DNA from: Bacillota bacterium
GTDB taxonomy: Bacteria; Bacillota; Sulfobacillia; JABLXB01
Direction of reading: 5' to 3'
DNA: 64,000 bases
Assembly (NCBI GenBank): GCA_013178305.1
Contig: JABLXB010000001.1
Coordinates: 812,253-876,252, forward strand
Shown: one piece after another, positions 1-64,000 of the stretch
Layout of the letters: each line of letters starts with the position of its first letter
How positions within the stretch are numbered: position 1 is the stretch's first letter
Program-made: the position numbers and the translations under genes
The notes under the pieces: generated by a model
What the model was told of the DNA's origin: nothing
Databases searched by the model: none
What the model saw: the letters and a program-made list of their open reading frames with translations, nothing else

Positions 1-1531
1 TGAACTCGGGGTGGAACTGGGTTCCGACGAACCACGGGTGTCCGTCGAGTTCCATCATCTCCACGAGATTCCCCTGCGGCCACACGCCGACCGGCTTGAA
101 CCCCGCCGCAGCCAGCTTGTCGCGGTAGGCATTGTTGACCTCGAACCGGTGCCTGTGGCGCTCGTATATGAGTTCGGTCCCGTAGGCTCCGAATGCCTTC
201 GTCCCAGGAGTCAACCTGCACGGATACGCGCCGAGCCGCATGGTCCCACCCATGTTCTCGATGTCCTTCTGCTCGGGCATGAGGTCGATCACCGGATGCC
301 CGGTGTCCGTTTCGAATTCCGTGCTGTTGGCGCCTTTGAGCCCCAGTACGTTCCTGGAGAACTCGATCACCGCGCATTGCATCCCCATGCATATCCCGAG
401 GAATGGGACTTCCTTCTCGCGCGCGTAGCGTACCGCGTTGCACTTCCCCTCGATACCGCGGTAGCCGAACGCGCCGGGTACGAGGACTCCATCGTCGTCG
501 CCGAGGTGAATGTACGCGGGGTCACGCTCCAGGTCCTCGGAGAACACCCAGTGTATTTCGACTTTGCAGTCGTTGGCGATGCCTGCGTGGGCGAGCGATT
601 CGGAGAGGCTGAGGTACGCGTCGTGCAGGGCTATGTACTTACCGACCAGGGCGATCCGGCAGTGTTTCTCCGGGTTCTTGATCTTCTTCACTATGCCTCG
701 CCACTCGGCCATATCCTTCTCACGGCTGCTGAGCCCGAGTTTCCTCAACGCGATGTTGCCCAGGCCTTGCTCCTCCAGGAGGATCGGCACCTCGTATATG
801 CTCGCCGCGTCTATGTTCTCGATGACTGCATCTTTCTCTATGTCGCAGAACAGGGCGATCTTGTCCTTCATCTCGCGGGTGAAGGGGTTCTCGGTCCTGG
901 CCACGATGGCGTCGGGCTGAATACCGATACTGCGTAGCTCCCTCACGCTGTGCTGCGTGGGTTTAGTCTTCTGTTCTCCCGAGGCGTGGATATAGGGGAC
1001 CAGCGTAACGTGTATGTACATTACGTCCTCGCGACCGACGTCGCTCCTGAACTGCCTGATGGCCTCGAGGAACGGGAGGCTCTCGATGTCGCCGACGGTG
1101 CCTCCGACCTCGCATATCACGATGTCGGCCCTGCTCTCGCGTGCGACACGCATCAGCCTTTCCTTGATCTCGTTGGTAACGTGAGGAATCACCTGCACCG
1201 TGCCACCCAAGAACTCGCCCTTGCGCTCCTTCTGAATCACGGAATTGTAGATTTTCCCCGTGGTGACGTTGTTGTTCTTGGAGAGGTTCACGTCGATGAA
1301 GCGCTCGTAGTGGCCCAGGTCGAGGTCGGTCTCGGCGCCGTCCTCCGTAACGAATACCTCACCGTGCTGGAGCGGGCTCATGGTCCCTGCATCGACGTTG
1401 ACGTAAGGGTCAAACTTGAGGGCGGTGACGTCGAAACCCCTGCTCTTAAGCAGACGGCCCAGAGATGCGGCAGTGATGCCTTTCCCCAGGCCGGAAACGA
1501 CGCCTCCAGTCACGAATATGAACTTCGCCAC
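1..1531 (-). CDS. pyrG: CTP synthase, C-terminus cut by window edge
   Basis: Makes CTP from UTP, ATP and glutamine in the cytoplasm. The minus strand reads continuously from a GTG at 1531 ([18 protein letters not shown], the ammonia-ligase P-loop start). It continues through [22 protein letters not shown] and into the class I glutaminase domain with the nucleophile Cys in FLGICMGMQ. The window ends at the glutaminase His motif (TQFHPEF), so about 510 residues are present and only a short tail is missing. An upstream ATG at 1537 is out of frame, and GGGGG lies a few bases before the GTG. It follows rpoE and a UPF0173 gene on the same strand, and an rpoE-pyrG neighbourhood is common in Bacillota. 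Identification is secure. Confidence 0.96.
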
Positions 1532-1562
1532 GATGCATGACCCCCGGGATCAGATTGTCCAA

Positions 1563-2201
1563 TCAAGCGTATTCTAGAACATATACCTTCCTCTGTCCAA
1601 CGAGATCGTCCTTCCCGATCTCCACCGTGGTGCTGCCCACTCGCATGCCTCCACCCACTCTCTGCAGGAACGGCTCGACGCCGACGATCGGGAACGACAT
1701 GGCGTCGGTCTTGTAGTGCATGGGAATGACTACCCTGGGGTCGAGCCGTTCAACCACATTCGCGGCCCCGGCGGAGTCGATGGTGTACGTGCCGCCTACC
1801 GGTACGAGGAGTACATCCACTTTGCCGATCGCGGTCGCATGTCCAGGCGCCAGCGCGTGCCCGAGATCGCCGAGGTGGCACACGGACATGCCGTCCACAT
1901 CGAACACGAACACCGTGTTGGGCCCGCGCTTGGAGCCCTTCGCCTCATCGTGGAATGTGTCGATGCCCCTGGCAGTCACGTCGCCCAGGCTGTGCGAGCC
2001 CGCGCCCCGGACTACCTTCGGTTTTCCCTTGACGTTGCCTACCGCGTTGTGGTCAAAGTGCTCGTGACTGACTGTGACGAAATCGGCCTCGATGGCGGGT
2101 ACGACATAGCCTACGGTCTCATCAAATGGGTCGGTGAGGATCCTGGTACCCCTGGCGGAGGTAATCAGGAAGCACGCGTGACCGAGCCACTTGATCTTCA
2201 C
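1563..2201 (-). CDS. UPF0173-family metal-dependent hydrolase (metallo-beta-lactamase fold)
   Basis: A small YtkL/UPF0173-type protein. It starts VKIKWLGHACFLI and carries the MBL metal motif SHEHFDHNAV, then a second His in HLGDLGH and a late Asp/His pair (VVIPMHYKT). The substrate of this family is not established. I place the start at the GTG at 2201. It has GGGAGGG seven bases upstream and fits the family N-terminus, whereas the longer frame to 2252 would run into the end of rpoE. It lies 13 bases after rpoE and 31 bases before pyrG on the same strand, so co-transcription is likely. No signal peptide is visible; it is probably cytoplasmic. Confidence 0.88.
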   Translation of the reverse strand: MKIKWLGHACFLITSARGTRILTDPFDETVGYVVPAIEADFVTVSHEHFDHNAVGNVKGKPKVVRGAGSHSLGDVTARGIDTFHDEAKGSKRGPNTVFVFDVDGMSVCHLGDLGHALAPGHATAIGKVDVLLVPVGGTYTIDSAGAANVVERLDPRVVIPMHYKTDAMSFPIVGVEPFLQRVGGGMRVGSTTVEIGKDDLVGQRKVYVLEYA

Positions 2202-2214
2202 TGCGGTCCCTCCC

Positions 2215-2619
2215 TTAGTCCGATTCGGCTGTCCAGTCATTATCTTCCTCATCCGCGCGCCGGACTACATCGGATTCGTCGCCCGATCCCTCCTCCTGTG
2301 TCCACCGTTCGGGCTGGCGCGACCTCTGCGGGATTACCTGGGAGCCGGCATGCCTGGCGCCCTGTGGCTTCGGGGCCCACTCCTTGAGTCCCCACGCGCC
2401 GGCGCCGGCGTACGTGAAACGGGGGTCCAGGTTAATCTCGGTGTATATTCTGGCCATGACCTTCGCCAGGTCGTACGAGACTATCTGCTTGACTTCGACT
2501 ACCTTGTCGATGAGCTCGCGGTAGTCCAGGGGTTCGCCAGCGTTCCTCAGAATCTGGTACGCAACCTCGACCGCCGGTGCTTTCGGGTCCAGCGCCGGGC
2601 CGTTGGTTTCATCGGGCAA
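2215..2619 (-). CDS. rpoE: DNA-directed RNA polymerase delta subunit
   Basis: The delta subunit modulates transcription initiation and RNA polymerase recycling in Gram-positive bacteria. The N-terminal HARE-HTH domain is clear (AYQILRNAGEPLDYRELIDKV and INLDPRFTYAGAGAWGLKEW). A polar tail ending in acidic residues follows (TQEEGSGDESDVV, ADEEDNDW). I choose the TTG at 2619 because GAGGAG lies ten bases upstream. The longer ATG frame at 2679 would translate a GC-rich hairpin that sits just after a good promoter (2690-2717). The predicted length is 134 residues; the tail is shorter and less acidic than in Bacillus. Confidence 0.9.
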   Translation of the reverse strand: MPDETNGPALDPKAPAVEVAYQILRNAGEPLDYRELIDKVVEVKQIVSYDLAKVMARIYTEINLDPRFTYAGAGAWGLKEWAPKPQGARHAGSQVIPQRSRQPERWTQEEGSGDESDVVRRADEEDNDWTAESD

Positions 2620-2649
2620 GATGCTATCACTCCTCGACTTATCTTGACT

Positions 2650-2677
2650 GCCGGGGGCGGCCTCGCGGCCGCCCGGC
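2650..2677 (-). promoter_or_regulatory. GC-rich hairpin in the rpoE leader
   Basis: An inverted repeat (GGGCGGCC with GGCCGCCC around a four-base loop, with flanking pairs) lies between the rpoE promoter and its TTG start. No run of U follows on the minus strand, so it is not a standard terminator. An attenuator or RNA-stabilising role is inference. Confidence 0.5.
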
Positions 2678-2689
2678 ACTCACAGAGTA

Positions 2690-2717
2690 ATTTTACCAGA
2701 TTACCGATTTTAATCAA
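2690..2717 (-). promoter_or_regulatory. Sigma-A-type promoter of rpoE
   Basis: On the minus strand TTGATT, 16 bases, then TAAAAT preceded by TGG (an extended -10). The predicted start lies near 2683, giving a leader of about 65 bases to the TTG start of rpoE. The match is read directly from the sequence. Confidence 0.65.
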
Positions 2718-2925
2718 CGCCGGTGAAAGAATTGTATGACGACGAAGGAATTGCCTGTTGGTACGGATGTACTGTAGGCATACACGCGTGTTCGACCCTT
2801 CGACCCGTGTTGTAATAGAGGAAAAGGATGGAGAGATGATCCCCCTCAAGCCACGCCACCGGAGAAGGTCAGAGCACCTGAAGGAGCGTTCGTTGCAGAG
2901 CCGCAGAATCAGTCATCCAGGAGAT

Positions 2926-3177
2926 TTATGGAAGATCGACTTTGAAAGGCAGCCTGCTCATTATCGACTTCTTGTCCTGCCTTGAGTACCACACTACTGT
3001 GGCTCCTGACAATCGATTCCCTCGAATAGAGTACCTGAAGTGCAAACCCTCAATCTCCGGGTCTTCCCGAGACACCGACGGCACCGGTTTCCCCAGGCTG
3101 ATATATAGCACGTCCGCATTCTTGTCATAGTGTACTCTTGGATAAACGTCTGGGCGACTACTTGTGAGACTTGACAT
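2926..3177 (-). CDS. DUF2283 family protein
   Basis: An 83-residue protein with the DUF2283 signature: YDKNADVLYISLGKP near residue 18, then EIEGLHFRYSIRGNRLSGA and WYS. Members often sit downstream of a small toxin-like gene and are proposed antitoxins; no activity is proven. The ATG has GGAGGGG a few bases upstream. The start overlaps the end of a minus-strand reading frame that looks like the tail of a partner gene (3158-3274). The gene sits alone between rpoE and the lysine operon and looks like a small mobile cassette. Confidence 0.75.
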   Translation of the reverse strand: MSSLTSSRPDVYPRVHYDKNADVLYISLGKPVPSVSREDPEIEGLHFRYSIRGNRLSGATVVWYSRQDKKSIMSRLPFKVDLP

Positions 3178-3274
3178 AATTTACCCCTCCATACAGTTGT
3201 GCCCCTTGAAAATCGTCCTGATACATTGCCGTTATAATTTGCGCTGGGTCTTTCGAACCGTCTACAACAACTTT
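3158..3274 (-). pseudogene. Remnant of a toxin-like partner gene upstream of DUF2283
   Basis: The minus strand from 3274 reads KVVVDGSKDPAQIITAMYQ and continues to a stop at 3158, overlapping the DUF2283 start by about 19 bases. This is the layout expected for a toxin-antitoxin pair, and the VVVDGS..PAQIITA string resembles the end of small DUF4258-type proteins. No credible start or N-terminal half is visible upstream, so the gene appears truncated. The family assignment is tentative. Confidence 0.35.
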
Positions 3275-3322
3275 GCATAGAAGATTCCGAAGTAGCGGTC
3301 GCTGGTCTGGCCTACACACAAG

Positions 3323-4075
3323 CTACCTGGCCCGCAGCCCGCGCCTCACCATCTCCTGCACGATGAACGCCCCGACGTCCGACGCGACGGTGCCCGGTCC
3401 GAAGCCGGCGTCGTAGCCGATCTCGATCGCGAGCTCGTGCGAGATCCTGGGACCTCCACAGATGAGCACCACGCGGTCGCGATATCCCTCGGCCTCGAGC
3501 AATTCAACCACACGAGTCATCACGGGCAGGTGCTGCTGCTTCTCTGTGACGACCTGGGAGACGAGCACCGCGTCGGCGTTTTCCTGGATCGCCCTGGCGA
3601 CGAGTGCCTCGGGAGGCACCTGGCTTCCCATGTTAAACGTAATCATCTCGGAGTATCGCTCCAGGCCGTAATTGCCGTGGAAACCCTTCATATCCATGAT
3701 GGCGTCAAGCCCCATGGTGTGAGCGTCCGTCCCAACGCAGGCGCCGACGGCGACAACCTTCTTGCCGATGTTGTGCCGGATATACTGGTTGATTTGCTCC
3801 ATGTCCATGGGCTGAATACGCGCCTTCGGCACGTGGATTTTCGTCATATCGACCGTATGCCTGCACTTCCCATATACCACGAAAAAGGTGAACTCCAGTC
3901 CGAGGTCTTTCATGCACACGACAAGCGGGTCCTCCAGCCCCATCTTGAGAAGGAGTTGCTTTGCGGCTTCCTTCGCCTCGTCCCCGCCCTTGACCGGGAG
4001 AGTGAAACTCGTCTGGACCCAGCCATCGTTCATGGCATCGCCGTATGGCTTTACCGCGGTCAGGTCATGGCTCAT
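3323..4075 (-). CDS. kamE: Lysine 5,6-aminomutase beta subunit
   Basis: The B12- and PLP-binding subunit of the enzyme that turns beta-lysine into 3,5-diaminohexanoate (and D-lysine into 2,5-diaminohexanoate). The base-off cobalamin motif D-x-H-x-x-G is present as GTDAHTMG (residues 115-122). The PLP-binding lysine is expected at K130 in MDMKGFHGNYGLERY. The rest is the B12-binding Rossmann domain, ending CGGPRISHELAIEIGYDAGF. At 250 residues the length is normal. The ATG at 4075 overlaps the kamD stop by four bases, which suggests translational coupling. It is the last gene of the kdd-kamABCDE operon; no kce or kal follows. Confidence 0.95.
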   Translation of the reverse strand: MSHDLTAVKPYGDAMNDGWVQTSFTLPVKGGDEAKEAAKQLLLKMGLEDPLVVCMKDLGLEFTFFVVYGKCRHTVDMTKIHVPKARIQPMDMEQINQYIRHNIGKKVVAVGACVGTDAHTMGLDAIMDMKGFHGNYGLERYSEMITFNMGSQVPPEALVARAIQENADAVLVSQVVTEKQQHLPVMTRVVELLEAEGYRDRVVLICGGPRISHELAIEIGYDAGFGPGTVASDVGAFIVQEMVRRGLRAR

Positions 4076-5643
4076 CCCCGTTCACCCCCCAGGATGAGTT
4101 CGGGGAACGGGTTGAAGTACTGCGGCCCCTTGACGAAGGCCCCGTCACGCCCCTTGCCGCCGTCTCTCGGCCGCTTGACCCGCGCGAACATGCCCTTCTC
4201 CAGCGCGGTGAAAAGGCCCATCCCGTCCACTTGCCCCAGCATCTCCACGGCTTTGACGAGGACGTCTTGCGCCCGCTTCTGGATCTTCCCGCCCGGCCGG
4301 ATGACGATTTCCTCGCCCAGATGGCGGGCGGTGTTCATGACGTACTTCGCGTTTTCCAGCGAGAGCGCCCTGTCCTGGAGGTGCGGTGTGTGGATCGCCT
4401 CGGTGTGCATGCCGAGGAGGTGAATCCCCTGGCCTGTCAGCACCGAGGTGAAGTTGAACATGCCATCGAGGACGTGGGTCCTGAATATGTTGCCGCTTGA
4501 CGACCTGGTCGGGGGCATGTACTTGATCGGGGCATTCGGGAACAGCTGCCGGACGAGAAGCGCCTGGGCTATCTCGTAGAGCAAGCCGTCCTCCATGTCC
4601 ATGTTGATCTGGAACGCGTGGCCGAGGCCCATCTGTTCCACTGGGACGCCCGACAGCAGAGCGAATTGCTCGTTTATGAACTGTGAAGCTACGACGGTGT
4701 GGAACGACTCGTACGCGTCGTCGGTTGTCAGGTAGTTGTCCTCGCCGGTGTTGATGATAATCCCGCCGAACCCCAGCAGCATGCGCGAGAAGTGCTGGTC
4801 GACGAATGTCCGCTTCGGGTTGATGTCGCGGAAGAGTATCCCGTACATGCTATCGCTCAGCATGACGTCCAGCCGCTCCAGCGCCCCCATCGCTGCGATC
4901 TCCGGCATGCACAGGCCCGAGGAGTAGTTGGTAAGCCTTACGTACCGGCGGACCTCCTCCGATACGTCGTCGAGCGCCTTGCGGATTATCCGGAAGTTCT
5001 CCTGCGTTGCGTATGTACCGCCGAACCCCTCGGTGGTCGGGCCGTATGGCACGTAATCCATGAGGCTCTGGCCGGTGGAACGGATCACGGCCACGATGTC
5101 CGCGCCGAGCAGTGCCGCAGACTTGGCCTGGGTCCTGTCCTCGTATATGTTGCCGCTCGCCACAATGATATAGAGCCATGGCTGAAGCCCAAGGCCCAGC
5201 CGCCCAATCATTCCGTCGCGCTCGCGACGCCTCGCGCGTATGGTCTCGCACGCCGTCGTGGCCAGCTCCGAGGCGAGTTCCCTGATCGCTCCCTCATCGC
5301 CTGCGGGGAGCCTCGTTATGTCAATGGTACCGCGCGCGACCTCTTCGGCAACCTGCTGCGCCGAAAGGTCATGGTGGAGCATGGCGTTGCACACCCAGTG
5401 CGCGGCGCCCCTGTCGAGCCCGCCTCCCGCCTGGATCTCGTCCACGACCACGTTGGGCAGGGGCTTCCCGTCGTCGTCTACGCCGTCGATCCCGAACAAC
5501 CTGCAAACCGTGCGCTCTATGGATGTCGTGCTGTGGGCGTCAATGTGCCCCTTCATTTCCAGGACGATGGACCTGGCCAGTTCCCTCGCGCGTCCGATTT
5601 GAGTTTCGTCCAGGTCAAGCGCCTTTCGAACACCTGCCGTCAC
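4072..5643 (-). CDS. kamD: Lysine 5,6-aminomutase alpha subunit
   Basis: The TIM-barrel subunit that holds substrate, adenosyl group and PLP in the adenosylcobalamin-dependent 1,2-amino shift. Recognisable family blocks include ERTVCRLFGIDGVD, the Gln/Ser-rich YVPYGPTTEGFGGTYATQ segment, and MYGILFRDINPKRTF. At 523 residues the length is typical. The GTG at 5643 has GGAGGTG upstream and lies inside the end of kamC, a 29-base overlap. It overlaps kamE by four bases at its 3' end. The tight packing supports co-translation of the two subunits. Confidence 0.95.
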   Translation of the reverse strand: MTAGVRKALDLDETQIGRARELARSIVLEMKGHIDAHSTTSIERTVCRLFGIDGVDDDGKPLPNVVVDEIQAGGGLDRGAAHWVCNAMLHHDLSAQQVAEEVARGTIDITRLPAGDEGAIRELASELATTACETIRARRRERDGMIGRLGLGLQPWLYIIVASGNIYEDRTQAKSAALLGADIVAVIRSTGQSLMDYVPYGPTTEGFGGTYATQENFRIIRKALDDVSEEVRRYVRLTNYSSGLCMPEIAAMGALERLDVMLSDSMYGILFRDINPKRTFVDQHFSRMLLGFGGIIINTGEDNYLTTDDAYESFHTVVASQFINEQFALLSGVPVEQMGLGHAFQINMDMEDGLLYEIAQALLVRQLFPNAPIKYMPPTRSSSGNIFRTHVLDGMFNFTSVLTGQGIHLLGMHTEAIHTPHLQDRALSLENAKYVMNTARHLGEEIVIRPGGKIQKRAQDVLVKAVEMLGQVDGMGLFTALEKGMFARVKRPRDGGKGRDGAFVKGPQYFNPFPELILGGERG

Positions 5644-7318
5644 TGTCCATCACCTCCAACACACGCTTCCTCGAATTCAGGAAGCCCTCGGCCAGCTTCA
5701 GCAGCTCATCGTCGAGCCCCAGTAGCCGCGCCACTACCAGCGCGTCCTTGGGAGTCTCGGCCTCCTTGCCGGCCCGCTGCAGCCTGTAGTCCATGTTCTT
5801 GAAAAGCCATTCAAGCCCGGCGTCGGGGGAAGACAGGATGCTCGTTACCCCCGATAGCGACGCCCCCGCGAGGCCACGCACCTGCCAGTGCGCGACTCCC
5901 TCTACCGAAGCCAGGCCGTCGTAGTGCGTGGCGAACACCGTTATCGAGTTGGTGTCCCTGAGATATCGCAGCACCGCAGCCGAAAGCGCGAACCCCTCAG
6001 CCGGATTCGTGCCGCGGGAAAGCTCGTCGAGAAGTATGAGTCCGCGTTCGTTCCGCCGCTTCAGCGCAGGTTTCAGGTTGGACACCTCCATCCCGAAGTT
6101 GGAGAGTCCCACCGTCTGGCTGTCCTCCATGGCGGAGAAATAGATGAATCTCCTGAGGCTGAATCTGAACGACTTCGCGGGCACCAGCAGTCCATATTGC
6201 GCCATCGCCACGACGAGACCCAGGGTCTTCAGAGTAACGGTCTTGCCGCCCATGTTGGGACCGGTTATGACTGTAGCGCCATGGAGCAGGCTAATGCTGA
6301 CCGGAACCAACTGCTGCCCGCGCTTCTTGAGCGCCTCCTCTATGAGGGGGTGGCGACCTTCCTCGAGCGCGAGTTCGTCATCCGCAATTTGGGGCCGCAC
6401 GCAGCCGAATTCCTGTGCGAGCCTGACCTTTGCGAGGATGAAATCGAGCCGGCCGGTGCGCTCCATGGCGGCGGACAGCCAGCTCCCGCGGATCCCGATT
6501 TCGCGGGATAGTTTCTGCCTTACCCGCTCCTCCTCGCGATACTCCTGGCGTTTCAGGGTGTCGAGGTCATCCAGCAGCGCCCTCGCCTCGGAGTCCTCGC
6601 GCACGCGGTAATAGGAGTAGCCAGCGGAATCGCGGGCGTGCGCCAGGTTGGGGTGGCCGGCAGCCTTCTCGACGATGGCCTCGTCGGCCATCGAAACCGG
6701 CACCTCCCCGCGGAAATTCGGCGATACTCCTATTGCGGCGGCCACGGCCTCGCGAAGCGCTCTCGCCTTCTCGCGGTAAGCCTTTTCTTTCTGCCGCTTC
6801 TCGGAGCGGACCTGGCCGAGCTTCCGCGAAAAAGATTCGTCTATATAGAACCCACTGTCGCCGCGGCCCCTGGGGTCGAGGATCGCCTGCAGGTCGTCCA
6901 GCGCGGGAGGCATGACGTCGTCCGGATGCGGCCAACCGGATTCCCTCAGCGTGCGCCGGAGTTCAGCGACGGTCAGGCACAGGCGCTTGATCTCGTACAG
7001 TTCCACGGTATCGAGGAGGCCGCCGTGAACGCTCTTGGCGATCGAGCCGCGCAGGTCTTTTACCTGGGCCAGAAACCCGCACATCCTCTGGAACGTCTTA
7101 GGTTGCCTGGACCAGGCGTTCAACGCGCTCTCCACGACAGCCATCTCGGCCTCGAACGCCGGTTCCTGCCCTGGCATGAAGGGCCGCGCGCTGGTCTTGA
7201 GGTCCTTCCCCACTGCCGTGAACGGCTCGAACCTGTGCCAGAGTCCCCTGAACCCGATGGCGCCGGCGGTGGTCTCGTTGAGGAACTGCAGCGTACCCTG
7301 GACGTCCTGTTCCTTCAC
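5615..7318 (-). CDS. kamC: MutS-like ATPase of the lysine aminomutase operon (KamC)
   Basis: A 567-residue MutS-related protein lacking the mismatch-recognition domain. A helical lever/clamp-like region precedes the ATPase with Walker A GPNMGGKT (353-360), then EVSNLKPALKRRN and Walker B LILLDELSRGTNP. KamC is a conserved member of lysine-fermentation clusters and has been suggested, with KamB, to maintain or reactivate the B12 aminomutase; this is not biochemically proven. The GTG start overlaps the kamB stop by four bases, and the 3' end overlaps kamD. The operon position argues against a DNA-repair role. Confidence 0.88.
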   Translation of the reverse strand: MKEQDVQGTLQFLNETTAGAIGFRGLWHRFEPFTAVGKDLKTSARPFMPGQEPAFEAEMAVVESALNAWSRQPKTFQRMCGFLAQVKDLRGSIAKSVHGGLLDTVELYEIKRLCLTVAELRRTLRESGWPHPDDVMPPALDDLQAILDPRGRGDSGFYIDESFSRKLGQVRSEKRQKEKAYREKARALREAVAAAIGVSPNFRGEVPVSMADEAIVEKAAGHPNLAHARDSAGYSYYRVREDSEARALLDDLDTLKRQEYREEERVRQKLSREIGIRGSWLSAAMERTGRLDFILAKVRLAQEFGCVRPQIADDELALEEGRHPLIEEALKKRGQQLVPVSISLLHGATVITGPNMGGKTVTLKTLGLVVAMAQYGLLVPAKSFRFSLRRFIYFSAMEDSQTVGLSNFGMEVSNLKPALKRRNERGLILLDELSRGTNPAEGFALSAAVLRYLRDTNSITVFATHYDGLASVEGVAHWQVRGLAGASLSGVTSILSSPDAGLEWLFKNMDYRLQRAGKEAETPKDALVVARLLGLDDELLKLAEGFLNSRKRVLEVMDSDGRCSKGA

Positions 7319-8376
7319 CGCCCGTCACCTCCCAGGTTCTCGGCCTTTCCCAGCACGAGGTCGAATACGGGTATGCCTGAAGCCACCCGCGCCACACGGC
7401 CCAGGAACTCATCGGGGTTGAAGGACATTCCCCCCGGTGCGACCGGGTTGATAGTGAGCGCGAGTATCCTCACCGGATGCACCACGCTCATCCGCCCACC
7501 GAGCCTCCTGAACCTGTCCCATACGCGCCGCGACAGGAACATCCTCGTCGCGTCGTGCGCCAGTACCTCGACCTGCTTGACGCGGTCGCGCATCTCCATG
7601 AGGGGCTCGAGTATCGCGTCCACCACGGCGCCGCCGAAAACCACGGCGCGGGTGCTGTCGGAAATGAGAGAAGCGATTGCCCCGCCGGCTTCCAGGGCCG
7701 TCTTCAGGTGAAGCGGCCTGATCGCGTACCTGTCGTCAATCAGTGCGACAACCTTGTCGCGGTCGGCCCGCCTCGCCGCCTGCAGCAGCATCGCGTCGGC
7801 CGGCGAGCGCAATCCGAAGAACTCCACCAGCAATGCAGTCCTGTCGAGTACCTCGGTCATGGTCGGGGCAACGGCGGCCCCCGTCGCCACGATAGTACAA
7901 CCGGTTATCGTCGGCGCCGCCGATGCGACGCGGTCTATGGCCCCGTCGACGAACACCGGGGTCGCGCCGTGCCGCTGCATCGCCTCAATTGTCTGCCTCA
8001 GCTGGCTGGCCGTTTCGGGACCGACGATCTCGACGTTTCCGGGCTCCATCACGCGGCCGAGCACCACGTCGCCCATCAGCGTGGTGTAAGGCAGGACCTC
8101 GAGTATCTCAGCGTAAACCTCGCTCTCCCGCAGGGTAGCCTCGGCAGTGGCCAGGAGACATCCCTCGGGCGCGTACACGAACGGCTTCTCCTCGGAGGTG
8201 ACGACGTCTATCCTCTCACCGTCACGACCGGTAGACGTGATGCCAGGGGTGAGCCCGTCCTCCTCTGCCTGCCTGACGACGCAGTTGAGGGTGACGGTCT
8301 TCCCGACATTCTTCGCCGTGCCGACTATGGCCACCGTCTCGACGCCGGCGGCTCTTACGAGGTCGATCAACCGCAT
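7315..8376 (-). CDS. kamB: P-loop protein of the lysine aminomutase operon (KamB)
   Basis: A 353-residue P-loop NTPase with GTAKNVGKT at residues 19-27. It matches KamB, conserved between kamA and kamC in lysine-fermenting bacteria and thought to act with KamC on the aminomutase. I place the start at the ATG at 8376, which has AGGCGGTG just upstream and gives the natural MRLIDLVRAAG N-terminus; the open frame extends further without support. It lies 70 bases after kamA and overlaps kamC by four bases. Its exact biochemical role is unknown. Confidence 0.85.
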   Translation of the reverse strand: MRLIDLVRAAGVETVAIVGTAKNVGKTVTLNCVVRQAEEDGLTPGITSTGRDGERIDVVTSEEKPFVYAPEGCLLATAEATLRESEVYAEILEVLPYTTLMGDVVLGRVMEPGNVEIVGPETASQLRQTIEAMQRHGATPVFVDGAIDRVASAAPTITGCTIVATGAAVAPTMTEVLDRTALLVEFFGLRSPADAMLLQAARRADRDKVVALIDDRYAIRPLHLKTALEAGGAIASLISDSTRAVVFGGAVVDAILEPLMEMRDRVKQVEVLAHDATRMFLSRRVWDRFRRLGGRMSVVHPVRILALTINPVAPGGMSFNPDEFLGRVARVASGIPVFDLVLGKAENLGGDGR

Positions 8377-8446
8377 GTGTTCACCGCCTGGAATGCGCCG
8401 CACACCGGCGCGGACCGCCGGACCGGCGGTCAGGCCGTTCAACCAC

Positions 8447-9703
8447 CTAGTGCGACTTACGCCTCTTCAGCCTCTCCACCCCTTCGGGCTCCAGGCTGAC
8501 CTTCTTGCCTGTAAGCAGCCCGGCCACGCCGGTCGCGATCTGCGTTTCGGCGCCACCGCAAAGCGGGCACTCCTCCGGCTTGTGCGGGGTATAATCCGGT
8601 TCCGTGTAGGAACAGATGACTCCCTCGTAGTTGCGCAGGATCACTTTGGTGTCCGACATCGAGATGAGGTACTGCGGCATCACGGGGATCTTCCCGCCCC
8701 CGCCCGGGGCATCCACCACGAACGTTGGGACGGCGAATCCAGACGTGTGCCCGCGGAGCGATTCGATGATCTCGATACCCTTGGCGACCCTGGTTCTGAA
8801 ATGCTCGAGCCCCCAGCTCAGATCGCACTGGTAGATGTAGTACGGCCTGACGCGGATCCTCACAAGCTCGTGCACGAGCTTCGTCATGACGTGCGGGCAG
8901 TCGTTGACCCCGCGCAGGAGGACCGTCTGGTTGCCAAGCGGGATGCCCGCGTTGGCCAGCATCTCGCAGGCCCTCTTCGACTCGGGGGTCATCTCCCTCG
9001 GGTGGTTGAAGTGCGTGTTCAGCCACACCGGGTGATACTTCGCCAGCATCTTGCACAGCTCGGGCGTGATCCTCTGCGGCAGGACCACCGGCGCCCGCGA
9101 ACCGATGCGGACTATCTCCACGTGCGGGATCTCGCGCAGCCGGCTTATGACGTATTCAAGCATGTCATCGGGTATCAGCAGCCCGTCTCCGCCGCTCACC
9201 AGGACGTCGCGTACTTGCGGGGTGCGACGGATGTATTCGAGGCCCTTCTCGATCCTCTCGCGCGGCGCCGCCTCGTCGTTGACACCCACCAGGCGCCGCC
9301 TGGTGCAGTGCCGGCAATACATAGAACACTGGTCGGTCACGAGGAACAACACCCTGTCGGGGTACCGGTGGGTCAGCCCCGGGACCGGGGAGTCGATGTC
9401 CTCGTGAAGCGGGTCGGCCATGTCGGCGGCCGAGCGCTCGACCTCCCTCGCCGTGGGGACGGCCTGCCTGCGAATGGGGCAGGCCGGGTTGCCCTCCTCG
9501 ATCAGGGACGCGTAATACGGCGTGATCGCCATCCGGAGGGTCTGCAGGCACTTCCGGACGCCCTCTTCCTCTTCCGCGGTAAGGGTGATCACCTGCTTGA
9601 GCTGGTCGAGCGTGGCGATGCGGTTCCTTACCTGCCACCGCCAGTCATTCCACTCCGCCTCAGTGACGTTCTTCCACAGCGGTATGTCCCTGAACGATCT
9701 CAT
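8447..9703 (-). CDS. kamA: L-lysine 2,3-aminomutase
   Basis: A radical-SAM, PLP-dependent enzyme converting L-lysine to L-beta-lysine, the first step of lysine fermentation. The cluster motif is C126-x3-C130-x2-C133 (CSMYCRHC). The PLP lysine is K338 in [10 protein letters not shown]. The acidic residues that hold the substrate side-chain amine are present as D294 (YQCDLSWG) and D331 (VVDAPGG), which fits lysine rather than glutamate 2,3-aminomutase. A C-terminal CPLC pair fits the Zn site. The ATG at 9703 has GGGAGGTAA upstream. At 418 residues it has the same length and residue numbering as a paralogue at 26856-28112. Confidence 0.95.
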
Positions 9704-9788
9704 CGACCTTACCTCCCGTGCCGTTACTTTCGAAGCGCGCAGAAGTCCGGGGGGCCGCATGCGCGCCTGCGCCCCCGTCACGATGTCC

Positions 9789-10880
9789 TCAACAGAACAG
9801 CTTCTCGAACATCTCCCTGAGCTTCGGGCATTCTCTCAGCGTGTGCAGGGCGATTTCAGCGTGTCCCCTGGTGTATCCGTTACCGATGATCATGACCGGG
9901 TCGGCCCCGATGCCCTCCGCCGACAGCGCCGCGGCGGTGAAGCTCGTCGCCATGCTGAAGAAGTAGATCATCCCGCCATCGCGGGTCGTCATGATCGACG
10001 ACATCTCGGTGCCCGGGATGTTGACGCAGTTGATGGTGACGTCGGCCTTGACCCCGCCTGTCGCCTGGAGCACCTTGTTCATCGTTTCGAGCGGCTTCGT
10101 GGCGTCGCCGGTGAACACGACGTCCGCAAGGCCGAGCTCCCTGGCCCTGGCCGCCGAACTCTCACTGTGGGCCATCACCACGACCTTGCCCGTCACGCCG
10201 GCCCTTTTCTTGGCCTCGTAAGTGCAGAGTAGACCCGATTTCCCGCCGCCGCCGATGATGAACACGACGTCGCCGGGCTTCACGAGCCGCGCGGTCTGCG
10301 CGGGCGCTCCGGCCACGTCGAGAACCGCGAGCGCCAGGGTCTCCGGCATGTCGTCAGGTAGTTTGGCAAATATGCCGCTCTCGAACAGGATGGCCTTCCC
10401 CACCACGTCCACCTGGTCCCTGTCCCTGTAGACCTTCACGATCTTCTCGAGCTTGAGCGGGGTGAGCGACAGCGACACCAGCGTGGCGATCTTGTCGCCG
10501 ACCCTGAGTCCCTTCTTGTCGCGGATCGCCGGCCCGATCTCGACGACCTTACCTGTGAGCATACCACCGGAGCCGGTCACCGGGTTGTGCTGCTTCCCGC
10601 GCTTCTCAACGGTCTCCATGATGATCTGGCCGATCCGGCTGTCCACCGCGGACCAGAACTCGGGGGAATCGTGCGACCCCTTGAACGTTTCCGAGATTTC
10701 CTGCTCGGCCTGCTTTTCTATTTGCGTAAAGCTCGCAGAGTCGACATTGAGTGTCCTCACGTCTATGAGAACCTCATTGTCGTGGATTTCCATGGTATTG
10801 TCGATCCTCCAGGCCGGCTGTGGCAACGTGCCGGCTGGTTCGATCACTCTGTGCGAGCCGTACGGGCAACCCTTCTTCAC
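9789..10880 (-). CDS. kdd: 3,5-diaminohexanoate dehydrogenase
   Basis: Oxidatively deaminates L-erythro-3,5-diaminohexanoate to 5-amino-3-oxohexanoate, the step after lysine 5,6-aminomutase. The start [14 protein letters not shown] and PQPAWRIDN are typical of Kdd. An MDR-like NAD-binding region follows ([14 protein letters not shown]), and the C-terminus carries [16 protein letters not shown] use the GTG at 10880, with GGGAGGGAG seven bases upstream; the longer frame has no family support. It is the first gene of the lysine operon, about 73 bases after the predicted start of a -24/-12 promoter. Length is 363 residues. Confidence 0.93.
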
Positions 10881-10963
10881 AATTGCTCCCTCCCTGCGCA
10901 GCATCGGTGACTGTGGTGCCGGTGTGGAAACCCCCGAGGGGTCGCCAGCCTGAGTATATATAG

Positions 10964-10983
10964 TAGCAAAATTCATGCCGTTG
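10964..10983 (-). promoter_or_regulatory. Sigma-54 (-24/-12) promoter of the kdd-kam operon
   Basis: On the minus strand ACGGCATGAATTTTGCTA gives the diagnostic GG-N10-GC spacing (GG at 10979-10978, GC at 10967-10966). It lies between a sigma-54 activator gene and kdd. The -24 box is GGCATG rather than the consensus GGCACG. Confidence 0.72.
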
Positions 10984-11018
10984 GACGTCGTGGGCGAATA
11001 CGACTGCAGGCTATGAAC

Positions 11019-11057
11019 AGGAGCCCACACTGGCGGCACCGGCCGGCGTGGGCTCCT
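11019..11057 (-). terminator. Inverted repeat after the first sigma-54 activator gene
   Basis: Perfect 10-bp arms (AGGAGCCCAC and GTGGGCTCCT) with a GC-rich loop lie between the activator stop and the kdd promoter. No clear U tract follows. It could be a terminator insulating the activator or an upstream activating site for it. Confidence 0.45.
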
Positions 11058-11082
11058 CGCGGGTTGTTCCGTACAGGTACAC

Positions 11083-12591
11083 TTAACGTGGAGTGGGCCC
11101 GTCATCTCGCCGTTCATCTCGCCCCTCGTCATGCCCGCTTCCTGGCGAGCGCCTAAATTTGGGCAGCCCCAGGTTTCTGAGCCGGTATTGCAGCGTCTGC
11201 CTCGGTATGCCCAGCAAGCGCGCGGCGCGCGACACGTTCCAGCCTGAAGCCTCCATGGCGGCATGGATGATGTTCCTCTCCTGTTCACCGAGGGTTTCCC
11301 TCAGAGGGACGGGTATCGAGGGCTCAGCGGCGAGGCCGAACGCCCCCGCGCCCTGGGCGGCCCGCGCTGCGCCACGCGCGGGGCCGCGCAGGGACACCGG
11401 CAGGTGCGACAGTTCAACCGTCGTCCCATCTACCACGTTCATGGCGCCCTCGATCGCGTGTTCCAGCTCGCGGACGTTGCCCGGCCACAAGTACGACCGC
11501 AACGCCTCCATCGCCGCCCGCGACACCCCTTCGACAGACAGGCCCATCGAAGAGTTGAACTTGCGTATGAAATGTGAAACGAGCAGCGGGATGTCGCCCT
11601 TCCGGTCGCGCAGCGGCGGTATCGTCAGGAATACGACGTTGAGGCGGTAGTAGAGGTCGGACCGGAGTTCGCGTCTATGTATCGCCTCCGCCGGGTCGAC
11701 ACTCGTAGATGCCATGATCCTCACGTCGATCCTGCGGATACCGGTTTCACCGATGCGCCGCACGGTACGGTCCTGGATTGCGCGCAGGAGCTTGGCCTGC
11801 AGCCCGATGGGCATCGAGTTGATCTCGTCCAGGTACAGCGTCCCGCCGTGAGCGAGCTCGAACAGCCCCGGCCTGTCCTTGGCCCCCGTGAATCCGCCTC
11901 GCGCTGTACCGAAAAGCAACCCCTCAAGCAGCGTCTCGGGGACGGCCGCGCAGTTCTGAGCGACGAAAGGCCCGCCCGAACGCAGGCTTGCCGAGTGTAT
12001 GGCCTGGACCAGGATTTCCTTGCCCGTGCCGGTTTCCCCGAACACGAGCACCGAGGAGTTTGTCCGCGCCGCCCTCGCAGCGAGAGCCTTGAGATCCACT
12101 ACCCTCGAGTCCTCGCTGACGAAATCGGCAAGAGTGAAGAGCCCGGAGCCTGGCCGGTCGTCCCTGGCGGCGCCTACCTTCTTTCCGAGGAGCTCAGCCT
12201 GGAGGTCGACAATTTTTTCGGACAACTTCTTGACGTTAGTTATGTCGCGCGATACCTCGACGGCGCCTGCGACCTTGCCACCGACGATGATCGGAAGCGT
12301 CGAGTTTACGGCGGTTACCTTCCGTCCCTTGAAGCTCGTGTACGTCTGCTGCTGGTTCAGGATCGGCTTGCCCGACTTCATCACGTTGAGCAGCGTACTC
12401 GTCGACTCAGTCAACGAGGGGAACACCTCGAGGACGTGCCTGTTTATCACCTCGGCGGCGTGAAGTCCCTCCATACGCGCCGCCGCCTGGTTGTACAGGA
12501 TCGTTATCCCCGCCGAGTCGACGACGTGAATACCTTCTTCCACCGAGTCGAGGATTGCCCTGAATGCTTCGATGTTCAAAAGGTCGGTCAC
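11083..12591 (-). CDS. Sigma-54-dependent activator, RocR-like (PAS-AAA+-Fis HTH)
   Basis: Bacterial enhancer-binding protein of 502 residues. The N-terminal PAS domain (about 8-120) is followed by a short coiled linker and an AAA+ domain with Walker A GETGTGKE. The sigma-54 contact loop is GGFTGA (a variant of GAFTGA), followed by Walker B GGTLYLDEINS. A C-terminal Fis-type helix-turn-helix follows (NVSRAARLLGIPRQTLQYRL). The architecture matches RocR, the activator of arginine/ornithine catabolic genes in Bacillus. The gene is directly upstream of the kdd promoter, so it probably senses lysine or a product. GTG start. A paralogue lies at 30517-31965. Confidence 0.9.
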   Translation of the reverse strand: MTDLLNIEAFRAILDSVEEGIHVVDSAGITILYNQAAARMEGLHAAEVINRHVLEVFPSLTESTSTLLNVMKSGKPILNQQQTYTSFKGRKVTAVNSTLPIIVGGKVAGAVEVSRDITNVKKLSEKIVDLQAELLGKKVGAARDDRPGSGLFTLADFVSEDSRVVDLKALAARAARTNSSVLVFGETGTGKEILVQAIHSASLRSGGPFVAQNCAAVPETLLEGLLFGTARGGFTGAKDRPGLFELAHGGTLYLDEINSMPIGLQAKLLRAIQDRTVRRIGETGIRRIDVRIMASTSVDPAEAIHRRELRSDLYYRLNVVFLTIPPLRDRKGDIPLLVSHFIRKFNSSMGLSVEGVSRAAMEALRSYLWPGNVRELEHAIEGAMNVVDGTTVELSHLPVSLRGPARGAARAAQGAGAFGLAAEPSIPVPLRETLGEQERNIIHAAMEASGWNVSRAARLLGIPRQTLQYRLRNLGLPKFRRSPGSGHDEGRDERRDDGPTPR

Positions 12592-12619
12592 CGGCTGATC
12601 ACCCCATAAGCCCGCCGTG

Positions 12620-12649
12620 TTGATTCTGCCGGATTTTCGGCAATATGAG
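12620..12649 (+). promoter_or_regulatory. Possible sigma-A promoter of the HD-GYP gene
   Basis: TTGATT, 18 bases, TATGAG, in the divergent gap between the sigma-54 activator and the HD-GYP gene. The spacer holds a small inverted repeat (TGCCG and CGGCA) that could be an operator. The -10 match is weak. Confidence 0.35.
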
Positions 12650-12742
12650 CATTCAATGGCGGATGGCGAAAATCCTCCGGCCCTGGCCGGACAGGCTATT
12701 TCGAAGCGGCGGAATCATCGATAAGGTAATTGGGGGGTCATC

Positions 12743-13921
12743 GTGAGGCTCATTCCTGCCAAGCTCGCCACACACGGCATGAGGTTGGGTCGTTCGGTCC
12801 TCGATTCCGAGGGTCGCCTGATCCTCGCCGCCGGTTTTACCTTGCGCCAGAGATACATAGACCTGCTTGTGCAGCAGGGCTATACCTCCCTCTACGTCGC
12901 CGACGATCTCGAGGAGGTAGAGCTCCCCGAGTTGGTCACCGTCGAAACGCGCAGAGAGGTCATGTCCTGCATAATGGAGTTCACGGGCGTGGGTAAGATA
13001 GGTAAGATGGGTAAGATGGCAGCGACCGGCCAGGCGGCGTCCACCTTTACCGCCCAGGCGATGGCGGCGGGCAAGACCAAAGCCCGGCCGGACGTGACCT
13101 CGAGGCTGGCCAGGGTGGCCCAGATGCTGGTCGACGAGATCATCTCCAGACCCGAGGTCGTCATTGGGTTGCTGGATATCAAGTCCCTGCACGACTACAC
13201 CTTCGCCCACTCCGTACAGGTGGCGCTCGTGGCGATGGCCTCGGCCAGGGTCCTGGGGTACAACAGGAAGGATCTGCTCGACCTCGGGATGGGCACCCTG
13301 CTCCACGACGTCGGGAAAGTGGCCGTGGATGAATCGCTGTGGAACAAGAAAGAACGGCTGGACAACGAGGAGTACGAGGTGGTCAAGACCCACACGACGG
13401 CCGGATTCGACTTCCTCCGCAAGGCGAACGTCGGCCTTCTGCCGGCGCACGTGGCATTGCAGCATCACGAGCGGTGGAATGGTAGCGGCTACCCGCGCGG
13501 ACTGAGGGAACAGGAGATACTGAAGCACGCGCGGCTCTGCGCCGTGTGCGACGTGTTCGACGCGATAACGTCCGATAGGCCGTACAAGCAGGCGCTACAC
13601 CCATCGGAGGCGCTGGCGTTCATCTCCGAGAACGCGGGGTCCCTGTTCGACCCGGAGATGGTCGATGCGTTGCATTCCGTCATAGCGCCGTATCCGGTTG
13701 CCACCAGTGTGTTGTTGTCCACGGGCGAGACCGCGGTCGTCAAAAGGATAAATTACCGGGCGCTGGACAGGCCGCTGGTCGTACTCACGAAAGATCCTCA
13801 GAACAGGTACTACAAGACTCGCCGCGACATCGACCTCTCCGAGGTGGACGAAGTAACTATTACAGGATACGTTTCCTGGCAAGGCGAGGGCGCCGCGACG
13901 GACGGGGTCCCCGGCAACTAA
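12743..13921 (+). CDS. HD-GYP domain protein, probable cyclic-di-GMP phosphodiesterase
   Basis: A 392-residue soluble protein. After an N-terminal domain common in HD-GYP proteins (about 1-75) come the metal-binding HD at 188-189 (LLHDVGK) and the GYP signature HHERWNGSGYPRG (from 241), with HARLCAVCDVFDAITSDRPY downstream. The family hydrolyses c-di-GMP, or related cyclic dinucleotides in some members. GTG start with GGGGGG upstream. Residues 84-92 are a three-fold G-K-I/M repeat encoded by a 9-bp tandem repeat near 12990-13017. It stands alone, divergent from the activator and convergent with the ornithine operon. Confidence 0.9.
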   Translation: MRLIPAKLATHGMRLGRSVLDSEGRLILAAGFTLRQRYIDLLVQQGYTSLYVADDLEEVELPELVTVETRREVMSCIMEFTGVGKIGKMGKMAATGQAASTFTAQAMAAGKTKARPDVTSRLARVAQMLVDEIISRPEVVIGLLDIKSLHDYTFAHSVQVALVAMASARVLGYNRKDLLDLGMGTLLHDVGKVAVDESLWNKKERLDNEEYEVVKTHTTAGFDFLRKANVGLLPAHVALQHHERWNGSGYPRGLREQEILKHARLCAVCDVFDAITSDRPYKQALHPSEALAFISENAGSLFDPEMVDALHSVIAPYPVATSVLLSTGETAVVKRINYRALDRPLVVLTKDPQNRYYKTRRDIDLSEVDEVTITGYVSWQGEGAATDGVPGN

Positions 13922-13954
13922 ACTGTGCGCCTTGCGTGTGAGCGCTCGCCCTAT

Positions 13955-15340
13955 CTAGACTCCCAGGCTCTGCTTCAATATCTGTGTTGCTGCCTCTGGA
14001 TGGGACAACCCGAGCACTCCAACGGAAGACATGACGTAGTCATTATCGATGAGCACCTCCGCCGAGGACGGGTACAGCGCCTGCCCGCCCCACGCTCCGG
14101 CGCAAGCCACGCGCTCCAGTATCGTGCCGATGATGCCGCGGCCCCCCGCCAGCCTGGCCAGCGCCCCACCCGTGCCGATTACCCATTTTACCCGCGTGAG
14201 GTCCTTGCCCTCGGCAATTCTGGACATCCCCGAGTATCCGGCGACGGTCCGCACTACCCCCGCGTGGCGCTGCAAGGCGACCCGGGCGCACTCAAGCGCC
14301 AGCCTCTCCACGAGCGCGGTCTCCGCCGGCGTCTCGGGAATGGCGTGGCCGGCGGAGACCATCGATTCCAGCAGGGACCGGGAATCCGCCCCCATCTCGC
14401 GGTCGAGCAGGCCCCAGCCGATCCGCTCCGCGACGTTCGCCGCATTGACGAAAACCCCGAGGTCGCCTTCCACAGTCCGCTTGGCGAGCGGCTCGGGTGA
14501 AGAAAGTATCTTGCTTATCTCCTCCGAGCCCTCGGTCACGGAATGGACGTCGGTGGTGGCGCCGCCGACGTCCAGCACGACAAGATCGCCGATCTCGCGA
14601 TACAGGAGTCCGGCCGCGTTCATGACGGCGCCAGGGGTGGGTACGATCGCGCCGTCTACCATGTCCCTGATCTTCTCCATTCCGGGGGCGACCACTATGC
14701 GCTCCTCGAATACGCGCTGGATGGCCCGCCTGGCGGGTTCCACGTTCAGGTGATCGATCCTGGGGTAGACGTTGGCCACGGGCATCACCCGAAGACCCGC
14801 CCCGTGCAGGATCGAGGTTACCTCCTCGCGCGCGGCCACGTTGCCAGCGTATACGACGGGCGCATGAAGCCGCAGGGATGCGATGACGCGGGCGTTGTGC
14901 ACGACGGTATGGCGCTCACCGTGGTCGACCCCACCGGCCAGGAGGATGATACTGGGGCGAATCCTGGCGAGGGTCTCACCATCCCGGGGGGTCATAGGCC
15001 CCGCCGTAATCATCCTGACGATGGCGCCGGCGCCGAGCGCCGCCTCGCGCGCGGCGCGGGCGGTCATTTCGTAAGCCAGGCCGTGCACGGTCATGCGCAG
15101 GCCACCGGCCGCGCTTGAAGACGCGAGCATGGAGTCCCACGTAAGCCTCGCGCCAAGGGAATCCTCGAGGGATTTCACCGCCTCTTGCAGTCCTGCGGTT
15201 ACGTCGCCCTCCAGCACGGTTGTGCGGGCGATCCCCTGTCCCACGAGGCGCGACCGGCCGCTCCCGGCGAATACGCCGCTGAACGCGTTGACCAGAGTCG
15301 TGGTGCTCCCGACCTCGGCTACGAGGACGTCGACTCTCAA
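13955..15340 (-). CDS. MutL/GlmL-like ATPase, probable ornithine aminomutase reactivase
   Basis: A 461-residue member of the actin/Hsp70-fold MutL family found beside glutamate mutase and related B12 mutases. It starts VLVAEVGSTTTLVNAF (phosphate-1-like loop). Other family blocks are IILLAGGVDHGE, the phosphate-2-like LVVLDVGGATTDVHS and VIGTGGALARL. It is the last gene of the ord-ort-ora operon; its TTG start overlaps the oraE stop by four bases. A role in swapping damaged cobalamin out of OraE is inferred from the family and position. It is not the mismatch-repair MutL. Confidence 0.85.
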   Translation of the reverse strand: MRVDVLVAEVGSTTTLVNAFSGVFAGSGRSRLVGQGIARTTVLEGDVTAGLQEAVKSLEDSLGARLTWDSMLASSSAAGGLRMTVHGLAYEMTARAAREAALGAGAIVRMITAGPMTPRDGETLARIRPSIILLAGGVDHGERHTVVHNARVIASLRLHAPVVYAGNVAAREEVTSILHGAGLRVMPVANVYPRIDHLNVEPARRAIQRVFEERIVVAPGMEKIRDMVDGAIVPTPGAVMNAAGLLYREIGDLVVLDVGGATTDVHSVTEGSEEISKILSSPEPLAKRTVEGDLGVFVNAANVAERIGWGLLDREMGADSRSLLESMVSAGHAIPETPAETALVERLALECARVALQRHAGVVRTVAGYSGMSRIAEGKDLTRVKWVIGTGGALARLAGGRGIIGTILERVACAGAWGGQALYPSSAEVLIDNDYVMSSVGVLGLSHPEAATQILKQSLGV

Positions 15341-17715
15341 GAGGGGGGTATCCCCCGGCGGGCGGGGAGGTTCCTCACGCGGTGCCTCACGATGAAACTT
15401 GCGACGTCGCTGCCTTTCGTGCCACGCCCGAACCCCGCGTCCATCCCGCAGTCCCGCGCTACTTCGTCGGAGATCTGCGTACCCCCGGCGATCAGGAGCA
15501 CCCTGTCACGTATACCCTTCTCCACGCAGGCGTCGTGAAGCCTCCTTAGATTGATGCGGTGTATGCCGGCGTGAGTGATTATCGTGGAGGCGAGTATCGC
15601 TTCAGCGTCGATCTCAACGGCTGCGTCGACCAGCTTCTCGATGGTGACCGATGTCCCAAGATAATGGCATTCGATTCCGTACTTTTCGATGCCGCCGTGC
15701 TTCACGTCGATGATCTCGCGCATTCCCGCCGAGTGTTCGTCCTCCCCGATCGTGGCGGCGACTACCCTGAGCGGCCGCTCCCCGACACTGCGCCTGATTT
15801 CGTCCTCCGGCAGGCGCGCCTGCTTCTCCGGTATAACCAGGTCGCGGGGATCGATGTCGTACTCCACCGTGCCCTTCACCTCGACCAGCGTCCCCTCGGC
15901 GGGGTGCATCGCCTGGCTGTGGACGACCTCGGCCTCGCGGATGCCCATGCGCCGGGCGATCTCCAGCGCGGCGTGTTGAGCCGTCTCCTCCGCGGCGGGA
16001 AGGAACAACCGCAGCTCGACGTAGCCGTCAGCGTACCACTGTACCTCGGGCCTGATCAGCCCGGACTCCCTGTGTCCGGCTGTCCTCGCAAGCCGCTCGT
16101 TCACGTTGTCCTCTTCGTCGAGCTCGTCTATGAACCTTATCTTCGAGGGGTCGCACAGTGTGCAGCCGTCGATGAGGTCGCAGGGCCGCGTGGCTGGTTC
16201 CATGCCCGGCCCCGCGCCGGTCATCGCACCCGGCCGCGCGCCCGGGTATTCCGCGCCGCGCGGCAGATTGTTCACGCCGAAATGGTAGCAGACAGGGGCC
16301 ATGTAATCGGGGTCCCTCGGGACCACCGTGCCCGCGCCGGCTCCCCCGCCGGGAGAGCGAGGGATTCCGTCGCCGGCGCGCTCGGGGTAATACCCGGAGT
16401 CAACGAAGAAGCCGCGCGCGACCGCTTCGAAGTAGCCGGTCTCGGCGATTTCCTCCATGAACAGGAGCGCCCTCTCCTTGATTTCTCGCACCCTCGCCCC
16501 AAGCGGGCCGTCCATGTTGAGCGAGACCATCTCGCGGAGGCCGTCCATACCGGCGAGCGCCTGCTTCGCCGTGTCGATCGCCGCGATGTTGTTGAAGTGC
16601 CACGGCACCTGCCGGCCCTCGTCGGGCGTGATCGTGCTCTGGATGTCCGCCGAGGTGAGCCTGGTAATCAGCAGGTTGAGGACGTGCGTGACGGTCGCTT
16701 CGCGCTGGTCCGATTCGATGTAGCGGGTGTTCATCTGGGCTCTGAACTTGAAGCCCCGGAATAACTCGCGGACCGCAACGGCGTAGGGCAGGTCGATCCT
16801 GACGTTCGGGGCGGGCGGCGCGGTGGGCGGGACCGTCGAAAGGCAGATGTTCTCCTGCGGCACGCCCGCCCTCATGGAGAAGTAGCAGTTGATTGCGTGC
16901 TGCACGATGAGCTCGGGCATCACCTTCCACGCCTCCCGTGCGGTGGCGTTGGCGTTGTGAGCCCCGTCGATCTGTATCATGCCCTGCGATGCCATTATCG
17001 CCTTGGCCGCGGCGGCGTCGACGAATGACCGCAGCATGTTTACGTTCCTGTACAGTACGTTGTACTGCGGGTCCTGGTGGGCGCCGTTCACGCCTTCCTC
17101 CGCGAACAGCGTGGCCATCTCCGGACCCGCGACCCCTGACACGTAAGAGTGGAAGTTGATCGGCCGGCCCACTTCATCTTCGATGAGATCGAGCGCCTTC
17201 CGCGTGGCACGTAGCTGCTTCCTCGTTATGGGCACACCACCGACGCCCTCGGGCGTGCCTTCTATCAGCCCGTCGAAATGGCTCTGCCCCGCGGTGCGAA
17301 TCACCATGATATGGTCGGCGCCGTGCCACGCCGCCATCCTCATTCTCCTGAGGTCGTCCTCGAACCGGCCCGAGGCGATCTCGGTCGTGACCACGCAGTC
17401 CGGCTGAGGGTCGATCCCGCCGAAGTTCCTCGCTGCGGGGAGCGGAATACCGCGTGGCAACTGCTCGCTTGTCTCCAGGTAGTCGAACTGCCACATCCGG
17501 CGCGGCTCGCGGGCGCCAGCCCTCCACGTCCACCCTTTCCGCCTCGGGCGGTAGTGCTCGAGACCCTCCAGGATCGCGTACACGTCGAGCTTCCTCGACG
17601 GGTCGAGGACGCCCGGGGGAACCTGGCCGGCGTGACCGGCTGGGCCGGAGGGGCCCGCCGGCTGTGTCGACGGCTCCAGCGGCTGCCCCGCACCGGCCGG
17701 ACCTTCGGCGTTCAT
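15337..17715 (-). CDS. oraE: D-ornithine 4,5-aminomutase large (B12/PLP) subunit
   Basis: Converts D-ornithine to (2R,4S)-2,4-diaminopentanoate with adenosylcobalamin and PLP. The N-terminal half is the TIM-barrel mutase (GQSHFDGLIEGTPEGVGG, NFHSYVSGVAGPEMA). The C-terminal Rossmann domain carries D659-x-H661-x2-G664 (GEDEHSAG) and the probable PLP lysine K672 (DVKHGGIEKYG). At 792 residues it is slightly longer than usual, with Pro/Gly-rich inserts at the N-terminus and near residues 460-510. The start overlaps oraS by four bases and the end overlaps the MutL-like gene. Confidence 0.96.
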   Translation of the reverse strand: MNAEGPAGAGQPLEPSTQPAGPSGPAGHAGQVPPGVLDPSRKLDVYAILEGLEHYRPRRKGWTWRAGAREPRRMWQFDYLETSEQLPRGIPLPAARNFGGIDPQPDCVVTTEIASGRFEDDLRRMRMAAWHGADHIMVIRTAGQSHFDGLIEGTPEGVGGVPITRKQLRATRKALDLIEDEVGRPINFHSYVSGVAGPEMATLFAEEGVNGAHQDPQYNVLYRNVNMLRSFVDAAAAKAIMASQGMIQIDGAHNANATAREAWKVMPELIVQHAINCYFSMRAGVPQENICLSTVPPTAPPAPNVRIDLPYAVAVRELFRGFKFRAQMNTRYIESDQREATVTHVLNLLITRLTSADIQSTITPDEGRQVPWHFNNIAAIDTAKQALAGMDGLREMVSLNMDGPLGARVREIKERALLFMEEIAETGYFEAVARGFFVDSGYYPERAGDGIPRSPGGGAGAGTVVPRDPDYMAPVCYHFGVNNLPRGAEYPGARPGAMTGAGPGMEPATRPCDLIDGCTLCDPSKIRFIDELDEEDNVNERLARTAGHRESGLIRPEVQWYADGYVELRLFLPAAEETAQHAALEIARRMGIREAEVVHSQAMHPAEGTLVEVKGTVEYDIDPRDLVIPEKQARLPEDEIRRSVGERPLRVVAATIGEDEHSAGMREIIDVKHGGIEKYGIECHYLGTSVTIEKLVDAAVEIDAEAILASTIITHAGIHRINLRRLHDACVEKGIRDRVLLIAGGTQISDEVARDCGMDAGFGRGTKGSDVASFIVRHRVRNLPARRGIPPS

Positions 17716-18074
17716 TGGATCTCAAACTCCTTCTGCACCTCGTCCCAGCCCCTGCCGGACGCCAGATCGGCGCCCGCTTCGTTTATGCTGCACCCCCGCC
17801 GGCACGCCAGGCGGTAGACCGCGTTTCCGGCGCCTTTTCCGAGCAGGCCTTTCTCCACGCACTTTTCCACAATCGCTCGCGCTTCGAGACTGGAGAGCCC
17901 CATCCTCAGCAGCACCGACCTTTCAATGGAGGGCGATGTGTGCGTCCTCGCGAGCTCGATGAGCGGGTCGACCACCCGCGCTGTGGCTGACCAGAACCGC
18001 CTGTGGAGTTCATCATCGGAGAGGCCGGCGATGGATTTACGCCTCTGTTCGAAATTGTCTGCGCGACGGACCAA
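17712..18074 (-). CDS. oraS: D-ornithine 4,5-aminomutase small subunit
   Basis: The 120-residue partner of OraE. The family signature is clear: RRADNFEQRRKSIAGLSDDE, then SPSIERSVLLRMGLSSLEA and GLLGKGAGNAVYRLA. The TTG at 18074 is used because an in-frame stop (the ortB stop) lies only 12 bases upstream and RADNF aligns with the usual second to seventh residues. GGTGGGGGG upstream serves as a ribosome site. It is sandwiched between ortB and oraE in a tightly packed operon. Confidence 0.94.
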   Translation of the reverse strand: MVRRADNFEQRRKSIAGLSDDELHRRFWSATARVVDPLIELARTHTSPSIERSVLLRMGLSSLEARAIVEKCVEKGLLGKGAGNAVYRLACRRGCSINEAGADLASGRGWDEVQKEFEIQ

Positions 18075-18083
18075 CTCCCAGGT

Positions 18084-19604
18084 TCACCCCCCACCTGCGA
18101 TAGTCACGCCCAGGTCACTGAGGACGGAGGTCACGAATCCATCGTCTCTCCGGGTCTCCTCGGCGAGGAACCGCACATCTTCCACAGTCACCTCGGACAC
18201 CCCCGAGTTCCGGACCGCATTCCTTATGAGCGATGCGCGGATGCGGTCCAGTTCCAGGTCGCGGACGGACATCTGGGCGGGGTGTTCGGGTATTATTATG
18301 GAGCGGCCGGGCACGCTGCCGGCCGGATTCCCTCGCCTGACCTCCACCCCGTTCCGCCGGGCGAAAGTGAGTTGCGCGGTGGGGTGTTTCCCCGCGCCCG
18401 TGTATTCTGTCTCCTGCACGACGATGATCTGGTCCCCGTCCATCTCCCGTGCGATCGCGACCGCGGCTGCCAGCGACGTGTTGCCCGCCGGACCCCGCTC
18501 CAGCCCCTCGAGCGACGCGAGCATCTCGGTGGCGTAGAACGCCTCGCCCTGAGTCACCGTTACATACCTGTCCATGTACCTCAGTGGCCTCGCCGCGTTG
18601 CGCGGGACGTCCGACCTGTCAGGCCAGGTGGCGAACGGGATGCCGAAGCCAGTGTGGCCGGTTGTAAAGGACTTCCTGTTGAAGTCCGAGTCCGACGCCA
18701 TGTGCAGGCCCGCCAGGTCGACGCTTACCCCGATGACCGTGGGACGCGCGCTCCGGCTGGGACGCGCGCTCCCGGCGATCGTCTTCAGTATTCCCCTCGC
18801 CGTCCCGGTCACGTTGCCGCCGCCGGCGTGGGTGATGCAGACCGCGTCCGGGTTTCGCCCGTACTCCCGCCTGACCTGCTCCACGACCTCGGCACCAAGG
18901 GTCTCAACGCCCGCGATCCCGAACGGTGTGTACAGCGATGCGTTGAAGTAGCCCGTTTCCTCGAGTAGCCTCAGGAAAACGTAGAACAGCTCCGGCCCCA
19001 CGCTCAGTTGCACGACCTCCGCGCCGTAGGCCTCGCACGCGCGGGCCTTCTCCATTATCTCGGGCTGGCCGATCCCCCGGCTGTCGTACGCCTCCTGCAC
19101 AACGATGCACTTGAGGCCGCGGACGGCCGCCTGCGAGGCGACGGCGGCTCCGTAGTTGCCGCTTGTGGCTGCTATCACACCCTTGAACCCAAGCCTCTTC
19201 GCATGGTAGACTGAAACGCTGGCGCGCCTGACCTTGAAACTTCCGGAGGGGTTGCACGCCTCGTCCTTTACCAGGATGGTAGCACCTTTGCCGGGGGGCG
19301 AGATGCTCCTGACGAGCCTGGTTATGTTCCTGAGTTCGATCAGCGGTGTGTTGCCCACGCCGGTCTCGGCCTGGATACCCCTCACCTCGTCCAGCGTGTA
19401 CCCTGCCTCGCGCATCATCCCCTCGTAATCGAACGAGAGGCGCCCTGTCGAGAACCGGTCGTAGTCGATCCCGACCGAACGAAGGATGATCTCGGGCCGC
19501 CGCGCCATCACCGCCTGGTAGCTGTACATCCCCTGGCGCTGCGCGTCGACCGGCTCTTGCCACGCGGGATTGAACGGAGAAGCGCCAGAGGCGGCGGCGC
19601 TCAT
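18084..19604 (-). CDS. ortB: 2-amino-4-oxopentanoate thiolase, beta (PLP) subunit
   Basis: With OrtA, cleaves 2-amino-4-oxopentanoate with CoA to give alanine and acetyl-CoA, the final step of oxidative ornithine fermentation. A fold-type II PLP enzyme related to threonine synthase. The PLP lysine is K124 in NPSGSFKVRRAS, followed by the ATSGNYGAAVA phosphate loop and THAGGGNVTGTARG. At 506 residues it is slightly long. The ATG overlaps the ortA stop by four bases. It lies immediately upstream of oraS. Confidence 0.93.
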   Translation of the reverse strand: MSAAASGASPFNPAWQEPVDAQRQGMYSYQAVMARRPEIILRSVGIDYDRFSTGRLSFDYEGMMREAGYTLDEVRGIQAETGVGNTPLIELRNITRLVRSISPPGKGATILVKDEACNPSGSFKVRRASVSVYHAKRLGFKGVIAATSGNYGAAVASQAAVRGLKCIVVQEAYDSRGIGQPEIMEKARACEAYGAEVVQLSVGPELFYVFLRLLEETGYFNASLYTPFGIAGVETLGAEVVEQVRREYGRNPDAVCITHAGGGNVTGTARGILKTIAGSARPSRSARPTVIGVSVDLAGLHMASDSDFNRKSFTTGHTGFGIPFATWPDRSDVPRNAARPLRYMDRYVTVTQGEAFYATEMLASLEGLERGPAGNTSLAAAVAIAREMDGDQIIVVQETEYTGAGKHPTAQLTFARRNGVEVRRGNPAGSVPGRSIIIPEHPAQMSVRDLELDRIRASLIRNAVRNSGVSEVTVEDVRFLAEETRRDDGFVTSVLSDLGVTIAGGG

Positions 19605-19909
19605 TTCTGTGCCTCCGCCTCGCGCTCCAGGAGGGCCCGAAACTCCTCCCCCGCGACCAGGAGTTCGAGCACCGGCTGCCCGAAATCATGGGGGTAAGCG
19701 GGATTTATCGCGACGAGTGTCCCTTCCACCAGGCGGCCGGTCATGGTCCTCACGGTCGCGTGGTCTCCAAGCATGGCGTCGTGCTCCAGGAACCCTTTGA
19801 CCCGCATCTCGAGCGGCACACCTTGCGTGTCCTCCGGGACCTGCGGCGCCCTTTCGCCCGGCTTCAGCAGGACGTCATACACCTGTACCCAGTCCCCTGC
19901 CCTGCCCAT
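19601..19909 (-). CDS. ortA: 2-amino-4-oxopentanoate thiolase, alpha subunit
   Basis: A 102-residue small subunit of the OrtAB thiolase. The conserved blocks are GDWVQVYDVLLKPGERAPQV, VPLEMRVKGF, TGRLVEGTL and NPAYPHDFG. The ATG shares a base with the ord stop (TGATG), and the 3' end overlaps ortB by four bases, so translation of the three genes is probably coupled. Confidence 0.93.
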   Translation of the reverse strand: MGRAGDWVQVYDVLLKPGERAPQVPEDTQGVPLEMRVKGFLEHDAMLGDHATVRTMTGRLVEGTLVAINPAYPHDFGQPVLELLVAGEEFRALLEREAEAQK

Positions 19910-21084
19910 CAGTCGACCACCCCGGTTATGCCCTCGGCGCCAACGGATCTGGTGGTGTCCTGCGGCCGCGCCGCTACCCCGCCGGCCGCCGCCCCGCCGG
20001 CCCCTGCCCCGGCCACGATTTCGTCACCGGGGTAGCGGTAGGCCGGCATCACCCCGAGGACTTCGCGGATGTCGGACATCCATGCCCTCGGGAGCGGGAG
20101 GTCGTTCATGGTGACGATCCCCGCCGGGGCGTTCAGCACGTGGGGGATCATGTTCACCGCCACTGCGATAGTGCCGGTCCCGCCCGGGATTTCGGGCTTG
20201 ATGCTGAGATTGATCCCCGGTTCGCCCTCAATGCTTATGTAGTCGCCGGTCTCGATGCCTTCGACCTCGGGGTGTATCTGCTGCGGGTGTTCGAGGGTAA
20301 TTACCTCCTTGCCGTCCACGAAACCCTTCCCAATGTGCTTGCAGCCCGCCACCATGCCCGGAGCGACTTGCACGTGCGGTGTAGCCCTCCGGACGGTAGA
20401 GATGATGGGCTCGCGCGTTTCCTCCACCCTGTCGAGTCTCCAGCCCAGGGCGCGTGCTATCAGCGCCATGGACTCGGGGAACCCTATGTGCCCCACAATA
20501 GTCCCGCGCTTGACCCCTTCCTGGAACTCCTCGGGGCTGGTCCCCACCCCCTGCGTCCGCATGACCGTCGGCCCGAAAGGTGAAAGGTCGTTTATCCGGG
20601 AGGCGTGAATGCGGTCAACCCTGGTACAGGCGCCGGTGAGTGTCACAATCAGCGCGTCGAGAACGAATCCGGGGTTCACGCCCGTCCCGAGTATACTAAC
20701 TCCGTGTTCCTTAGCCGTTGCGTCGAGCGAGGCGGCCAGGTGAGGGCTACCCATCCAAGGGTACGCCATCTCCTCCGCGATGGAGATCACGTCGAGGGAC
20801 GCCCTTGCGCACTCCTCGAGTTGCTGGTAGACCTCCTTCACGAACGAGCCGGTGGAGTGGATTACGATGTCCGCGCCGGCCTTGCCGATGACCGTTCCGG
20901 GGTCCGTAGTGACTGTTACGCCGGTACGTTCGTCGAGGTCCAGGGCCTCGCCGAGGTCCATACCCGCCTTGAGCGGATTCGCCCTGATCGCCCCGACGAT
21001 CTCGACGCCGGGCCGCCGCATGAGGACCCTGCCGACACCCGACCCCATCGCGCCGAGTCCCCACAGGATAACCCTGATGGACAC
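19909..21084 (-). CDS. ord: 2,4-diaminopentanoate dehydrogenase
   Basis: Oxidatively deaminates 2,4-diaminopentanoate to 2-amino-4-oxopentanoate with NAD(P)+. A DapB-like dinucleotide-binding start (VILWGLGAMGSGVGRVL) is followed by IHSTGSFVKEVYQQL, NPGFVLDALIVTLTG and RINDLSPFGPTVM, all typical of Ord. At 391 residues it carries an extra Ala/Gly-rich tail of roughly 40 residues. GTG start with GGGGGGCGG upstream. It is the first gene of the ord-ortAB-oraSE-mutL operon. Its usual neighbour orr is separated from it here by a 3.7-kb island. Confidence 0.94.
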   Translation of the reverse strand: MSIRVILWGLGAMGSGVGRVLMRRPGVEIVGAIRANPLKAGMDLGEALDLDERTGVTVTTDPGTVIGKAGADIVIHSTGSFVKEVYQQLEECARASLDVISIAEEMAYPWMGSPHLAASLDATAKEHGVSILGTGVNPGFVLDALIVTLTGACTRVDRIHASRINDLSPFGPTVMRTQGVGTSPEEFQEGVKRGTIVGHIGFPESMALIARALGWRLDRVEETREPIISTVRRATPHVQVAPGMVAGCKHIGKGFVDGKEVITLEHPQQIHPEVEGIETGDYISIEGEPGINLSIKPEIPGGTGTIAVAVNMIPHVLNAPAGIVTMNDLPLPRAWMSDIREVLGVMPAYRYPGDEIVAGAGAGGAAAGGVAARPQDTTRSVGAEGITGVVD

Positions 21085-21158
21085 AGTACCGCCCCCCGAA
21101 TCATCTTTCCCCGATCAGTGGTTTCCAACGAAGGGGCGGTCTAAACGCAATGTGAGTC

Positions 21159-21177
21159 ATGCAGCCTTGCGGCCCGT
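21159..21177 (-). promoter_or_regulatory. Candidate sigma-54 promoter of the ord operon
   Basis: The minus strand shows GGGCCGCAAGGCTGCA, which has GG-N10-GC spacing, about 75 bases before ord. Both boxes deviate from TGGCACG/TTGCA. A nearby GGCACG lacks a -12 GC at the right distance. Weak compared with the other three promoters. Confidence 0.33.
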
Positions 21178-21208
21178 GTGAAGAGCGGTGGCTATTGCGT
21201 GCCGGCCT

Positions 21209-21701
21209 TCACCTTATGTGATAGGGTCCCCGAAGGTCTATGTCGTCGACGAAAACCTCGGCGTAAAGGCGAATCTGCTCGATTAGATCCGTTACCGCCT
21301 CATGCCCATCTCGGCCATTCGCAGCCAAGCCCAGCGGGTCATACCGCACTGTTACAGACCCATCGTCTTCGGGCAATAGTACGTACGTCTTTCCACGAGG
21401 TCTGGCCGCATCCAGTATCGCGCAGTATCGCGCGCCCTCGGGCTACACATTCAATGACTTTCGCAAGGGGATAAGTCGCCTGGGGTCCGTTCCAGTCCGC
21501 CACAAGGGGCGCCATGAAGTTTGGCGCCATGTGGATGAACAAGGCCGTGTTCAAACCGTATGCATAAGCCGAAAGCATAACGACGAGATCCCTCGCAGCC
21601 TCCTCCATGAAATGCTGCGCCGAGCCAGCCTGACCAAGGATGAGTTCGCCCGGGCGCTGGAATAAATAACAATCAAGCGATGCAGTGCGAGCACGACCCA
21701 A
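21209..21701 (-). pseudogene. Frameshifted gene of unknown function (10-bp tandem duplication)
   Basis: The minus strand is open from 21701 (TTG) and reads LILGQAGSAQHFMEEAARDL, then YPLAKVIECVARGRAIL. A 10-bp tandem duplication then shifts the frame and the open frame stops soon after. Removing one copy restores a single reading frame, ...RAILDAARPRGKTYVLLPED, then SVTVRYDPLGLAANGRDGHE and LIEQIRLYAEVFVDDIDLRG, ending at TGA 21209. The intact protein would be about 160 residues. I do not recognise the family. Loss of function by slippage is inferred, though slippage could also restore it. Confidence 0.6.
21414..21433. repeat. Perfect 10-bp tandem duplication
   Basis: AGTATCGCGC occurs twice in direct succession on the plus strand. 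The extra copy is exactly what puts the surrounding minus-strand gene out of frame. Confidence 0.9.
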
Positions 21702-21919
21702 CAGCGTGAGTCCTCGTCATCTCAAGAGCCTGGACACCCGGGCTGGTAGTTGACCCTCCAAGACTGGAGTCCCCTGACGCCCTCGCTGGCTGAGCCGCCA
21801 TTTCGAAGCCAGCATGCCCGGGCTATCGATCGGTCAGCGTTTTCTCGCTCCAGCGTAGTTTGATACCCGGGCTGCACGAATCTGACAACAGATTGCAATC
21901 TTCTCCATTTGGTGAATTA

Positions 21920-21928
21920 TGGTATGAT
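21920..21928 (+). promoter_or_regulatory. Extended -10 promoter of the ATPase module
   Basis: TGGTATGAT is an extended -10 element about 40 bases before the 59-residue gene. No good -35 hexamer is seen. The wider gap (21702-21966) is AT-richer than its flanks and holds no other gene I can support. Confidence 0.5.
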
Positions 21929-21966
21929 TAAGTTGTACGATCATATTCCCACGGGGGGCATTTGGC

Positions 21967-22146
21967 ATGGATGGCCAAGATGACATCACGTCGAAGAGGC
22001 AGGGTTTCATAGACAGTCTCATTGGCCAACTTAAGGACCCGATACACAAGCGGCTGGTTGAGGTTTACGCAGGTTCAGAACCAATAACTGGCGTGCAGGC
22101 CGAGCTTGACGAGATTCTCGTCGAGGTGCTGCGCCATGAAGATTGA
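21967..22146 (+). CDS. Small 59-residue protein paired with a Rad50/RecF-like ATPase
   Basis: Starts MDGQDDITSKRQGFIDSLIG and ends LDEILVEVLRHED. It is charged, probably all-helical, with no signal peptide or membrane segment. GGGGGG lies upstream of the ATG. Its end overlaps the ATPase gene start by 11 bases (ATGAAGATTGA), so the two are almost certainly translated together. Small helical partners encoded directly before SMC-like ATPases are a pattern seen in defence and DNA-maintenance modules. I cannot assign a function to this one. Confidence 0.7.
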   Translation: MDGQDDITSKRQGFIDSLIGQLKDPIHKRLVEVYAGSEPITGVQAELDEILVEVLRHED

Positions 22147-24622
22147 GAGCATTACAATTCAGGGATTCCGAGGCTTCAACGAGGCAAGAACGTTCACTTT
22201 TCACAACGCCCTTACGCTCATCCATGGCCCCAACAGCTACGGGAAGACCAGCATATCCGAGGCTTTGGAGTGGCTCCTCTATGGAGTGACGTCTAAAGTT
22301 GAGAAGGCCGAGTCCAAGGATGAGTTTAAGGGCTGCTACCGAAACTGCCATCTAGCGCCCAGCCTCGCCCCGTTTGTTGAGGCAGTTTTCGTCGATGGAT
22401 CTAACAGATATGAGCTGCGGGGAGATCTGGGAGAGAACGACCAGATCACGCGCTCCTTTAACGGCTCGAAGGTCGACAATTGGCCGCTCGGCTTCAGTGC
22501 AACGCCGAAGCCATTCGTTCTCCAACATGCCCTGAAGTACTTACTCTGGGCTAAGCCTGATGAGAGGTTCCAGGCCTTTGCCCGCCTTCTCGGACTGGAG
22601 GACCTCGATCAAGCCCAAAAGGATTTCACGTCTCTGGCTACCAAACCCGAAGCCAGAGTCCCACGCGAGGTTAAGGAGGTCCTCGACAATGCATCTCGCA
22701 TCGAGGCCAGCCTTGCCTTGAGAGTGCCATTCGCTGCCATATCTAAGGCTCTGAAAAAGGGGAAGGCGGGCTTGCCAGAGGTGTATCGCCTGTTACTCGC
22801 GGAGGCGAAGAAACGGGCGCCTCAGGGCACTCCTGACGATCGTTTGGGCCTAGAGCTGAATCGACAGTGCGAAGAAGCCAGGAGCAGGGTGCTGGGAGGT
22901 CGCCTGTCTATAGAGGGATTTTCCGAACAGGATATCAAAGCCAATGCGGACGATGAACAATACTTTCTCAGCCTGCTTTCGGAGGAGTTCGCATCCAAGT
23001 ACATGGAGTTGGCGGCTCTTGATACTGTGAGTAGCCTCATGGAAATCGCTCAATTCCTTGGCGTGGGCCTACGCCTCACAGAACGGAACCCGGACATCTG
23101 CCCGTTTTGCGGTCAAGACATGGGTTCCAGCCTTCTCGAGCATGTCCGAGAGCAGCATGCGGAGGTCTCTCGGCAAACCGAGCATGTCAGAGGGCTTACA
23201 AAGCAACGTGCAGAACTCGAGTCGCTCTTGACTAATCTGGAAACCCGAATCTCGTCATTCCATACCCGCCACGTCAGGAAGGCTGCAAACCTACCCAGCA
23301 GTGAATCGATGATGGCTCAAATCAAGACCATCCTCGGCACGCAAAACGAGCACCATTTCAAATCGCTCGAGAAGGCTGTCCAGCAGATAGAACCTAGTAA
23401 GCAGAATCTGGGGAAAGCGTACGCCAAAGTCTCCGAGGCGTTCAAGGCTCTCAATCTTCGAATAGGCAGCGGGACCCCGGACTCTTCTCTTCTAAAGGAT
23501 CTGGCGGGGTCACTTAACACTTACATCGTGACTGCCAGGAGCTTCTCGGACTTGGTTGCCAATATTTTGCAGCCGGTTACGGATGTCATTAGGATCCTGC
23601 AAGCCGAGATAGACAAGGCTGCAGGAACTGAGGAAATCGCAGCGCTTGTAGATCTGTTCCAGCACTGGGGCACGATGAAAAAGGCGTGTGCGATTCGTGA
23701 CATCTTGGAGGGCCTCAAGGATCTGAAGAAGTCCGTCGACACATACGTTGCCAGCACCGTGTATTCTCTGGTGTCAACCGATCTGACGACAAAGGTAATG
23801 AAGTGGTATGACCTGATAAGGACGACGGTCGATCCTGACGTGCACTTCAATGGTTTCGACATGGAACGAACCAAGTCAGGTGAGCTGAAAGCGCGCCGAA
23901 TACAGGTCAAGGCAGCCTCTTATGGAAAGGACCTGGTAAGTGCCGTCTCGTCACTTAGCGAATCGAAACTCAATGCTCTGGGCCTCGCTATTAGCATATC
24001 AACCAACCTATCCAAAGACTGCCCCTTCGGCTTCCTCTTTATAGACGACCCCATCCAGTCGTGGGATGATCAACACGAAACGCAGTTCATCGAGGTGATC
24101 CTCAAGCTAGTCGAGGAAGGCAAGCAGGTTATCCTATTATCCCATCAGTCCCCATGGCTTGACAGCGTTCGAACGCGTTGTCGAATGTTGAATGGGCGCT
24201 ATTATCAGATAACGGGATACACTAGACTGGGTCCGCACGTTCAGGGGACTTCGTGGGAGAAGTGGAGTAACCGCCTGGATCTGGTCGACGCTATACTGAA
24301 GGACCCGGGCGCACTCGAGGTGAAGATGCAGCAGGCAGAGGAAGAGATACGGCTGGTCGTGACTGATGTGACTTCCCAGATCTATCTAAGACACAAGGGA
24401 CAATGGAAAGACCCGGGCAAACTTAACTCTAAAGATGTTGCCAGACTACTGACGGAATGCGGAGTCGATTCAGGTCTAGTCCAGCGGATAGTCATGACAT
24501 TCAAGACTACAGACGAAGCCCACCATGTGTCGTCCAAGTATCAGCCCGACAGACAGAGGCTAAGGTGCTATCATTCATGGGCTCACGAACTCGGGAAGCT
24601 GCTGGATGACCGAAAGCCTTGA
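22136..24622 (+). CDS. AAA/ABC-type ATPase with long coiled coil and CxxC hook (Rad50/RecF-like)
   Basis: An 828-residue ATPase of the SMC/RecN/Rad50 class. The N-terminus is MKIESITIQGFRGFNEARTF with Walker A GPNSYGKTS (about 31-39). Middle helices hold a CPFCGQDM hook. The C-terminus has a signature-like LSESKLNALGLAI, Walker B FLFIDDPIQSWDD and an H-loop LLSHQS, followed by about 150 extra residues. Proteins of this kind act on DNA ends, often in phage defence; no nuclease domain is visible here. I take the ATG at 22136, which has GAGGTG upstream and overlaps the 59-residue gene. The module is on the opposite strand to the catabolic genes around it and uses less GC-biased codons, suggesting transfer. 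Confidence 0.85.
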   Translation: MKIESITIQGFRGFNEARTFTFHNALTLIHGPNSYGKTSISEALEWLLYGVTSKVEKAESKDEFKGCYRNCHLAPSLAPFVEAVFVDGSNRYELRGDLGENDQITRSFNGSKVDNWPLGFSATPKPFVLQHALKYLLWAKPDERFQAFARLLGLEDLDQAQKDFTSLATKPEARVPREVKEVLDNASRIEASLALRVPFAAISKALKKGKAGLPEVYRLLLAEAKKRAPQGTPDDRLGLELNRQCEEARSRVLGGRLSIEGFSEQDIKANADDEQYFLSLLSEEFASKYMELAALDTVSSLMEIAQFLGVGLRLTERNPDICPFCGQDMGSSLLEHVREQHAEVSRQTEHVRGLTKQRAELESLLTNLETRISSFHTRHVRKAANLPSSESMMAQIKTILGTQNEHHFKSLEKAVQQIEPSKQNLGKAYAKVSEAFKALNLRIGSGTPDSSLLKDLAGSLNTYIVTARSFSDLVANILQPVTDVIRILQAEIDKAAGTEEIAALVDLFQHWGTMKKACAIRDILEGLKDLKKSVDTYVASTVYSLVSTDLTTKVMKWYDLIRTTVDPDVHFNGFDMERTKSGELKARRIQVKAASYGKDLVSAVSSLSESKLNALGLAISISTNLSKDCPFGFLFIDDPIQSWDDQHETQFIEVILKLVEEGKQVILLSHQSPWLDSVRTRCRMLNGRYYQITGYTRLGPHVQGTSWEKWSNRLDLVDAILKDPGALEVKMQQAEEEIRLVVTDVTSQIYLRHKGQWKDPGKLNSKDVARLLTECGVDSGLVQRIVMTFKTTDEAHHVSSKYQPDRQRLRCYHSWAHELGKLLDDRKP

Positions 24623-24649
24623 CGAAGAGGTGGTGCTGCTAGGAGAGGA

Positions 24650-24687
24650 ATACAGACTCCGGCGCCACAAAGCGCCGGAGTCTGTAT
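24650..24687. terminator. 16-bp perfect hairpin between the ATPase gene and orr
   Basis: Arms of 16 bp (ATACAGACTCCGGCGC and its complement) with a CACAAA loop lie just after the ATPase stop and before the convergent orr stop. There is no U run on either strand. It probably acts as a bidirectional 3' end or marks the island border. A 27-codon frame starting at 24605 runs through it; I do not regard that frame as a gene. Confidence 0.6.
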
Positions 24688-24763
24688 AGGCAGCGACCTT
24701 TCGCTCAGTATCAAGAACGCAACCTGGGGTGGATGCCCGTCCGGGTGAAGGCCTGCCGAACAC

Positions 24764-25840
24764 CTACGGTGAGCGTGAGATTACGGCCTTCTCCACGTAC
24801 TCCGACGTCATCAGCCGGAGCATCGCGGGGTATTGTACCCAGAACTCCACGAAGCCCCCGGGCCGCACCGGTGCGGCCGCGTCGGTCACGTCCAGAATGA
24901 GATGGTCGCTCGATGCGCCGATTATCGAGACGCCGGGGTCGCACGGCTTCAGGCCGCCGATCTCGACGTCCTGCTTACCGACTGCGGCGATGGCCCGCAC
25001 CCGTACCCCTCTGTCGACGAACGCGGGCTTGAGGCCGAACGCGTCAACCCCGGTTGGCCCCTCGGGCCTGGAGGGCTTGTGCTGCACCTCGATGACCTCG
25101 GCAACCAGCCTGAACGTGTCGCTCCGGGTCCCCGGGACGACGCGCTGATTCGACGTGTCGGTCCCGTTCAGTATGGCCTCGCCTATCCGAAGGTGCGTCA
25201 CGCCCGCAGGCATTTCGCCTGACTCCATGAGGATTGTGGTCGCGGTGTTCCCGCCAGAGACACCAACGGGGAACCCCAACTCCCGGCCAACCCCGGCAGC
25301 CAGATCCACCAGAACCTGCACGTTCTCCCTGGTAGGTAGCACGCCGCTGAGGCAGGCCACGTTGGTGCCGAGCGCCTCGAGCCTGACACCCTTGAACGAC
25401 GCGATCTGCCGGCACACACTCCGCACGCGCTCCGGCATCAAGCCCTCACGACGCTCCCCGACGTCAACCATGAGCGTGACGCGATGCATGCGCCCGATCG
25501 CAGCCGCCCGTTCGCCGATAGCGCGGATCACTTCCGGTTCAGAATTCAGGCTGTGGTCCGCAAGGGATACGAGTTCGTCGAGTTCCGACGGGGATGGCAA
25601 CCGGATCAACATCAGCTCAGTTGTTATCCCCGCCCGCCGCAGCCCGGCCAGGTTGACGAGCCTGGAGTCGGCCAGCATTGAAACCCCGCCGCGGAGCATG
25701 GCTCCCGCGACGGCGGGGTGGCCGCACGCACCCTTGGTGACGCCGATGACAGCGATCCCCCACCGTGCGCACTCGTTCACGACCCTGCGTGCGTTCTCCT
25801 CGATGCGTCCAGGGTATATCTCTATCCTCGGGTATCCCAC
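24764..25840 (-). CDS. orr: Ornithine racemase
   Basis: Interconverts L- and D-ornithine, supplying D-ornithine to OraSE. A fold-type III PLP enzyme of the alanine-racemase-like group: the PLP lysine is K36 in VIGVTKGACGHP, followed by LADSRLVNLAGLR, MVDVGERREGLMP and GVSGGNTATT. Length 358 residues. GTG start with GGGAGGTG upstream. It is the last gene of the corrinoid-mttB-kamA2-EamA-orr operon rather than the first gene of the ord operon, which lies beyond the 21-24.7 kb island on the same strand. Other racemase substrates cannot be ruled out. Confidence 0.88.
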   Translation of the reverse strand: MGYPRIEIYPGRIEENARRVVNECARWGIAVIGVTKGACGHPAVAGAMLRGGVSMLADSRLVNLAGLRRAGITTELMLIRLPSPSELDELVSLADHSLNSEPEVIRAIGERAAAIGRMHRVTLMVDVGERREGLMPERVRSVCRQIASFKGVRLEALGTNVACLSGVLPTRENVQVLVDLAAGVGRELGFPVGVSGGNTATTILMESGEMPAGVTHLRIGEAILNGTDTSNQRVVPGTRSDTFRLVAEVIEVQHKPSRPEGPTGVDAFGLKPAFVDRGVRVRAIAAVGKQDVEIGGLKPCDPGVSIIGASSDHLILDVTDAAAPVRPGGFVEFWVQYPAMLRLMTSEYVEKAVISRSP

Positions 25841-25895
25841 GCCTGCACCTCCCGCACCCGCGCGGCGGCCCGGCGGGCGGCGCTAACGCCTGTCA

Positions 25896-26843
25896 TCAGT
25901 CGTCGGCGCCCGTCTTCGCGCCGCTCTTTGCGCTCGTTTCCACCGCAGCGGCGGCCCCGAAACCTTCCACCTGGGACATGATCATACCCAGGAAGATGAG
26001 TGCGTCACCGACGAACCCCTTCAGTCCGATGGCCTCGTGGAGGATGAAGTAGCTCGCGATGGCTGCGAATACCGGCTCGGTGGCGAGGAGCAGCGCCGCG
26101 CGAGTCGGCTCAGTGACCTGCTGCGCCCAGTTCTGGACCAGCATCGCTCCTATCACGTTGCACACCGTAAGATAGACCATACATGCGAGCGGGGCCGCCG
26201 GAAGTACGCCCGGCAGCGGCTCAAGGAACAAACCCACCACGACTGTCAGGATGCCGGCGAAACCTATCTGCAGTGTCGCGATCGTCACCGGATCCTCGGA
26301 GGGCGCGAACTTACCGACCGCTATGATGTGCATCGCAAACCCAACAGCGCACAGCGTCCCCAGCACCTCACCCAGACCGAATCTGAGGCCCCCGGGCTCA
26401 AGGCAGAGCACCCCGAGGCCCACCAGCGAAGTGACGGCCCCCGCCGTTGAGAGCCAGCCGGGCTTCTTCCGCAGCAACACCGCCTGGAACATCGGAACGA
26501 AGACCACGTAGAGGCCGGTCAGGAATGCGACCATGTTGACCGAGGTGAGCTGCATAGCGATGGTCTGGGGCATGTACGCGATGCCGAGGAAGAAGCCGAT
26601 GATGGCGCCCGCCTTGATCGTGGACCACTTCGCCCTGAGTATCCTCGAAGGGAACAGCGCGGTCAGCAGCACGAAACTGGCCACGAAGCGCAGCCAGAGG
26701 AAGGTCAGGGGGCCGAGCCAGCCGAGGACGTATTTCACGGCCACGAAGCTCGCGCCCCACGAGACAGCCACCATTAACAGCAGGAACTCACCGAGCACTC
26801 GTCGTTTACCGTAACCCGGACTCAAATCGGAACCCGGACCCAC
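25896..26843 (-). CDS. EamA/DMT-family transporter
   Basis: A 315-residue membrane protein with about ten predicted helices in two EamA repeats (VLGEFLLLMVAVSWGASFVA at the start, LLATEPVFAAIASYFILHEA in the second half). The family mostly exports or imports small metabolites such as amino acids. The GTG at 26843 has GAGGAG upstream. It sits between kamA2 (12 bases away) and orr, so the cargo is probably a basic amino acid or a derivative from this pathway. Direction of transport is unknown. Confidence 0.88.
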   Translation of the reverse strand: MGPGSDLSPGYGKRRVLGEFLLLMVAVSWGASFVAVKYVLGWLGPLTFLWLRFVASFVLLTALFPSRILRAKWSTIKAGAIIGFFLGIAYMPQTIAMQLTSVNMVAFLTGLYVVFVPMFQAVLLRKKPGWLSTAGAVTSLVGLGVLCLEPGGLRFGLGEVLGTLCAVGFAMHIIAVGKFAPSEDPVTIATLQIGFAGILTVVVGLFLEPLPGVLPAAPLACMVYLTVCNVIGAMLVQNWAQQVTEPTRAALLLATEPVFAAIASYFILHEAIGLKGFVGDALIFLGMIMSQVEGFGAAAAVETSAKSGAKTGADD

Positions 26844-26855
26844 CCAATCAGCTCC

Positions 26856-28112
26856 TCAGGCCTTCCTACGCTTCAGCCTCTCGGTATCCTTCGGTTCAAG
26901 GCTCGACGCCTGGTCGTTGAACAGCTTCGCCAGGCCTATCGAGTACTCGTCCGCCTTGCCCTCGCAGTAATCGCAGCCCTCAGGGCAGTTCGACTGGGCG
27001 TCTTCCGGCTCGGTGTACGCGCAGATAACGCCCTCGTAGTTCCGGAGGATGACCTTGTTGTCGCTCATGGATATGAGATATTGGGGCATGATAGGTATCT
27101 TTCCTCCACCGCCCGGGCCGTCGAGCGCGAAAACCGGCACCGCGAAGCCGGAAGTGTGGCCCCTGAGCATCTCGACGATCTGGATACCCTTCGCCACCTT
27201 CGTACGGAAATGCTCGAGCCCCCAGCTCAGGTCGCACTGATACATGTAGTACGGCCTGACGCGTATCTTGACGAGCTCGTGGACCAATTTCTTCATAACG
27301 GTGGGGCAGTCGTTGATCCCCCTCATCAGCACGGTCTGATTACCCAGCGGGATGCCGGCGTCCGCCAGCATGTTGCACGCGCGCGACGAATCGGGGGTGA
27401 TCTCAGACGGGTGGTTGAAGTGCACGTTCAGCCACATCGGGTGGTACTTCTTGAGCATACTGCATAGCTCGGGCGTGATCCTCTGCGGGAGCACAACCGG
27501 CGCGCGCGAACCCAACCTCACTATTTCGACGTGGGGTATCTCGCGGATCTGCCTGATGACGTACTCGAGCCGGTCGTCGGGCAGAAGGAGTGGATCGCCG
27601 CCCGATAGCAGCACGTCGCGTACCTGAGGAGTCCTCCGGACGTACTCGATGCCGGCCTCGATCCTTTCAAGCGGCGCGGCCTCGTCCTGCACACCGACAA
27701 GCCTCCGTCTCGTGCACTGCCTGCAGTACATCGAGCACTGGTCGGTCACCAGGAGAAGCACCCTGTCAGGATAACGGTGCGTCAGGCCGGGTACAGGTGA
27801 GTCCAGGTCCTCGTGCAGCGGGTCCGCCATGTCCGCCGGGGAGTGGGCGAGTTCGTGAATCGTCGGCACGCCCTGCCGCCTGATCGGGCACTGCGGGTTG
27901 GCCGGGTCCATCAGCGACACCCAGTACGGGGTGATCGCCATGCGCAGCGTCTTCAGGATCCGCCTTATCGCCTCTTCCTCTTCAGGCTCGAGTGGTATCG
28001 CCTGTTTGAGTTCCTCCAGCGTCGTGACCCTGTTGCGCACCTGCCAGCGCCAGTCGTTCCACTCCTCAGGAGTGACGTCGCGCCACAGCGGTATGTCCTT
28101 GTATGACCTCAT
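26856..28112 (-). CDS. Lysine 2,3-aminomutase paralogue (KamA2)
   Basis: A 418-residue radical-SAM/PLP aminomutase, alignable without gaps over most of its length to the KamA at 8447-9703. C126, C130 and C133 bind the cluster; the PLP lysine is K338. Both substrate-binding acidic residues are kept (D294 and D331), so an L-lysine-type substrate is expected. The context changes VVDAPGG to ALDGPGG. The C-terminal Cys motif differs (CPEGCDYC). The ATG at 28112 has GGAGGTAAC upstream. It is co-directional with the upstream mttB and downstream transporter and orr, not with the lysine operon. It may process lysine released by demethylation, or ornithine-like substrates; both are inference. Confidence 0.9.
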   Translation of the reverse strand: MRSYKDIPLWRDVTPEEWNDWRWQVRNRVTTLEELKQAIPLEPEEEEAIRRILKTLRMAITPYWVSLMDPANPQCPIRRQGVPTIHELAHSPADMADPLHEDLDSPVPGLTHRYPDRVLLLVTDQCSMYCRQCTRRRLVGVQDEAAPLERIEAGIEYVRRTPQVRDVLLSGGDPLLLPDDRLEYVIRQIREIPHVEIVRLGSRAPVVLPQRITPELCSMLKKYHPMWLNVHFNHPSEITPDSSRACNMLADAGIPLGNQTVLMRGINDCPTVMKKLVHELVKIRVRPYYMYQCDLSWGLEHFRTKVAKGIQIVEMLRGHTSGFAVPVFALDGPGGGGKIPIMPQYLISMSDNKVILRNYEGVICAYTEPEDAQSNCPEGCDYCEGKADEYSIGLAKLFNDQASSLEPKDTERLKRRKA

Positions 28113-28179
28113 AATGGTTACCTCCACGTTGATGCCGGGCAATCTGCGGGCAGGCCGCCGGATAGGCTACCGGGAAGAC

Positions 28180-29673
28180 TCAGGCTCCGGCGGCCTCGGG
28201 CCCGAGCGGCAGGGACGAAATGCCGTGTTTCTTCATGATCCCCCTGACGACGCTATCCAGAGCGCTGGACTGGTTCGCGGAAAGCGACGCCGGCGGCGGA
28301 GCGGCCAGCACCTTCGCCACCGCTTCACCAGCCTTTGTAATCATGTCGGTCGCGCCGCGCGCCAGCCAGTTCTTCCTATCCCTCCGGTCGACAACAGGTC
28401 CCGGGACGTATTGCTCCTGCTTGAAGAACTTCAGCGTATGCGGGTTCGACAGGTAATCGGCGCCGGGCCCGGACGACTTGATGAGGTCGAGCGCGAGCGC
28501 ATCGTCCGAGGTGTCGACGCCTTTGAGCAGTCTGTAAACCATCCCGCATATCTCGTTGTCCACAACGAGTTTCGTCAGGCTCTGGCAGGTCAGGAAGTCG
28601 TACATGCCCGGACCGGATATCACGTTGATGCCGCCGAGGGCGCCCAGCACGGAGCCGAGGGATGACTCGACTCCCGCCTGCATGTCGAGGAGCTTCGAAT
28701 CGGTCGTGGCCGTGTACGTGTGAGTGGGTAGACCGTAGAACTTGCCCATCTGCGCGTAGCACACGTCCACCATCATGGTCTCGACCGATCCCATCGGAGT
28801 GGTTCCGAACCGCATCTCGAAGAACGATGGCGCGCCGCCGTAGATCACCGGCGTCCCCTTACGAACGACCTGCGCCAGTACTACACCGCTCAGGGTCTCC
28901 GCCGTGTGCTGTAGCACCGACCCCGCGATGGTCGCGGGGGCGTTGGCGCCGCTCAGCGGCATGGATATGAACTCCACCGGGAGGCTGTAGCGCGCGCAGT
29001 CCATTATGTTGTGCGTGCTGATATCCGTCCACATCAGGGGCGGCGACGGGCAGACGTCAAACACCGCGACGGGCTTTTCGGCCAGGACCCGGTCCCCGCC
29101 CACCACAGCCGCCAGCATGTTCTTCATGTCGGTAAGCCCTTCAATACTGAATGCACCGGTGATGACCGGCTTGTTGGAGTACTTCAGGACGATGTACAGC
29201 CTGTAAAGGTCGCCGACCGCGCGCGGGACGTCGGAGACGACCACCGCGGTGGACTGAAGGTGAATGTGCGGCAACCTGTCGACCAGCCTGACGATATCCC
29301 TGAGGTCGGCGGAGACCGCTTCCTTCGCATCGCGGCCGTCGCCAGCGCCGGATTTCAAAGCGGTGGAACCGGGGGCGTAGTGGAACTCGTTCCCCTCGAG
29401 CTTCACGGCGGGCTTACCGTCCGTGGTGTACAGCGTGACGCCCGGAGGGCAGCCCGCGATGGCGTCGAGCACCATCTTCTTCGGGAACCTCGCCCTGCCG
29501 GCCTTGAAGTCGACGACAGCCCCCGCGCCGGCGAGGATCTTCAGCGCCTCGTCGCTCCTGAACATCACGCCGGTGTTCTCGAGGATGTCGAGGGCACTCT
29601 CGTGTATCCTGCGGATGTCGCTGTCGCTGAGAATTCTGAGTTTCGGTTGAGCGTCAAATCCCATCCTGGCCAC
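28180..29673 (-). CDS. MttB-superfamily methyltransferase, non-pyrrolysine (copy 1)
   Basis: A 497-residue COG5598 protein. The opening LRILSDSDIRRIHESALDIL and the GSTALKSGAGDGRDA, FDVCPSPPLMWTD, MPLSGANAPATIAGS and GAPSFFEMRFG blocks are typical. There is no in-frame amber codon, so it lacks pyrrolysine and belongs with the glycine betaine, proline betaine and carnitine demethylases rather than trimethylamine MttB. Such enzymes pass a methyl group from a quaternary amine to a corrinoid protein, encoded directly upstream with a one-base gap. The substrate is unknown; the operon with kamA2 and orr points to a methylated basic amino acid. GTG start. Confidence 0.88.
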   Translation of the reverse strand: MARMGFDAQPKLRILSDSDIRRIHESALDILENTGVMFRSDEALKILAGAGAVVDFKAGRARFPKKMVLDAIAGCPPGVTLYTTDGKPAVKLEGNEFHYAPGSTALKSGAGDGRDAKEAVSADLRDIVRLVDRLPHIHLQSTAVVVSDVPRAVGDLYRLYIVLKYSNKPVITGAFSIEGLTDMKNMLAAVVGGDRVLAEKPVAVFDVCPSPPLMWTDISTHNIMDCARYSLPVEFISMPLSGANAPATIAGSVLQHTAETLSGVVLAQVVRKGTPVIYGGAPSFFEMRFGTTPMGSVETMMVDVCYAQMGKFYGLPTHTYTATTDSKLLDMQAGVESSLGSVLGALGGINVISGPGMYDFLTCQSLTKLVVDNEICGMVYRLLKGVDTSDDALALDLIKSSGPGADYLSNPHTLKFFKQEQYVPGPVVDRRDRKNWLARGATDMITKAGEAVAKVLAAPPPASLSANQSSALDSVVRGIMKKHGISSLPLGPEAAGA

Positions 29674-29674
29674 T

Positions 29675-30319
29675 TCAGCGCACCCCCAGCATCTGCCGTG
29701 CCTTTTCGACTGCCTCCTGAGCGTTGGCCGCGTATGCGTCCGCGCCTATTTCCGAAGCCCAGCGCTGCGAGACCGGCGCGCCGCCGACCATGACCTTCAC
29801 GCCGTTCCTGAGGCCTTCCTTCACCAGGCACTCGATCACCGTGCGTTGCTCACCCATCGTGGTCGTGAGCAGCGCACTCAGGCCCAGGACGTCGGGATTG
29901 TGATGCTTCACGGCCTCGACGAACGCTTCCCTGGTCACGTCCCTGCCGAGGTCGATCACCTCGAAGCCGGCGGTCTTCATCATGATCCCCACGATGTTCT
30001 TTCCGAGGTCGTGGAGGTCGCCGCGCACGGTGCCCAGCATGCAGCGCCCGACCGGCGCCTTGGCTTCGCCTCCGGCCGCCTCGAGCGCGTCAGCACACGC
30101 CTGGAATACTCGAGCGCTCAGCAGCACTTCGGGCAGGAAAACCTCCCCGTCCTCCCACATCCTCCCGAGTCGGTTCATGGCCTCCGAAAGCCCGTACTCC
30201 AGGATGGCCGCCTTGTCCATGCCCGCGGTCAGCGCCTCGCGCACACGGGCACCGGCGCTGTCTTCATCCCCCTGAATTACGGATTGAATCAATCCTTCAA
30301 GAATAGCAGTTGAATCCAT
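29675..30319 (-). CDS. Methyltransferase corrinoid protein (copy 1)
   Basis: A 214-residue MtbC/MttC-like methyl carrier. The N-terminal helical cap (EYGLSEAMNRLGRMWEDGEVFLP) precedes a B12-binding Rossmann domain with D101-x-H103-x2-G106 (GDLHDLGKNIVG), GLSALLTTTM and VGGAPVS. I use the ATG at 30319 with GGAAGGGG upstream; the longer frame reads through the promoter. It is the first gene of the sigma-54-driven operon and the methyl acceptor for the adjacent MttB homologue. Confidence 0.92.
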   Translation of the reverse strand: MDSTAILEGLIQSVIQGDEDSAGARVREALTAGMDKAAILEYGLSEAMNRLGRMWEDGEVFLPEVLLSARVFQACADALEAAGGEAKAPVGRCMLGTVRGDLHDLGKNIVGIMMKTAGFEVIDLGRDVTREAFVEAVKHHNPDVLGLSALLTTTMGEQRTVIECLVKEGLRNGVKVMVGGAPVSQRWASEIGADAYAANAQEAVEKARQMLGVR

Positions 30320-30385
30320 CGACGCACCCCTTCCAGCGAAATGTCGGTGACAGGGACGAGACGACACCTGTGTACCAGGCTGGGG

Positions 30386-30403
30386 AAGCAAGAACCGTGC
30401 CAC
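30386..30403 (-). promoter_or_regulatory. Sigma-54 promoter of the mttB1-kamA2-orr operon
   Basis: The minus strand reads TGGCACGGTTCTTGCT, a full consensus -24/-12 element with GG-N10-GC. It lies about 70 bases before the corrinoid gene and directly after a sigma-54 activator gene. Confidence 0.88.
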
Positions 30404-30420
30404 TGCGGGGCCCGGTGGTG

Positions 30421-30450
30421 CGGGGCCGGCCGGTGCCAGCCCCGGCCCCG
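30421..30450 (-). terminator. Inverted repeat after the second sigma-54 activator gene
   Basis: Nine-bp arms (CGGGGCCGG and CCGGCCCCG) lie between the activator stop and the promoter, the same layout as at 11019-11057. No U tract. Terminator or activator-binding site. Confidence 0.42.
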
Positions 30451-30516
30451 ACTGCTGGAGATAAACGGGCAGGTGCTGAGGGTGAATGAGACGTTACCTG
30501 AGAGTCGGCTGGCGGT

Positions 30517-31965
30517 CTATCTTGCGCCGCTGCCCGCGGCCGGGCGCGAGATGCCCAGCGACTTGATCTTTCGCTGGAGCGTTTGCCTGGGGATTCCGAG
30601 GACCCTCGCGGCCCGCGACACATTGCCGCCCGCGTTCTCGACGGCGGACCTGATCATCTGCTCCTCGGCGTCGCGGAGCGCTTTCCTGACGGGCAGGTTA
30701 CGGTCGACGCTGAGGGTGAGGGATGACTCGGCCGGTCTCGGCGCCGACTGCTGGAGGTACACGGGCAGGTGCTGGGGGTATATCAAGCCCTCTTCAATGG
30801 CCACGGCCGCCCCCTCGATCGCGTGTTCCATCTCGCGCACGTTGCCGGGCCAGTCGTATTCCATGAACACCTCCATCGCCTCGGGAGACACGCCGATCAC
30901 CTTGCTCCCGAGCTTGTCGTTACACTTGGCGATGAAGTGGTGGACCAGGAGGGGTATGTCGTCCCGCCTGTCGCGCAGCGGCGGGATCTCAACGTACACC
31001 ACGTTGAGCCGGTAGTACAGGTCGGCCCTCAGCCTCCTCTCGGCGAGCGCCTCTTCCGGCTTGATGTTGGTGGACGATATCACGCGCACCTCCACGGGGC
31101 GTACTCTAGTGTCTCCGACCCTCCGGACCCTGCCGTCCTGAAGCACCCTGAGCAGTTTGGCCTGCAGGTCGAGCGCGAGTGAGTTCACTTCGTCGAGGTA
31201 GAGCGTGCCGCCGTCGGCGAGTTCGAACAGGCCCGGCCTGTCCTCGGCCCCGGTGAACGCCCCCTTGATGGTCCCGAACAACAGCCCTTCCACCAGGCTC
31301 TCCGGAAGCGCGGCGCAGTTCTGCGCTATGAAAGGCGCTACAGCACGGTGGCTGGCGTTGTGGATGGCCTGCACTAGGAGCTCCTTTCCCGTGCCGGTCT
31401 CGCCGTACACGAGGACAGTGGAGCTGCTCCTCGCAGCCTTCATGGCCAGCGACTTTATCCTGACGATCTCCGCGTTGCGGCCGATTATGTCGTCGAATGT
31501 ATACAGGGCGGACTGCCCGCCCGCGGGCCGGCCGGCCTTCGACCTGCGCTGCGACAACTGCAGTTGCAGGTCTATTACCTTTTCCGAAAGCTCCTTTACT
31601 CTGGTGATGTTCTTGGATACCTCGACCGCCCCCTCGACGCCCGCGTTCGTTGTCAGTGGCAGCGTCGAGCTCACCGTCGTAATGACACCGCCCTTCTTCG
31701 TGACGTACGTCTGCTGCTGGTTTAAAAGAGGTTTGCCCGTGCGCAGGACCCGTAGCAGGGTGCTGGTTTCCTCGCTGAGGGACGGGTATACCTCGAGGAT
31801 GTGCCTCCCGATGACCTCTCTGGGGTCGAGGAAGTCCAGGGCCGCCGCGGCGTCGTTGTAGAATACCGTGACACCATTGCTGTTCACGACGTGGATGGCC
31901 TCGTCGACCGTATTCAACATCGTATAGAACAGGGTCTTGCCCAGGGCGTCGAACCCTTCCTCCAA
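30517..31965 (-). CDS. Sigma-54-dependent activator, RocR-like (copy 2)
   Basis: A 482-residue enhancer-binding protein: PAS domain (about 12-120), coiled linker, AAA+ domain with GETGTGKE, canonical GAFTGA, GGTLYLDEVNS, and a Fis-type HTH (NVSRAARVLGIPRQTLQRKI). Closely similar to the activator at 11083-12591 throughout. TTG start with AGGAGGAGG upstream. Its position just upstream of the mttB1 promoter makes that operon the likely target; the third -24/-12 promoter at 32768 is also within reach. The ligand is probably a basic amino acid or methylated amine, by analogy with RocR. Confidence 0.9.
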   Translation of the reverse strand: MEEGFDALGKTLFYTMLNTVDEAIHVVNSNGVTVFYNDAAAALDFLDPREVIGRHILEVYPSLSEETSTLLRVLRTGKPLLNQQQTYVTKKGGVITTVSSTLPLTTNAGVEGAVEVSKNITRVKELSEKVIDLQLQLSQRRSKAGRPAGGQSALYTFDDIIGRNAEIVRIKSLAMKAARSSSTVLVYGETGTGKELLVQAIHNASHRAVAPFIAQNCAALPESLVEGLLFGTIKGAFTGAEDRPGLFELADGGTLYLDEVNSLALDLQAKLLRVLQDGRVRRVGDTRVRPVEVRVISSTNIKPEEALAERRLRADLYYRLNVVYVEIPPLRDRRDDIPLLVHHFIAKCNDKLGSKVIGVSPEAMEVFMEYDWPGNVREMEHAIEGAAVAIEEGLIYPQHLPVYLQQSAPRPAESSLTLSVDRNLPVRKALRDAEEQMIRSAVENAGGNVSRAARVLGIPRQTLQRKIKSLGISRPAAGSGAR

Positions 31966-32268
31966 GGCGGCACCTCCTCCTGAGCATCCTTACGGGCAAC
32001 GAGCACGTACTTCAATCTCATTACGCCCGGTTCCTTCAAGTTGGGCGACCCTTGTCTCACCAGTGGGCACTCCCGCCCGCGACCGGGCACAACCCAGCCG
32101 GCCTGACCGCCCCGCGGGACGGCACGGCCGACCGTCAGCGCGGACCGTCCCGCGTATTATGGTGCCTTGCTGGGGTTCATCCAGGGACACAGCCGCGGGC
32201 CGCCCGCGCAGAACAAGCCCTCGCCGGTCGCTCGCGGGCACAGAACTTGCTCGTCCTCGATCAGTGCC
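31966..32268. other. Divergent intergenic region with a 10-bp inverted repeat
   Basis: No gene is supported here. The gap separates the activator (minus) from the GNAT gene (plus). At 32113-32154 it holds CGCGGGACGG and CCGTCCCGCG arms around a 22-base spacer. This could be an operator, a binding site for the activator, or a hairpin. Confidence 0.4.
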
Positions 32269-32730
32269 ATGAGCGCGGGAACTGAGGTTACCGTACGCTA
32301 CGCAAAGCAATCCGATGTCGACCGCATAGTCCCGCTCCTCGCAGAGCTGGCGGGGATGTACGGGGTTGCCCCGGCCATCCCGCTGCTCAAAGCGAGCGTG
32401 AGCCGCGCCATAGGCTGGCCCGAGCGCGTCAGGTTCGTCGTCGCCGAGGACGGTGGCGCGCTCTTGGGGATTGCGTCACTCCACCTCGGCCATTTCTCCA
32501 CTTTCTCCAATACCGAATACGCGCACGTCGAAGACGTATACGTCCTCCCGGAGTACCGCGGGCGCAAGGTGGCCTGGCGAATGCTCGAGTTCATGAGGGG
32601 CGCCGCAAAGGAGATAGGTTGCTCGAGGCTCGAGCTGCACGCTCTGGAGACCAACGCCGCGGCGCGCAACCTTTACGAAAGGTTCGGCTTCAAATCCATC
32701 GAATCAATCGTCTACACGTTGAAGCTGTAG
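32269..32730 (+). CDS. GNAT-family N-acetyltransferase
   Basis: A 154-residue single-domain acetyltransferase. The start VTVRYAKQSDVDRIVPLLAE, the acetyl-CoA loop VEDVYVLPEYRGRKVAWRML (R/Q-x-x-G-x-A type), and NAAARNLYERFGFKSIE are diagnostic. I choose the ATG at 32269, where the domain begins; the longer frame has an unlikely Pro/Ser-rich start. The substrate cannot be read from sequence. It lies between the sigma-54 activator and mttB2 but before the mttB2 promoter, so it is probably transcribed separately. It is too short and not adjacent enough to be the AblB beta-lysine acetyltransferase. Confidence 0.82.
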   Translation: MSAGTEVTVRYAKQSDVDRIVPLLAELAGMYGVAPAIPLLKASVSRAIGWPERVRFVVAEDGGALLGIASLHLGHFSTFSNTEYAHVEDVYVLPEYRGRKVAWRMLEFMRGAAKEIGCSRLELHALETNAAARNLYERFGFKSIESIVYTLKL

Positions 32731-32767
32731 TGGGCTCTCGTAGCCGGCCAGGACCGGGCGCCGGGTA

Positions 32768-32785
32768 GTGGCACAGCGCTTGCAT
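32768..32785 (+). promoter_or_regulatory. Sigma-54 promoter of the mttB2 operon
   Basis: GTGGCACAGCGCTTGCATC contains TGGCACA-N4-TTGCA with exact GG-N10-GC spacing (GG 32770-71, GC 32782-83). It lies 45-60 bases before the mttB2 start and after the GNAT stop. Confidence 0.87.
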
Positions 32786-32829
32786 CGGACCCTCCCCGCC
32801 GGACAAAGGCGTGAAAGGAGGTTTACCCG

Positions 32830-34302
32830 TTGTCAGACGAAAAACGGATTAAGCCCATCAGCCCCAAGCTCAGGCTCGAGATCCTGAGCAAGGAGGACAT
32901 CCAGAGGATCCACGAGGCCTCGCTCGATATCATGAACGATGTCGGCGTGCGGTTCCCTTCCAGGAAGGCGCTCGACATCCTCCAGGCGGCCGGGGCCAAA
33001 GTGGACTACAGCACCATGGTGGCCAAACTGCCGCCCGACCTCGTGATGAAGGCGGTCAAGGCAGCTCCTTCGGTGTACACCCTCGCCGGGCGGAACCCCG
33101 AAGACGATCTTCTCCTCGACGGGCGGCACTGCTACCTTTCGACCGACGGGTGCGGGATTGAGACCTACGATCTCTGGTCGGGACAGAAGAGGCTGTCGAC
33201 CAAGAAGGACATAGAGGAATCGGCCATCCTGGCCGACTATCTCGATTCGATCGCGTTCTACTGGGGACCGATGGTTTCCGCCCAGGACGTGCCGGCGGAA
33301 GTCCGCCCGCTGCACGAGCTCGAGGCGGCGTTCCTCGGGACTTCGAAGCACGTTCAGCCCGAGACGATCATTTCGGAGCGCATCGCGGAGATCTGCATGG
33401 AGATCGCCGGCGCTGTCGTCGGCGGCAAGGAGAAGCTCCGCGAGAGGCCGGTATTCTCGGTGATGCAGTGCGCGGCCGATCCGCTCGGAGAGGACGGCGG
33501 CAGCATCGAGGCCTCACTCGTCGCAGCGAAGTACGGCGTGCCGACCGGTTTCATGCCGATGCCCATGTCGTGCGGCACAGCCCCCGCGACCCTGGCCGGC
33601 AACCTCATCATGACCACCATCGACAGCCTGGCCCCGATCGTCCTGATGGAGATCGCCCACCCCGGGGCGCCCGTGTTCTTCGCGGCGGCGCCGACGGTAA
33701 TCGACCTCCGTACGGGAGGGTACACTGGGGGTTCTCCCGAGGATTACCTGCTCGGCGGGGCGTTCAACCAGATCTGCGACTTCTACAACATACCGCTGTC
33801 CATGGGCGCCATGGCCACCGGCGCGAAGCTGCCCGACTGGCAGGCAGCGCTCGACAACTCGTTCTCCACGTTCATGCCCGTCCTCACCTGCACCGACATG
33901 CTTACCGGCGCCGGAATGCTGAACGGTTCCAAGATCATGTCGTACCAGCAGGTGGTCATGGACTGCGAGATTTACGGCATCACCAGGAAGGTCGCCGAGG
34001 GGATCAAGGTGGACGCCGACACCCTCGCCGTCGACGCGATCAAGAAGGTCGGCGTAGGCGGGAACTTCCTCGCCGAGAAGCACACCAGGAAGTACATGAG
34101 GGATATCTGGCGGCCGACGGTCGTCGACAGGACACCGTACAACGTATGGGAACAGTCGGGGCGGAAGGGCGCGTACGAAAAGGCCACCGAAATCGCCCGG
34201 CACGCACTGGAGAATCACAGGCCCATGTCCATCGACCCGGCCGCACTCGCGGAAATCCGGAGGATAATCCGCGCCGCCGAAAAGGAGTTTCTCGGCCGGT
34301 GA
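32830..34302 (+). CDS. MttB-superfamily methyltransferase, non-pyrrolysine (copy 2)
   Basis: A 490-residue COG5598 protein. It begins LRLEILSKEDIQRIHEASLD and contains LPPDLVMKAVKAAP, STDGCGIETYDLWSG, MPMSCGTAPATLAGN and AAPTVIDLRTGG. There is no amber codon, so it is a pyrrolysine-free member acting on a quaternary amine or betaine. TTG start behind AAAGGAGGT. It is clearly diverged from copy 1 (different substrate-loop regions), so the two likely use different substrates. It is followed by its own corrinoid protein and a pterin-dependent methyltransferase, forming a complete demethylation module feeding tetrahydrofolate. Confidence 0.88.
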   Translation: MSDEKRIKPISPKLRLEILSKEDIQRIHEASLDIMNDVGVRFPSRKALDILQAAGAKVDYSTMVAKLPPDLVMKAVKAAPSVYTLAGRNPEDDLLLDGRHCYLSTDGCGIETYDLWSGQKRLSTKKDIEESAILADYLDSIAFYWGPMVSAQDVPAEVRPLHELEAAFLGTSKHVQPETIISERIAEICMEIAGAVVGGKEKLRERPVFSVMQCAADPLGEDGGSIEASLVAAKYGVPTGFMPMPMSCGTAPATLAGNLIMTTIDSLAPIVLMEIAHPGAPVFFAAAPTVIDLRTGGYTGGSPEDYLLGGAFNQICDFYNIPLSMGAMATGAKLPDWQAALDNSFSTFMPVLTCTDMLTGAGMLNGSKIMSYQQVVMDCEIYGITRKVAEGIKVDADTLAVDAIKKVGVGGNFLAEKHTRKYMRDIWRPTVVDRTPYNVWEQSGRKGAYEKATEIARHALENHRPMSIDPAALAEIRRIIRAAEKEFLGR

Positions 34303-34336
34303 CGTAATCCCCAGCACAATTAAGGAGGAAGGTCCG

Positions 34337-34990
34337 ATGGAATACGCTGACCTCTATAGCAGGATGAGCCAGTCGGTGCTGGACGGTGATGCCGACGAGG
34401 CTGAGAAGCTCGCGAACTCGGCGCTCGAACAGGGCGCCCCGCCCCTCGATTGTGTCGAAAAGGGGTTCGTCAAGGGAATAGAAGAGGTAGGGAGGATGTT
34501 CGAGAAGGGCGAAATGTTCCTACCCGAACTGGTCGCCGCGGCCGATGCGATGAAGGGCGCGCTCGACATCCTCAAGCCGGCGCTCGAGAATAGCGCGGTG
34601 GGCAGGAAATCCTTCGGCAGGGTCGTAATTGGCACGGTCAAGGGGGACATACACGACATCGGCAAGAGCATCGTGGGCAGCCTACTTACGGCTTCGGGGT
34701 TTGACGTGCTCGACCTCGGCGTGGACGTCGACACGAACCTGTTCGTCGCCAAGGCCAAGGAGTTCGGCGCGAACATGGTAGGCCTTTCGGCGCTTCTGAC
34801 GACGACCATGCCCGCGCAGCGCGAGGTGGTCCGGCTGCTCAAGGAAGCGGGGCTGCGCGACAAAGTCAAGGTGCTGGTCGGAGGCGCGCCCGTCACTGAA
34901 CGATGGGCCGGCGAAATCGGCGCCGACGGATACGCCGAGGACGCCATAAGAGCGGTTGCGGCCGCGAAGAAGCTGTTGGGAGTGGCGTAG
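34337..34990 (+). CDS. Methyltransferase corrinoid protein (copy 2)
   Basis: A 217-residue methyl carrier. A helical cap (FVKGIEEVGRMFEKGEMFLP) is followed by the B12 domain with D104-x-H106-x2-G109 (GDIHDIGKSIVG), GLSALLTTTM and VGGAPVTERWA. The ATG has AAGGAGGAAGG upstream. It carries the methyl group from the upstream MttB homologue to the methyltransferase at 35061. Confidence 0.93.
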   Translation: MEYADLYSRMSQSVLDGDADEAEKLANSALEQGAPPLDCVEKGFVKGIEEVGRMFEKGEMFLPELVAAADAMKGALDILKPALENSAVGRKSFGRVVIGTVKGDIHDIGKSIVGSLLTASGFDVLDLGVDVDTNLFVAKAKEFGANMVGLSALLTTTMPAQREVVRLLKEAGLRDKVKVLVGGAPVTERWAGEIGADGYAEDAIRAVAAAKKLLGVA

Positions 34991-35002
34991 TGGCATGACG
35001 GT

Positions 35003-35024
35003 GGCTGGGGTCCGGACCCCAGCC
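35003..35024. promoter_or_regulatory. 22-bp perfect palindrome in the mttB2 operon
   Basis: GGCTGGGGTCC and its exact complement meet without a spacer between the corrinoid and methyltransferase genes. It could form an RNA hairpin that adjusts relative expression. No U tract follows. Confidence 0.5.
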
Positions 35025-35060
35025 CCTTGATTCAGCGGCACTATAAATGGGGGTAGATGT

Positions 35061-35861
35061 ATGCTCATCGTAGGCGAACTCATCAACACCAGCAGGAAGA
35101 ACATCGAGCCTGCCGTCGCGTCCCGCGACGAAGCATTCCTGAGAGATATCGCGAAGAAGCAGGTCGAGGCAGGCGCCGCCTACGTCGACGTGAACGCGGG
35201 GACGTTCGTTGACGCCGAGGTTGAGCTCCTCCCGTGGCTCGTGCAGATAGTCCAGGCCGAGACAGGCTCGTCGTGCAGCGTCGACAGCGCCAACCCCAGG
35301 GCTATCGAGGCGGCGCTCGCAGTGCACAAGGGTAAGGCGATGGTCAACTCCATTACGGCCGAGGACTCCCGCTATAACAACATCGTCCCGCTGGTCGTCA
35401 AGTACGGCTGCGCGGTGGTCGCCCTCTGCATGGACGGCCGCGGCATACCGGAGACCGCCAGGGCGCGCGCCGAGATCGCGGAGAGACTCGTGCAGCGCCT
35501 CACTAACGATGGGGTGCCGCGCGACAACATCTACCTCGATCCACTGGTCCAGCCGATTTCTACGGGATCGCACAACGGCGTTGTCGTGCTCGACACAATC
35601 AGGTTCATAACGCAGGACCTCGGGGTCAACTCCATCTGCGGGCTCAGCAACGTATCTTACGGCCTTCCGCTCAGGCCGCTCATCAACAGGTCGTTCCTCG
35701 TGCTCGCGATGGGCGCCGGCCTGAACGCGGCGATAATCAATCCGCTCGACAAGAAACTCATGGCGCTGTTGCGGGCATCTGAGGCGCTGCTGAACAGGGA
35801 TCCGCATTGCAGGGCGTACCTGACCGCGTTCCGCAAGGGCGAACTCGACCTTGAGAAGTAG
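35061..35861 (+). CDS. Methylcorrinoid:tetrahydrofolate methyltransferase (MtgA/MtvA-like)
   Basis: A 266-residue pterin-binding (DHPS-like) TIM barrel. LIVGELINTSRKNIEPAV, AGAAYVDVNAGTF, CSVDSANPRAIEA, and the C-terminal GLSNVSYGLPLRPLINRSF match the MtgA/AcsE/MetH-pterin group. It is expected to move the methyl group from the corrinoid protein to tetrahydrofolate, linking demethylation to the Wood-Ljungdahl or one-carbon pool. ATG start with GGGGG upstream. It probably serves both MttB systems in the window, since copy 1 has no methyltransferase of its own nearby. Confidence 0.9.
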   Translation: MLIVGELINTSRKNIEPAVASRDEAFLRDIAKKQVEAGAAYVDVNAGTFVDAEVELLPWLVQIVQAETGSSCSVDSANPRAIEAALAVHKGKAMVNSITAEDSRYNNIVPLVVKYGCAVVALCMDGRGIPETARARAEIAERLVQRLTNDGVPRDNIYLDPLVQPISTGSHNGVVVLDTIRFITQDLGVNSICGLSNVSYGLPLRPLINRSFLVLAMGAGLNAAIINPLDKKLMALLRASEALLNRDPHCRAYLTAFRKGELDLEK

Positions 35862-35926
35862 TAGGAGAAATAGCCCTTTGCTTCAATTAACTGGAGTTGT
35901 ATTCGCAGTTGCATGGAGGAGTTGTC

Positions 35927-35957
35927 TTGACAACGTAGAATTCGCAATGGGTATAGA
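35927..35957 (+). promoter_or_regulatory. Candidate sigma-A promoter of the liv operon
   Basis: TTGACA, 19 bases, TATAGA, about 75 bases upstream of the substrate-binding protein gene. The -35 is perfect; the spacer is two bases longer than ideal. Confidence 0.5.
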
Positions 35958-36032
35958 CTGACGGAGGTGGTGAGGATCTCAACATCCGGAGCCATTGGCC
36001 TTGACTAATCTTAAGGGGGTGCCTGGAGGTAA

Positions 36033-37193
36033 ATGTCTAGACGTCTGTCGGTAGCTTTGCTGGTGGTCATGTTGGCCACCCTGGTTGCCGGTTGCGGTGG
36101 CGAAAAGGGCGACATAATAATTGGGCATTTCGCGCCCATGTCCGGCGACACCGCCGCCTGGGGCCAGATGGAGGTTAAGGGCGTTAACCTTGCGGTGGAA
36201 GAGATTAACGCAGCAGGTGGAGTCCTGGGCAGGAAGATCAAGGTCATCAGCTACGACGACCGCGGAGACAAAGTCGAGGCCGTTAACGTCGTAAAGAAGC
36301 TCATCTCTGAGAAGGCGGTGGCAATTGTCGGCGAGCAGACCAGCTCGGCGTCCATGGCCGCCGGCCCCATCGTCGCGGCCGCGAAGATCCCCGCCGTCGC
36401 AACCGCTGCCACCAACCCGAGGGTGACTGTGGGCGAGGACGGGAAGCTGAACCCATTCTACTTCAGGGTCTGCTTCATCGACCCGTTCCAGGGCCGCGCG
36501 CTCGCTTTCTACGCGGTCAAGAGGCTTAACAAGACCAAGGCTGCGATCCTGTATGACATAGGCGAAGACTATGCGGTGGGCCTCGCCGATTCGTTCAAGA
36601 AGAACTTCAAGGAACTCGGCGGCCAGGTAGTAGCCGAGGAGACCTTCAAGGGTGGCGAGGAGGACTTCCGGGCGCAGCTTACCAGGATCAAGCAATTCAA
36701 CCCCGAGATCATCGTAATCCCGATTTACTATAAGGAAGCGGCCCTCGCTATGAAGCAGGCGCGCGAGCTCGGGATCAACGCCGTCTTCATGGGCGGCGAC
36801 GGGCTTGAATCCCCGACCCTGACCGAGCTGGGCGGTCCCGCGGTGGAAGGCTGCTACTTCTCGAGCCACTACTCGTCCGAGGACACCACGCCTAAAGTCA
36901 AGAAATTCATCGACGCCTTCAAGGCCAAGTTCAAGGAGGATGCGGACGTCAACACCGCGCTCGGCTATGACGGCGTGTACATGATCGCTGACGCGATCAA
37001 GAGGGCCGGCAAGGTCGATCCCCAGGCCATCCGCGACGCCCTCGAGAAGACGAAGGACTTCGAAGGTGTGACCGGCAAGATCACCGTCAACCCGCAGGAC
37101 CACAATCCACAGGACAAGACCATCGTGATCAACACCGTCAAGAACGGGAAGATAGCCTTCCAGGAGCGCCTCGACCTGACACAACTGAAGTAG
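36033..37193 (+). CDS. livK: ABC transporter substrate-binding lipoprotein, LivK type
   Basis: A 386-residue periplasmic-binding-fold type I protein. The lipobox LVAGC places the lipidated Cys at residue 21. The mature part begins IIIGHFAPMSGDTAAWGQME and carries EEINAAGGVLGRKIKVISYD and GYDGVYMIADAIKRAG, typical of HAAT-family binding proteins. The family binds branched-chain or other amino acids, amides and some betaines; specificity cannot be called here. It leads a five-gene importer operon directly after the mttB2 module, so a methylated amino acid is a reasonable candidate ligand. Confidence 0.92.
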   Translation: MSRRLSVALLVVMLATLVAGCGGEKGDIIIGHFAPMSGDTAAWGQMEVKGVNLAVEEINAAGGVLGRKIKVISYDDRGDKVEAVNVVKKLISEKAVAIVGEQTSSASMAAGPIVAAAKIPAVATAATNPRVTVGEDGKLNPFYFRVCFIDPFQGRALAFYAVKRLNKTKAAILYDIGEDYAVGLADSFKKNFKELGGQVVAEETFKGGEEDFRAQLTRIKQFNPEIIVIPIYYKEAALAMKQARELGINAVFMGGDGLESPTLTELGGPAVEGCYFSSHYSSEDTTPKVKKFIDAFKAKFKEDADVNTALGYDGVYMIADAIKRAGKVDPQAIRDALEKTKDFEGVTGKITVNPQDHNPQDKTIVINTVKNGKIAFQERLDLTQLK

Positions 37194-37204
37194 TACAGTG
37201 CAGG

Positions 37205-37232
37205 GCACACGGCGGCGAAAGCCGCCGTGTGC
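37205..37232 (+). promoter_or_regulatory. 12-bp hairpin with GAAA tetraloop between livK and livH
   Basis: GCACACGGCGGC and its complement enclose GAAA. No U run. Such hairpins after binding-protein genes usually stabilise the upstream message or partly stop transcription, giving more binding protein than permease; that role is inferred. Confidence 0.65.
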
Positions 37233-37287
37233 CTGTCCCCAACAGAAACCCACCGGAAACCCACAGGAAACCTGGGGAGGAAGGCTC

Positions 37288-38160
37288 ATGTTTCTGCAAC
37301 AGCTGATTAACGGCCTGTCGATCGGCAGCATTTACGGTCTCGCGTCAGTTGGTTACGCCTTGATATATAGCATCCTCGGTTTCTCAAACTTCGCCCACGG
37401 TGAGATGACAATGGTCGGCGCGTTCGCAGCCCTATTCGCCATGACCGCCGCCAACCTGCCGTTCCCGATCGCCCTGCTGGTGGGCGCCCTCGGCAGCGCG
37501 CTGACCGCGGTCACGATGGAAAGGTTCGCATACCGGCCCCTCAGGCTCAAGAAGGCACCGAGCCTGTATTTCTTCATCGCGGCCATGGGCGTCTCGATTA
37601 CGCTCATGAACACCGCGATCGTCGCTCTCAGCGCCACGTTCCGCACCTTCCCGCCGATATTCCCCATCAAGACCGTGTCGCTCGGGGCCATCTCGGTCGG
37701 CGTCATCGACCTGGCCGTGTTCGGGGTGGCGGCGGTTGCGGTGACGATTCTCGAGTTCGTGCTCAACTATACGAAGATCGGCAAGGCAATCAGGGCTGCC
37801 GCCTACGACAGCACGACGGCGGCCCTGATGGGAATAAGCATGGACAAGGTGTGCTTCACCGTGTTCGTGATGGCCGGCACGCTGGCGGGGCTCTCGGGGA
37901 TATTCCGTGGCCTGAAGTACACGATCCACGCCAACATGGGCAACATCATCCTGAAGGCGTGGATATGCGCCATCATCGGCGGTATCGGCAGCGTCCAGGG
38001 TGCGCTGCTCGGTGCCCTGCTGGTTGGAGTACTCGAAACGTTTATCGCGGGTTTCATATCGTCGGCCCTGCGTGACGTGATCGCTTTCGTCCTTCTCATA
38101 GGCATGCTGGTGGTCAGGCCCAGCGGACTGCTCGGGAAGGCCACCGAAGAGAAGGCATAA
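37288..38160 (+). CDS. livH: Branched-chain-type amino acid ABC transporter permease, LivH
   Basis: A 290-residue membrane protein with about eight helices. INGLSIGSIYGLASVGYALI and SNFAHGEMTMVGAF are the classic LivH opening, and IIGGIGSVQGALLGALLVGV lies near the end. I use the ATG at 37288 with GGGAGGAAGG upstream; the longer frame reads through the intergenic hairpin. Second gene of the importer operon. Confidence 0.94.
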   Translation: MFLQQLINGLSIGSIYGLASVGYALIYSILGFSNFAHGEMTMVGAFAALFAMTAANLPFPIALLVGALGSALTAVTMERFAYRPLRLKKAPSLYFFIAAMGVSITLMNTAIVALSATFRTFPPIFPIKTVSLGAISVGVIDLAVFGVAAVAVTILEFVLNYTKIGKAIRAAAYDSTTAALMGISMDKVCFTVFVMAGTLAGLSGIFRGLKYTIHANMGNIILKAWICAIIGGIGSVQGALLGALLVGVLETFIAGFISSALRDVIAFVLLIGMLVVRPSGLLGKATEEKA

Positions 38161-38176
38161 GGGGAGGGACGAGCCA

Positions 38177-39085
38177 ATGACCGGATTCTTCGAAGGAATG
38201 CTGATAACCGTCGGCATCAACATAATCGCCGTGCTCGGTCCTTCTATACTCCTGGGCTTCACCGGGCTTTTTACCTTCGGCCATGCGGCGTACGAGGCGA
38301 TCGGCGCATATACCTGCGCGCTCCTCGTAATGAAGGTCGGCATACCGTTCCCTGCGGCGCTCTTCGCGGGCTGCCTCGCGGCGATGATATGCAGTATCCC
38401 CATAGGGTATCCCACTTTGAGGCTCACCAGCGACTACTTCATCGTGGCGACGCTGGGAGTCGGCGAGATCGTGGCGCTTCTCATCGAGAACATGCAGAGC
38501 ATCACCGGGGGCGCCAGGGGCCTGCCCGGGATCCCATTCTACACGAACCTGCCGCTCACCGTGGTGCTCGTGGCGATATGCATCTGGCTCGCGAGGAACT
38601 TCGTGTTGTCGCGTCACGGCAGGAACTGCATCGCCGTGCGTGAGAACGAACTCGCCGCCGAGTGTGTGGCCATCGACTCGTTCAAGCAGAAGATGATGGC
38701 TAACATGATCGCGGCGTTTCTCGGCGGGCTATCGGGTGGATTGATGGGCCATTACGTCGGGATACTCCACCCAAAGATGTTCCGCATCATCAGGTCCGAG
38801 GAACTCGGCATCGCGGTCATCCTCGGCGGCGCCGGCAGCATAACCGGCTCCGTCTTCGCGGCCGTGGTTGTCACGCTGCTGCCGGAGATCCTCCGCGACG
38901 TTGTCAGCGACTGGAGGCTCGTCGTTTACGGGCTGGCCGTCATCGTGGTGATCATCAACAGGCCGCAGGGCTTGATGGGCTACAGGGAGCTCACACTGCA
39001 GTCGATCCGGCAATTCTGGTCGAGGCTAACCACAGGGCGCAGGCCCGCCGTACCGGGCGTGCCCGGTACGGGAAGGAGGGACTAG
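38177..39085 (+). CDS. livM: Branched-chain-type amino acid ABC transporter permease, LivM
   Basis: A 302-residue permease with about nine helices. GFTGLFTFGHAAYEAIGAYT, YPTLRLTSDYFIVATLGVGE and VILGGAGSITGSVFAAVVVT are family hallmarks. The RNCIAVRENELAAECVAID segment is the coupling loop contacting the ATPases. It starts 16 bases after livH with GGGGAGGGAC upstream. Confidence 0.94.
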   Translation: MTGFFEGMLITVGINIIAVLGPSILLGFTGLFTFGHAAYEAIGAYTCALLVMKVGIPFPAALFAGCLAAMICSIPIGYPTLRLTSDYFIVATLGVGEIVALLIENMQSITGGARGLPGIPFYTNLPLTVVLVAICIWLARNFVLSRHGRNCIAVRENELAAECVAIDSFKQKMMANMIAAFLGGLSGGLMGHYVGILHPKMFRIIRSEELGIAVILGGAGSITGSVFAAVVVTLLPEILRDVVSDWRLVVYGLAVIVVIINRPQGLMGYRELTLQSIRQFWSRLTTGRRPAVPGVPGTGRRD

Positions 39086-39087
39086 CC

Positions 39088-39861
39088 TTGGCATTCTTCG
39101 AGATCAAGAACCTTACCAAGACCTTCGGCGGGCTCGTCGCGATCGACAACTTCAGCATCGAGATGGAAAAGGGAGAACTGGTCGGGCTGATCGGCCCCAA
39201 CGGCGCCGGCAAGACGACCGTTTTCAACGTAGTCAACGGGATCTACAAGCCTACCAGCGGCAAGGTCATCCTGGAAGGCAACGAGATCCATGGCAAGAAG
39301 CCATTTGAAATCGCGGAACGGGGGATCGGCCGCACGTTCCAGAACATCCGGTTGTTCTCGAACCTCTCGGTCGTCGAGAACGTGAGGATCGCCTGCCACA
39401 GGCAGGTTGACTACGGCCTGTTCCACTCCCTGTTCCGGACAGGGAAATGCAAGGCACAGGACGCCCAACTCATGAAGACTGCTGCAGACCTCCTCGACCT
39501 GGTCGGCCTGGCGGACAGGCGGGACGAGCTCGCGAAGAACCTCCCGTACGGCCACCAGAGACGCCTGGAGATCGCCCGCGCGCTCGCCACCAGGCCCAAG
39601 TTCCTGCTCCTCGACGAGCCGGCGGCTGGCATGAACCCGCAGGAGTCGGACGACCTCTCGGAATTCGTCGTCAAGATCCGCAAGATGTTCGGCCTGACGA
39701 TACTCCTGATCGAACACCACATGGACGTCGTCATGGACATCTGCGAGAGGATGTACGTTCTTAATTTCGGCAAAACCATCGCCGCAGGCGACCCCGCGAG
39801 CATCCAGTCGAACCGCGAGGTCATCGAGGCCTACCTCGGCGAAGAGGAGGAGTCCGCCTGA
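39088..39861 (+). CDS. livG: Branched-chain-type amino acid ABC transporter ATPase, LivG
   Basis: A 257-residue ABC ATPase: Walker A GPNGAGKTT, then IGRTFQNIRLFSNLSVVENV (the Q-loop region), a signature written LPYGHQRRLEIARAL (LivG-type, H in place of the usual G/Q), Walker B FLLLDEPAAGMNPQE and an HH switch (IEHHMDVV). TTG start with GGAAGGAGGG upstream. It pairs with LivF. Confidence 0.94.
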   Translation: MAFFEIKNLTKTFGGLVAIDNFSIEMEKGELVGLIGPNGAGKTTVFNVVNGIYKPTSGKVILEGNEIHGKKPFEIAERGIGRTFQNIRLFSNLSVVENVRIACHRQVDYGLFHSLFRTGKCKAQDAQLMKTAADLLDLVGLADRRDELAKNLPYGHQRRLEIARALATRPKFLLLDEPAAGMNPQESDDLSEFVVKIRKMFGLTILLIEHHMDVVMDICERMYVLNFGKTIAAGDPASIQSNREVIEAYLGEEEESA

Positions 39862-39862
39862 C

Positions 39863-40600
39863 ATGTTGAGAGTAGATAACCTCGACGTCTTCTACGGCGG
39901 CATTCATGCCCTCAAGGGATTGACGCTCCACGTCGACCAGGGGGAGATAGTGACCATCATCGGGGCGAACGGAGCCGGAAAATCAACGCTGCTCAGGGCC
40001 ATTTCCGGCGTCGTCAGACCGAAGAAGGGCACGATCCACTTCGGAGAGACCATGCTCAACAACCTGGTGCCGCACACTATCGCCGCCCTGGGCATAGCCC
40101 ATGTCCCCGAGGGCAGGCGGGTGTTCGCCAACCTGGCGGTGCTGGAGAACCTCGAGATGGGTGCTTTCCTGGTCAGCGACAAGAAGGTCGTGGAAGAGAA
40201 CATCTACAGGGTCTACAACCTCTTCCCTCGTTTGAAGGAGCGTGCGAAGCAGCGGGCGGGAACGCTGTCCGGCGGCGAGCAGCAGATGCTGGCCATCGGC
40301 AGGGGTATGATGATGAGCCCGAAGCTCCTGCTGATGGACGAGCCGTCGCTCGGGCTTGCGCCGGTGCTGGTAAGCACCATCTTCGGCGCCATCAAGGAGA
40401 TCAACGCCCTGGGCACGACGATCCTCCTTGTCGAACAGAACGCCAACAAGGCGCTGCGCGTGGCTAACAGGGCTTACGTGCTCGAGACGGGGCGGTTGGT
40501 GATGGAGGGACCGGCGGCTCAAATCGCCGGCGACCCGAACATCCAGCAGGCATACCTGGGACGCAAGGAGAGGAAGGCGCGGGCCGCCGCAGGGAAGTAA
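39863..40600 (+). CDS. livF: Branched-chain-type amino acid ABC transporter ATPase, LivF
   Basis: A 245-residue ABC ATPase: Walker A GANGAGKST, Q-loop region HVPEGRRVFANLAVLENLEM, signature LSGGEQQMLAIGRG, Walker B LLLMDEPSLGLAP, switch LVEQN. It starts one base after the livG stop. Last gene of the importer operon. Confidence 0.95.
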   Translation: MLRVDNLDVFYGGIHALKGLTLHVDQGEIVTIIGANGAGKSTLLRAISGVVRPKKGTIHFGETMLNNLVPHTIAALGIAHVPEGRRVFANLAVLENLEMGAFLVSDKKVVEENIYRVYNLFPRLKERAKQRAGTLSGGEQQMLAIGRGMMMSPKLLLMDEPSLGLAPVLVSTIFGAIKEINALGTTILLVEQNANKALRVANRAYVLETGRLVMEGPAAQIAGDPNIQQAYLGRKERKARAAAGK

Positions 40601-40633
40601 TCTGGCCGACAGCAGTTCAAGGTGTATAGACGG

Positions 40634-40655
40634 GCGCCGGCAGGTTTGTCGGCGC
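40634..40655 (+). terminator. Possible terminator of the liv operon
   Basis: GCGCCG and CGGCGC arms with a 10-base loop containing T residues lie 34 bases after livF. No U run follows the stem, so termination is uncertain. Confidence 0.3.
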
Positions 40656-40706
40656 TCGCTGGTCCTCGCGTGAAGTTGGTCAGTTGCGGTTCGGGAGGTT
40701 AGATCC

Positions 40707-40842
40707 ATGGAGTGGAAGAAGGTCCCGGCCCGGAACAAGGAGTTGCTTGCAAGAGCTATGGCGGCGTTCCGCGGATTCCATGCTGTCAACCTGAGGTTCT
40801 TCAGCAGCGTCTCGTGCGGAATGTCGAGACCTCGGAATGGCC
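40707..40842 (+). pseudogene. Truncated TfoX-like gene fragment
   Basis: An ATG behind GGGAGGT begins MEWKKVPARNKELLARAMAA, which resembles the opening of small TfoX N-terminal-domain proteins. From about codon 22 the similarity stops, and the frame runs on into the 3' end of the convergent argS gene. A good ribosome site with only the first helix of a domain suggests a deletion remnant. The family match is from memory and tentative. Confidence 0.3.
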
Positions 40843-42527
40843 TACATCCGGTCGGGGGCATCGACACGCAGAAGGCTGAGGCCGTTCCGCAGCACTGTCT
40901 GAGTAGCGAAGGACAACGCGAGACGCGCTTTCATCGCAGGCTCATCGACGCCCAGCACCCTGCACCTCGTGTAGAACGAGTGGAACGCCGTCGCCACCTC
41001 GGCCAGGTACCTCGGCATCCTGTGAGGCTCTCTGGCGACCGCTGACGACGCTATTTCCCCGGGGAATTCCGCGAGCTTCTTGACGAGCGCCACTTCGCTC
41101 TCGTCGGTCAGGGGCGACAGGTCGGCAGACAACAGGTCCTCCACGCCCAGCCCCGTAAAGCCCCTGGCCGCAGCCTCGCGGAATATGCTGCTTATGCGGG
41201 CGTGCGCGTACTGCACGTAGTACACCGGGTTTTCGTTAGACTGGATCTTCGCCAGGTCCAGGTCGAAGTCGAGGTGGGCGTCCGGAGACCGCAGGAGGAA
41301 GAAGAACCTTGCGACGTCCTTCCCCACGTCGTCGAGCAGTTCGTCCATGGTGACGAACTCGCCCATGCGCTTGGACATCTTCACAGGCTCGCCCTGCTTG
41401 ATGAGGCGCACGAGCTGTACGATCAGCACTTCGAACGAATCGCGCGGGTAGCCGAGGGCTTCGACAGCGGCCTTCATACGAGGTATGTAGCCGTGGTGGT
41501 CGGGGCCCCAGATGTCGATGAGCAGCTCATAGCCGCGCCGGTATTTGTTCAGGTGGTAGGCGATGTCGGGCGCGAGGTAGGTGAACGCCCCGTCGCTCTT
41601 CACCAGCACACGATCCTTGTCGTCACCGAAGGCCGTGGACTTGAGCCATACGGCGCCGTCCTGGTCGTATGCGTAACCGCGGCCCCGCAGGAATTCGACG
41701 ACCTTGCCAACGTCCCCCGCGTCGTGGAGGCCCTTCTCGCTGAACCAGACGTCGAACTCGACCCCGTACCGCTCGAGCGATTCCTGCTGCATCTCCCGGA
41801 TCCGCGACACGGCATACGAGGAGAACAGTCCTTGCCGCTCGTCCTCGGGGAGGCTGAGCAGCCCTGATCCCTTCTCCGCCATGAGCTTCCTGGCTACGTC
41901 GATGAGGTATTCGCCCGGATAGCACTCTTCGGGGACCTCAACGTTTTCGCCGAGGAGCTGCCTGTAGCGCATCTCCAGCGACCTGCCGAGCGTGGCAACC
42001 TGGTTGCCGGCGTCGTTGACGTAGAACTCGCGGGCGACGCTGAACCCCGCCCAGTCGAACAGGTTCGCCAGAGTGTCGCCGACTGCGCCGGCCCTGGCCT
42101 GAACCACGATGATCGGTCCGGTCGGATTAGCGCTGACGAACTCGAGCAGGACCTTCTTGCCGCCGCCCGCGTTCGAGCGGCCGTACTGGTCGCCCTCCCC
42201 CAGCACTTCGCGAAGCGCGTCCTCGACCCAGCGCCGTCCGAGATGGAAGTTGATGAAGCCCGGGCCCGCGATTTCCACCCTCTCGACCCACGAGCCAGCC
42301 GTGGAGAAACTGCCCGCGATGGCTTCGGCGATCTTCCGGGGGTTGCTCCGGACAGCACTGGCGATGAGCATGGCAGCGTTCGTGGCGAGGTCCCCGTGTT
42401 CGGGCCTCGCCGGCCGCTCCAGGCCTATCTCGACGGACTCGGCGCCGGCCGGGATGTTGCCCTGCTGCACCGCCTCGGACACGGCCGCCTTCAATCGACC
42501 GATGATGTCTGCTTTCACCCTGTCCAT
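40842..42527 (-). CDS. argS: Arginyl-tRNA synthetase with a degenerate HIGH motif
   Basis: Charges tRNA-Arg. A 561-residue class I synthetase: N-terminal Add1 domain, FVSANPTGP, KMSKRMGEFVTMDELLDDVG, SNENPVYYVQYAHARI and the DALR anticodon-binding domain with YTRCRVLG. The canonical HVGHARG is replaced by IVVQARA (residues 140-146 read I-V-V-Q-A-R-A), so both catalytic histidines are missing, while a KMSK-type loop is kept. Related variants occur in some Bacillota as far as I recall. I use the ATG at 42527 with GGAG upstream. It is co-directional with speB, speE and the arginine decarboxylase. Confidence 0.92.
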   Translation of the reverse strand: MDRVKADIIGRLKAAVSEAVQQGNIPAGAESVEIGLERPARPEHGDLATNAAMLIASAVRSNPRKIAEAIAGSFSTAGSWVERVEIAGPGFINFHLGRRWVEDALREVLGEGDQYGRSNAGGGKKVLLEFVSANPTGPIIVVQARAGAVGDTLANLFDWAGFSVAREFYVNDAGNQVATLGRSLEMRYRQLLGENVEVPEECYPGEYLIDVARKLMAEKGSGLLSLPEDERQGLFSSYAVSRIREMQQESLERYGVEFDVWFSEKGLHDAGDVGKVVEFLRGRGYAYDQDGAVWLKSTAFGDDKDRVLVKSDGAFTYLAPDIAYHLNKYRRGYELLIDIWGPDHHGYIPRMKAAVEALGYPRDSFEVLIVQLVRLIKQGEPVKMSKRMGEFVTMDELLDDVGKDVARFFFLLRSPDAHLDFDLDLAKIQSNENPVYYVQYAHARISSIFREAAARGFTGLGVEDLLSADLSPLTDESEVALVKKLAEFPGEIASSAVAREPHRMPRYLAEVATAFHSFYTRCRVLGVDEPAMKARLALSFATQTVLRNGLSLLRVDAPDRM

Positions 42528-42619
42528 GAAGATCTCCAAGACGAACACCTCGCAAGACGTTAGCAAGCCGCTGCGGGAGCGGTCGCCATCGCCGCTGGCG
42601 GCCGTTCAGTCGCCCGCTG

Positions 42620-43543
42620 TCAGGCGCCGCGGCCCCGCCGCCGCAACTCGAGCGCAAGGACGACCTCCCTCACTACCTTGGCCGCCGCAATCGCGGTTAT
42701 ATCCGAATGATCGTAGGGCGGCGCGACCTCCACCAGGTCGAAGCCGGCCACGTTCAGGTGTTTCAGCAGGGACACGGCGCCGAGCAGCTCGCCTGACGTG
42801 GCGCCCCCCGGCTCCGGCGTTCCCGTCCCCGGGGCGTAGGCGGGGTCCAGCACGTCGATGTCGACTGTGACGTATGCGGGGCTGGCCCCCAGCATGTCCA
42901 CCACGGACGCGAGCGAGTCCTTCAGATCGCCCGAGAGCAGCCGGCCTTCGGCTATGTCCAGGTACTCCTCGCGCGTGCCCGATCTGATCCCGAGGTGGAA
43001 CACGTTGTCGCGCCCGACAATTTCGCCAACCCGCCGCATAACCGTGGCGTGGGATAGACGCTCACCGAGGTACTCTTCACGCGTGTCCGCGTGGGCGTCC
43101 AGATGCACAACCTTGAGGCCCGGGAACTGCGACGCCACGGCCTTGACCGCCGCCAGGGTGACAAGGTGCTCTCCGCCGAGCATGACCGGAACCGGTCCAA
43201 GACGAACGATCCCGCGTACGCATGCCTCTATCATACCCAGGGCGGCCGGGACGTTTCCGAGTGGCAAGACGATATCCCCGATGTCACACACGCGCGCCGA
43301 GCACAGGTCGGCGTCAAGGATAGGGCTGTACTCCTCGAGCACGCCGGAGACTTCGCGGATGCGCGCGGGCCCGAACCTGGCGCCGGGCCTGTACGAGATC
43401 GTGGCGTCGAGTGGCGCGCCGAAGATGACGGCTGTCGCCTCATCCAGTTCACCGCGGCACGCGAGAAACCTGCGGGGCTGCTCCCACGAGATCGAGGAGA
43501 ACCCCGTGGCCGCGCCGGAAGCCGCCTGGCCAGGAGTATTCAA
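42620..43543 (-). CDS. speB: Agmatinase (ureohydrolase)
   Basis: Hydrolyses agmatine to putrescine and urea using two Mn ions. A 307-residue ureohydrolase: GGEH at 123-126, DAHAD at 149-153 and DIDVLDP at 228-234 supply the metal ligands, and PGTGTPEPGG follows. Arginase or another guanidine substrate is possible by sequence alone. The neighbours (arginine decarboxylase and spermidine synthase) favour agmatine. The start overlaps the speE stop by four bases. Confidence 0.92.
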   Translation of the reverse strand: MNTPGQAASGAATGFSSISWEQPRRFLACRGELDEATAVIFGAPLDATISYRPGARFGPARIREVSGVLEEYSPILDADLCSARVCDIGDIVLPLGNVPAALGMIEACVRGIVRLGPVPVMLGGEHLVTLAAVKAVASQFPGLKVVHLDAHADTREEYLGERLSHATVMRRVGEIVGRDNVFHLGIRSGTREEYLDIAEGRLLSGDLKDSLASVVDMLGASPAYVTVDIDVLDPAYAPGTGTPEPGGATSGELLGAVSLLKHLNVAGFDLVEVAPPYDHSDITAIAAAKVVREVVLALELRRRGRGA

Positions 43544-44421
43544 GGCTTCTCACCCGTCGCGCCGCCCGTGGCCGGGCCTGCGCCGTCGCTGCTCAAGCCT
43601 GCGCCCTCGACCACGCGCTTCACGAACGCCGGCAGCGCGAACGCCGCCGTGTGTACCTCGGGGCTGTAGTATCGCGTCCCAGCGTCGAGGCGCCGCTTCG
43701 GGACGGAGGGGTCGTGCACCTTCGACCCGACCGTGTAGCTCCACAGGCCTCCGGGATACATCGGCACGCAGCCCACGTAAAGCCCGCTCCTGGGGAATAT
43801 CTTGCGGACTCCCGCAAGCACGCCCCCTATCACCTCGGCGAAGTAGAACGGGGAACCCGTCTGGGCGACGAATATGCCGTCGTCCCTCAACGCCCCGTGG
43901 ATGGAGCGGAAGAACTCCTCGGCGAAAAGGCCGACGGCCGGACCGACGGGGTCGGTCGAGTCGACGATGATCACGTCGTATTCCGATCGGGCCTCCCGAA
44001 CCGCCTTGATGCCGTCCTCGATCCTGACGTGGACGCGGGGGTCGGTCAGCGCACTCGATATGGTGGGGAGATACTTCTTCGACAGCTCAACGACGGCCTC
44101 GTCGATCTCGACCAGGTCGACGCGCTCCACCCCGTGGCGGAGGACCTCCCTGACAACGCCGCCGTCACCACCACCGACGACGAGGACGCATTTCGGCGAG
44201 GGGTGCGCGCACATCGGGACGTGACATATCATCTCGTGGTATGTGAACTCGTCGCGTTCCGTTGTCTGGACCACGTCGTCCAGCGTCAGCATCCTGCCGA
44301 AGCCGGTGGTCTCGGTGACGACAATTTCCTGGTACGACGACTTCCGCCTCTCGAGAACTCCGGTAACCTGGACGGATATCCTGAGTCCGCTGGCCTGGTT
44401 CTCAGTAAACCACACGTCCAC
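43540..44421 (-). CDS. speE: Spermidine synthase (polyamine aminopropyltransferase)
   Basis: Transfers an aminopropyl group from decarboxylated SAM to putrescine. A 293-residue Rossmann methyltransferase-fold enzyme: LDDVVQTTERDEFTYHEM, VLVVGGGDGGVVREVLRH, VDLVEIDEAVVELSKKY and the catalytic loop VIIVDSTDPVGPA are all present. GTG start with GGGGGTG upstream. The dcSAM-producing SpeD is not in the window. Confidence 0.95.
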   Translation of the reverse strand: MDVWFTENQASGLRISVQVTGVLERRKSSYQEIVVTETTGFGRMLTLDDVVQTTERDEFTYHEMICHVPMCAHPSPKCVLVVGGGDGGVVREVLRHGVERVDLVEIDEAVVELSKKYLPTISSALTDPRVHVRIEDGIKAVREARSEYDVIIVDSTDPVGPAVGLFAEEFFRSIHGALRDDGIFVAQTGSPFYFAEVIGGVLAGVRKIFPRSGLYVGCVPMYPGGLWSYTVGSKVHDPSVPKRRLDAGTRYYSPEVHTAAFALPAFVKRVVEGAGLSSDGAGPATGGATGEKP

Positions 44422-44509
44422 AACGCTTCACCCCCTATCTCGTTCCCGCCACCGTATTACGCCGGCCGCCCCCGCGTGCGGGGCAGCCCGTTGGAGTAGC
44501 CGGCGTGGC

Positions 44510-44974
44510 TCAGTACCACATCGGTATGGCCGCGAACGCGCAACCCGCGCGCTCGACCCTGTGCTCCGAACCGATGACCTTCATGCCGGTCATCTTCATC
44601 CCGCGTCTCTCGAACGCGTCCTTGAGCATCATCTCGATGGTGGCCTCGGCCTGCTCCTTCGTGCAATGACCGGAGAACTCCATTATGACCCCAAACGTGC
44701 CGGCGGTGTAGCCGACCCCCACGGCGGCCGCTATGACCTCACCCTTCTCCTCGCAGGTGATGGAGGCATACGCCACGGGAACAAGGCTTCCCGGCGGGAT
44801 GACGAGCTTCTCGACGAATGTGGCCCCGGGGGGTAGTATGCTGGACACTCTGACCAGGTTGACGTTTCCAATGCCGGCTTTCAGCAGGGCGCCGTCAAAC
44901 GCGTTGAGCTCGGTGGCGCCTTCGGATGCTCCGGCGACGACAGTGTACTTTGTGGGTGTAGGTAGGATATTCAT
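44510..44974 (-). CDS. Pyruvoyl-dependent arginine decarboxylase
   Basis: Decarboxylates arginine to agmatine with a self-made pyruvoyl group. A 154-residue proenzyme: the Ser44-Ser45 cleavage site lies in VRVSSILPPG, with GYTAGTFGVIMEFSG and GCAFAAIPMWY at the end. This family (PvlArgDC) is typical of archaea and some bacteria, in place of the PLP-type SpeA. It is the first gene of an apparent arginine-to-spermidine operon, with a strong promoter and a 140-base leader containing a 9-bp hairpin. ATG start with GGGGGGAA upstream. Confidence 0.93.
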   Translation of the reverse strand: MNILPTPTKYTVVAGASEGATELNAFDGALLKAGIGNVNLVRVSSILPPGATFVEKLVIPPGSLVPVAYASITCEEKGEVIAAAVGVGYTAGTFGVIMEFSGHCTKEQAEATIEMMLKDAFERRGMKMTGMKVIGSEHRVERAGCAFAAIPMWY

Positions 44975-45049
44975 GTCAGGTCATTCCCCCCACCAAGAGG
45001 TAGTGGCCGGTTTACGCAACTCATGCTCAGACTCTTGGATCGCATTAAC

Positions 45050-45075
45050 GCGCAGCGGCAGGTCTACCGCTGCGC
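45050..45075 (-). promoter_or_regulatory. Leader hairpin of the arginine decarboxylase gene
   Basis: Nine-bp arms (GCGCAGCGG and CCGCTGCGC) with an eight-base loop lie in the 5' leader between the promoter and the start codon. Possible attenuation or RNA stability element; no U run. Confidence 0.45.
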
Positions 45076-45120
45076 TCCAGACTGCATGAAACGTATAACC
45101 CGGTCCAAATTTACGAAGCA

Positions 45121-45149
45121 ATTATACCAGAAAAGGAATGCAAAGTGAA
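45121..45149 (-). promoter_or_regulatory. Sigma-A promoter of the arginine decarboxylase operon
   Basis: On the minus strand TTCACT, 17 bases, TATAAT preceded by TGG (extended -10). It sits in the divergent gap with the PBP gene and overlaps that gene's immediate upstream region. Confidence 0.7.
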
Positions 45150-45166
45150 TTGAAGGGGGGTCAAGA

Positions 45167-47230
45167 ATGACGGCGGGCCGCCGCGGGGACGGGAGCGGAT
45201 TGATCGCGTCGTTTACCCTGTTAACCGCGGGTTTGGCTGTGGCATTCGTTATCCTGGCCGCGCTCGTCGTCGCCGTCCCCCTCCCCGCGCCTGAGGCACC
45301 CCAGGCGTCGGTTGTATACGACATAAACAGGATCCCGTACGGGCGGCTGTTCGTCGAGAACCGCACCGAGATCCCGTTCTCGCAGATGCCGCTGCATCTC
45401 CGGCAGGCGGTCATCGCCATCGAGGATGACCGTTTCTACAAGCACCCTGGAATAGACCCCATCGCGCTGGTCAGAGCCTTGATCGTTGACATCAGGGAAC
45501 GGAAAGTGGTCGAGGGCGGCAGCACTATCACCCAACAGCTTGCGAAGAACCTTTACCTCACGCCCGAGCGCACCCTGATGAGGAAGCTCAGGGAAGCGCT
45601 CCTCACACTCAGGCTGGAGATGAAATACTCGAAGGACGAGATCTTGAGACTGTATCTGAACCAGATATACTTCGGCGCGGGGGCATACGGTGTCGAGGCG
45701 GCGGCCTGGACCTACTTCGGTAGACCCGCCAGGGACCTGGATCTCCCCTCGGCCGCGCTGCTGGCGGGGTTGATCAGGTCCCCGGAAGGATACTCTCCGT
45801 TCAGGAACCCCGACGCCGCCCTGCACCGTCGCGATGTGGTGCTCTCGCGGATGGTCGAGCTCCGGATGATCGACGAGCGGCAGCGCAAGGAGGCCTCGTC
45901 CTCCGCGCTCGGCACACGGCAGCGCCCCGCCCCAACCCTGGAAGCCCCCTATTTCGTCGACTACGTGACCGATCTCGTTAGAGAGGCGAACCCCGCGCTC
46001 GCAGCCGTACTGGACAGGGGCGGCTACAGGGTGTACACGACCCTGGACATCAAGGTCCAGCGAGCGGCCGAGAGCGCGGTGGCGGGCGGCATCCGGACGG
46101 CCGTTCCGGACAAGGTGGGGGTGATTCAGCCCCAGGCAGCGCTCGTCGCGATCGATCCCGCGACCGGTCACATACGCGCGATGGTAGGCGGCCGGAGCTT
46201 CTCCAACACCCCGCTCAACAGGGCCTCACAGTCGCGCCGCCAGCCGGGCTCGGCGTTCAAGCCGTTCCTCTATGCGGCAGTCCTCGACAGGGGGTTCCCG
46301 CCGACCGCGACCAAGGTGTGCGAGCCGGTCACGTACCAGGGTACTACCCCGGACGAGGTGTACCAGCCCAAGGACCACACCGACGAGAAATACCACTACA
46401 GGCCGCTCGCGATGCGCGAGGCCATCGCCATTTCGGACAACGTGGTCGCGGTGAGGTGGGCCGAGGAGGTAAGACCGTCCACCGTGGCGTCCTACGCCCG
46501 GCGCCTTGGCATCCAGTCGCCGCTCGAACCGAACCTGTCGATCGCCCTGGGCAGCTCCGAGGTCACCCCGCTCGAAATGGCCGCATCCTTCGCCCCGTTC
46601 GCCAATTCCGGCTTCAGGGTGGAGCCGGTGGCGCTCATCAGGATCGAGGACAGGTGGGGCCGCGTGGTGCACGAGGCGAGGCCGCGCCCACCCACCAGGG
46701 TGCTGGACGAACGCGTGGCGTACATCCTCACGGACTTGCTTCGCAGCGTGGTGAGGCCGGGCGGCACCGCGGGGTTCGTAGAGGGATCACTCCGCAGACC
46801 GGTAGCGGGGAAAACCGGGACTACCGACGAGCTGCGCGACTCCTGGTTCGTCGGTTTCACGCCCGACCTGGTGGCATCGGTATACGTGGGCTATGACCAC
46901 AGGGAGAGGGCCGCCGGCTCGGGTGGAGCGCTGGCGGCCCCTGTGTGGTTGTCGTTCGCGAGCGCTGCACTGAAGGACGTCGCGGTGTCGGATTTCCGCA
47001 GGCCGTCCGGCGTGGTAGAGGCGTCAATATGTAACGAAACGGGGCTGACGCCGAACCCGACGTGCCCCGCCCGTACCGAGATCTTCATCGAAGGGACTCA
47101 ACCCGACCAGGTATGCCCCATCTGGCACATGGCCCCTACCGGCGCACCCACCGGCGACCTCGCGCCGTACACGCCGCCCACGCACGGGGCGGTAGCGCCG
47201 GCGCCAGAGGACGGCGGGCGTCCCCGCTAG
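45167..47230 (+). CDS. Class A penicillin-binding protein (PBP1A type)
   Basis: A bifunctional peptidoglycan synthase of 687 residues. One N-terminal membrane helix (about 11-38) precedes the GT51 glycosyltransferase with catalytic E86 in EDDRFYKHPG and GGSTITQQLAKNLYL. The transpeptidase domain carries SxxK in QPGSAFKPFLY, SxN as SDN, and KTGT in GKTGTTDELRDSWF. A Pro-rich tail follows. The ATG has GAAGGGGGG upstream. Its stop codon overlaps the stop of the convergent htrA gene. Confidence 0.94.
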   Translation: MTAGRRGDGSGLIASFTLLTAGLAVAFVILAALVVAVPLPAPEAPQASVVYDINRIPYGRLFVENRTEIPFSQMPLHLRQAVIAIEDDRFYKHPGIDPIALVRALIVDIRERKVVEGGSTITQQLAKNLYLTPERTLMRKLREALLTLRLEMKYSKDEILRLYLNQIYFGAGAYGVEAAAWTYFGRPARDLDLPSAALLAGLIRSPEGYSPFRNPDAALHRRDVVLSRMVELRMIDERQRKEASSSALGTRQRPAPTLEAPYFVDYVTDLVREANPALAAVLDRGGYRVYTTLDIKVQRAAESAVAGGIRTAVPDKVGVIQPQAALVAIDPATGHIRAMVGGRSFSNTPLNRASQSRRQPGSAFKPFLYAAVLDRGFPPTATKVCEPVTYQGTTPDEVYQPKDHTDEKYHYRPLAMREAIAISDNVVAVRWAEEVRPSTVASYARRLGIQSPLEPNLSIALGSSEVTPLEMAASFAPFANSGFRVEPVALIRIEDRWGRVVHEARPRPPTRVLDERVAYILTDLLRSVVRPGGTAGFVEGSLRRPVAGKTGTTDELRDSWFVGFTPDLVASVYVGYDHRERAAGSGGALAAPVWLSFASAALKDVAVSDFRRPSGVVEASICNETGLTPNPTCPARTEIFIEGTQPDQVCPIWHMAPTGAPTGDLAPYTPPTHGAVAPAPEDGGRPR

Positions 47231-48426
47231 CGCTTTGGCATTTCGCCGAGCGTCACGGATATTGTGAGGTCCTTCCCTTTCCTGTTGAGCCTCACTTTGA
47301 CCACGTCGCCCACCTTGTGCTCGGCGAGAACCGCCTTGATCGTCGAGGCGTCCACGATTTCCCTGTCGTCGATGGCGAGTATGATGTCGTCCTTGCGGAT
47401 ACCCGCCTTCGCGGCCGGGCCTCCGGCGATGACGTCCACCACGTATATGCCCTTCTCGAGGGGGATTTCGTACCCATACCGCTGCGCGGTCGGCCTGTCG
47501 ACGAGGTTTATCCCAAGCCATGCCCGGGGCACGCGCCCCTTCGAGAGAAGGCTGTTGATGATACCCCTCGCCGTGTTGATCGGGATGGCGAAGCCCATGC
47601 CTTCGGCCGACTGGATTTTCAGGGTGTTGATCCCGATAACCTGGCCCGCGGCGTTGGCCAGCGGCCCGCCGCTGTTGCCCGGGTTGATGACCGCGTCAGT
47701 CTGGATGAGCACGAACGTTTCCTCGCCGATCTTCAGGGTCCTGTCCTTCCCGCTAATGACTCCCACTGTGACGCTTCCCTTGAAGTCCATCCCCAGCGGG
47801 TTACCCATCGCCACAGCCATTTCGCCGATCTTGAGCTTGTCCGAGTCGCCGAACTCCGCCGCCTTCAGGTTCTGGGCGTCGACCTTGATCACGGCGAGGT
47901 CCGTCACCGGGTCGGCGCCGACGATCGTGGCCGGGAGCGTCCTCCCGTCGGAGAGGAACACCTTGAGCTCCTTCGCGCCCTCGATCACGTGGTTGTTCGT
48001 CACGATGTAGCCGTTGGAATCGAAAATGACCCCCGACCCGCTCTGTTCCTGCACGTACGCCCGCCCAAAGAAGTCGTAGCCCGCGACCGCCTTGTTGACG
48101 ATGCCCACGACCGAGTGCTCCAGCTTCTCCGCGACCTTCACGGCAGGCGACGCGTCGGCCTGCGCGGCCGGCACCTGCGCGGGGCCCGGATTCGGGAACA
48201 CCACCGGCTGAGGTTGAATCTGAGTATACGCCGACAGATACCTCGGCATCGTGGCGGCAACAACCAGCCCGCCTGCAATTGAAGAGATCAACGCCACGGC
48301 GACGATCACCGCCAATGACGTGCGGTGGCGCCGCTGGGCGCGTTCGGGCAGGGCAGTAGCCGCGCACTCGCGCTCAGCCGTCTGCTGGCCACTCAGCTCG
48401 TGGCCGTTGACGAATTCCACACCCAT
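47227..48426 (-). CDS. htrA: HtrA/DegP-like serine protease with PDZ domain
   Basis: A membrane-anchored quality-control protease of 399 residues. One helix (SLAVIVAVALISSIAGGLVV) follows a short cytoplasmic tail. The trypsin-like domain has the His in TNNHVIEG, the Asp in DPVTDLAVIKV and the Ser in NPGNSGGPLAN; a C-terminal PDZ domain follows (KDDIILAIDDREI). The ATG at 48426 overlaps the murA stop (TGATG), which decides the start. It is the last gene of the walR-walK-yycH-yycI-murA-htrA block. Confidence 0.94.
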   Translation of the reverse strand: MGVEFVNGHELSGQQTAERECAATALPERAQRRHRTSLAVIVAVALISSIAGGLVVAATMPRYLSAYTQIQPQPVVFPNPGPAQVPAAQADASPAVKVAEKLEHSVVGIVNKAVAGYDFFGRAYVQEQSGSGVIFDSNGYIVTNNHVIEGAKELKVFLSDGRTLPATIVGADPVTDLAVIKVDAQNLKAAEFGDSDKLKIGEMAVAMGNPLGMDFKGSVTVGVISGKDRTLKIGEETFVLIQTDAVINPGNSGGPLANAAGQVIGINTLKIQSAEGMGFAIPINTARGIINSLLSKGRVPRAWLGINLVDRPTAQRYGYEIPLEKGIYVVDVIAGGPAAKAGIRKDDIILAIDDREIVDASTIKAVLAEHKVGDVVKVRLNRKGKDLTISVTLGEMPKR

Positions 48427-49685
48427 CACCGCCCATTCACGTATTGTATGTGAGCGCCGATACACTTGAACTTATCGACGACATTTTCGTAGCCTCTGAA
48501 TATGTGCTCGACCCCGTAAATCTCGGTCCGTCCCTCGGCCGCCAGCCCCGCCATGATCAGCGCGGCCCCCGCCCGCAGGTCGTTAGCCTTCACCGGAGCG
48601 CCGAACAGCTTCGGTACCCCCTCCACGATCGCGGTCCGGCCGTCCACCTTTATACTGGCGCCCATCCTCATTAATTCGTTGGCGTACCCGAATCTGTTGT
48701 CGTAGATCGTTTCCTGCACTACGCTTATCCCGTCGGCCCTGGTCATCAGCGCCACGAACGGTTGCTGGCAATCGGTCGGGAATCCGGGATACGGAAGCGT
48801 TTTCACGTTGACAGCCCTGGGCCGTTCCGGTCCCACCACCCTCAACGAATCCCCGTTCTCGTGGATCTCCGCGCCGGCTTCCTTGAGTTTGGCGCTCACC
48901 GGGTCGAGGTGTTTGGGTATCACCCCGCCCACGGTCACGTCGCCGCTCGAGGCAACGGCCGACATCATGAACGTCGCGGCTTCGATCTCGTCGGGTACGA
49001 CGCTGTGCTCCGAGCCTGACAGGCTCTTGACCCCTTTGATCCTGATGACGTCCGTCCCCGCGCCCTGCACCTTGGCGCCCATTGAGTTCAGGTAGTTCGC
49101 CAGGCTCACCACGTGGGGCTCCTTGGCGGCGTTCTCGATCACCGTCGTCCCCTGGGCGAGCGTCGCCGCCAGCATTATGTTGATCGTCGCGCCTACGCTG
49201 ACGACGTCGAGGTACACGGGGGCGCCCTTCAGCTGCTTCGCCTCGATCTTCACGATCCCGTGCTCCAGGCGGGCGTCCGCCCCCAGCGCACGAAACCCCT
49301 TGAGATGCTGGTCTACAGGCCTCAACCCGATGTCGCACCCACCGGGCAGGGCCACCTCGGCCCTGCCGAACTTGGCCAGCAGCACTCCCAACAGATAATA
49401 CGACGCCCGCAGCCTTTTGACAAGCTCGTACGGCGCCTGGTACGCCTTAAAACCGTTGGGATTAATGACCATGTGGCCCTTGTGGTCCCACGAAACTTCG
49501 GCCCCCAGCTGGTATATGATGTTCGCAAATACCGCTACATCGGTGATGTCGGGGAGGTTGTCGATGACGCTCTCACCGGAGGCGAGTAGCGCGGCGGGGA
49601 TAACCGCCACCGAGGCGTTCTTGGATCCCGATACTCTTACGTAACCGTTGAGCCGGCGTCCACCGTTTACGACGAGATTGGACAA
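48426..49685 (-). CDS. murA: UDP-N-acetylglucosamine 1-carboxyvinyltransferase
   Basis: The first committed step of peptidoglycan synthesis (enolpyruvyl transfer to UDP-GlcNAc). A 419-residue EPT-fold enzyme starting LVVNGGRRLNGYVRVSGSKN. The catalytic, fosfomycin-sensitive Cys is C117 in LPGGCDIGLRPVDQHLKG (an Asp follows where Ala is more usual). TTG start with AGGAG upstream. It is co-directional with the WalRK block and translationally coupled to htrA. Confidence 0.93.
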   Translation of the reverse strand: MSNLVVNGGRRLNGYVRVSGSKNASVAVIPAALLASGESVIDNLPDITDVAVFANIIYQLGAEVSWDHKGHMVINPNGFKAYQAPYELVKRLRASYYLLGVLLAKFGRAEVALPGGCDIGLRPVDQHLKGFRALGADARLEHGIVKIEAKQLKGAPVYLDVVSVGATINIMLAATLAQGTTVIENAAKEPHVVSLANYLNSMGAKVQGAGTDVIRIKGVKSLSGSEHSVVPDEIEAATFMMSAVASSGDVTVGGVIPKHLDPVSAKLKEAGAEIHENGDSLRVVGPERPRAVNVKTLPYPGFPTDCQQPFVALMTRADGISVVQETIYDNRFGYANELMRMGASIKVDGRTAIVEGVPKLFGAPVKANDLRAGAALIMAGLAAEGRTEIYGVEHIFRGYENVVDKFKCIGAHIQYVNGR

Positions 49686-49791
49686 TCTGTACGCACTCCT
49701 AACGGAACGACGAATTCTGCTACCGCGCCTTCACGCGCGTGGAACCTTCGCCAGTGTACCGGCCATTTCCTGCGCCCCGGGCGGGCAACCG

Positions 49792-50622
49792 CTACTTCCC
49801 GACCCCCCGCGGACGCTCGACCTCGCCCGTGTGCGCGTTAACGTAAATCTCCCGGCTGTCGTCGAACAGCACCCTCCACACGGGAACGGATTCCCACTGC
49901 CTGGCGTCGTACGGTTCGCTGTAATACCCCAGTGTGACAGCCACAATTGACCGTCCCCTGGCGGAAGACCCGAGCGCCACCGCAGCCGTCACCACCGCCT
50001 CCGTCGACGGGATGATGCTGCGGCGCTGGGCGCTGTACCCCACTGGCTCGTACCACACGAACCGCGCCTCGGCGAGCCCGGCGGGGAACACCTTGACCGT
50101 GGCGTGAGAACTGAATAGCGGTCTCCCGTCGACACGAGCGCAAAAGTCCACGACCCACGAATCGCCCGAGGCCAGGGCGTAATCGAGTTCCAGCCCCGCC
50201 GACTTTCCCACGTATTCGTCGATAAACGCCCGCGCCTGCTGCACCGCGGCGTTCCGCGTGACGGGTTTGCCCCCGGCAGCCACGTCCCGCGTGTATATCA
50301 CCGTCCCGTTGTCCAGGAGTGTCGCAAGGCTCGCAACCCCACCCGGCTTCGGGACGGAAAGCCTGTCGAGGACCTCGCGGGCGCGCGCGGCGCCCGGCCT
50401 CAGGACCAGGTACGGAAGCGGGGCCGGTCCCCGCGGCAGGGAACAGGCAAGGCGCACCCCGTCCGATTCCAGCCTGGCCTTCACGTTCCTCAGGTCCGCG
50501 CTGGTAATCGCGCCGTATTCGCGCGCCGCACCGCGTGTCTGCTCCCAGACCTGAAACCCCAGCGCGGTATCGAGCAGCAGGAATGCTATGATGAGTGCGG
50601 TTTTCGCCCTGGACCAGTTCAC
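49792..50622 (-). CDS. yycI: YycI-like regulator of WalK
   Basis: A 276-residue protein with one N-terminal membrane helix (MNWSRAKTALIIAFLLLDTA, the usual YycI opening) and an extracellular domain ending in a PepSY-like fold (VPVWRVLFDDSREIYVNAHT). In Bacillus, YycI and YycH contact WalK and restrain it. It overlaps yycH by four bases. Confidence 0.87.
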   Translation of the reverse strand: MNWSRAKTALIIAFLLLDTALGFQVWEQTRGAAREYGAITSADLRNVKARLESDGVRLACSLPRGPAPLPYLVLRPGAARAREVLDRLSVPKPGGVASLATLLDNGTVIYTRDVAAGGKPVTRNAAVQQARAFIDEYVGKSAGLELDYALASGDSWVVDFCARVDGRPLFSSHATVKVFPAGLAEARFVWYEPVGYSAQRRSIIPSTEAVVTAAVALGSSARGRSIVAVTLGYYSEPYDARQWESVPVWRVLFDDSREIYVNAHTGEVERPRGVGK

Positions 50623-51986
50623 CTGGCTCTCTCCTCACCCCAGACAGCCCCCGACCTGGCGTCGACGAACGCCCTCGGCCCGGTCGCGGTTTCAATGACC
50701 CACACAAGCTTGAGCGCTTCCTGGCGCTCCCCGAGCGGGAGGCTCCAGTAGGCGTAGTATACGTCACGGATAGATCTCGTGACCCATTCCGGGAAAACCC
50801 CTCCCCAGTGCCTTGTGACGATGTTGAGCGCCTCCGCGCCCGGCACCGTGGGGTTAGCCGGCGCCGACGGGCCCACAACCACTCTCACGCACCGGCGATA
50901 TGACTCGGTCCCCTGCGAGCTGAGCGTGACGGAGATGGGCGAGTCGTTCCCCCAGACCGGAATACCCCTGTACGAGTAAGAGAACTGGACCTCGCTGAGA
51001 CCGCCGGAGAGCTTGTGAACCCGGCCCATTGAGTCAAGAAGGAAAGCCCCGTCGGGGAGCCCGCCGTGCGTGGCAACGAACTCGAGTGACCTCTCGAGCA
51101 CGGTGAGTTCGTCCATCCCTGAGGCATCGCCGGTCACGAGCGGGCACGTGTACTCGATCGCCCCGGGGCGGTATATCCTGAGACCCTGCCGCCCATCGGA
51201 GTAGATCACGGCCCCGTCCTTCTCCTCGATCCTCCTGACCACGGACCTGTCCAGGAAGAACTTCTGGAGGATCTGATCGGGGACGAGCGGTTCCGGCTTG
51301 ACCATGAGCGTCGCCACCGGCAGATCCAGCGGAAGGAACACCCCCCTGTCTATGCTGACGCCGTTGATCTCCGTGGGGGCCTCCACGTACCTGGCCGGCG
51401 GTTTTCTCATCACGTCCCTGAGCTGGGAGAGGAGTATCGACGAGTCTCTTCCCAGTCCCCGCAGGTCGAACCGGAGGTACCTGTCGTGCCTGTACGAGTA
51501 CGCGAACACCGCGGGCGTCTTGCCCGTGGAGATCGCAAGCCTGTCGCACATGAAATCGGGTCCCTCGGTCCAGGGGTACCCGGTCCAGATGACCATCCAC
51601 TGAGAGAATGGGAGCCTTACGGGCAAGATCACTTCGATGGACCCCTGCTCAGTCCTGAGCGCCCTCAGGTCAACAGGGCTCTCGCGGGGTACGCCGCTAA
51701 CCTCGCCCAGGACGGCCCTCGATATGAGGCCGGTGTCCCACAATGCCGTGTAGTCAGACCCTCCCGGATACAGCACGGTGTGCTGGTTTCCGCCCAGGTG
51801 AACGACGATCCTCGACGGCCTGAGCGCCTGCTTGATGTCGACTTTGGGCTTTTCGGCTACTACCAGCTGGAACGGCTGCTCGGGACTACGCGCGGGTCCC
51901 TGGAAACCAAGCATGAGCCTGCCTGTTAGGACCAGGCTCAGCAACACCAGCACTGTGAGGGTAACCGACTTGGCGCGCTCTATCAT
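50619..51986 (-). CDS. yycH: YycH-like regulator of WalK
   Basis: A 455-residue protein with one N-terminal helix (VTLTVLVLLSLVLTGRLML) and an extracellular YycH domain. Sequence identity to Bacillus YycH is low, but order, size and topology match: it lies between walK and yycI with four-base overlaps on both sides. Confidence 0.85.
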   Translation of the reverse strand: MIERAKSVTLTVLVLLSLVLTGRLMLGFQGPARSPEQPFQLVVAEKPKVDIKQALRPSRIVVHLGGNQHTVLYPGGSDYTALWDTGLISRAVLGEVSGVPRESPVDLRALRTEQGSIEVILPVRLPFSQWMVIWTGYPWTEGPDFMCDRLAISTGKTPAVFAYSYRHDRYLRFDLRGLGRDSSILLSQLRDVMRKPPARYVEAPTEINGVSIDRGVFLPLDLPVATLMVKPEPLVPDQILQKFFLDRSVVRRIEEKDGAVIYSDGRQGLRIYRPGAIEYTCPLVTGDASGMDELTVLERSLEFVATHGGLPDGAFLLDSMGRVHKLSGGLSEVQFSYSYRGIPVWGNDSPISVTLSSQGTESYRRCVRVVVGPSAPANPTVPGAEALNIVTRHWGGVFPEWVTRSIRDVYYAYWSLPLGERQEALKLVWVIETATGPRAFVDARSGAVWGEERAR

Positions 51987-53740
51987 TCCGGCACACCCCC
52001 CCCGCAGGTTCCGCCGGAGACCGGTACCCAGAATTCCACCTCTGTACCCTCACCGACGCGGCTCCTTATGGCGATGTCGCCCCCATGCGCGAGCACGATC
52101 TCGCGAGCGATCGACAGCCCGAGACCGGTCCCACCCAGCTCGCGGGACCGCGCCTTGTCCACCCGGTAAAATCTCTCGAAGATCCGCGGCAGGTCCTCCC
52201 GCGGGATGCCGATCCCGCTGTCGCGTATCACGACATGGACCCCGCCCGCCCGCGCGCATGCGGATACAGTCACTTGCCCGCCGGACGGGGTGAACTCCAC
52301 CGCGTTAGCCAGGATATTGAGCGCTACCTGCTGCATCCTGTCGGAATCGGCCATCACGAGGGGCAGGTTGTCCGGCAAGTCCACCTGCAGCGAAATGCCC
52401 TTCCTGTCGGTCTGAGGCCGGATGAGCGTCACCGCCTCGATGACCGCGTCGCCCAGCGCGATCGGGCGGCGGTCCCAGAGCGTATCGTTCTGATCGAGCG
52501 AGGCGAGCTCCAGGAGGTCGCGGACCAGCCTGTTCATCCTGTCCGTTTCCTTGCTCACCGTCGTGAGGAACTGCCGCGTCAGGGCCGGGTCTTCCACGGC
52601 CCCGTCCGCCAGGGTCTCCACGTAGCTCTTGACGGACGTCAAGGGCGTCCTGAGCTCGTGGGAGACGTTCGCCACGAACTCGCGACGGAGTCTGTCGAGT
52701 CGCTCCGCCTCAGTGACATCCTGCAGCACGATGACGGTACCGGCTCGTTCTCCACCGGCACCGTCGGGGCCCCCGCCCTTGATCGGCGCGTAACGCGCCA
52801 CGAGTGTGCGATCGGCAACCTTAAACCTATCCGCAGAATCCGCAAGCGGCCCGGACAGCGGTTTCCCGATCGATCCGCCCGGGTCCATCCCCAGCATCCG
52901 GCCTGCCGCGGGATTCATGGCCATGATCGCTCCGCACCCGTCGACCGCCACCACTCCGTCGGCCATGTTCGTCAGCATGACCTCGAGTTTGCTTTTCTCG
53001 CCGGATATCTCCGACAGTGTATCGCGCAGCCTGTTTGTAAGGTGATTGAACATGGCCGCCAGCTGGCCTATCTCGTCGTCCGACCTGACCTCGATCGTCT
53101 GCTGGAAGTCGCCCGCAGCCATCCGTCGCGCCTTCGCCGTGATCTCCTCGATCGGCCCGGTTATGGTCTGCGACACGATCAGCCCCAGCACCGCAGTCAC
53201 GCCGAGCGCCAGCAGCGCGGAATAGACCAGTATCGTCCGGATGTCGGCGAGCGTACGGTACGTCCCCTCGAGCGACGCGATCACATACACGAGTCCCGCT
53301 ATGCGCTCCCCGAGACGGATCGGCTCCACGAGGTGCAGCGCGCTGTCACCCGTGGCGGGGGCGATGCCGACAGTCTGGCCGCGTCCACCGGACAACGCCC
53401 TCGAGATCTCTGACTTGTTCAAGGCCCTCTCGAGTTCCTTCGGGTTGTCCCCGGACGAACCGATGAGCGTGCCGTTCGGGCCCAGCACGACGATGTCAAA
53501 CCTGCTCTGCCGCCCGAACTCCTGGACCAGCTGGCTGATCCGCGACCTGTCGGGATCACCCGCCATGTACCTCTCGAGGAACCCGGCGACCAGCTGGGCC
53601 TGGGACACGACGGTGGTGGTGTAGCTGGAGATGTAATACTTCTCGAGCGCCTGGATGAGGTAGACGCCCGTGAGCTCCATTGCGACCAGGATGAGGAGGA
53701 GATATATGATGATAAGCCGCCAGCGGATGCTGCGTCCCAC
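51983..53740 (-). CDS. walK: WalK-like sensor histidine kinase
   Basis: The essential cell-wall sensor kinase, 585 residues. Two membrane helices (about 10-30 and 180-205) flank an extracellular PAS-like domain. HAMP (TGPIEEITAKARRMAAGDFQ), a cytoplasmic PAS, HisKA with the phospho-acceptor His in FVANVSHELRTPLTSVKS, and HATPase_c (NILANAVEFTP, DSGIGIPREDL, GTGLGLSIARE) follow in order. It overlaps yycH by four bases and lies 27 bases after walR. Confidence 0.94.
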   Translation of the reverse strand: MGRSIRWRLIIIYLLLILVAMELTGVYLIQALEKYYISSYTTTVVSQAQLVAGFLERYMAGDPDRSRISQLVQEFGRQSRFDIVVLGPNGTLIGSSGDNPKELERALNKSEISRALSGGRGQTVGIAPATGDSALHLVEPIRLGERIAGLVYVIASLEGTYRTLADIRTILVYSALLALGVTAVLGLIVSQTITGPIEEITAKARRMAAGDFQQTIEVRSDDEIGQLAAMFNHLTNRLRDTLSEISGEKSKLEVMLTNMADGVVAVDGCGAIMAMNPAAGRMLGMDPGGSIGKPLSGPLADSADRFKVADRTLVARYAPIKGGGPDGAGGERAGTVIVLQDVTEAERLDRLRREFVANVSHELRTPLTSVKSYVETLADGAVEDPALTRQFLTTVSKETDRMNRLVRDLLELASLDQNDTLWDRRPIALGDAVIEAVTLIRPQTDRKGISLQVDLPDNLPLVMADSDRMQQVALNILANAVEFTPSGGQVTVSACARAGGVHVVIRDSGIGIPREDLPRIFERFYRVDKARSRELGGTGLGLSIAREIVLAHGGDIAIRSRVGEGTEVEFWVPVSGGTCGGGVPE

Positions 53741-53767
53741 TCGGCCGCCTCCGTTCCAGTGCGGGTT

Positions 53768-54481
53768 TCAGGCGCCCGTTCGCTCTGCCTGCGGTGGAGC
53801 GAACGAGTAGCCGACCCCCCTCCTGGTGGTGATGAGCGCGGGGTTCCCGGGGTCCTGCTCGATCTTCTCCCTGAGTCGCCGTACCGTGACGTCGACCGTC
53901 CTGGTGTCCCCGAAGTACTCGTAACCCCACACCTCGTCGAGGAGCACCCGCCGGGTGAACACCTTGCCCGGGTTTGACGCCAGGAACCTCAGCAGCTCGA
54001 ACTCCTTGAACGTGAGGGGGACTCTCGCGCCGCCCCTCGTGACTTCGTATGTATCGAGGTCGATCACCAGGTCGCCGGCCTGGATCTGCGTTTCGCCGCC
54101 CGCGGCGGGCTGCGCTCGCCTGAACAACGCCTTGACCCTCGCGACGAGCTCCCGCATCCCGAACGGCTTGGTTACGTAATCGTCGGCCCCCAGCTCGAGC
54201 CCCACAACCTTGTCGATCTCCTGTTCCTTCGCCGTAAGGAAGATGATTGGGACCCTCGACTTCTGCCTGATGATGCGGCACACCTCGAGGCCGTCCATCT
54301 TCGGCAGCATTATGTCGAGGATGATGAGGTCGGGCGGCTCCTTCTCCGCGAGATCCACGGCCGCCTGGCCGTCGTACGCGACGAGTACCTCGAAGCCTTC
54401 TCTCTCCAGGTTGAACTTGATTATGCCGGCTATGGGCTTCTCGTCATCGACGACCAGGATCTTCTGCGCCAACGATTTCAC
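53768..54481 (-). CDS. walR: WalR-like response regulator
   Basis: An OmpR/PhoB-family regulator of 237 residues. The receiver has D12/D13 and the phosphorylation site D56 ([14 protein letters not shown]), K in FLTAKEQ, then a winged helix with [20 protein letters not shown] and [11 protein letters not shown]. It controls cell-wall hydrolase genes in relatives; the M23 genes nearby are plausible targets. Its start overlaps the upstream peptidase stop by four bases. Confidence 0.95.
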
Positions 54482-55419
54482 CTCTGCGGGCGTTCTTTCA
54501 ACAATGGAGAGGCCTTATCCTGCGTTATCGCCTGCGCACTCGCGGTCGCCGCCGCGAGGTCCACCGCCTGTTCGAAGCCGTACCCGCTCCTCAGGAACGT
54601 CGCCAGCCGCCCGAGGCCGCCGGCGCCAAGCCTGTCGAGTACCACCCGGCTGAGATCCATCGAGCCGCGGTAGGCGGCGCCGAGCGTCTCCTCGCTGCGG
54701 AATGCCCGCTCAACCGCGATCACGGACACCGCGGGATCACCGGTACTCACGGTGTTCACCCAGGAGTAGCCGGTAGTCTCGTATTCGCGTATCTGCGCGA
54801 TACCCTCCGAGAACCACAGCGGATAATTCCCGCCGGCAGCGTAGTCCAGCGCGAGGTGGGTGAGTTCATGGTTGAGCGGGTTGTACCGGCGGAACAGCTC
54901 GAGTGGTTGGCCTTCCCCGAACATGTCTCCCCACGCCGCCGGTGAGACTACCCCGACCACGCCCGCCCAGTACACGCCCACCGACCTCTCGGACCCTGAC
55001 CCCGGGATGAGTTCCGCCATCGCTTCGAACGACGGGAGCAGCGCCACGTGCACCTCGCGGGGCAGGCTGCGGCCGTCATACGCGTCGGAGACCGACGTGT
55101 ACGTGTCAGCCGCGTATCGCGCCACGGCGGGGGCAATCCCGGCATCACCCGGGGTGAAATGCAGAACGACGTTCCCCGTTCGCGTGACGAGCCACGTATC
55201 GAGGGTTCGCAGCGTGCGGGCTTTCTGCCACTCGCGTGCCGCGCAGTAAACCCGCGAACGCGCCAGCCTGAAGAGGTGCGGCACTCCCAGCCGCACTTCC
55301 AGCCGCGCGCCGGCGATGGACAGCAGAAGCACCGCCACTAAAGCGGCCGCCGCCAGGCGTAGTATAGAGGTAATGTCGCGGGTGTGTCTTATGGCCTCAC
55401 GCAGGGCATTCATACCCAC
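54478..55419 (-). CDS. Membrane-anchored gluzincin-like metallopeptidase (peptidase MA family)
   Basis: A 313-residue protein with one N-terminal helix ([19 protein letters not shown]) and an extracellular domain with the zinc motif HELTH in [14 protein letters not shown]; a downstream Glu lies in LWFSEGIAQ, as in peptidase_MA proteins. Substrates of this family are unknown. It is the first gene of the Wal operon and overlaps walR, so it may process envelope proteins or the Wal sensor complex. GTG at 55419, with an alternative ATG two codons later. Confidence 0.75.
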
Positions 55420-55433
55420 GGTTTCGACATGTT

Positions 55434-55463
55434 AACATAACTGTCCTGCGGATGTGTGGTGAA
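55434..55463 (-). promoter_or_regulatory. Possible promoter of the Wal operon
   Basis: On the minus strand TTCACC, 18 bases, TATGTT, just after the terminator of the upstream gene and about 15 bases before the start codon. The leader would be very short. Weak. Confidence 0.35.
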
Positions 55464-55471
55464 ACCAGCTC

Positions 55472-55499
55472 AAAAAAAATGTGGCGCTCTCGCGCCACA
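55472..55499 (-). terminator. Rho-independent terminator of the LysM-G5-M23 gene
   Basis: The minus strand forms TGTGGCGC, GAGA loop, GCGCCACA, then eight T residues. This is the clearest intrinsic terminator in the window. It separates the M23 gene from the Wal operon. Confidence 0.92.
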
Positions 55500-55613
55500 A
55501 ACACCTATATTTAAGAGGGGGTCATGAAAGGTTAGCCTTTCGCCTCGATTAGAATATAAAGCTCGCATGTTACAGCAGGATTACAGGGAGTTAAAAAGCC
55601 TGTTACTGAGGCC

Positions 55614-56993
55614 CTAGGAGCCGGACGGCGGGTACATCTTCAGTGGATCGGTAGGCGAACCATTCAGGCGGATTTCGAAGTGTAAGTGCGGGCCGGTGCT
55701 CCTGCCGGTGTTCCCGACGTTACCGATAACCTGGCCACGCTTTACGACCTCGCCCTGCTTGACGAGTATCTTCGACAGGTGCCCGTATACCGTGACGGCC
55801 TTCCCTTCGCCGTGGTCGAGCCTCACCACGTTGCCGTAGTAGGGCAACCGCCCTGCGAATGCGACCATGCCGCTGTCGGCGGCCATGACCGGCGTCCCCA
55901 CCGGGGCGGCGATGTCCAGCCCGTGGTGGAAGCCACCACGCCGGGATCCGTACCTTGACGTGATGGAACCCTGCGCGGGCCACGCGAAGCTGCCGGTGCC
56001 CAGGTTGGGGATCAACTTCGACCCCTGCACCATGTACTGAGTCTGGGGTTCCGACAGGAGATTTTCCGAGACAATGCGCCGGGCCACCTCGCGCCCGTCC
56101 TTGCGGCTGATTTCCAGCACGACCTGCTTGCAGCCGGCGACGCCGCGGCGTGTTATCGCCTGCTCCCACGGCCACTTCGAGTCATCATACTCGACGTCGA
56201 CCTCGAACGGGATCGCTATTTCCTGGGTCACAGTCTCGACAGTGACGACATTGACATAAGGCTCGGGCACGATGAGGTTGAGCGTCTGGCCTATCTTGAG
56301 CCTGTCTCCGGCGAGCTGCGGGTTCGCTTTCCTCACCTGCTCGACCGTCATGCCGTTTGCGTTTGCGATAGTCCAGAGGCTATCACCCTTCTGGACGACG
56401 TGCAGCTGGACGCGGTCGGTCCCACGGAGGAGGATCTGCTTAGCCTCGTCGGGTTCCTTGAGGGTTTCGGCGGGGACGCGCTTCTCGACGATTTCAACCT
56501 GCTGCAGCACGCGGGCCTGCTCTACTTTCGAGCTGGTGCCTTTACGCGAGGCCTCGCCGGCGTACGCCTGGCTGACTTCCTCCATGGTAAACTCCGCGGC
56601 GGAGCGATCGCGCAGCGCGACGACGTCTTTGCCTTCGACCTGGATGACGTACGCGGTGGCCGAGAACTGGAGCGTCTTCTGGAGAACCTCGGTCAATGCC
56701 TCGGGTGTGAGCGGCTCCGCGCCATTCGCCCCGTTGTCCTCGCGCTTTGCGGGGACACAGTCGACCTTGCTCATCACTTCGATGTCCGCGGGCCACACGT
56801 TCCTGGCCTCGGTTAATATGGCTTCGACGGATCTGGTGACTTCAGCGGGGTCCTTCACGGTCCCGATCCGATGGCCGTCTATGCTGACCACGTACACGGA
56901 TGCGCGGGCGAGAGAACGAGCGCCCAGGCCCATGCCTGCGACGAGCAGCACGCCCACCAGGCACGCGGCCGACAGAGTCCACCGGCGCTTCAT
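55614..56993 (-). CDS. LysM-G5-M23 cell-wall endopeptidase
   Basis: An exported peptidoglycan hydrolase of about 459 residues. A signal/anchor helix (AACLVGVLLVAGMGLGA) precedes a conserved extracellular region, a LysM motif (VVQKGDSLWTIANANGMTVE), a G5 domain (TQEIAIPFEVDVEYDDS) and a C-terminal M23 domain with HHGLDIAAP, and HLHFE in GPHLHFEIRLNG. The ATG at 56993 has GGGGGTGG upstream and lies after a possible promoter; an ATG nine codons earlier (57020) is possible. A good terminator follows. Such genes are typical WalR targets. Confidence 0.88.
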   Translation of the reverse strand: MKRRWTLSAACLVGVLLVAGMGLGARSLARASVYVVSIDGHRIGTVKDPAEVTRSVEAILTEARNVWPADIEVMSKVDCVPAKREDNGANGAEPLTPEALTEVLQKTLQFSATAYVIQVEGKDVVALRDRSAAEFTMEEVSQAYAGEASRKGTSSKVEQARVLQQVEIVEKRVPAETLKEPDEAKQILLRGTDRVQLHVVQKGDSLWTIANANGMTVEQVRKANPQLAGDRLKIGQTLNLIVPEPYVNVVTVETVTQEIAIPFEVDVEYDDSKWPWEQAITRRGVAGCKQVVLEISRKDGREVARRIVSENLLSEPQTQYMVQGSKLIPNLGTGSFAWPAQGSITSRYGSRRGGFHHGLDIAAPVGTPVMAADSGMVAFAGRLPYYGNVVRLDHGEGKAVTVYGHLSKILVKQGEVVKRGQVIGNVGNTGRSTGPHLHFEIRLNGSPTDPLKMYPPSGS

Positions 56994-57020
56994 CCCCAGA
57001 CGCCACCCCCAAGAAGCCAT

Positions 57021-57049
57021 AGCATACAGTAGTTTCGACCCTTGGCCAA
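57021..57049 (-). promoter_or_regulatory. Possible promoter of the LysM-G5-M23 gene
   Basis: TTGGCC, 17 bases, TATGCT on the minus strand. If used, the ATG at 57020 could not be the start codon, which favours the ATG at 56993. The -35 is weak. Confidence 0.33.
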
Positions 57050-57141
57050 ATCTTCCTTTCGAACCATCGAAGGAATATTATTCCGAACATTCCTGCATAT
57101 ATGTATATGTAAACAGCCGCGGGGATGACCCTTGCGCTGGT

Positions 57142-57164
57142 CCCAGCGCTGGGCCGGCGCTGGG
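57142..57164 (-). terminator. Hairpin after the SCIFF maturase gene
   Basis: CCCAGCGC and GCGCTGGG arms with a seven-base loop lie just beyond the maturase stop. No U run; a probable but weak 3' end. Confidence 0.35.
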
Positions 57165-57184
57165 TCGCCACTGACCTGGCCAGG

Positions 57185-58702
57185 CTAGGCCCGGCCCTGC
57201 ACCCGGCCCCGGGCAAGCATGGCGCGGGTGTAGATAGCGCACTCGATGCGTTTCTTCTGGAGCTCGCAGCCTATATCATACGGTTCGTCTATACTCCCGC
57301 TCATGAGGTGAGCGTTGGCGTGGCACCCGCCCCCACAGGCATACCGCGCCCAGCATTGACGGCACTTCGGCTTGGTTGCCACGCCGGCGGCGCCGAACCG
57401 CTCACGCAGTGAGGGCCGCGTTACCCCATCCCAGACATCACCCATGGCGAACCCGTCGCGGCCGATGAACTGGTGGCAGGGGTAAAGCAACCCACCGGGG
57501 CTTACCGCAAGGTAATCCCGTCCCGCGCCGCAACCGGACATGCGCCTGGCAGCGCACGGTCCTCCGCGCAGGTCGATCTCGAAGTGAAAGAACCGGAACG
57601 GGCGCCCGGACCCGGCGCGCCGCACGTACTCCAGAGCCAGCCGTTCGTACTCGCGGCTCAGCACGGGCAGGTCGGACGCGGTGATGGCGCACGGGTGACC
57701 TCCGGAGCACACCACCGGTTCCATGGAGATGCAGTCGAAACCGAGGTCGAGCAGGTAAATCACGTCGTCTACGAACCGGAGGTTCCTGTGGGTATAAGTG
57801 CCCCTGACGTACAGGTACGGGTCGTTGGAGTGGGATCGCGAGGCCCGCGGGGTCCCCGCCGCGCCCGGCGTTCTTGACGATGCGAGAAGGCGAGCCCCCC
57901 GGAGCGCGTCGCCGTAACTCGATCCACCCGAAGCGAGCGTCCGCACGCCGTCGTGCACCTCGGGTCTCCCGTCGATGCTCACGACCATGTTGACTTCCGA
58001 GTCATTGAGATAATCGCAGATCTCCGGCGTGAGAAGTGTGGCGTTGGTGGTAAGCGTCAGTCCCACCTTCACGCCCTCACCGCGGCCCTTCTCGCGGGCG
58101 TACGCGATGGTGTCGCCGGCGACCTCCCAGTTTAGAAGGGGTTCGCCCCCGAAGAAGTCTATGTCGACACTCTCGCGCCGGCCCCTGTTCTCGAAAAGGA
58201 AGTCCACCGCGCGCCGTGCGACCTCGCGGGGCATCATGCCTCCCGGCGCATGCCGGTGTGCTCCGGCCGGGGGCGCGTTCCCCGCGCCAGGCGTGGCGTA
58301 CGCGGCCCCCGAAGCAAAACAGTACTCGCAGCGCATGTTGCAGAGGTCCGTGACATACAGGCACAGCGCCTTTATGCCGGACGGGCGCGCCTTCTCAGAA
58401 CCTGGTATATGGCCGAGGTCCCGGCCAGCGCAGCCATCCATTTCGAGGGGATCCCGCGACAGGAAGAAGCCCTCCTTCACCAGGTCCGCGACCTCATCAC
58501 ACGCGGATGCGCACGCCGCGGCCCCGTGGAGGCGGGTGATGTCCCCCGGCACGCGCATGCCGTTTACGGCGAATGGCAGGACGTCCCACGCAACTTCGTC
58601 CAGCAAAGCAACAGCGCCGCTCGCCACATCCAGCACAAGCGGCGCCCCGGCTACCCTGAACCTGTGTATCAGGCTCTCAAGCCGCGAATTCAGTTCCTGC
58701 AA
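57185..58702 (-). CDS. Radical SAM/SPASM thioether maturase of the SCIFF peptide
   Basis: Forms a Cys-to-Thr thioether cross-link in the SCIFF peptide encoded just upstream. The N-terminal peptide-binding region (LIHRFRVAGAPLVLDVASGA) is followed by the radical-SAM motif YVTDLCNMRCEYCF, FFGGEPLLNWEV, and SPASM-type Cys clusters (GGLLYPCHQF, CRQCWARYACGGGCHA) for auxiliary clusters. I place the start at the TTG at 58702, just inside the end of the peptide gene, with GGTGGG upstream; the longer frame reads through the peptide gene. Length about 505 residues. The SCIFF pair is near-universal in Clostridia, role unknown. Confidence 0.9.
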   Translation of the reverse strand: MQELNSRLESLIHRFRVAGAPLVLDVASGAVALLDEVAWDVLPFAVNGMRVPGDITRLHGAAACASACDEVADLVKEGFFLSRDPLEMDGCAGRDLGHIPGSEKARPSGIKALCLYVTDLCNMRCEYCFASGAAYATPGAGNAPPAGAHRHAPGGMMPREVARRAVDFLFENRGRRESVDIDFFGGEPLLNWEVAGDTIAYAREKGRGEGVKVGLTLTTNATLLTPEICDYLNDSEVNMVVSIDGRPEVHDGVRTLASGGSSYGDALRGARLLASSRTPGAAGTPRASRSHSNDPYLYVRGTYTHRNLRFVDDVIYLLDLGFDCISMEPVVCSGGHPCAITASDLPVLSREYERLALEYVRRAGSGRPFRFFHFEIDLRGGPCAARRMSGCGAGRDYLAVSPGGLLYPCHQFIGRDGFAMGDVWDGVTRPSLRERFGAAGVATKPKCRQCWARYACGGGCHANAHLMSGSIDEPYDIGCELQKKRIECAIYTRAMLARGRVQGRA

Positions 58703-58839
58703 CTCTGGTTGCCCACCGTGCAAGAGGTCTTGCATGCCGACTGGCAGGAGCTCTGGCACTCGCCGCACCCCGTGCCTTCACCGGTCTTCAGGTTGGGCTC
58801 CGCAATGATCTCGATGTGCTTGAGGTCCCTGGTTTTCAC
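58690..58839 (-). CDS. SCIFF ribosomal peptide precursor
   Basis: A 49-residue peptide with six Cys at positions 25, 28, 32, 36, 40 and 47. The C-terminal core CQSSCQSACKTSCTVGNQSC is nearly identical to the SCIFF consensus (six cysteines in forty-five residues). The N-terminal KTRDLKHIEII acts as the leader region. GTG start with GGGGAGGAAG upstream; the stop overlaps the maturase gene start. Confidence 0.93.
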   Translation of the reverse strand: MKTRDLKHIEIIAEPNLKTGEGTGCGECQSSCQSACKTSCTVGNQSCRN

Positions 58840-59157
58840 AACGCTTCCTCCCCGGGCCAGTTTCGCCTAGATTATACTATGCCGTTCTCCTTTTCATAGA
58901 CAAATCCTCCACTGGAGCCGTCCGAAAGGTTCCTATCGCGTCAAGGGGAGAGGCGTTTCATTCTCGCTAGATGCCGGCAAAGCCGGGCGCTGGCAAGTCG
59001 GCCCTGCCCGCGCATAGAATGTGGCGGAGCCCGTCGCACTCTTCCAGTCACTTCCTTCGCGCCCTGCACCTGGCACGGCACGCCCGGCCAGCCGTTTTGA
59101 CTACGTTCTTCTTCTCCTGGTTACTATACCAAACGAGTTGTCCAGGGGGGTACGCAA
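58840..59157. other. Divergent intergenic region with candidate promoters
   Basis: No gene is supported. On the minus strand TATAAT (58871-58876) is a good -10 for the SCIFF gene, without a clear -35. On the plus strand TTGACT (59097), 19 bases, TACTAT (59122) is a weak candidate for the M23 gene. Confidence 0.4.
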
Positions 59158-59916
59158 GTGAGGTCAAACGGAAACACCGCTCTCGGGGTGCCTGTGCTGC
59201 CGGCGATGATGTGCTGCATTCTCATCGCGGCGTGCGCGGGCTTCGGTATGGGGGTGGCGATTTCGGCGATGCCCGGTCCGGCCTACCACGCCGGGGCGTC
59301 GGCGGACGCCGGCGAACCCTTGGACGCCGGAGCCCCCGCGGACTCCGGAGCACCGGCAAACCCCGGCGGGGGGGCGACACCGGCGCTCCTCGCCGGCACA
59401 GGCGCGCAGGAGCCGCCACCGTTGGAGCCACGCCTCGAGTCACGGATTGCGAATGAGGGTAGCGAGGGCGTGGCGGGCGCCCAGCTGGTACATAAGGCGG
59501 GCGGCAAGGAGGCCGCGTGGAACCCGTTCACCGCGCCCATCAGTCTGGCGATCCCCGTGGCAGGCGCGATCAGCTCGGAGTACGGTTTCAGGTGGGGCAG
59601 GTTACACGAGGGGATCGACATAGCCAGTTCGTATGGCCACCCCGTCAGGGCGGCGGCGGCGGGGGTAGTCCGCTACGCCGGGTACCGCGGGACGTACGGG
59701 AAACTCGTGGTTCTGAGGCATGAGCAGAACACCGAGACGTATTACGGCCACCTGTCGCAGATAATGGTCAAGGCCGGCCAGAAGGTTGAAAAGGGATCGG
59801 TAATCGGGCGCGTGGGCAGCACGGGCCTCAGTACGGGTCCGCACCTTCACTTCGAGGTGCGCGTTCGCGGCCGGCCGCTGGACCCGTCGTACGTTCTCGG
59901 TATAAACCTCACCTGA
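59158..59916 (+). CDS. M23-family peptidase (exported)
   Basis: A 252-residue protein with an N-terminal helix (PAMMCCILIAACAGFGMGVA), an Ala/Gly/Pro-rich linker (about 45-90) and a C-terminal M23 domain: EYGFRWGRLHEGIDIAS, YYGHLSQIMVKAG and GPHLHFEVRVRG keep the zinc ligands (H and D of HEGID, H of HLHF). Probably a cell-wall or sporulation-type endopeptidase. GTG start with GGGGGG upstream. Its end overlaps the convergent deacetylase gene by eight bases. Confidence 0.88.
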   Translation: MRSNGNTALGVPVLPAMMCCILIAACAGFGMGVAISAMPGPAYHAGASADAGEPLDAGAPADSGAPANPGGGATPALLAGTGAQEPPPLEPRLESRIANEGSEGVAGAQLVHKAGGKEAAWNPFTAPISLAIPVAGAISSEYGFRWGRLHEGIDIASSYGHPVRAAAAGVVRYAGYRGTYGKLVVLRHEQNTETYYGHLSQIMVKAGQKVEKGSVIGRVGSTGLSTGPHLHFEVRVRGRPLDPSYVLGINLT

Positions 59917-60757
59917 CCGGGAACATCTCCGTGAGGGTAACGAAACGATATCCTTTCGCGCGAAGCTGGTCTATTATTACCGGCAGCGCCTGCACGGTGC
60001 CGGACAGGTCCTCCCCCGGTCCGCCGGCCGAGTGCATGAGTATCACCGACCCGTTGGCCACCAGCGGCACGACGTTGTCTATCACCTGCTGTGAGTTCAG
60101 GCCCCTCCAGTCGAGGGAATCGACGCTCCACAGGTACAGGCGGTAGCCTGAGTTGGCCAGGGATTCCACCGACGACACGTGGACCGCGCCGTACGGCGGC
60201 CGGAACATGTCTGTCCGCCTGACTCCGAACCGGCGCAATGCCTCGCCGGCGCTCGCGATCTCGCTGCTGATCTCGTCGGCGGTGAATCGCATCACATTGG
60301 GATGGTTGTAGGTGTGGTTGCCCACCGCGTGGCCTTCCGCGATTATCCTCCCAACCACTGCGGGCGCCTCCGACAGGCGCTTTCCTATGAGGAAGAACGT
60401 GGCTCGCACGCCCTTCTGCGCGAGGGCGTCCAGTATCTGCGGGGTGAACTGGGTGTCCGGGCCATCATCGAACGTCAGAGCCACGAGGTTCTGCTTCACG
60501 TCTCCCTGTCGCAACACCCGATCGGGGTATATCCTGGCGAGGTCGAATTCACCGAGCACCCGGTTATCCCGCTCGTGGCCCCCGGCCAGTGGTGATACTC
60601 CCACCTGAGGCGACCCCGAAGGCGGCAGGCCGGCCGGCGGATTTATGCGGGGCGTGCCCGGCAATCCCGGTATCGCCGGCCTCGACAGGGCGAAATAGGC
60701 GAGCAGGCCCACCAGCGCCGCAAGTATGATCGCCCGAAGGCTGTTGCTCCTGATCAT
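59909..60757 (-). CDS. Polysaccharide deacetylase (NodB domain), membrane-anchored
   Basis: A 282-residue CE4 enzyme. An N-terminal helix (SLRAIILAALVGLLAYFALS) and Pro-rich linker precede the NodB domain with TFDDGPD, the metal motif HTYNHPN, RPPYGA, LWSVDSLDW and ILMHS. It removes acetyl groups from peptidoglycan or a related glycan. I use the ATG at 60757 with GAGAGGAAGG upstream; the longer frame lacks a plausible N-terminus. Divergent from the SpoVB-like gene. Confidence 0.9.
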   Translation of the reverse strand: MIRSNSLRAIILAALVGLLAYFALSRPAIPGLPGTPRINPPAGLPPSGSPQVGVSPLAGGHERDNRVLGEFDLARIYPDRVLRQGDVKQNLVALTFDDGPDTQFTPQILDALAQKGVRATFFLIGKRLSEAPAVVGRIIAEGHAVGNHTYNHPNVMRFTADEISSEIASAGEALRRFGVRRTDMFRPPYGAVHVSSVESLANSGYRLYLWSVDSLDWRGLNSQQVIDNVVPLVANGSVILMHSAGGPGEDLSGTVQALPVIIDQLRAKGYRFVTLTEMFPVR

Positions 60758-60893
60758 GGCATCCTTCCTCTCACGCCCTCTGTTTACAGCTATTCTCGCC
60801 TCGGAAACCCCACTGTATTCCTGCGGGATGCCCGGCGTGAGCGGCGCATAGCATCGTGTCAGCCGGTCGAACGGGAGGTTGCCGGCAGGGCGT

Positions 60894-62210
60894 ATGCGGC
60901 GGAGAAGGCAACGTCTGGCGACGGTTACGGCCGTCCTGACGATGGGCGCGCTCCTTTCACGCTTCTGGGGCCTGGCCCTGAGGAGCGTGATGGCGCGCGT
61001 CATGGGAGCCGAAGGAATAGGGCTGTTTCAGGTAGTCAGCGCATATTTCATGGGATTCGTGATACCCATTACCGACGCGATGTCACCCGCGACATCGAGG
61101 ATCGTCGCGCAACATTCGGATGGCCGGCGAAACCCCCATATCGACAGGACGGTGGCAGTGGCCACGTGCATTGCCGTGGTAGCAGCGACGGTGAGCCTCA
61201 TCCTGGCCAGGGTGTTGCGCCCGCCGTCGCTCGAGGCGCGCGAGGCCCTTCCCCCCGGCGCCGCCGGTCTCATGATCCTGTCGTCCTCGATGTGGGCGGT
61301 CCTGGAGGGTTTCTTCCTTGGTTCCAACAACGTGGGGTCACTGGTCGCCGCGGAGCAGGTAGCTGAGGTATGCCGCTTCGGGCTGATCGTATTCGTCCTG
61401 ATGCGCGCCGCAGTCTCCTCCATCAGCGACCAGGTGAGGTGGATCATCGTCCTGACCGCGTTCAGCGAGGTTCTCGGCCTGGCGCTGATGGGGGCGAAGT
61501 ACGCGCAGATCGAGCACGTGCAGAGGCCGGCCCGCCCGGGGGACGCGTCCGGCCCTGCCTCGCTGAAGGTGGCGCGGGAGTTGCTCGGCACGGCGGCGCC
61601 GGTGTCACTCACGCGCCTCATCAGCTCGGCGTTGCGCATGGCCGAGGTCTCGCTGGCCCCACAGGCGCTCTGCAGGGCGGGGTTCTCATTTCACGCCGCC
61701 CTCGCCGGATACGGGCAGGTTACGGGAATGGCGGGACCCGTGGTATTCATACCCGGCGTCGTCATCTCCTCACTGGCGGTATCGCTGGTACCCGACGTTG
61801 CGGGTTGCGGGGACCCGGTGAAAGCGCGCCGGAGGATATGGACCGCTGCCGGCGTCGCGCTGGCGTTCGGGCTGGTAGTCACGGTCACGATCAGGCAATT
61901 CGCGCCGGTGGTGTCCAAGGTGCTCTACGGGTCCGCATGCAACCCAGCGGTGCTGAGGCAGATGGCCGCCCTGGCGCCAAGCCTTTACGTTGACCAGGTC
62001 TCCTCTGCGGCCCTGCGCGGGCTGGGGCGCGCGAACGCAGCCCTGGCATCGGACATGATAGCGTGGTTCGTGCGTCTCGGGCTAATGGTGTACCTGCCGG
62101 GAAGGCCTGAATGGGGGGTTTCCGGTATCGCGGCGGCCGTGGTGGCCTCATCGATCGTCTCGGCGCTCATTAACGTGGGGGCGATAGCACATCTCCGCCG
62201 GAAAGTATAA
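60894..62210 (+). CDS. SpoVB/MOP-superfamily lipid flippase
   Basis: A 438-residue membrane protein with about 12-14 helices. VLTMGALLSRFWGLALRSVM and GAEGIGLFQVVSAYFMGFVI match the SpoVB/MurJ-like flippases of the MOP exporter group, as does the late LAPSLYVDQVSSAALRGLGR. SpoVB is linked to spore cortex formation. A MurJ-like housekeeping role is the alternative. Start uncertain: ATG at 60894 (AGGG upstream) or TTG at 60879. Confidence 0.82.
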   Translation: MRRRRQRLATVTAVLTMGALLSRFWGLALRSVMARVMGAEGIGLFQVVSAYFMGFVIPITDAMSPATSRIVAQHSDGRRNPHIDRTVAVATCIAVVAATVSLILARVLRPPSLEAREALPPGAAGLMILSSSMWAVLEGFFLGSNNVGSLVAAEQVAEVCRFGLIVFVLMRAAVSSISDQVRWIIVLTAFSEVLGLALMGAKYAQIEHVQRPARPGDASGPASLKVARELLGTAAPVSLTRLISSALRMAEVSLAPQALCRAGFSFHAALAGYGQVTGMAGPVVFIPGVVISSLAVSLVPDVAGCGDPVKARRRIWTAAGVALAFGLVVTVTIRQFAPVVSKVLYGSACNPAVLRQMAALAPSLYVDQVSSAALRGLGRANAALASDMIAWFVRLGLMVYLPGRPEWGVSGIAAAVVASSIVSALINVGAIAHLRRKV

Positions 62211-62236
62211 CGGCGCCCGCGGTTCGCCGGCGCCGT
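62210..62236. terminator. Hairpin after the SpoVB-like gene
   Basis: ACGGCGCC and GGCGCCGT arms with an 11-base loop begin at the SpoVB-like stop codon. It lies between two convergent genes and could serve both. No U run. Confidence 0.5.
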
Positions 62237-62274
62237 CAGCTATCCTGTGGTACTGTCCTGGGCCGCCATTGCGA

Positions 62275-62475
62275 CTATCCACCTCGTTGCTGCGCGTTCT
62301 CGAGATTTGGGTCGACTCCGCCCAGTTCACCACTATCAAGACTTGCCATGAATTGGTCCATTTTATTCAGCAACGTGGCGACGTCTTCTTTCAGCGTAGC
62401 GTTGTCATGTTCGATCCTGAGACATATCGCGTGGATTTCCTCCGCCAGCCTGACTCTCTGCCCCCTCAAGCTCAC
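62275..62475 (-). CDS. Small helical protein downstream of a Spo0E-like gene
   Basis: A 66-residue protein, charged and probably helical (RLAEEIHAICLRIEHDNATL, then DVATLLNKMDQFMASLDSG). GTG start with GGAAGGGG nine bases upstream. It overlaps the Spo0E-like gene by about 70 bases in another frame. It could be a diverged coiled-coil relative of Spo0E, but I cannot assign it. Confidence 0.5.
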   Translation of the reverse strand: MSLRGQRVRLAEEIHAICLRIEHDNATLKEDVATLLNKMDQFMASLDSGELGGVDPNLENAQQRGG

Positions 62476-62629
62476 GTTCGGAATCCCCTTCCTCCCTTAA
62501 GTAGGAAACCACGAGCGTATCTATCTGTCTGCTCAGCTCCAGGACACACTCCTCCTGGAGTGGATTCCTGCTTGCCAGGTCGGACAACTCCTTTCTCAAT
62601 TTCCTGATCCGGTCGGAGATATCGCTCAA
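62405..62629 (-). CDS. Spo0E-like sporulation regulatory protein
   Basis: A 74-residue protein with two helices, ISDRIRKLRKELSDLASRN and ELSRQIDTLVVSYLRE, matching the Spo0E-like Asp-phosphatase pattern (S-x-x-[LI]-D-x-L-[IV]-x-x-Y). Such proteins dephosphorylate Spo0A-P. The TTG at 62629 has GAGGAGG eight bases upstream, which decides the start; the longer frame upstream is not protein-like. Cytoplasmic. Confidence 0.65.
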   Translation of the reverse strand: MSDISDRIRKLRKELSDLASRNPLQEECVLELSRQIDTLVVSYLREEGDSERELEGAESQAGGGNPRDMSQDRT

Positions 62630-62826
62630 TACTCCGGCCTCCTCTACGCTCGCCTTGTAAGGGCGTGAGCTTCCACTCGCCGGCAGCAAAATCCTAGCAA
62701 CTTCGGCAGGAATCGTTCGCCAACCTTCGACACTCCTCACAAACCCCCAGCATAGAGCGGCAACTGCCGCACCTTTGGGGCGCGGCAGCGTCGTGACCGG
62801 TGACCCGCAGTCATGGCCGGCACAGG

Positions 62827-63897
62827 TCATGGTCCAGTGCCCATGCCCTCTATCTTCCAGCCCAGATTCGACCGCGTCAGGGTGATGAACCGCGTCGTCC
62901 GGCCGGTGGGGGTGTTAAAGGCTGCGTCCCTCCACTTGAGTTCAACCTCTGCCGCGACCTCGATGCTGTTGCGGTCGCCGACCTCCTTCAGCTCCACGGC
63001 CGGCTTCTGGGGGTCGAGGAACTTCCAGGATATCAGCCGGCACTTGACGATATTTTCGACAAGCGAGTTGTTGTGCCCAAAGCCCGGGTTATACAGCCGC
63101 TTCGGGACCAGATTCACGGTCAGCGAATTCTGGTGCGAACGAGGGCTCAGGCACGCGTTCGCCCTCACCCTGTCGCCCTTCTGGATCGCGTCGAAGAACG
63201 CCTTGACCACGTCGACCGGGCCAAGGGTCATAAGGTCGGCGTTCTTGCCTGCGTCCGAGAAGTAGTCCTCTCGCTCGACCCATTCCTCAAAGGACAGTCC
63301 GGTGATGTCATTCAGGTTTCGCATCCGGACCGACGGGCCAATTCCCATAACGTTGAACGTTAGCCACGCACCGGCAACTTTGCCGTCATCGAGCAGCAGG
63401 ACTATGTTCGACGGATACCTGTACTGGCTCTGCGGCCCCTCGCCCGGAAGGCCGCCGGCCAGGCTCCCGCGCCATACCTCGACCTCTCTCCCCTTGAGCG
63501 GCGTCAGGTCGAGCCCCACATTCCTCGAGAATTCGTTCGCGAGGCCCCAGTAGAGGCCGGCCGGGTACTCCCCGAGGCGAACACCCCACGACTTCGGGAC
63601 TTCCACCTTGAATCGCTCGGGTTCCCCTTCAACCCGGAGGTCGTGCCTCTTGAGGAATTCTTCAACCGTCAAACGCTCGCCGTTGGGCGCCGCGCCCGGA
63701 CCGGGTTGGTGAGCCGGAGTCTCACCCGGCGCGGGCTGGGCCGCCGGCTGTCGCCCTGCGTCGTGTGAGCCGCTTCCCACTGGCGGCGTAGAACCGCCCC
63801 ACACGACGTACGCCGATACGAGCGTCACGCTCAACACCACGCTTATCAGCCCGGCTACCACCAACAGCAGGCGCCTGCCACACACACAAGGCACCAT
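62827..63897 (-). CDS. Membrane-anchored DUF4830-domain protein
   Basis: A 357-residue protein with one N-terminal helix (LLLVVAGLISVVLSVTLVSA), a Pro/Gly-rich linker, a DUF4830-like domain (LTVEEFLKRHDLRVEGEPER, YPSNIVLLLDDGKVAGAWLT) and a C-terminal NTF2-like region (PVDVVKAFFDAIQKGDRVRA). Function unknown; extracytoplasmic. The ATG at 63897 has GGGGTG upstream. It follows another minus-strand gene that enters from the right edge. Confidence 0.72.
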   Translation of the reverse strand: MVPCVCGRRLLLVVAGLISVVLSVTLVSAYVVWGGSTPPVGSGSHDAGRQPAAQPAPGETPAHQPGPGAAPNGERLTVEEFLKRHDLRVEGEPERFKVEVPKSWGVRLGEYPAGLYWGLANEFSRNVGLDLTPLKGREVEVWRGSLAGGLPGEGPQSQYRYPSNIVLLLDDGKVAGAWLTFNVMGIGPSVRMRNLNDITGLSFEEWVEREDYFSDAGKNADLMTLGPVDVVKAFFDAIQKGDRVRANACLSPRSHQNSLTVNLVPKRLYNPGFGHNNSLVENIVKCRLISWKFLDPQKPAVELKEVGDRNSIEVAAEVELKWRDAAFNTPTGRTTRFITLTRSNLGWKIEGMGTGP

Positions 63898-63951
63898 GTT
63901 TGCACCCCATTCAACGTGCAAACGCCGTCCTTCCGCCGTCACCACACCAGC

Positions 63952-64000
63952 CTACTCCAGTGCGAATTCCGCGTTGACGACGGCGGTGATCTCCTTGTCC
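63952..64000 (-). CDS. C-terminal end of a gene cut by the window edge
   Basis: The minus strand reads DKEITAVVNAEFALE and then a stop. Only 15 codons are visible, so the family cannot be named. It is co-directional with, and 54 bases before, the DUF4830 gene. Confidence 0.45.
   Translation of the reverse strand, partial: DKEITAVVNAEFALE

Follow-up and report, generated by a model that had tools for sequence, protein, structure and literature searches.

The gene pair

The stretch of DNA that we analysed, all 64,000 nucleotides of which we call the window, contains two overlapping genes on its forward strand. The smaller (positions 21967 to 22146) starts with ATG and encodes a helical protein of 59 residues; a small ORF is kept at this place upstream of all the unfused homologues examined, and corresponds in position to LmuC or to an antitoxin. 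The larger (22136 to 24622) runs from an ATG at 22136 to a stop at 24622 and encodes a Rad50/LmuB-like ABC ATPase of 828 residues with a predicted HEPN-like domain at its C-terminus, an assignment based on Pfam, PADLOC, AlphaFold2 and Foldseek. The genes share 11 bases (22136 to 22146), and the same exact overlap is found in three homologous loci (L035, L036 and L037). A GAGG sequence inside the small gene (22123 to 22126) resembles a ribosome-binding site serving the ATPase. Downstream of the ATPase stop there is a perfect 16-bp inverted repeat with a 6-nt loop (24650 to 24687, no strand assigned), a possible terminator that lacks a T run.

The ATPase has the following motifs, all encoded on the forward strand. 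Walker A is GPNSYGKTS (residues 31-39, positions 22226 to 22252). The zinc hook is CPFC (residues 322-325, 23099 to 23110), and CPxC is present in every listed member of the family. The ABC signature is LSES (residues 607-610, 23954 to 23965), reading LSE[SCG] or FSEG in relatives. Walker B and the D-loop form FIDDPIQ (residues 635-641, 24038 to 24058), and IDDP[IV]Q is common to the LmuB of three-gene loci. The H-loop histidine is His670 (24143 to 24145). An earlier note on this DNA had described both ORFs, their overlap, the CPFC hook and the FIDDPIQ Walker B, and all of these were confirmed; its estimate of about 150 residues beyond the H-loop agrees well with the 158 counted after H670.

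The D-D-P of Walker B places Asp at the position of the catalytic Glu. Most ABC ATPases have Glu there. The Q of FIDDPIQ lies three residues further on; we therefore reject its identification with the Glu-to-Gln change reported for LmuB, a change at the position that Asp occupies here.

An insertion in a D-ornithine degradation operon

The pair lies within a segment (21085 to 24763, no strand assigned) that has been inserted into an operon for the degradation of D-ornithine. The segment is flanked by ord and an orr-like racemase gene, both of them named by NCBIfam. The insert has a GC content of 0.543, compared with 0.65-0.66 in the two flanking genes, and the GC3 of the cassette is 0.58-0.63, compared with 0.81-0.85 in its neighbours. 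In a genome of the same family (G326, locus L062) the racemase and ord genes are 256 bp apart and the cassette is absent. The window cassette is thus foreign, and was acquired as a unit. It is a lone insertion, with no defence island around it. No RNA was found in the insert using Rfam.

The surrounding cluster (15337 to 28142, reverse strand) comprises OraE, OrtB, OrtA, Ord and the Orr-like racemase, followed by lysine 2,3-aminomutase, and is split by the cassette on the opposite strand. Within the insert, a short ORF on the reverse strand (21209 to 21376) matches a PHD-like antitoxin (PF12910, E 5e-6) over the C-terminal part of the latter, and is probably what is left of a toxin-antitoxin module.

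Conservation of the two-gene layout

A small ORF overlaps the start of the ATPase gene by 11-38 bases in all eight of the loci checked first. Relatives of the window ATPase are carried on plasmids of Nitrosospira and Bradyrhizobium, each preceded by a gene of 65-66 residues with a 29-base overlap; in Bradyrhizobium a frameshift divides the ATPase ORF. Five further loci, each with a small ORF, came from scanning the species genomes of GTDB. These are from a Dehalococcoidia (L035, 49% identity to the window ATPase), a planctomycete (L036, 43%), two Chloroflexota (L037, 41%; L038, 34% across residues 2-586) and a member of the Chromatiales (L039), where the ATPase ORF ends abruptly next to IS21-type transposase genes. 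A relative from the class to which the window belongs (L040) has the layout as well, as do two haloarchaeal plasmid loci (L049 and L050). The same overlap of tiny gene and ATPase thus occurs in Chloroflexota, Planctomycetota, Proteobacteria and haloarchaea. In 10 of the 11 pairs the small gene contains a motif of the GAGG, GGAG or AGGAG type, 11-15 bases ahead of the start codon of the ATPase; the single exception is L049, which has no ribosome-binding-site-like motif there.

The probability of finding such an ORF in a random or shuffled upstream region is 1-17% per locus, so that at least ten in succession cannot be attributed to chance. Among the codon positions, the second has the highest base identity and the third the lowest. 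The tiny proteins of the window clade align with the window's copy at 31-39% identity, and their profile matches that of the proteobacterial clade (hhalign P = 4e-4); comparison with the archaeal tiny proteins fell short of significance (P 0.04). The window protein has no match in Pfam, PADLOC or NCBIfam and one chance-level match to a PHROG, while tiny proteins of other members give isolated weak Pfam matches (best 1e-3). The gene pair is real, recurrent and mobile.

A single-gene form

Other relatives consist of one gene encoding about 870-910 residues. They are found on plasmids (L051, L052 and L055), on contigs of viruses or prophages (L056-L060) and in E. coli, where 19 of 5,426 genomes have one. 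In place of the small gene there is an N-terminal extension, helical and about 80-90 residues long, and the ATPase part matches the profile of the window clade across 590 columns (P 2e-26). Homology between the extension and the tiny protein is not significant (hhalign P 0.38). We therefore regard the two as parallel in position, and do not take a fusion of the tiny protein to the ATPase as proven. In E. coli A33 a one-gene relative (L085:7686-10298) adjoins genes for a TerB-N protein, an ATP-binding protein and a DEAD/DEAH helicase, and the group (L085:619-10298) is possibly a further defence cluster.

The single-gene form bears on whether the pair might be an addiction module resembling a toxin-antitoxin system, in which the ATPase-HEPN protein would be the toxin, the 59-residue protein an antitoxin translated first, and stabilization of plasmids or islands the main function. 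The small gene does come first and translation appears coupled, carriage on plasmids is frequent, and there is the PHD-like remnant nearby in the insert. However, in the one-gene clade the region before the ATPase belongs to the same chain, so there is no separable, unstable antitoxin in that clade, although the match between this region and the tiny protein is not significant. A Rad50-like zinc-hook ATPase would moreover be an unusual toxin. We consider an addiction module rather improbable.

Relationship to Lamassu, RloC and Rad50

Profile and structure searches, which the earlier note had suggested for both proteins, returned LmuB for the ATPase by profile, Rad50/SMC by fold, and no family for the tiny protein. 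The ATPase matches Pfam AAA_23 (2e-15), and its best PADLOC model is LmuB (PDLC03859, E 2e-33) over residues 1-680. The AlphaFold2 model has a mean pLDDT of 80, and its Foldseek matches are to Rad50 and SMC proteins. No relatives of the window ATPase were found among phages by tblastn, or among viruses in a single-protein scan.

Within the family the relationship is full-length. The profile of the window clade matches the Nitrosospira pair with P 3e-39, the pair from its own class with P 1e-35 and the archaeal pair with P 3e-20, and over this range of P the kinship of two-gene and one-gene members extends across about 600 columns. Matches to individual LmuB proteins of three-gene loci are significant (P 2e-12 to 7e-9), but mostly partial and over short stretches, and that to RloC has P 5e-10. 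In a phylogenetic tree the RloC proteins form a separate branch with 100/100 support, while the order of branching among the pairs, the one-gene forms and LmuB lacks resolution.

Lamassu consists of LmuA, LmuC and LmuB, with LmuC missing from some systems (PMC10586767). The window family resembles Lamassu and ABC-3C systems in having an LmuB-like ABC ATPase with a CPxC hook and an IDDP[IV]Q Walker B, in its defence setting, and in the small upstream gene overlapping that of the ATPase. The Walker B sequence is shared with the LmuB of three-component loci L034, L054, L043 and L047; in L033 it is LDDPVQ. There are also differences. No gene for an LmuA-like effector lies beside the window pair or the homologous pairs examined. 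The small gene takes the place of LmuC; its product, which matches nothing in Pfam, PADLOC or NCBIfam, has 59 residues compared with 176-243 for genes in the LmuC position of the Lamassu loci seen here. Lastly, the chain beyond Walker B is 191-247 residues long in the window family and 59-93 in three-gene LmuBs, the ATPase having the additional C-terminal HEPN-like domain.

RloC, whose C-terminal HEPN domain is an anticodon nuclease, likewise has an ABC head, a zinc-hook coiled coil, an IDDP Walker B and a helical C-terminal domain with conserved Arg and His. It differs in lying on another branch of the tree, in the lack of a significant profile match between the C-terminal domains, in the Glu of its catalytic triad, which is absent from the window copy, and in being described as a single protein, while the window ATPase has a partner gene. 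ABC-HEPN proteins of the APECO1_4465 and ERFG_01251 types carry a C-terminal HEPN domain on an ABC ATPase and are reported in prophages and islands; in the parts of that account available to us no tiny partner gene is described, and the comparison is with the description alone (PMC3710099). With Rad50 and SbcC the family shares the fold of head and zinc-hook coiled coil, but it is sporadic, has the added C-terminal domain and lacks an Mre11/SbcD partner; no gene for such a nuclease was found among the ORFs adjoining the window pair.

The earlier note had recognized no named system in this pair. That needs some tempering, given the LmuB profile match over residues 1-680 and the RloC-like architecture, but the pair lacks defining features of both systems. 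It is best read as SMC-like/ABC-HEPN immunity, related to Lamassu and RloC and a member of neither.

The C-terminal domain

Residues 704-828 (24245 to 24619), a region of about 125 residues that is absent from LmuB, were modelled in isolation using nine input sequences. The model is helical and confident, with pLDDT 87.8 and pTM 0.82. On searching the PDB with Foldseek, nine of the ten best folds were HEPN or Csm6, itself a HEPN RNase, with probabilities of 0.96-0.99 and TM scores of 0.51-0.61, although the E-values are weak (0.16-0.40 for these, 0.16-1 for the domain overall). A Foldseek search of viral structures gave no convincing match.

Just two positions are invariant in this domain across 13 members, Arg739 (24350 to 24352) and one His of the pair His796-His797 (24521 to 24526). 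Most members have R-x3-E followed by His, an arrangement that matches the Arg-X3-Glu-X36-52-His nuclease triad of RloC and PrrC (PMC2610378). The RloC/PrrC nucleases are assigned to the HEPN superfamily (PMC3710099). The Arg is located on helix 2, as it is in RloC and PrrC. The predicted fold together with the two invariant residues suggests that the domain is HEPN-like, and lends support to the earlier guess that the region beyond the H-loop could be an effector.

The window copy reads R739-x3-T743-X52-H796, so that the Arg and His are kept while the Glu is replaced by Thr743, with Asp744 next to it. The position of the triad Glu is similarly shifted in L036 and L037, and R-x3-E has been lost in three of the four members of the window clade. 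Nor does the window domain contain an RX4-6H motif with the canonical Arg, the residue six positions ahead of His796 being Lys790. With Thr in R-x3-E and no canonical Arg in RX4-6H, the window copy may be non-catalytic and its activity is doubtful. The C-terminal profile is not significantly related to RloC (hhalign P 0.14), and comparisons with RloC and with the C-terminal domains of other clades gave no profile link (P 0.07-0.38). A plain RloC nuclease was rejected for this domain, as it has no profile support, no significant Pfam match and no match to a PDB sequence.

The loss of R-x3-E from most of the window clade would be accommodated if the pair were a reduced Lamassu or ABC-3C system, comprising LmuB and an LmuC-like subunit, in which the C-terminal domain is a non-catalytic docking site and the complex either acts directly on DNA or uses an effector encoded elsewhere. 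LmuB is after all the best profile match, and the tiny gene has the operon position and overlap of LmuC. Yet no LmuA-like gene adjoins any copy examined, and the Arg and His are invariant across very diverged members, which a docking surface alone would not need. We think a reduced Lamassu unlikely.

Distribution and defence neighbours

The homologues are sporadic and lie on plasmids, prophages and islands. Several adjoin known defence genes: HmaA and HmaB (L036), HmaC (L049), the helicase subunit HsdR of a type I restriction-modification system (L039), a type II restriction-modification system (L052), AbiEii (L031) and an LmuB gene (L058). Other copies are next to integrases or within a prophage. 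We note that Hma genes are found beside two very distant copies, from a planctomycete (L036) and a haloarchaeon (L049).

The earlier note had thought that the pair had the look of a defence or DNA-maintenance cassette. The defence part gains support from this context, that is from sporadic and mobile occurrence, defence neighbours and the insertion, and a consistent location in housekeeping loci was not seen. Homologues adjoin defence genes at several loci, but the window copy stands alone. The overall fold, the best PDB matches to Rad50/SMC and the zinc hook would suit a horizontally spread, non-immune complex for DNA repair or maintenance, made up of a Rad50/SbcC-like protein and a small regulatory subunit. 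Such a complex would not be expected to be so sparsely distributed, being present in 2 of 154 genomes of the window's class and in 1 of 399 sampled genomes of the phylum (scoring two candidates per genome), nor to lack an adjoining SbcD/Mre11 nuclease gene while having an added HEPN-like domain and defence neighbours. A repair or maintenance function appears very improbable.

A model for the function of the cassette

The analysis establishes that the pair is conserved and mobile and has relatives among defence genes, and it defines the layout of the domains, a modelled HEPN-like fold and two invariant residues, Arg and His. The cassette is probably an immune module of bacteria and archaea; DNA sensing, activation through dimerization, RNase activity, the role of the partner and an antiviral function are inferred. 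We estimate at about an even chance that it is a horizontally acquired two-gene immune cassette, in which an ABC-HEPN protein combines sensor and effector in one chain and the tiny partner exerts control.

In such an immune cassette the ATPase would be a Rad50/LmuB-like sensor, dimerized through its CPxC zinc hook, whose heads would come together on binding ATP and aberrant DNA such as ends, hairpins or the replication intermediates of an invader. With Asp replacing the catalytic Glu, hydrolysis may well be slow, and the heads would then stay engaged for a long time. In contrast to the separate LmuA of Lamassu, the effector would act in cis, as the C-terminal HEPN-like domain of the ATPase. 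HEPN RNases act as dimers, and engagement of the heads would pair two HEPN-like domains into the dimer required. The paired domains might then cleave (or bind) RNA, possibly tRNA as RloC does, and the infected cell would cease growing as its RNA is cut. The 59-residue partner, predicted to be co-translated with the ATPase from the operon position of LmuC, is a likely regulator. It would most likely sit on the head or neck, where it would hold the ATPase in its off state or put it there.

Significance

No description of the cassette as a system was found in PADLOC or the literature searched, so that annotation would read 'AAA family ATPase' and 'hypothetical protein'. We tentatively suggest, as a possibility short of an even chance, that it represents an unrecognized family of SMC-like immune systems in bacteria and archaea. 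Sensor and HEPN RNase effector would be combined in one chain, with activity set by a co-translated subunit of about 60 residues or, in single-gene members, by a corresponding N-terminal domain, bridging Lamassu, where the effector acts in trans, and RloC, where it acts in cis with no partner. If this is correct, it would link two ways of arming Rad50/SMC-like sensors, the separate effector of Lamassu and the built-in tRNase of RloC, and would add a minimal regulatory subunit to such sensors. If activity is confirmed this would be of interest to specialists. Because sensor, effector and regulator are encoded by just two small genes (or one), the cassette would then provide a compact system in which to study how SMC-like heads recognize foreign DNA and how they switch on an effector.
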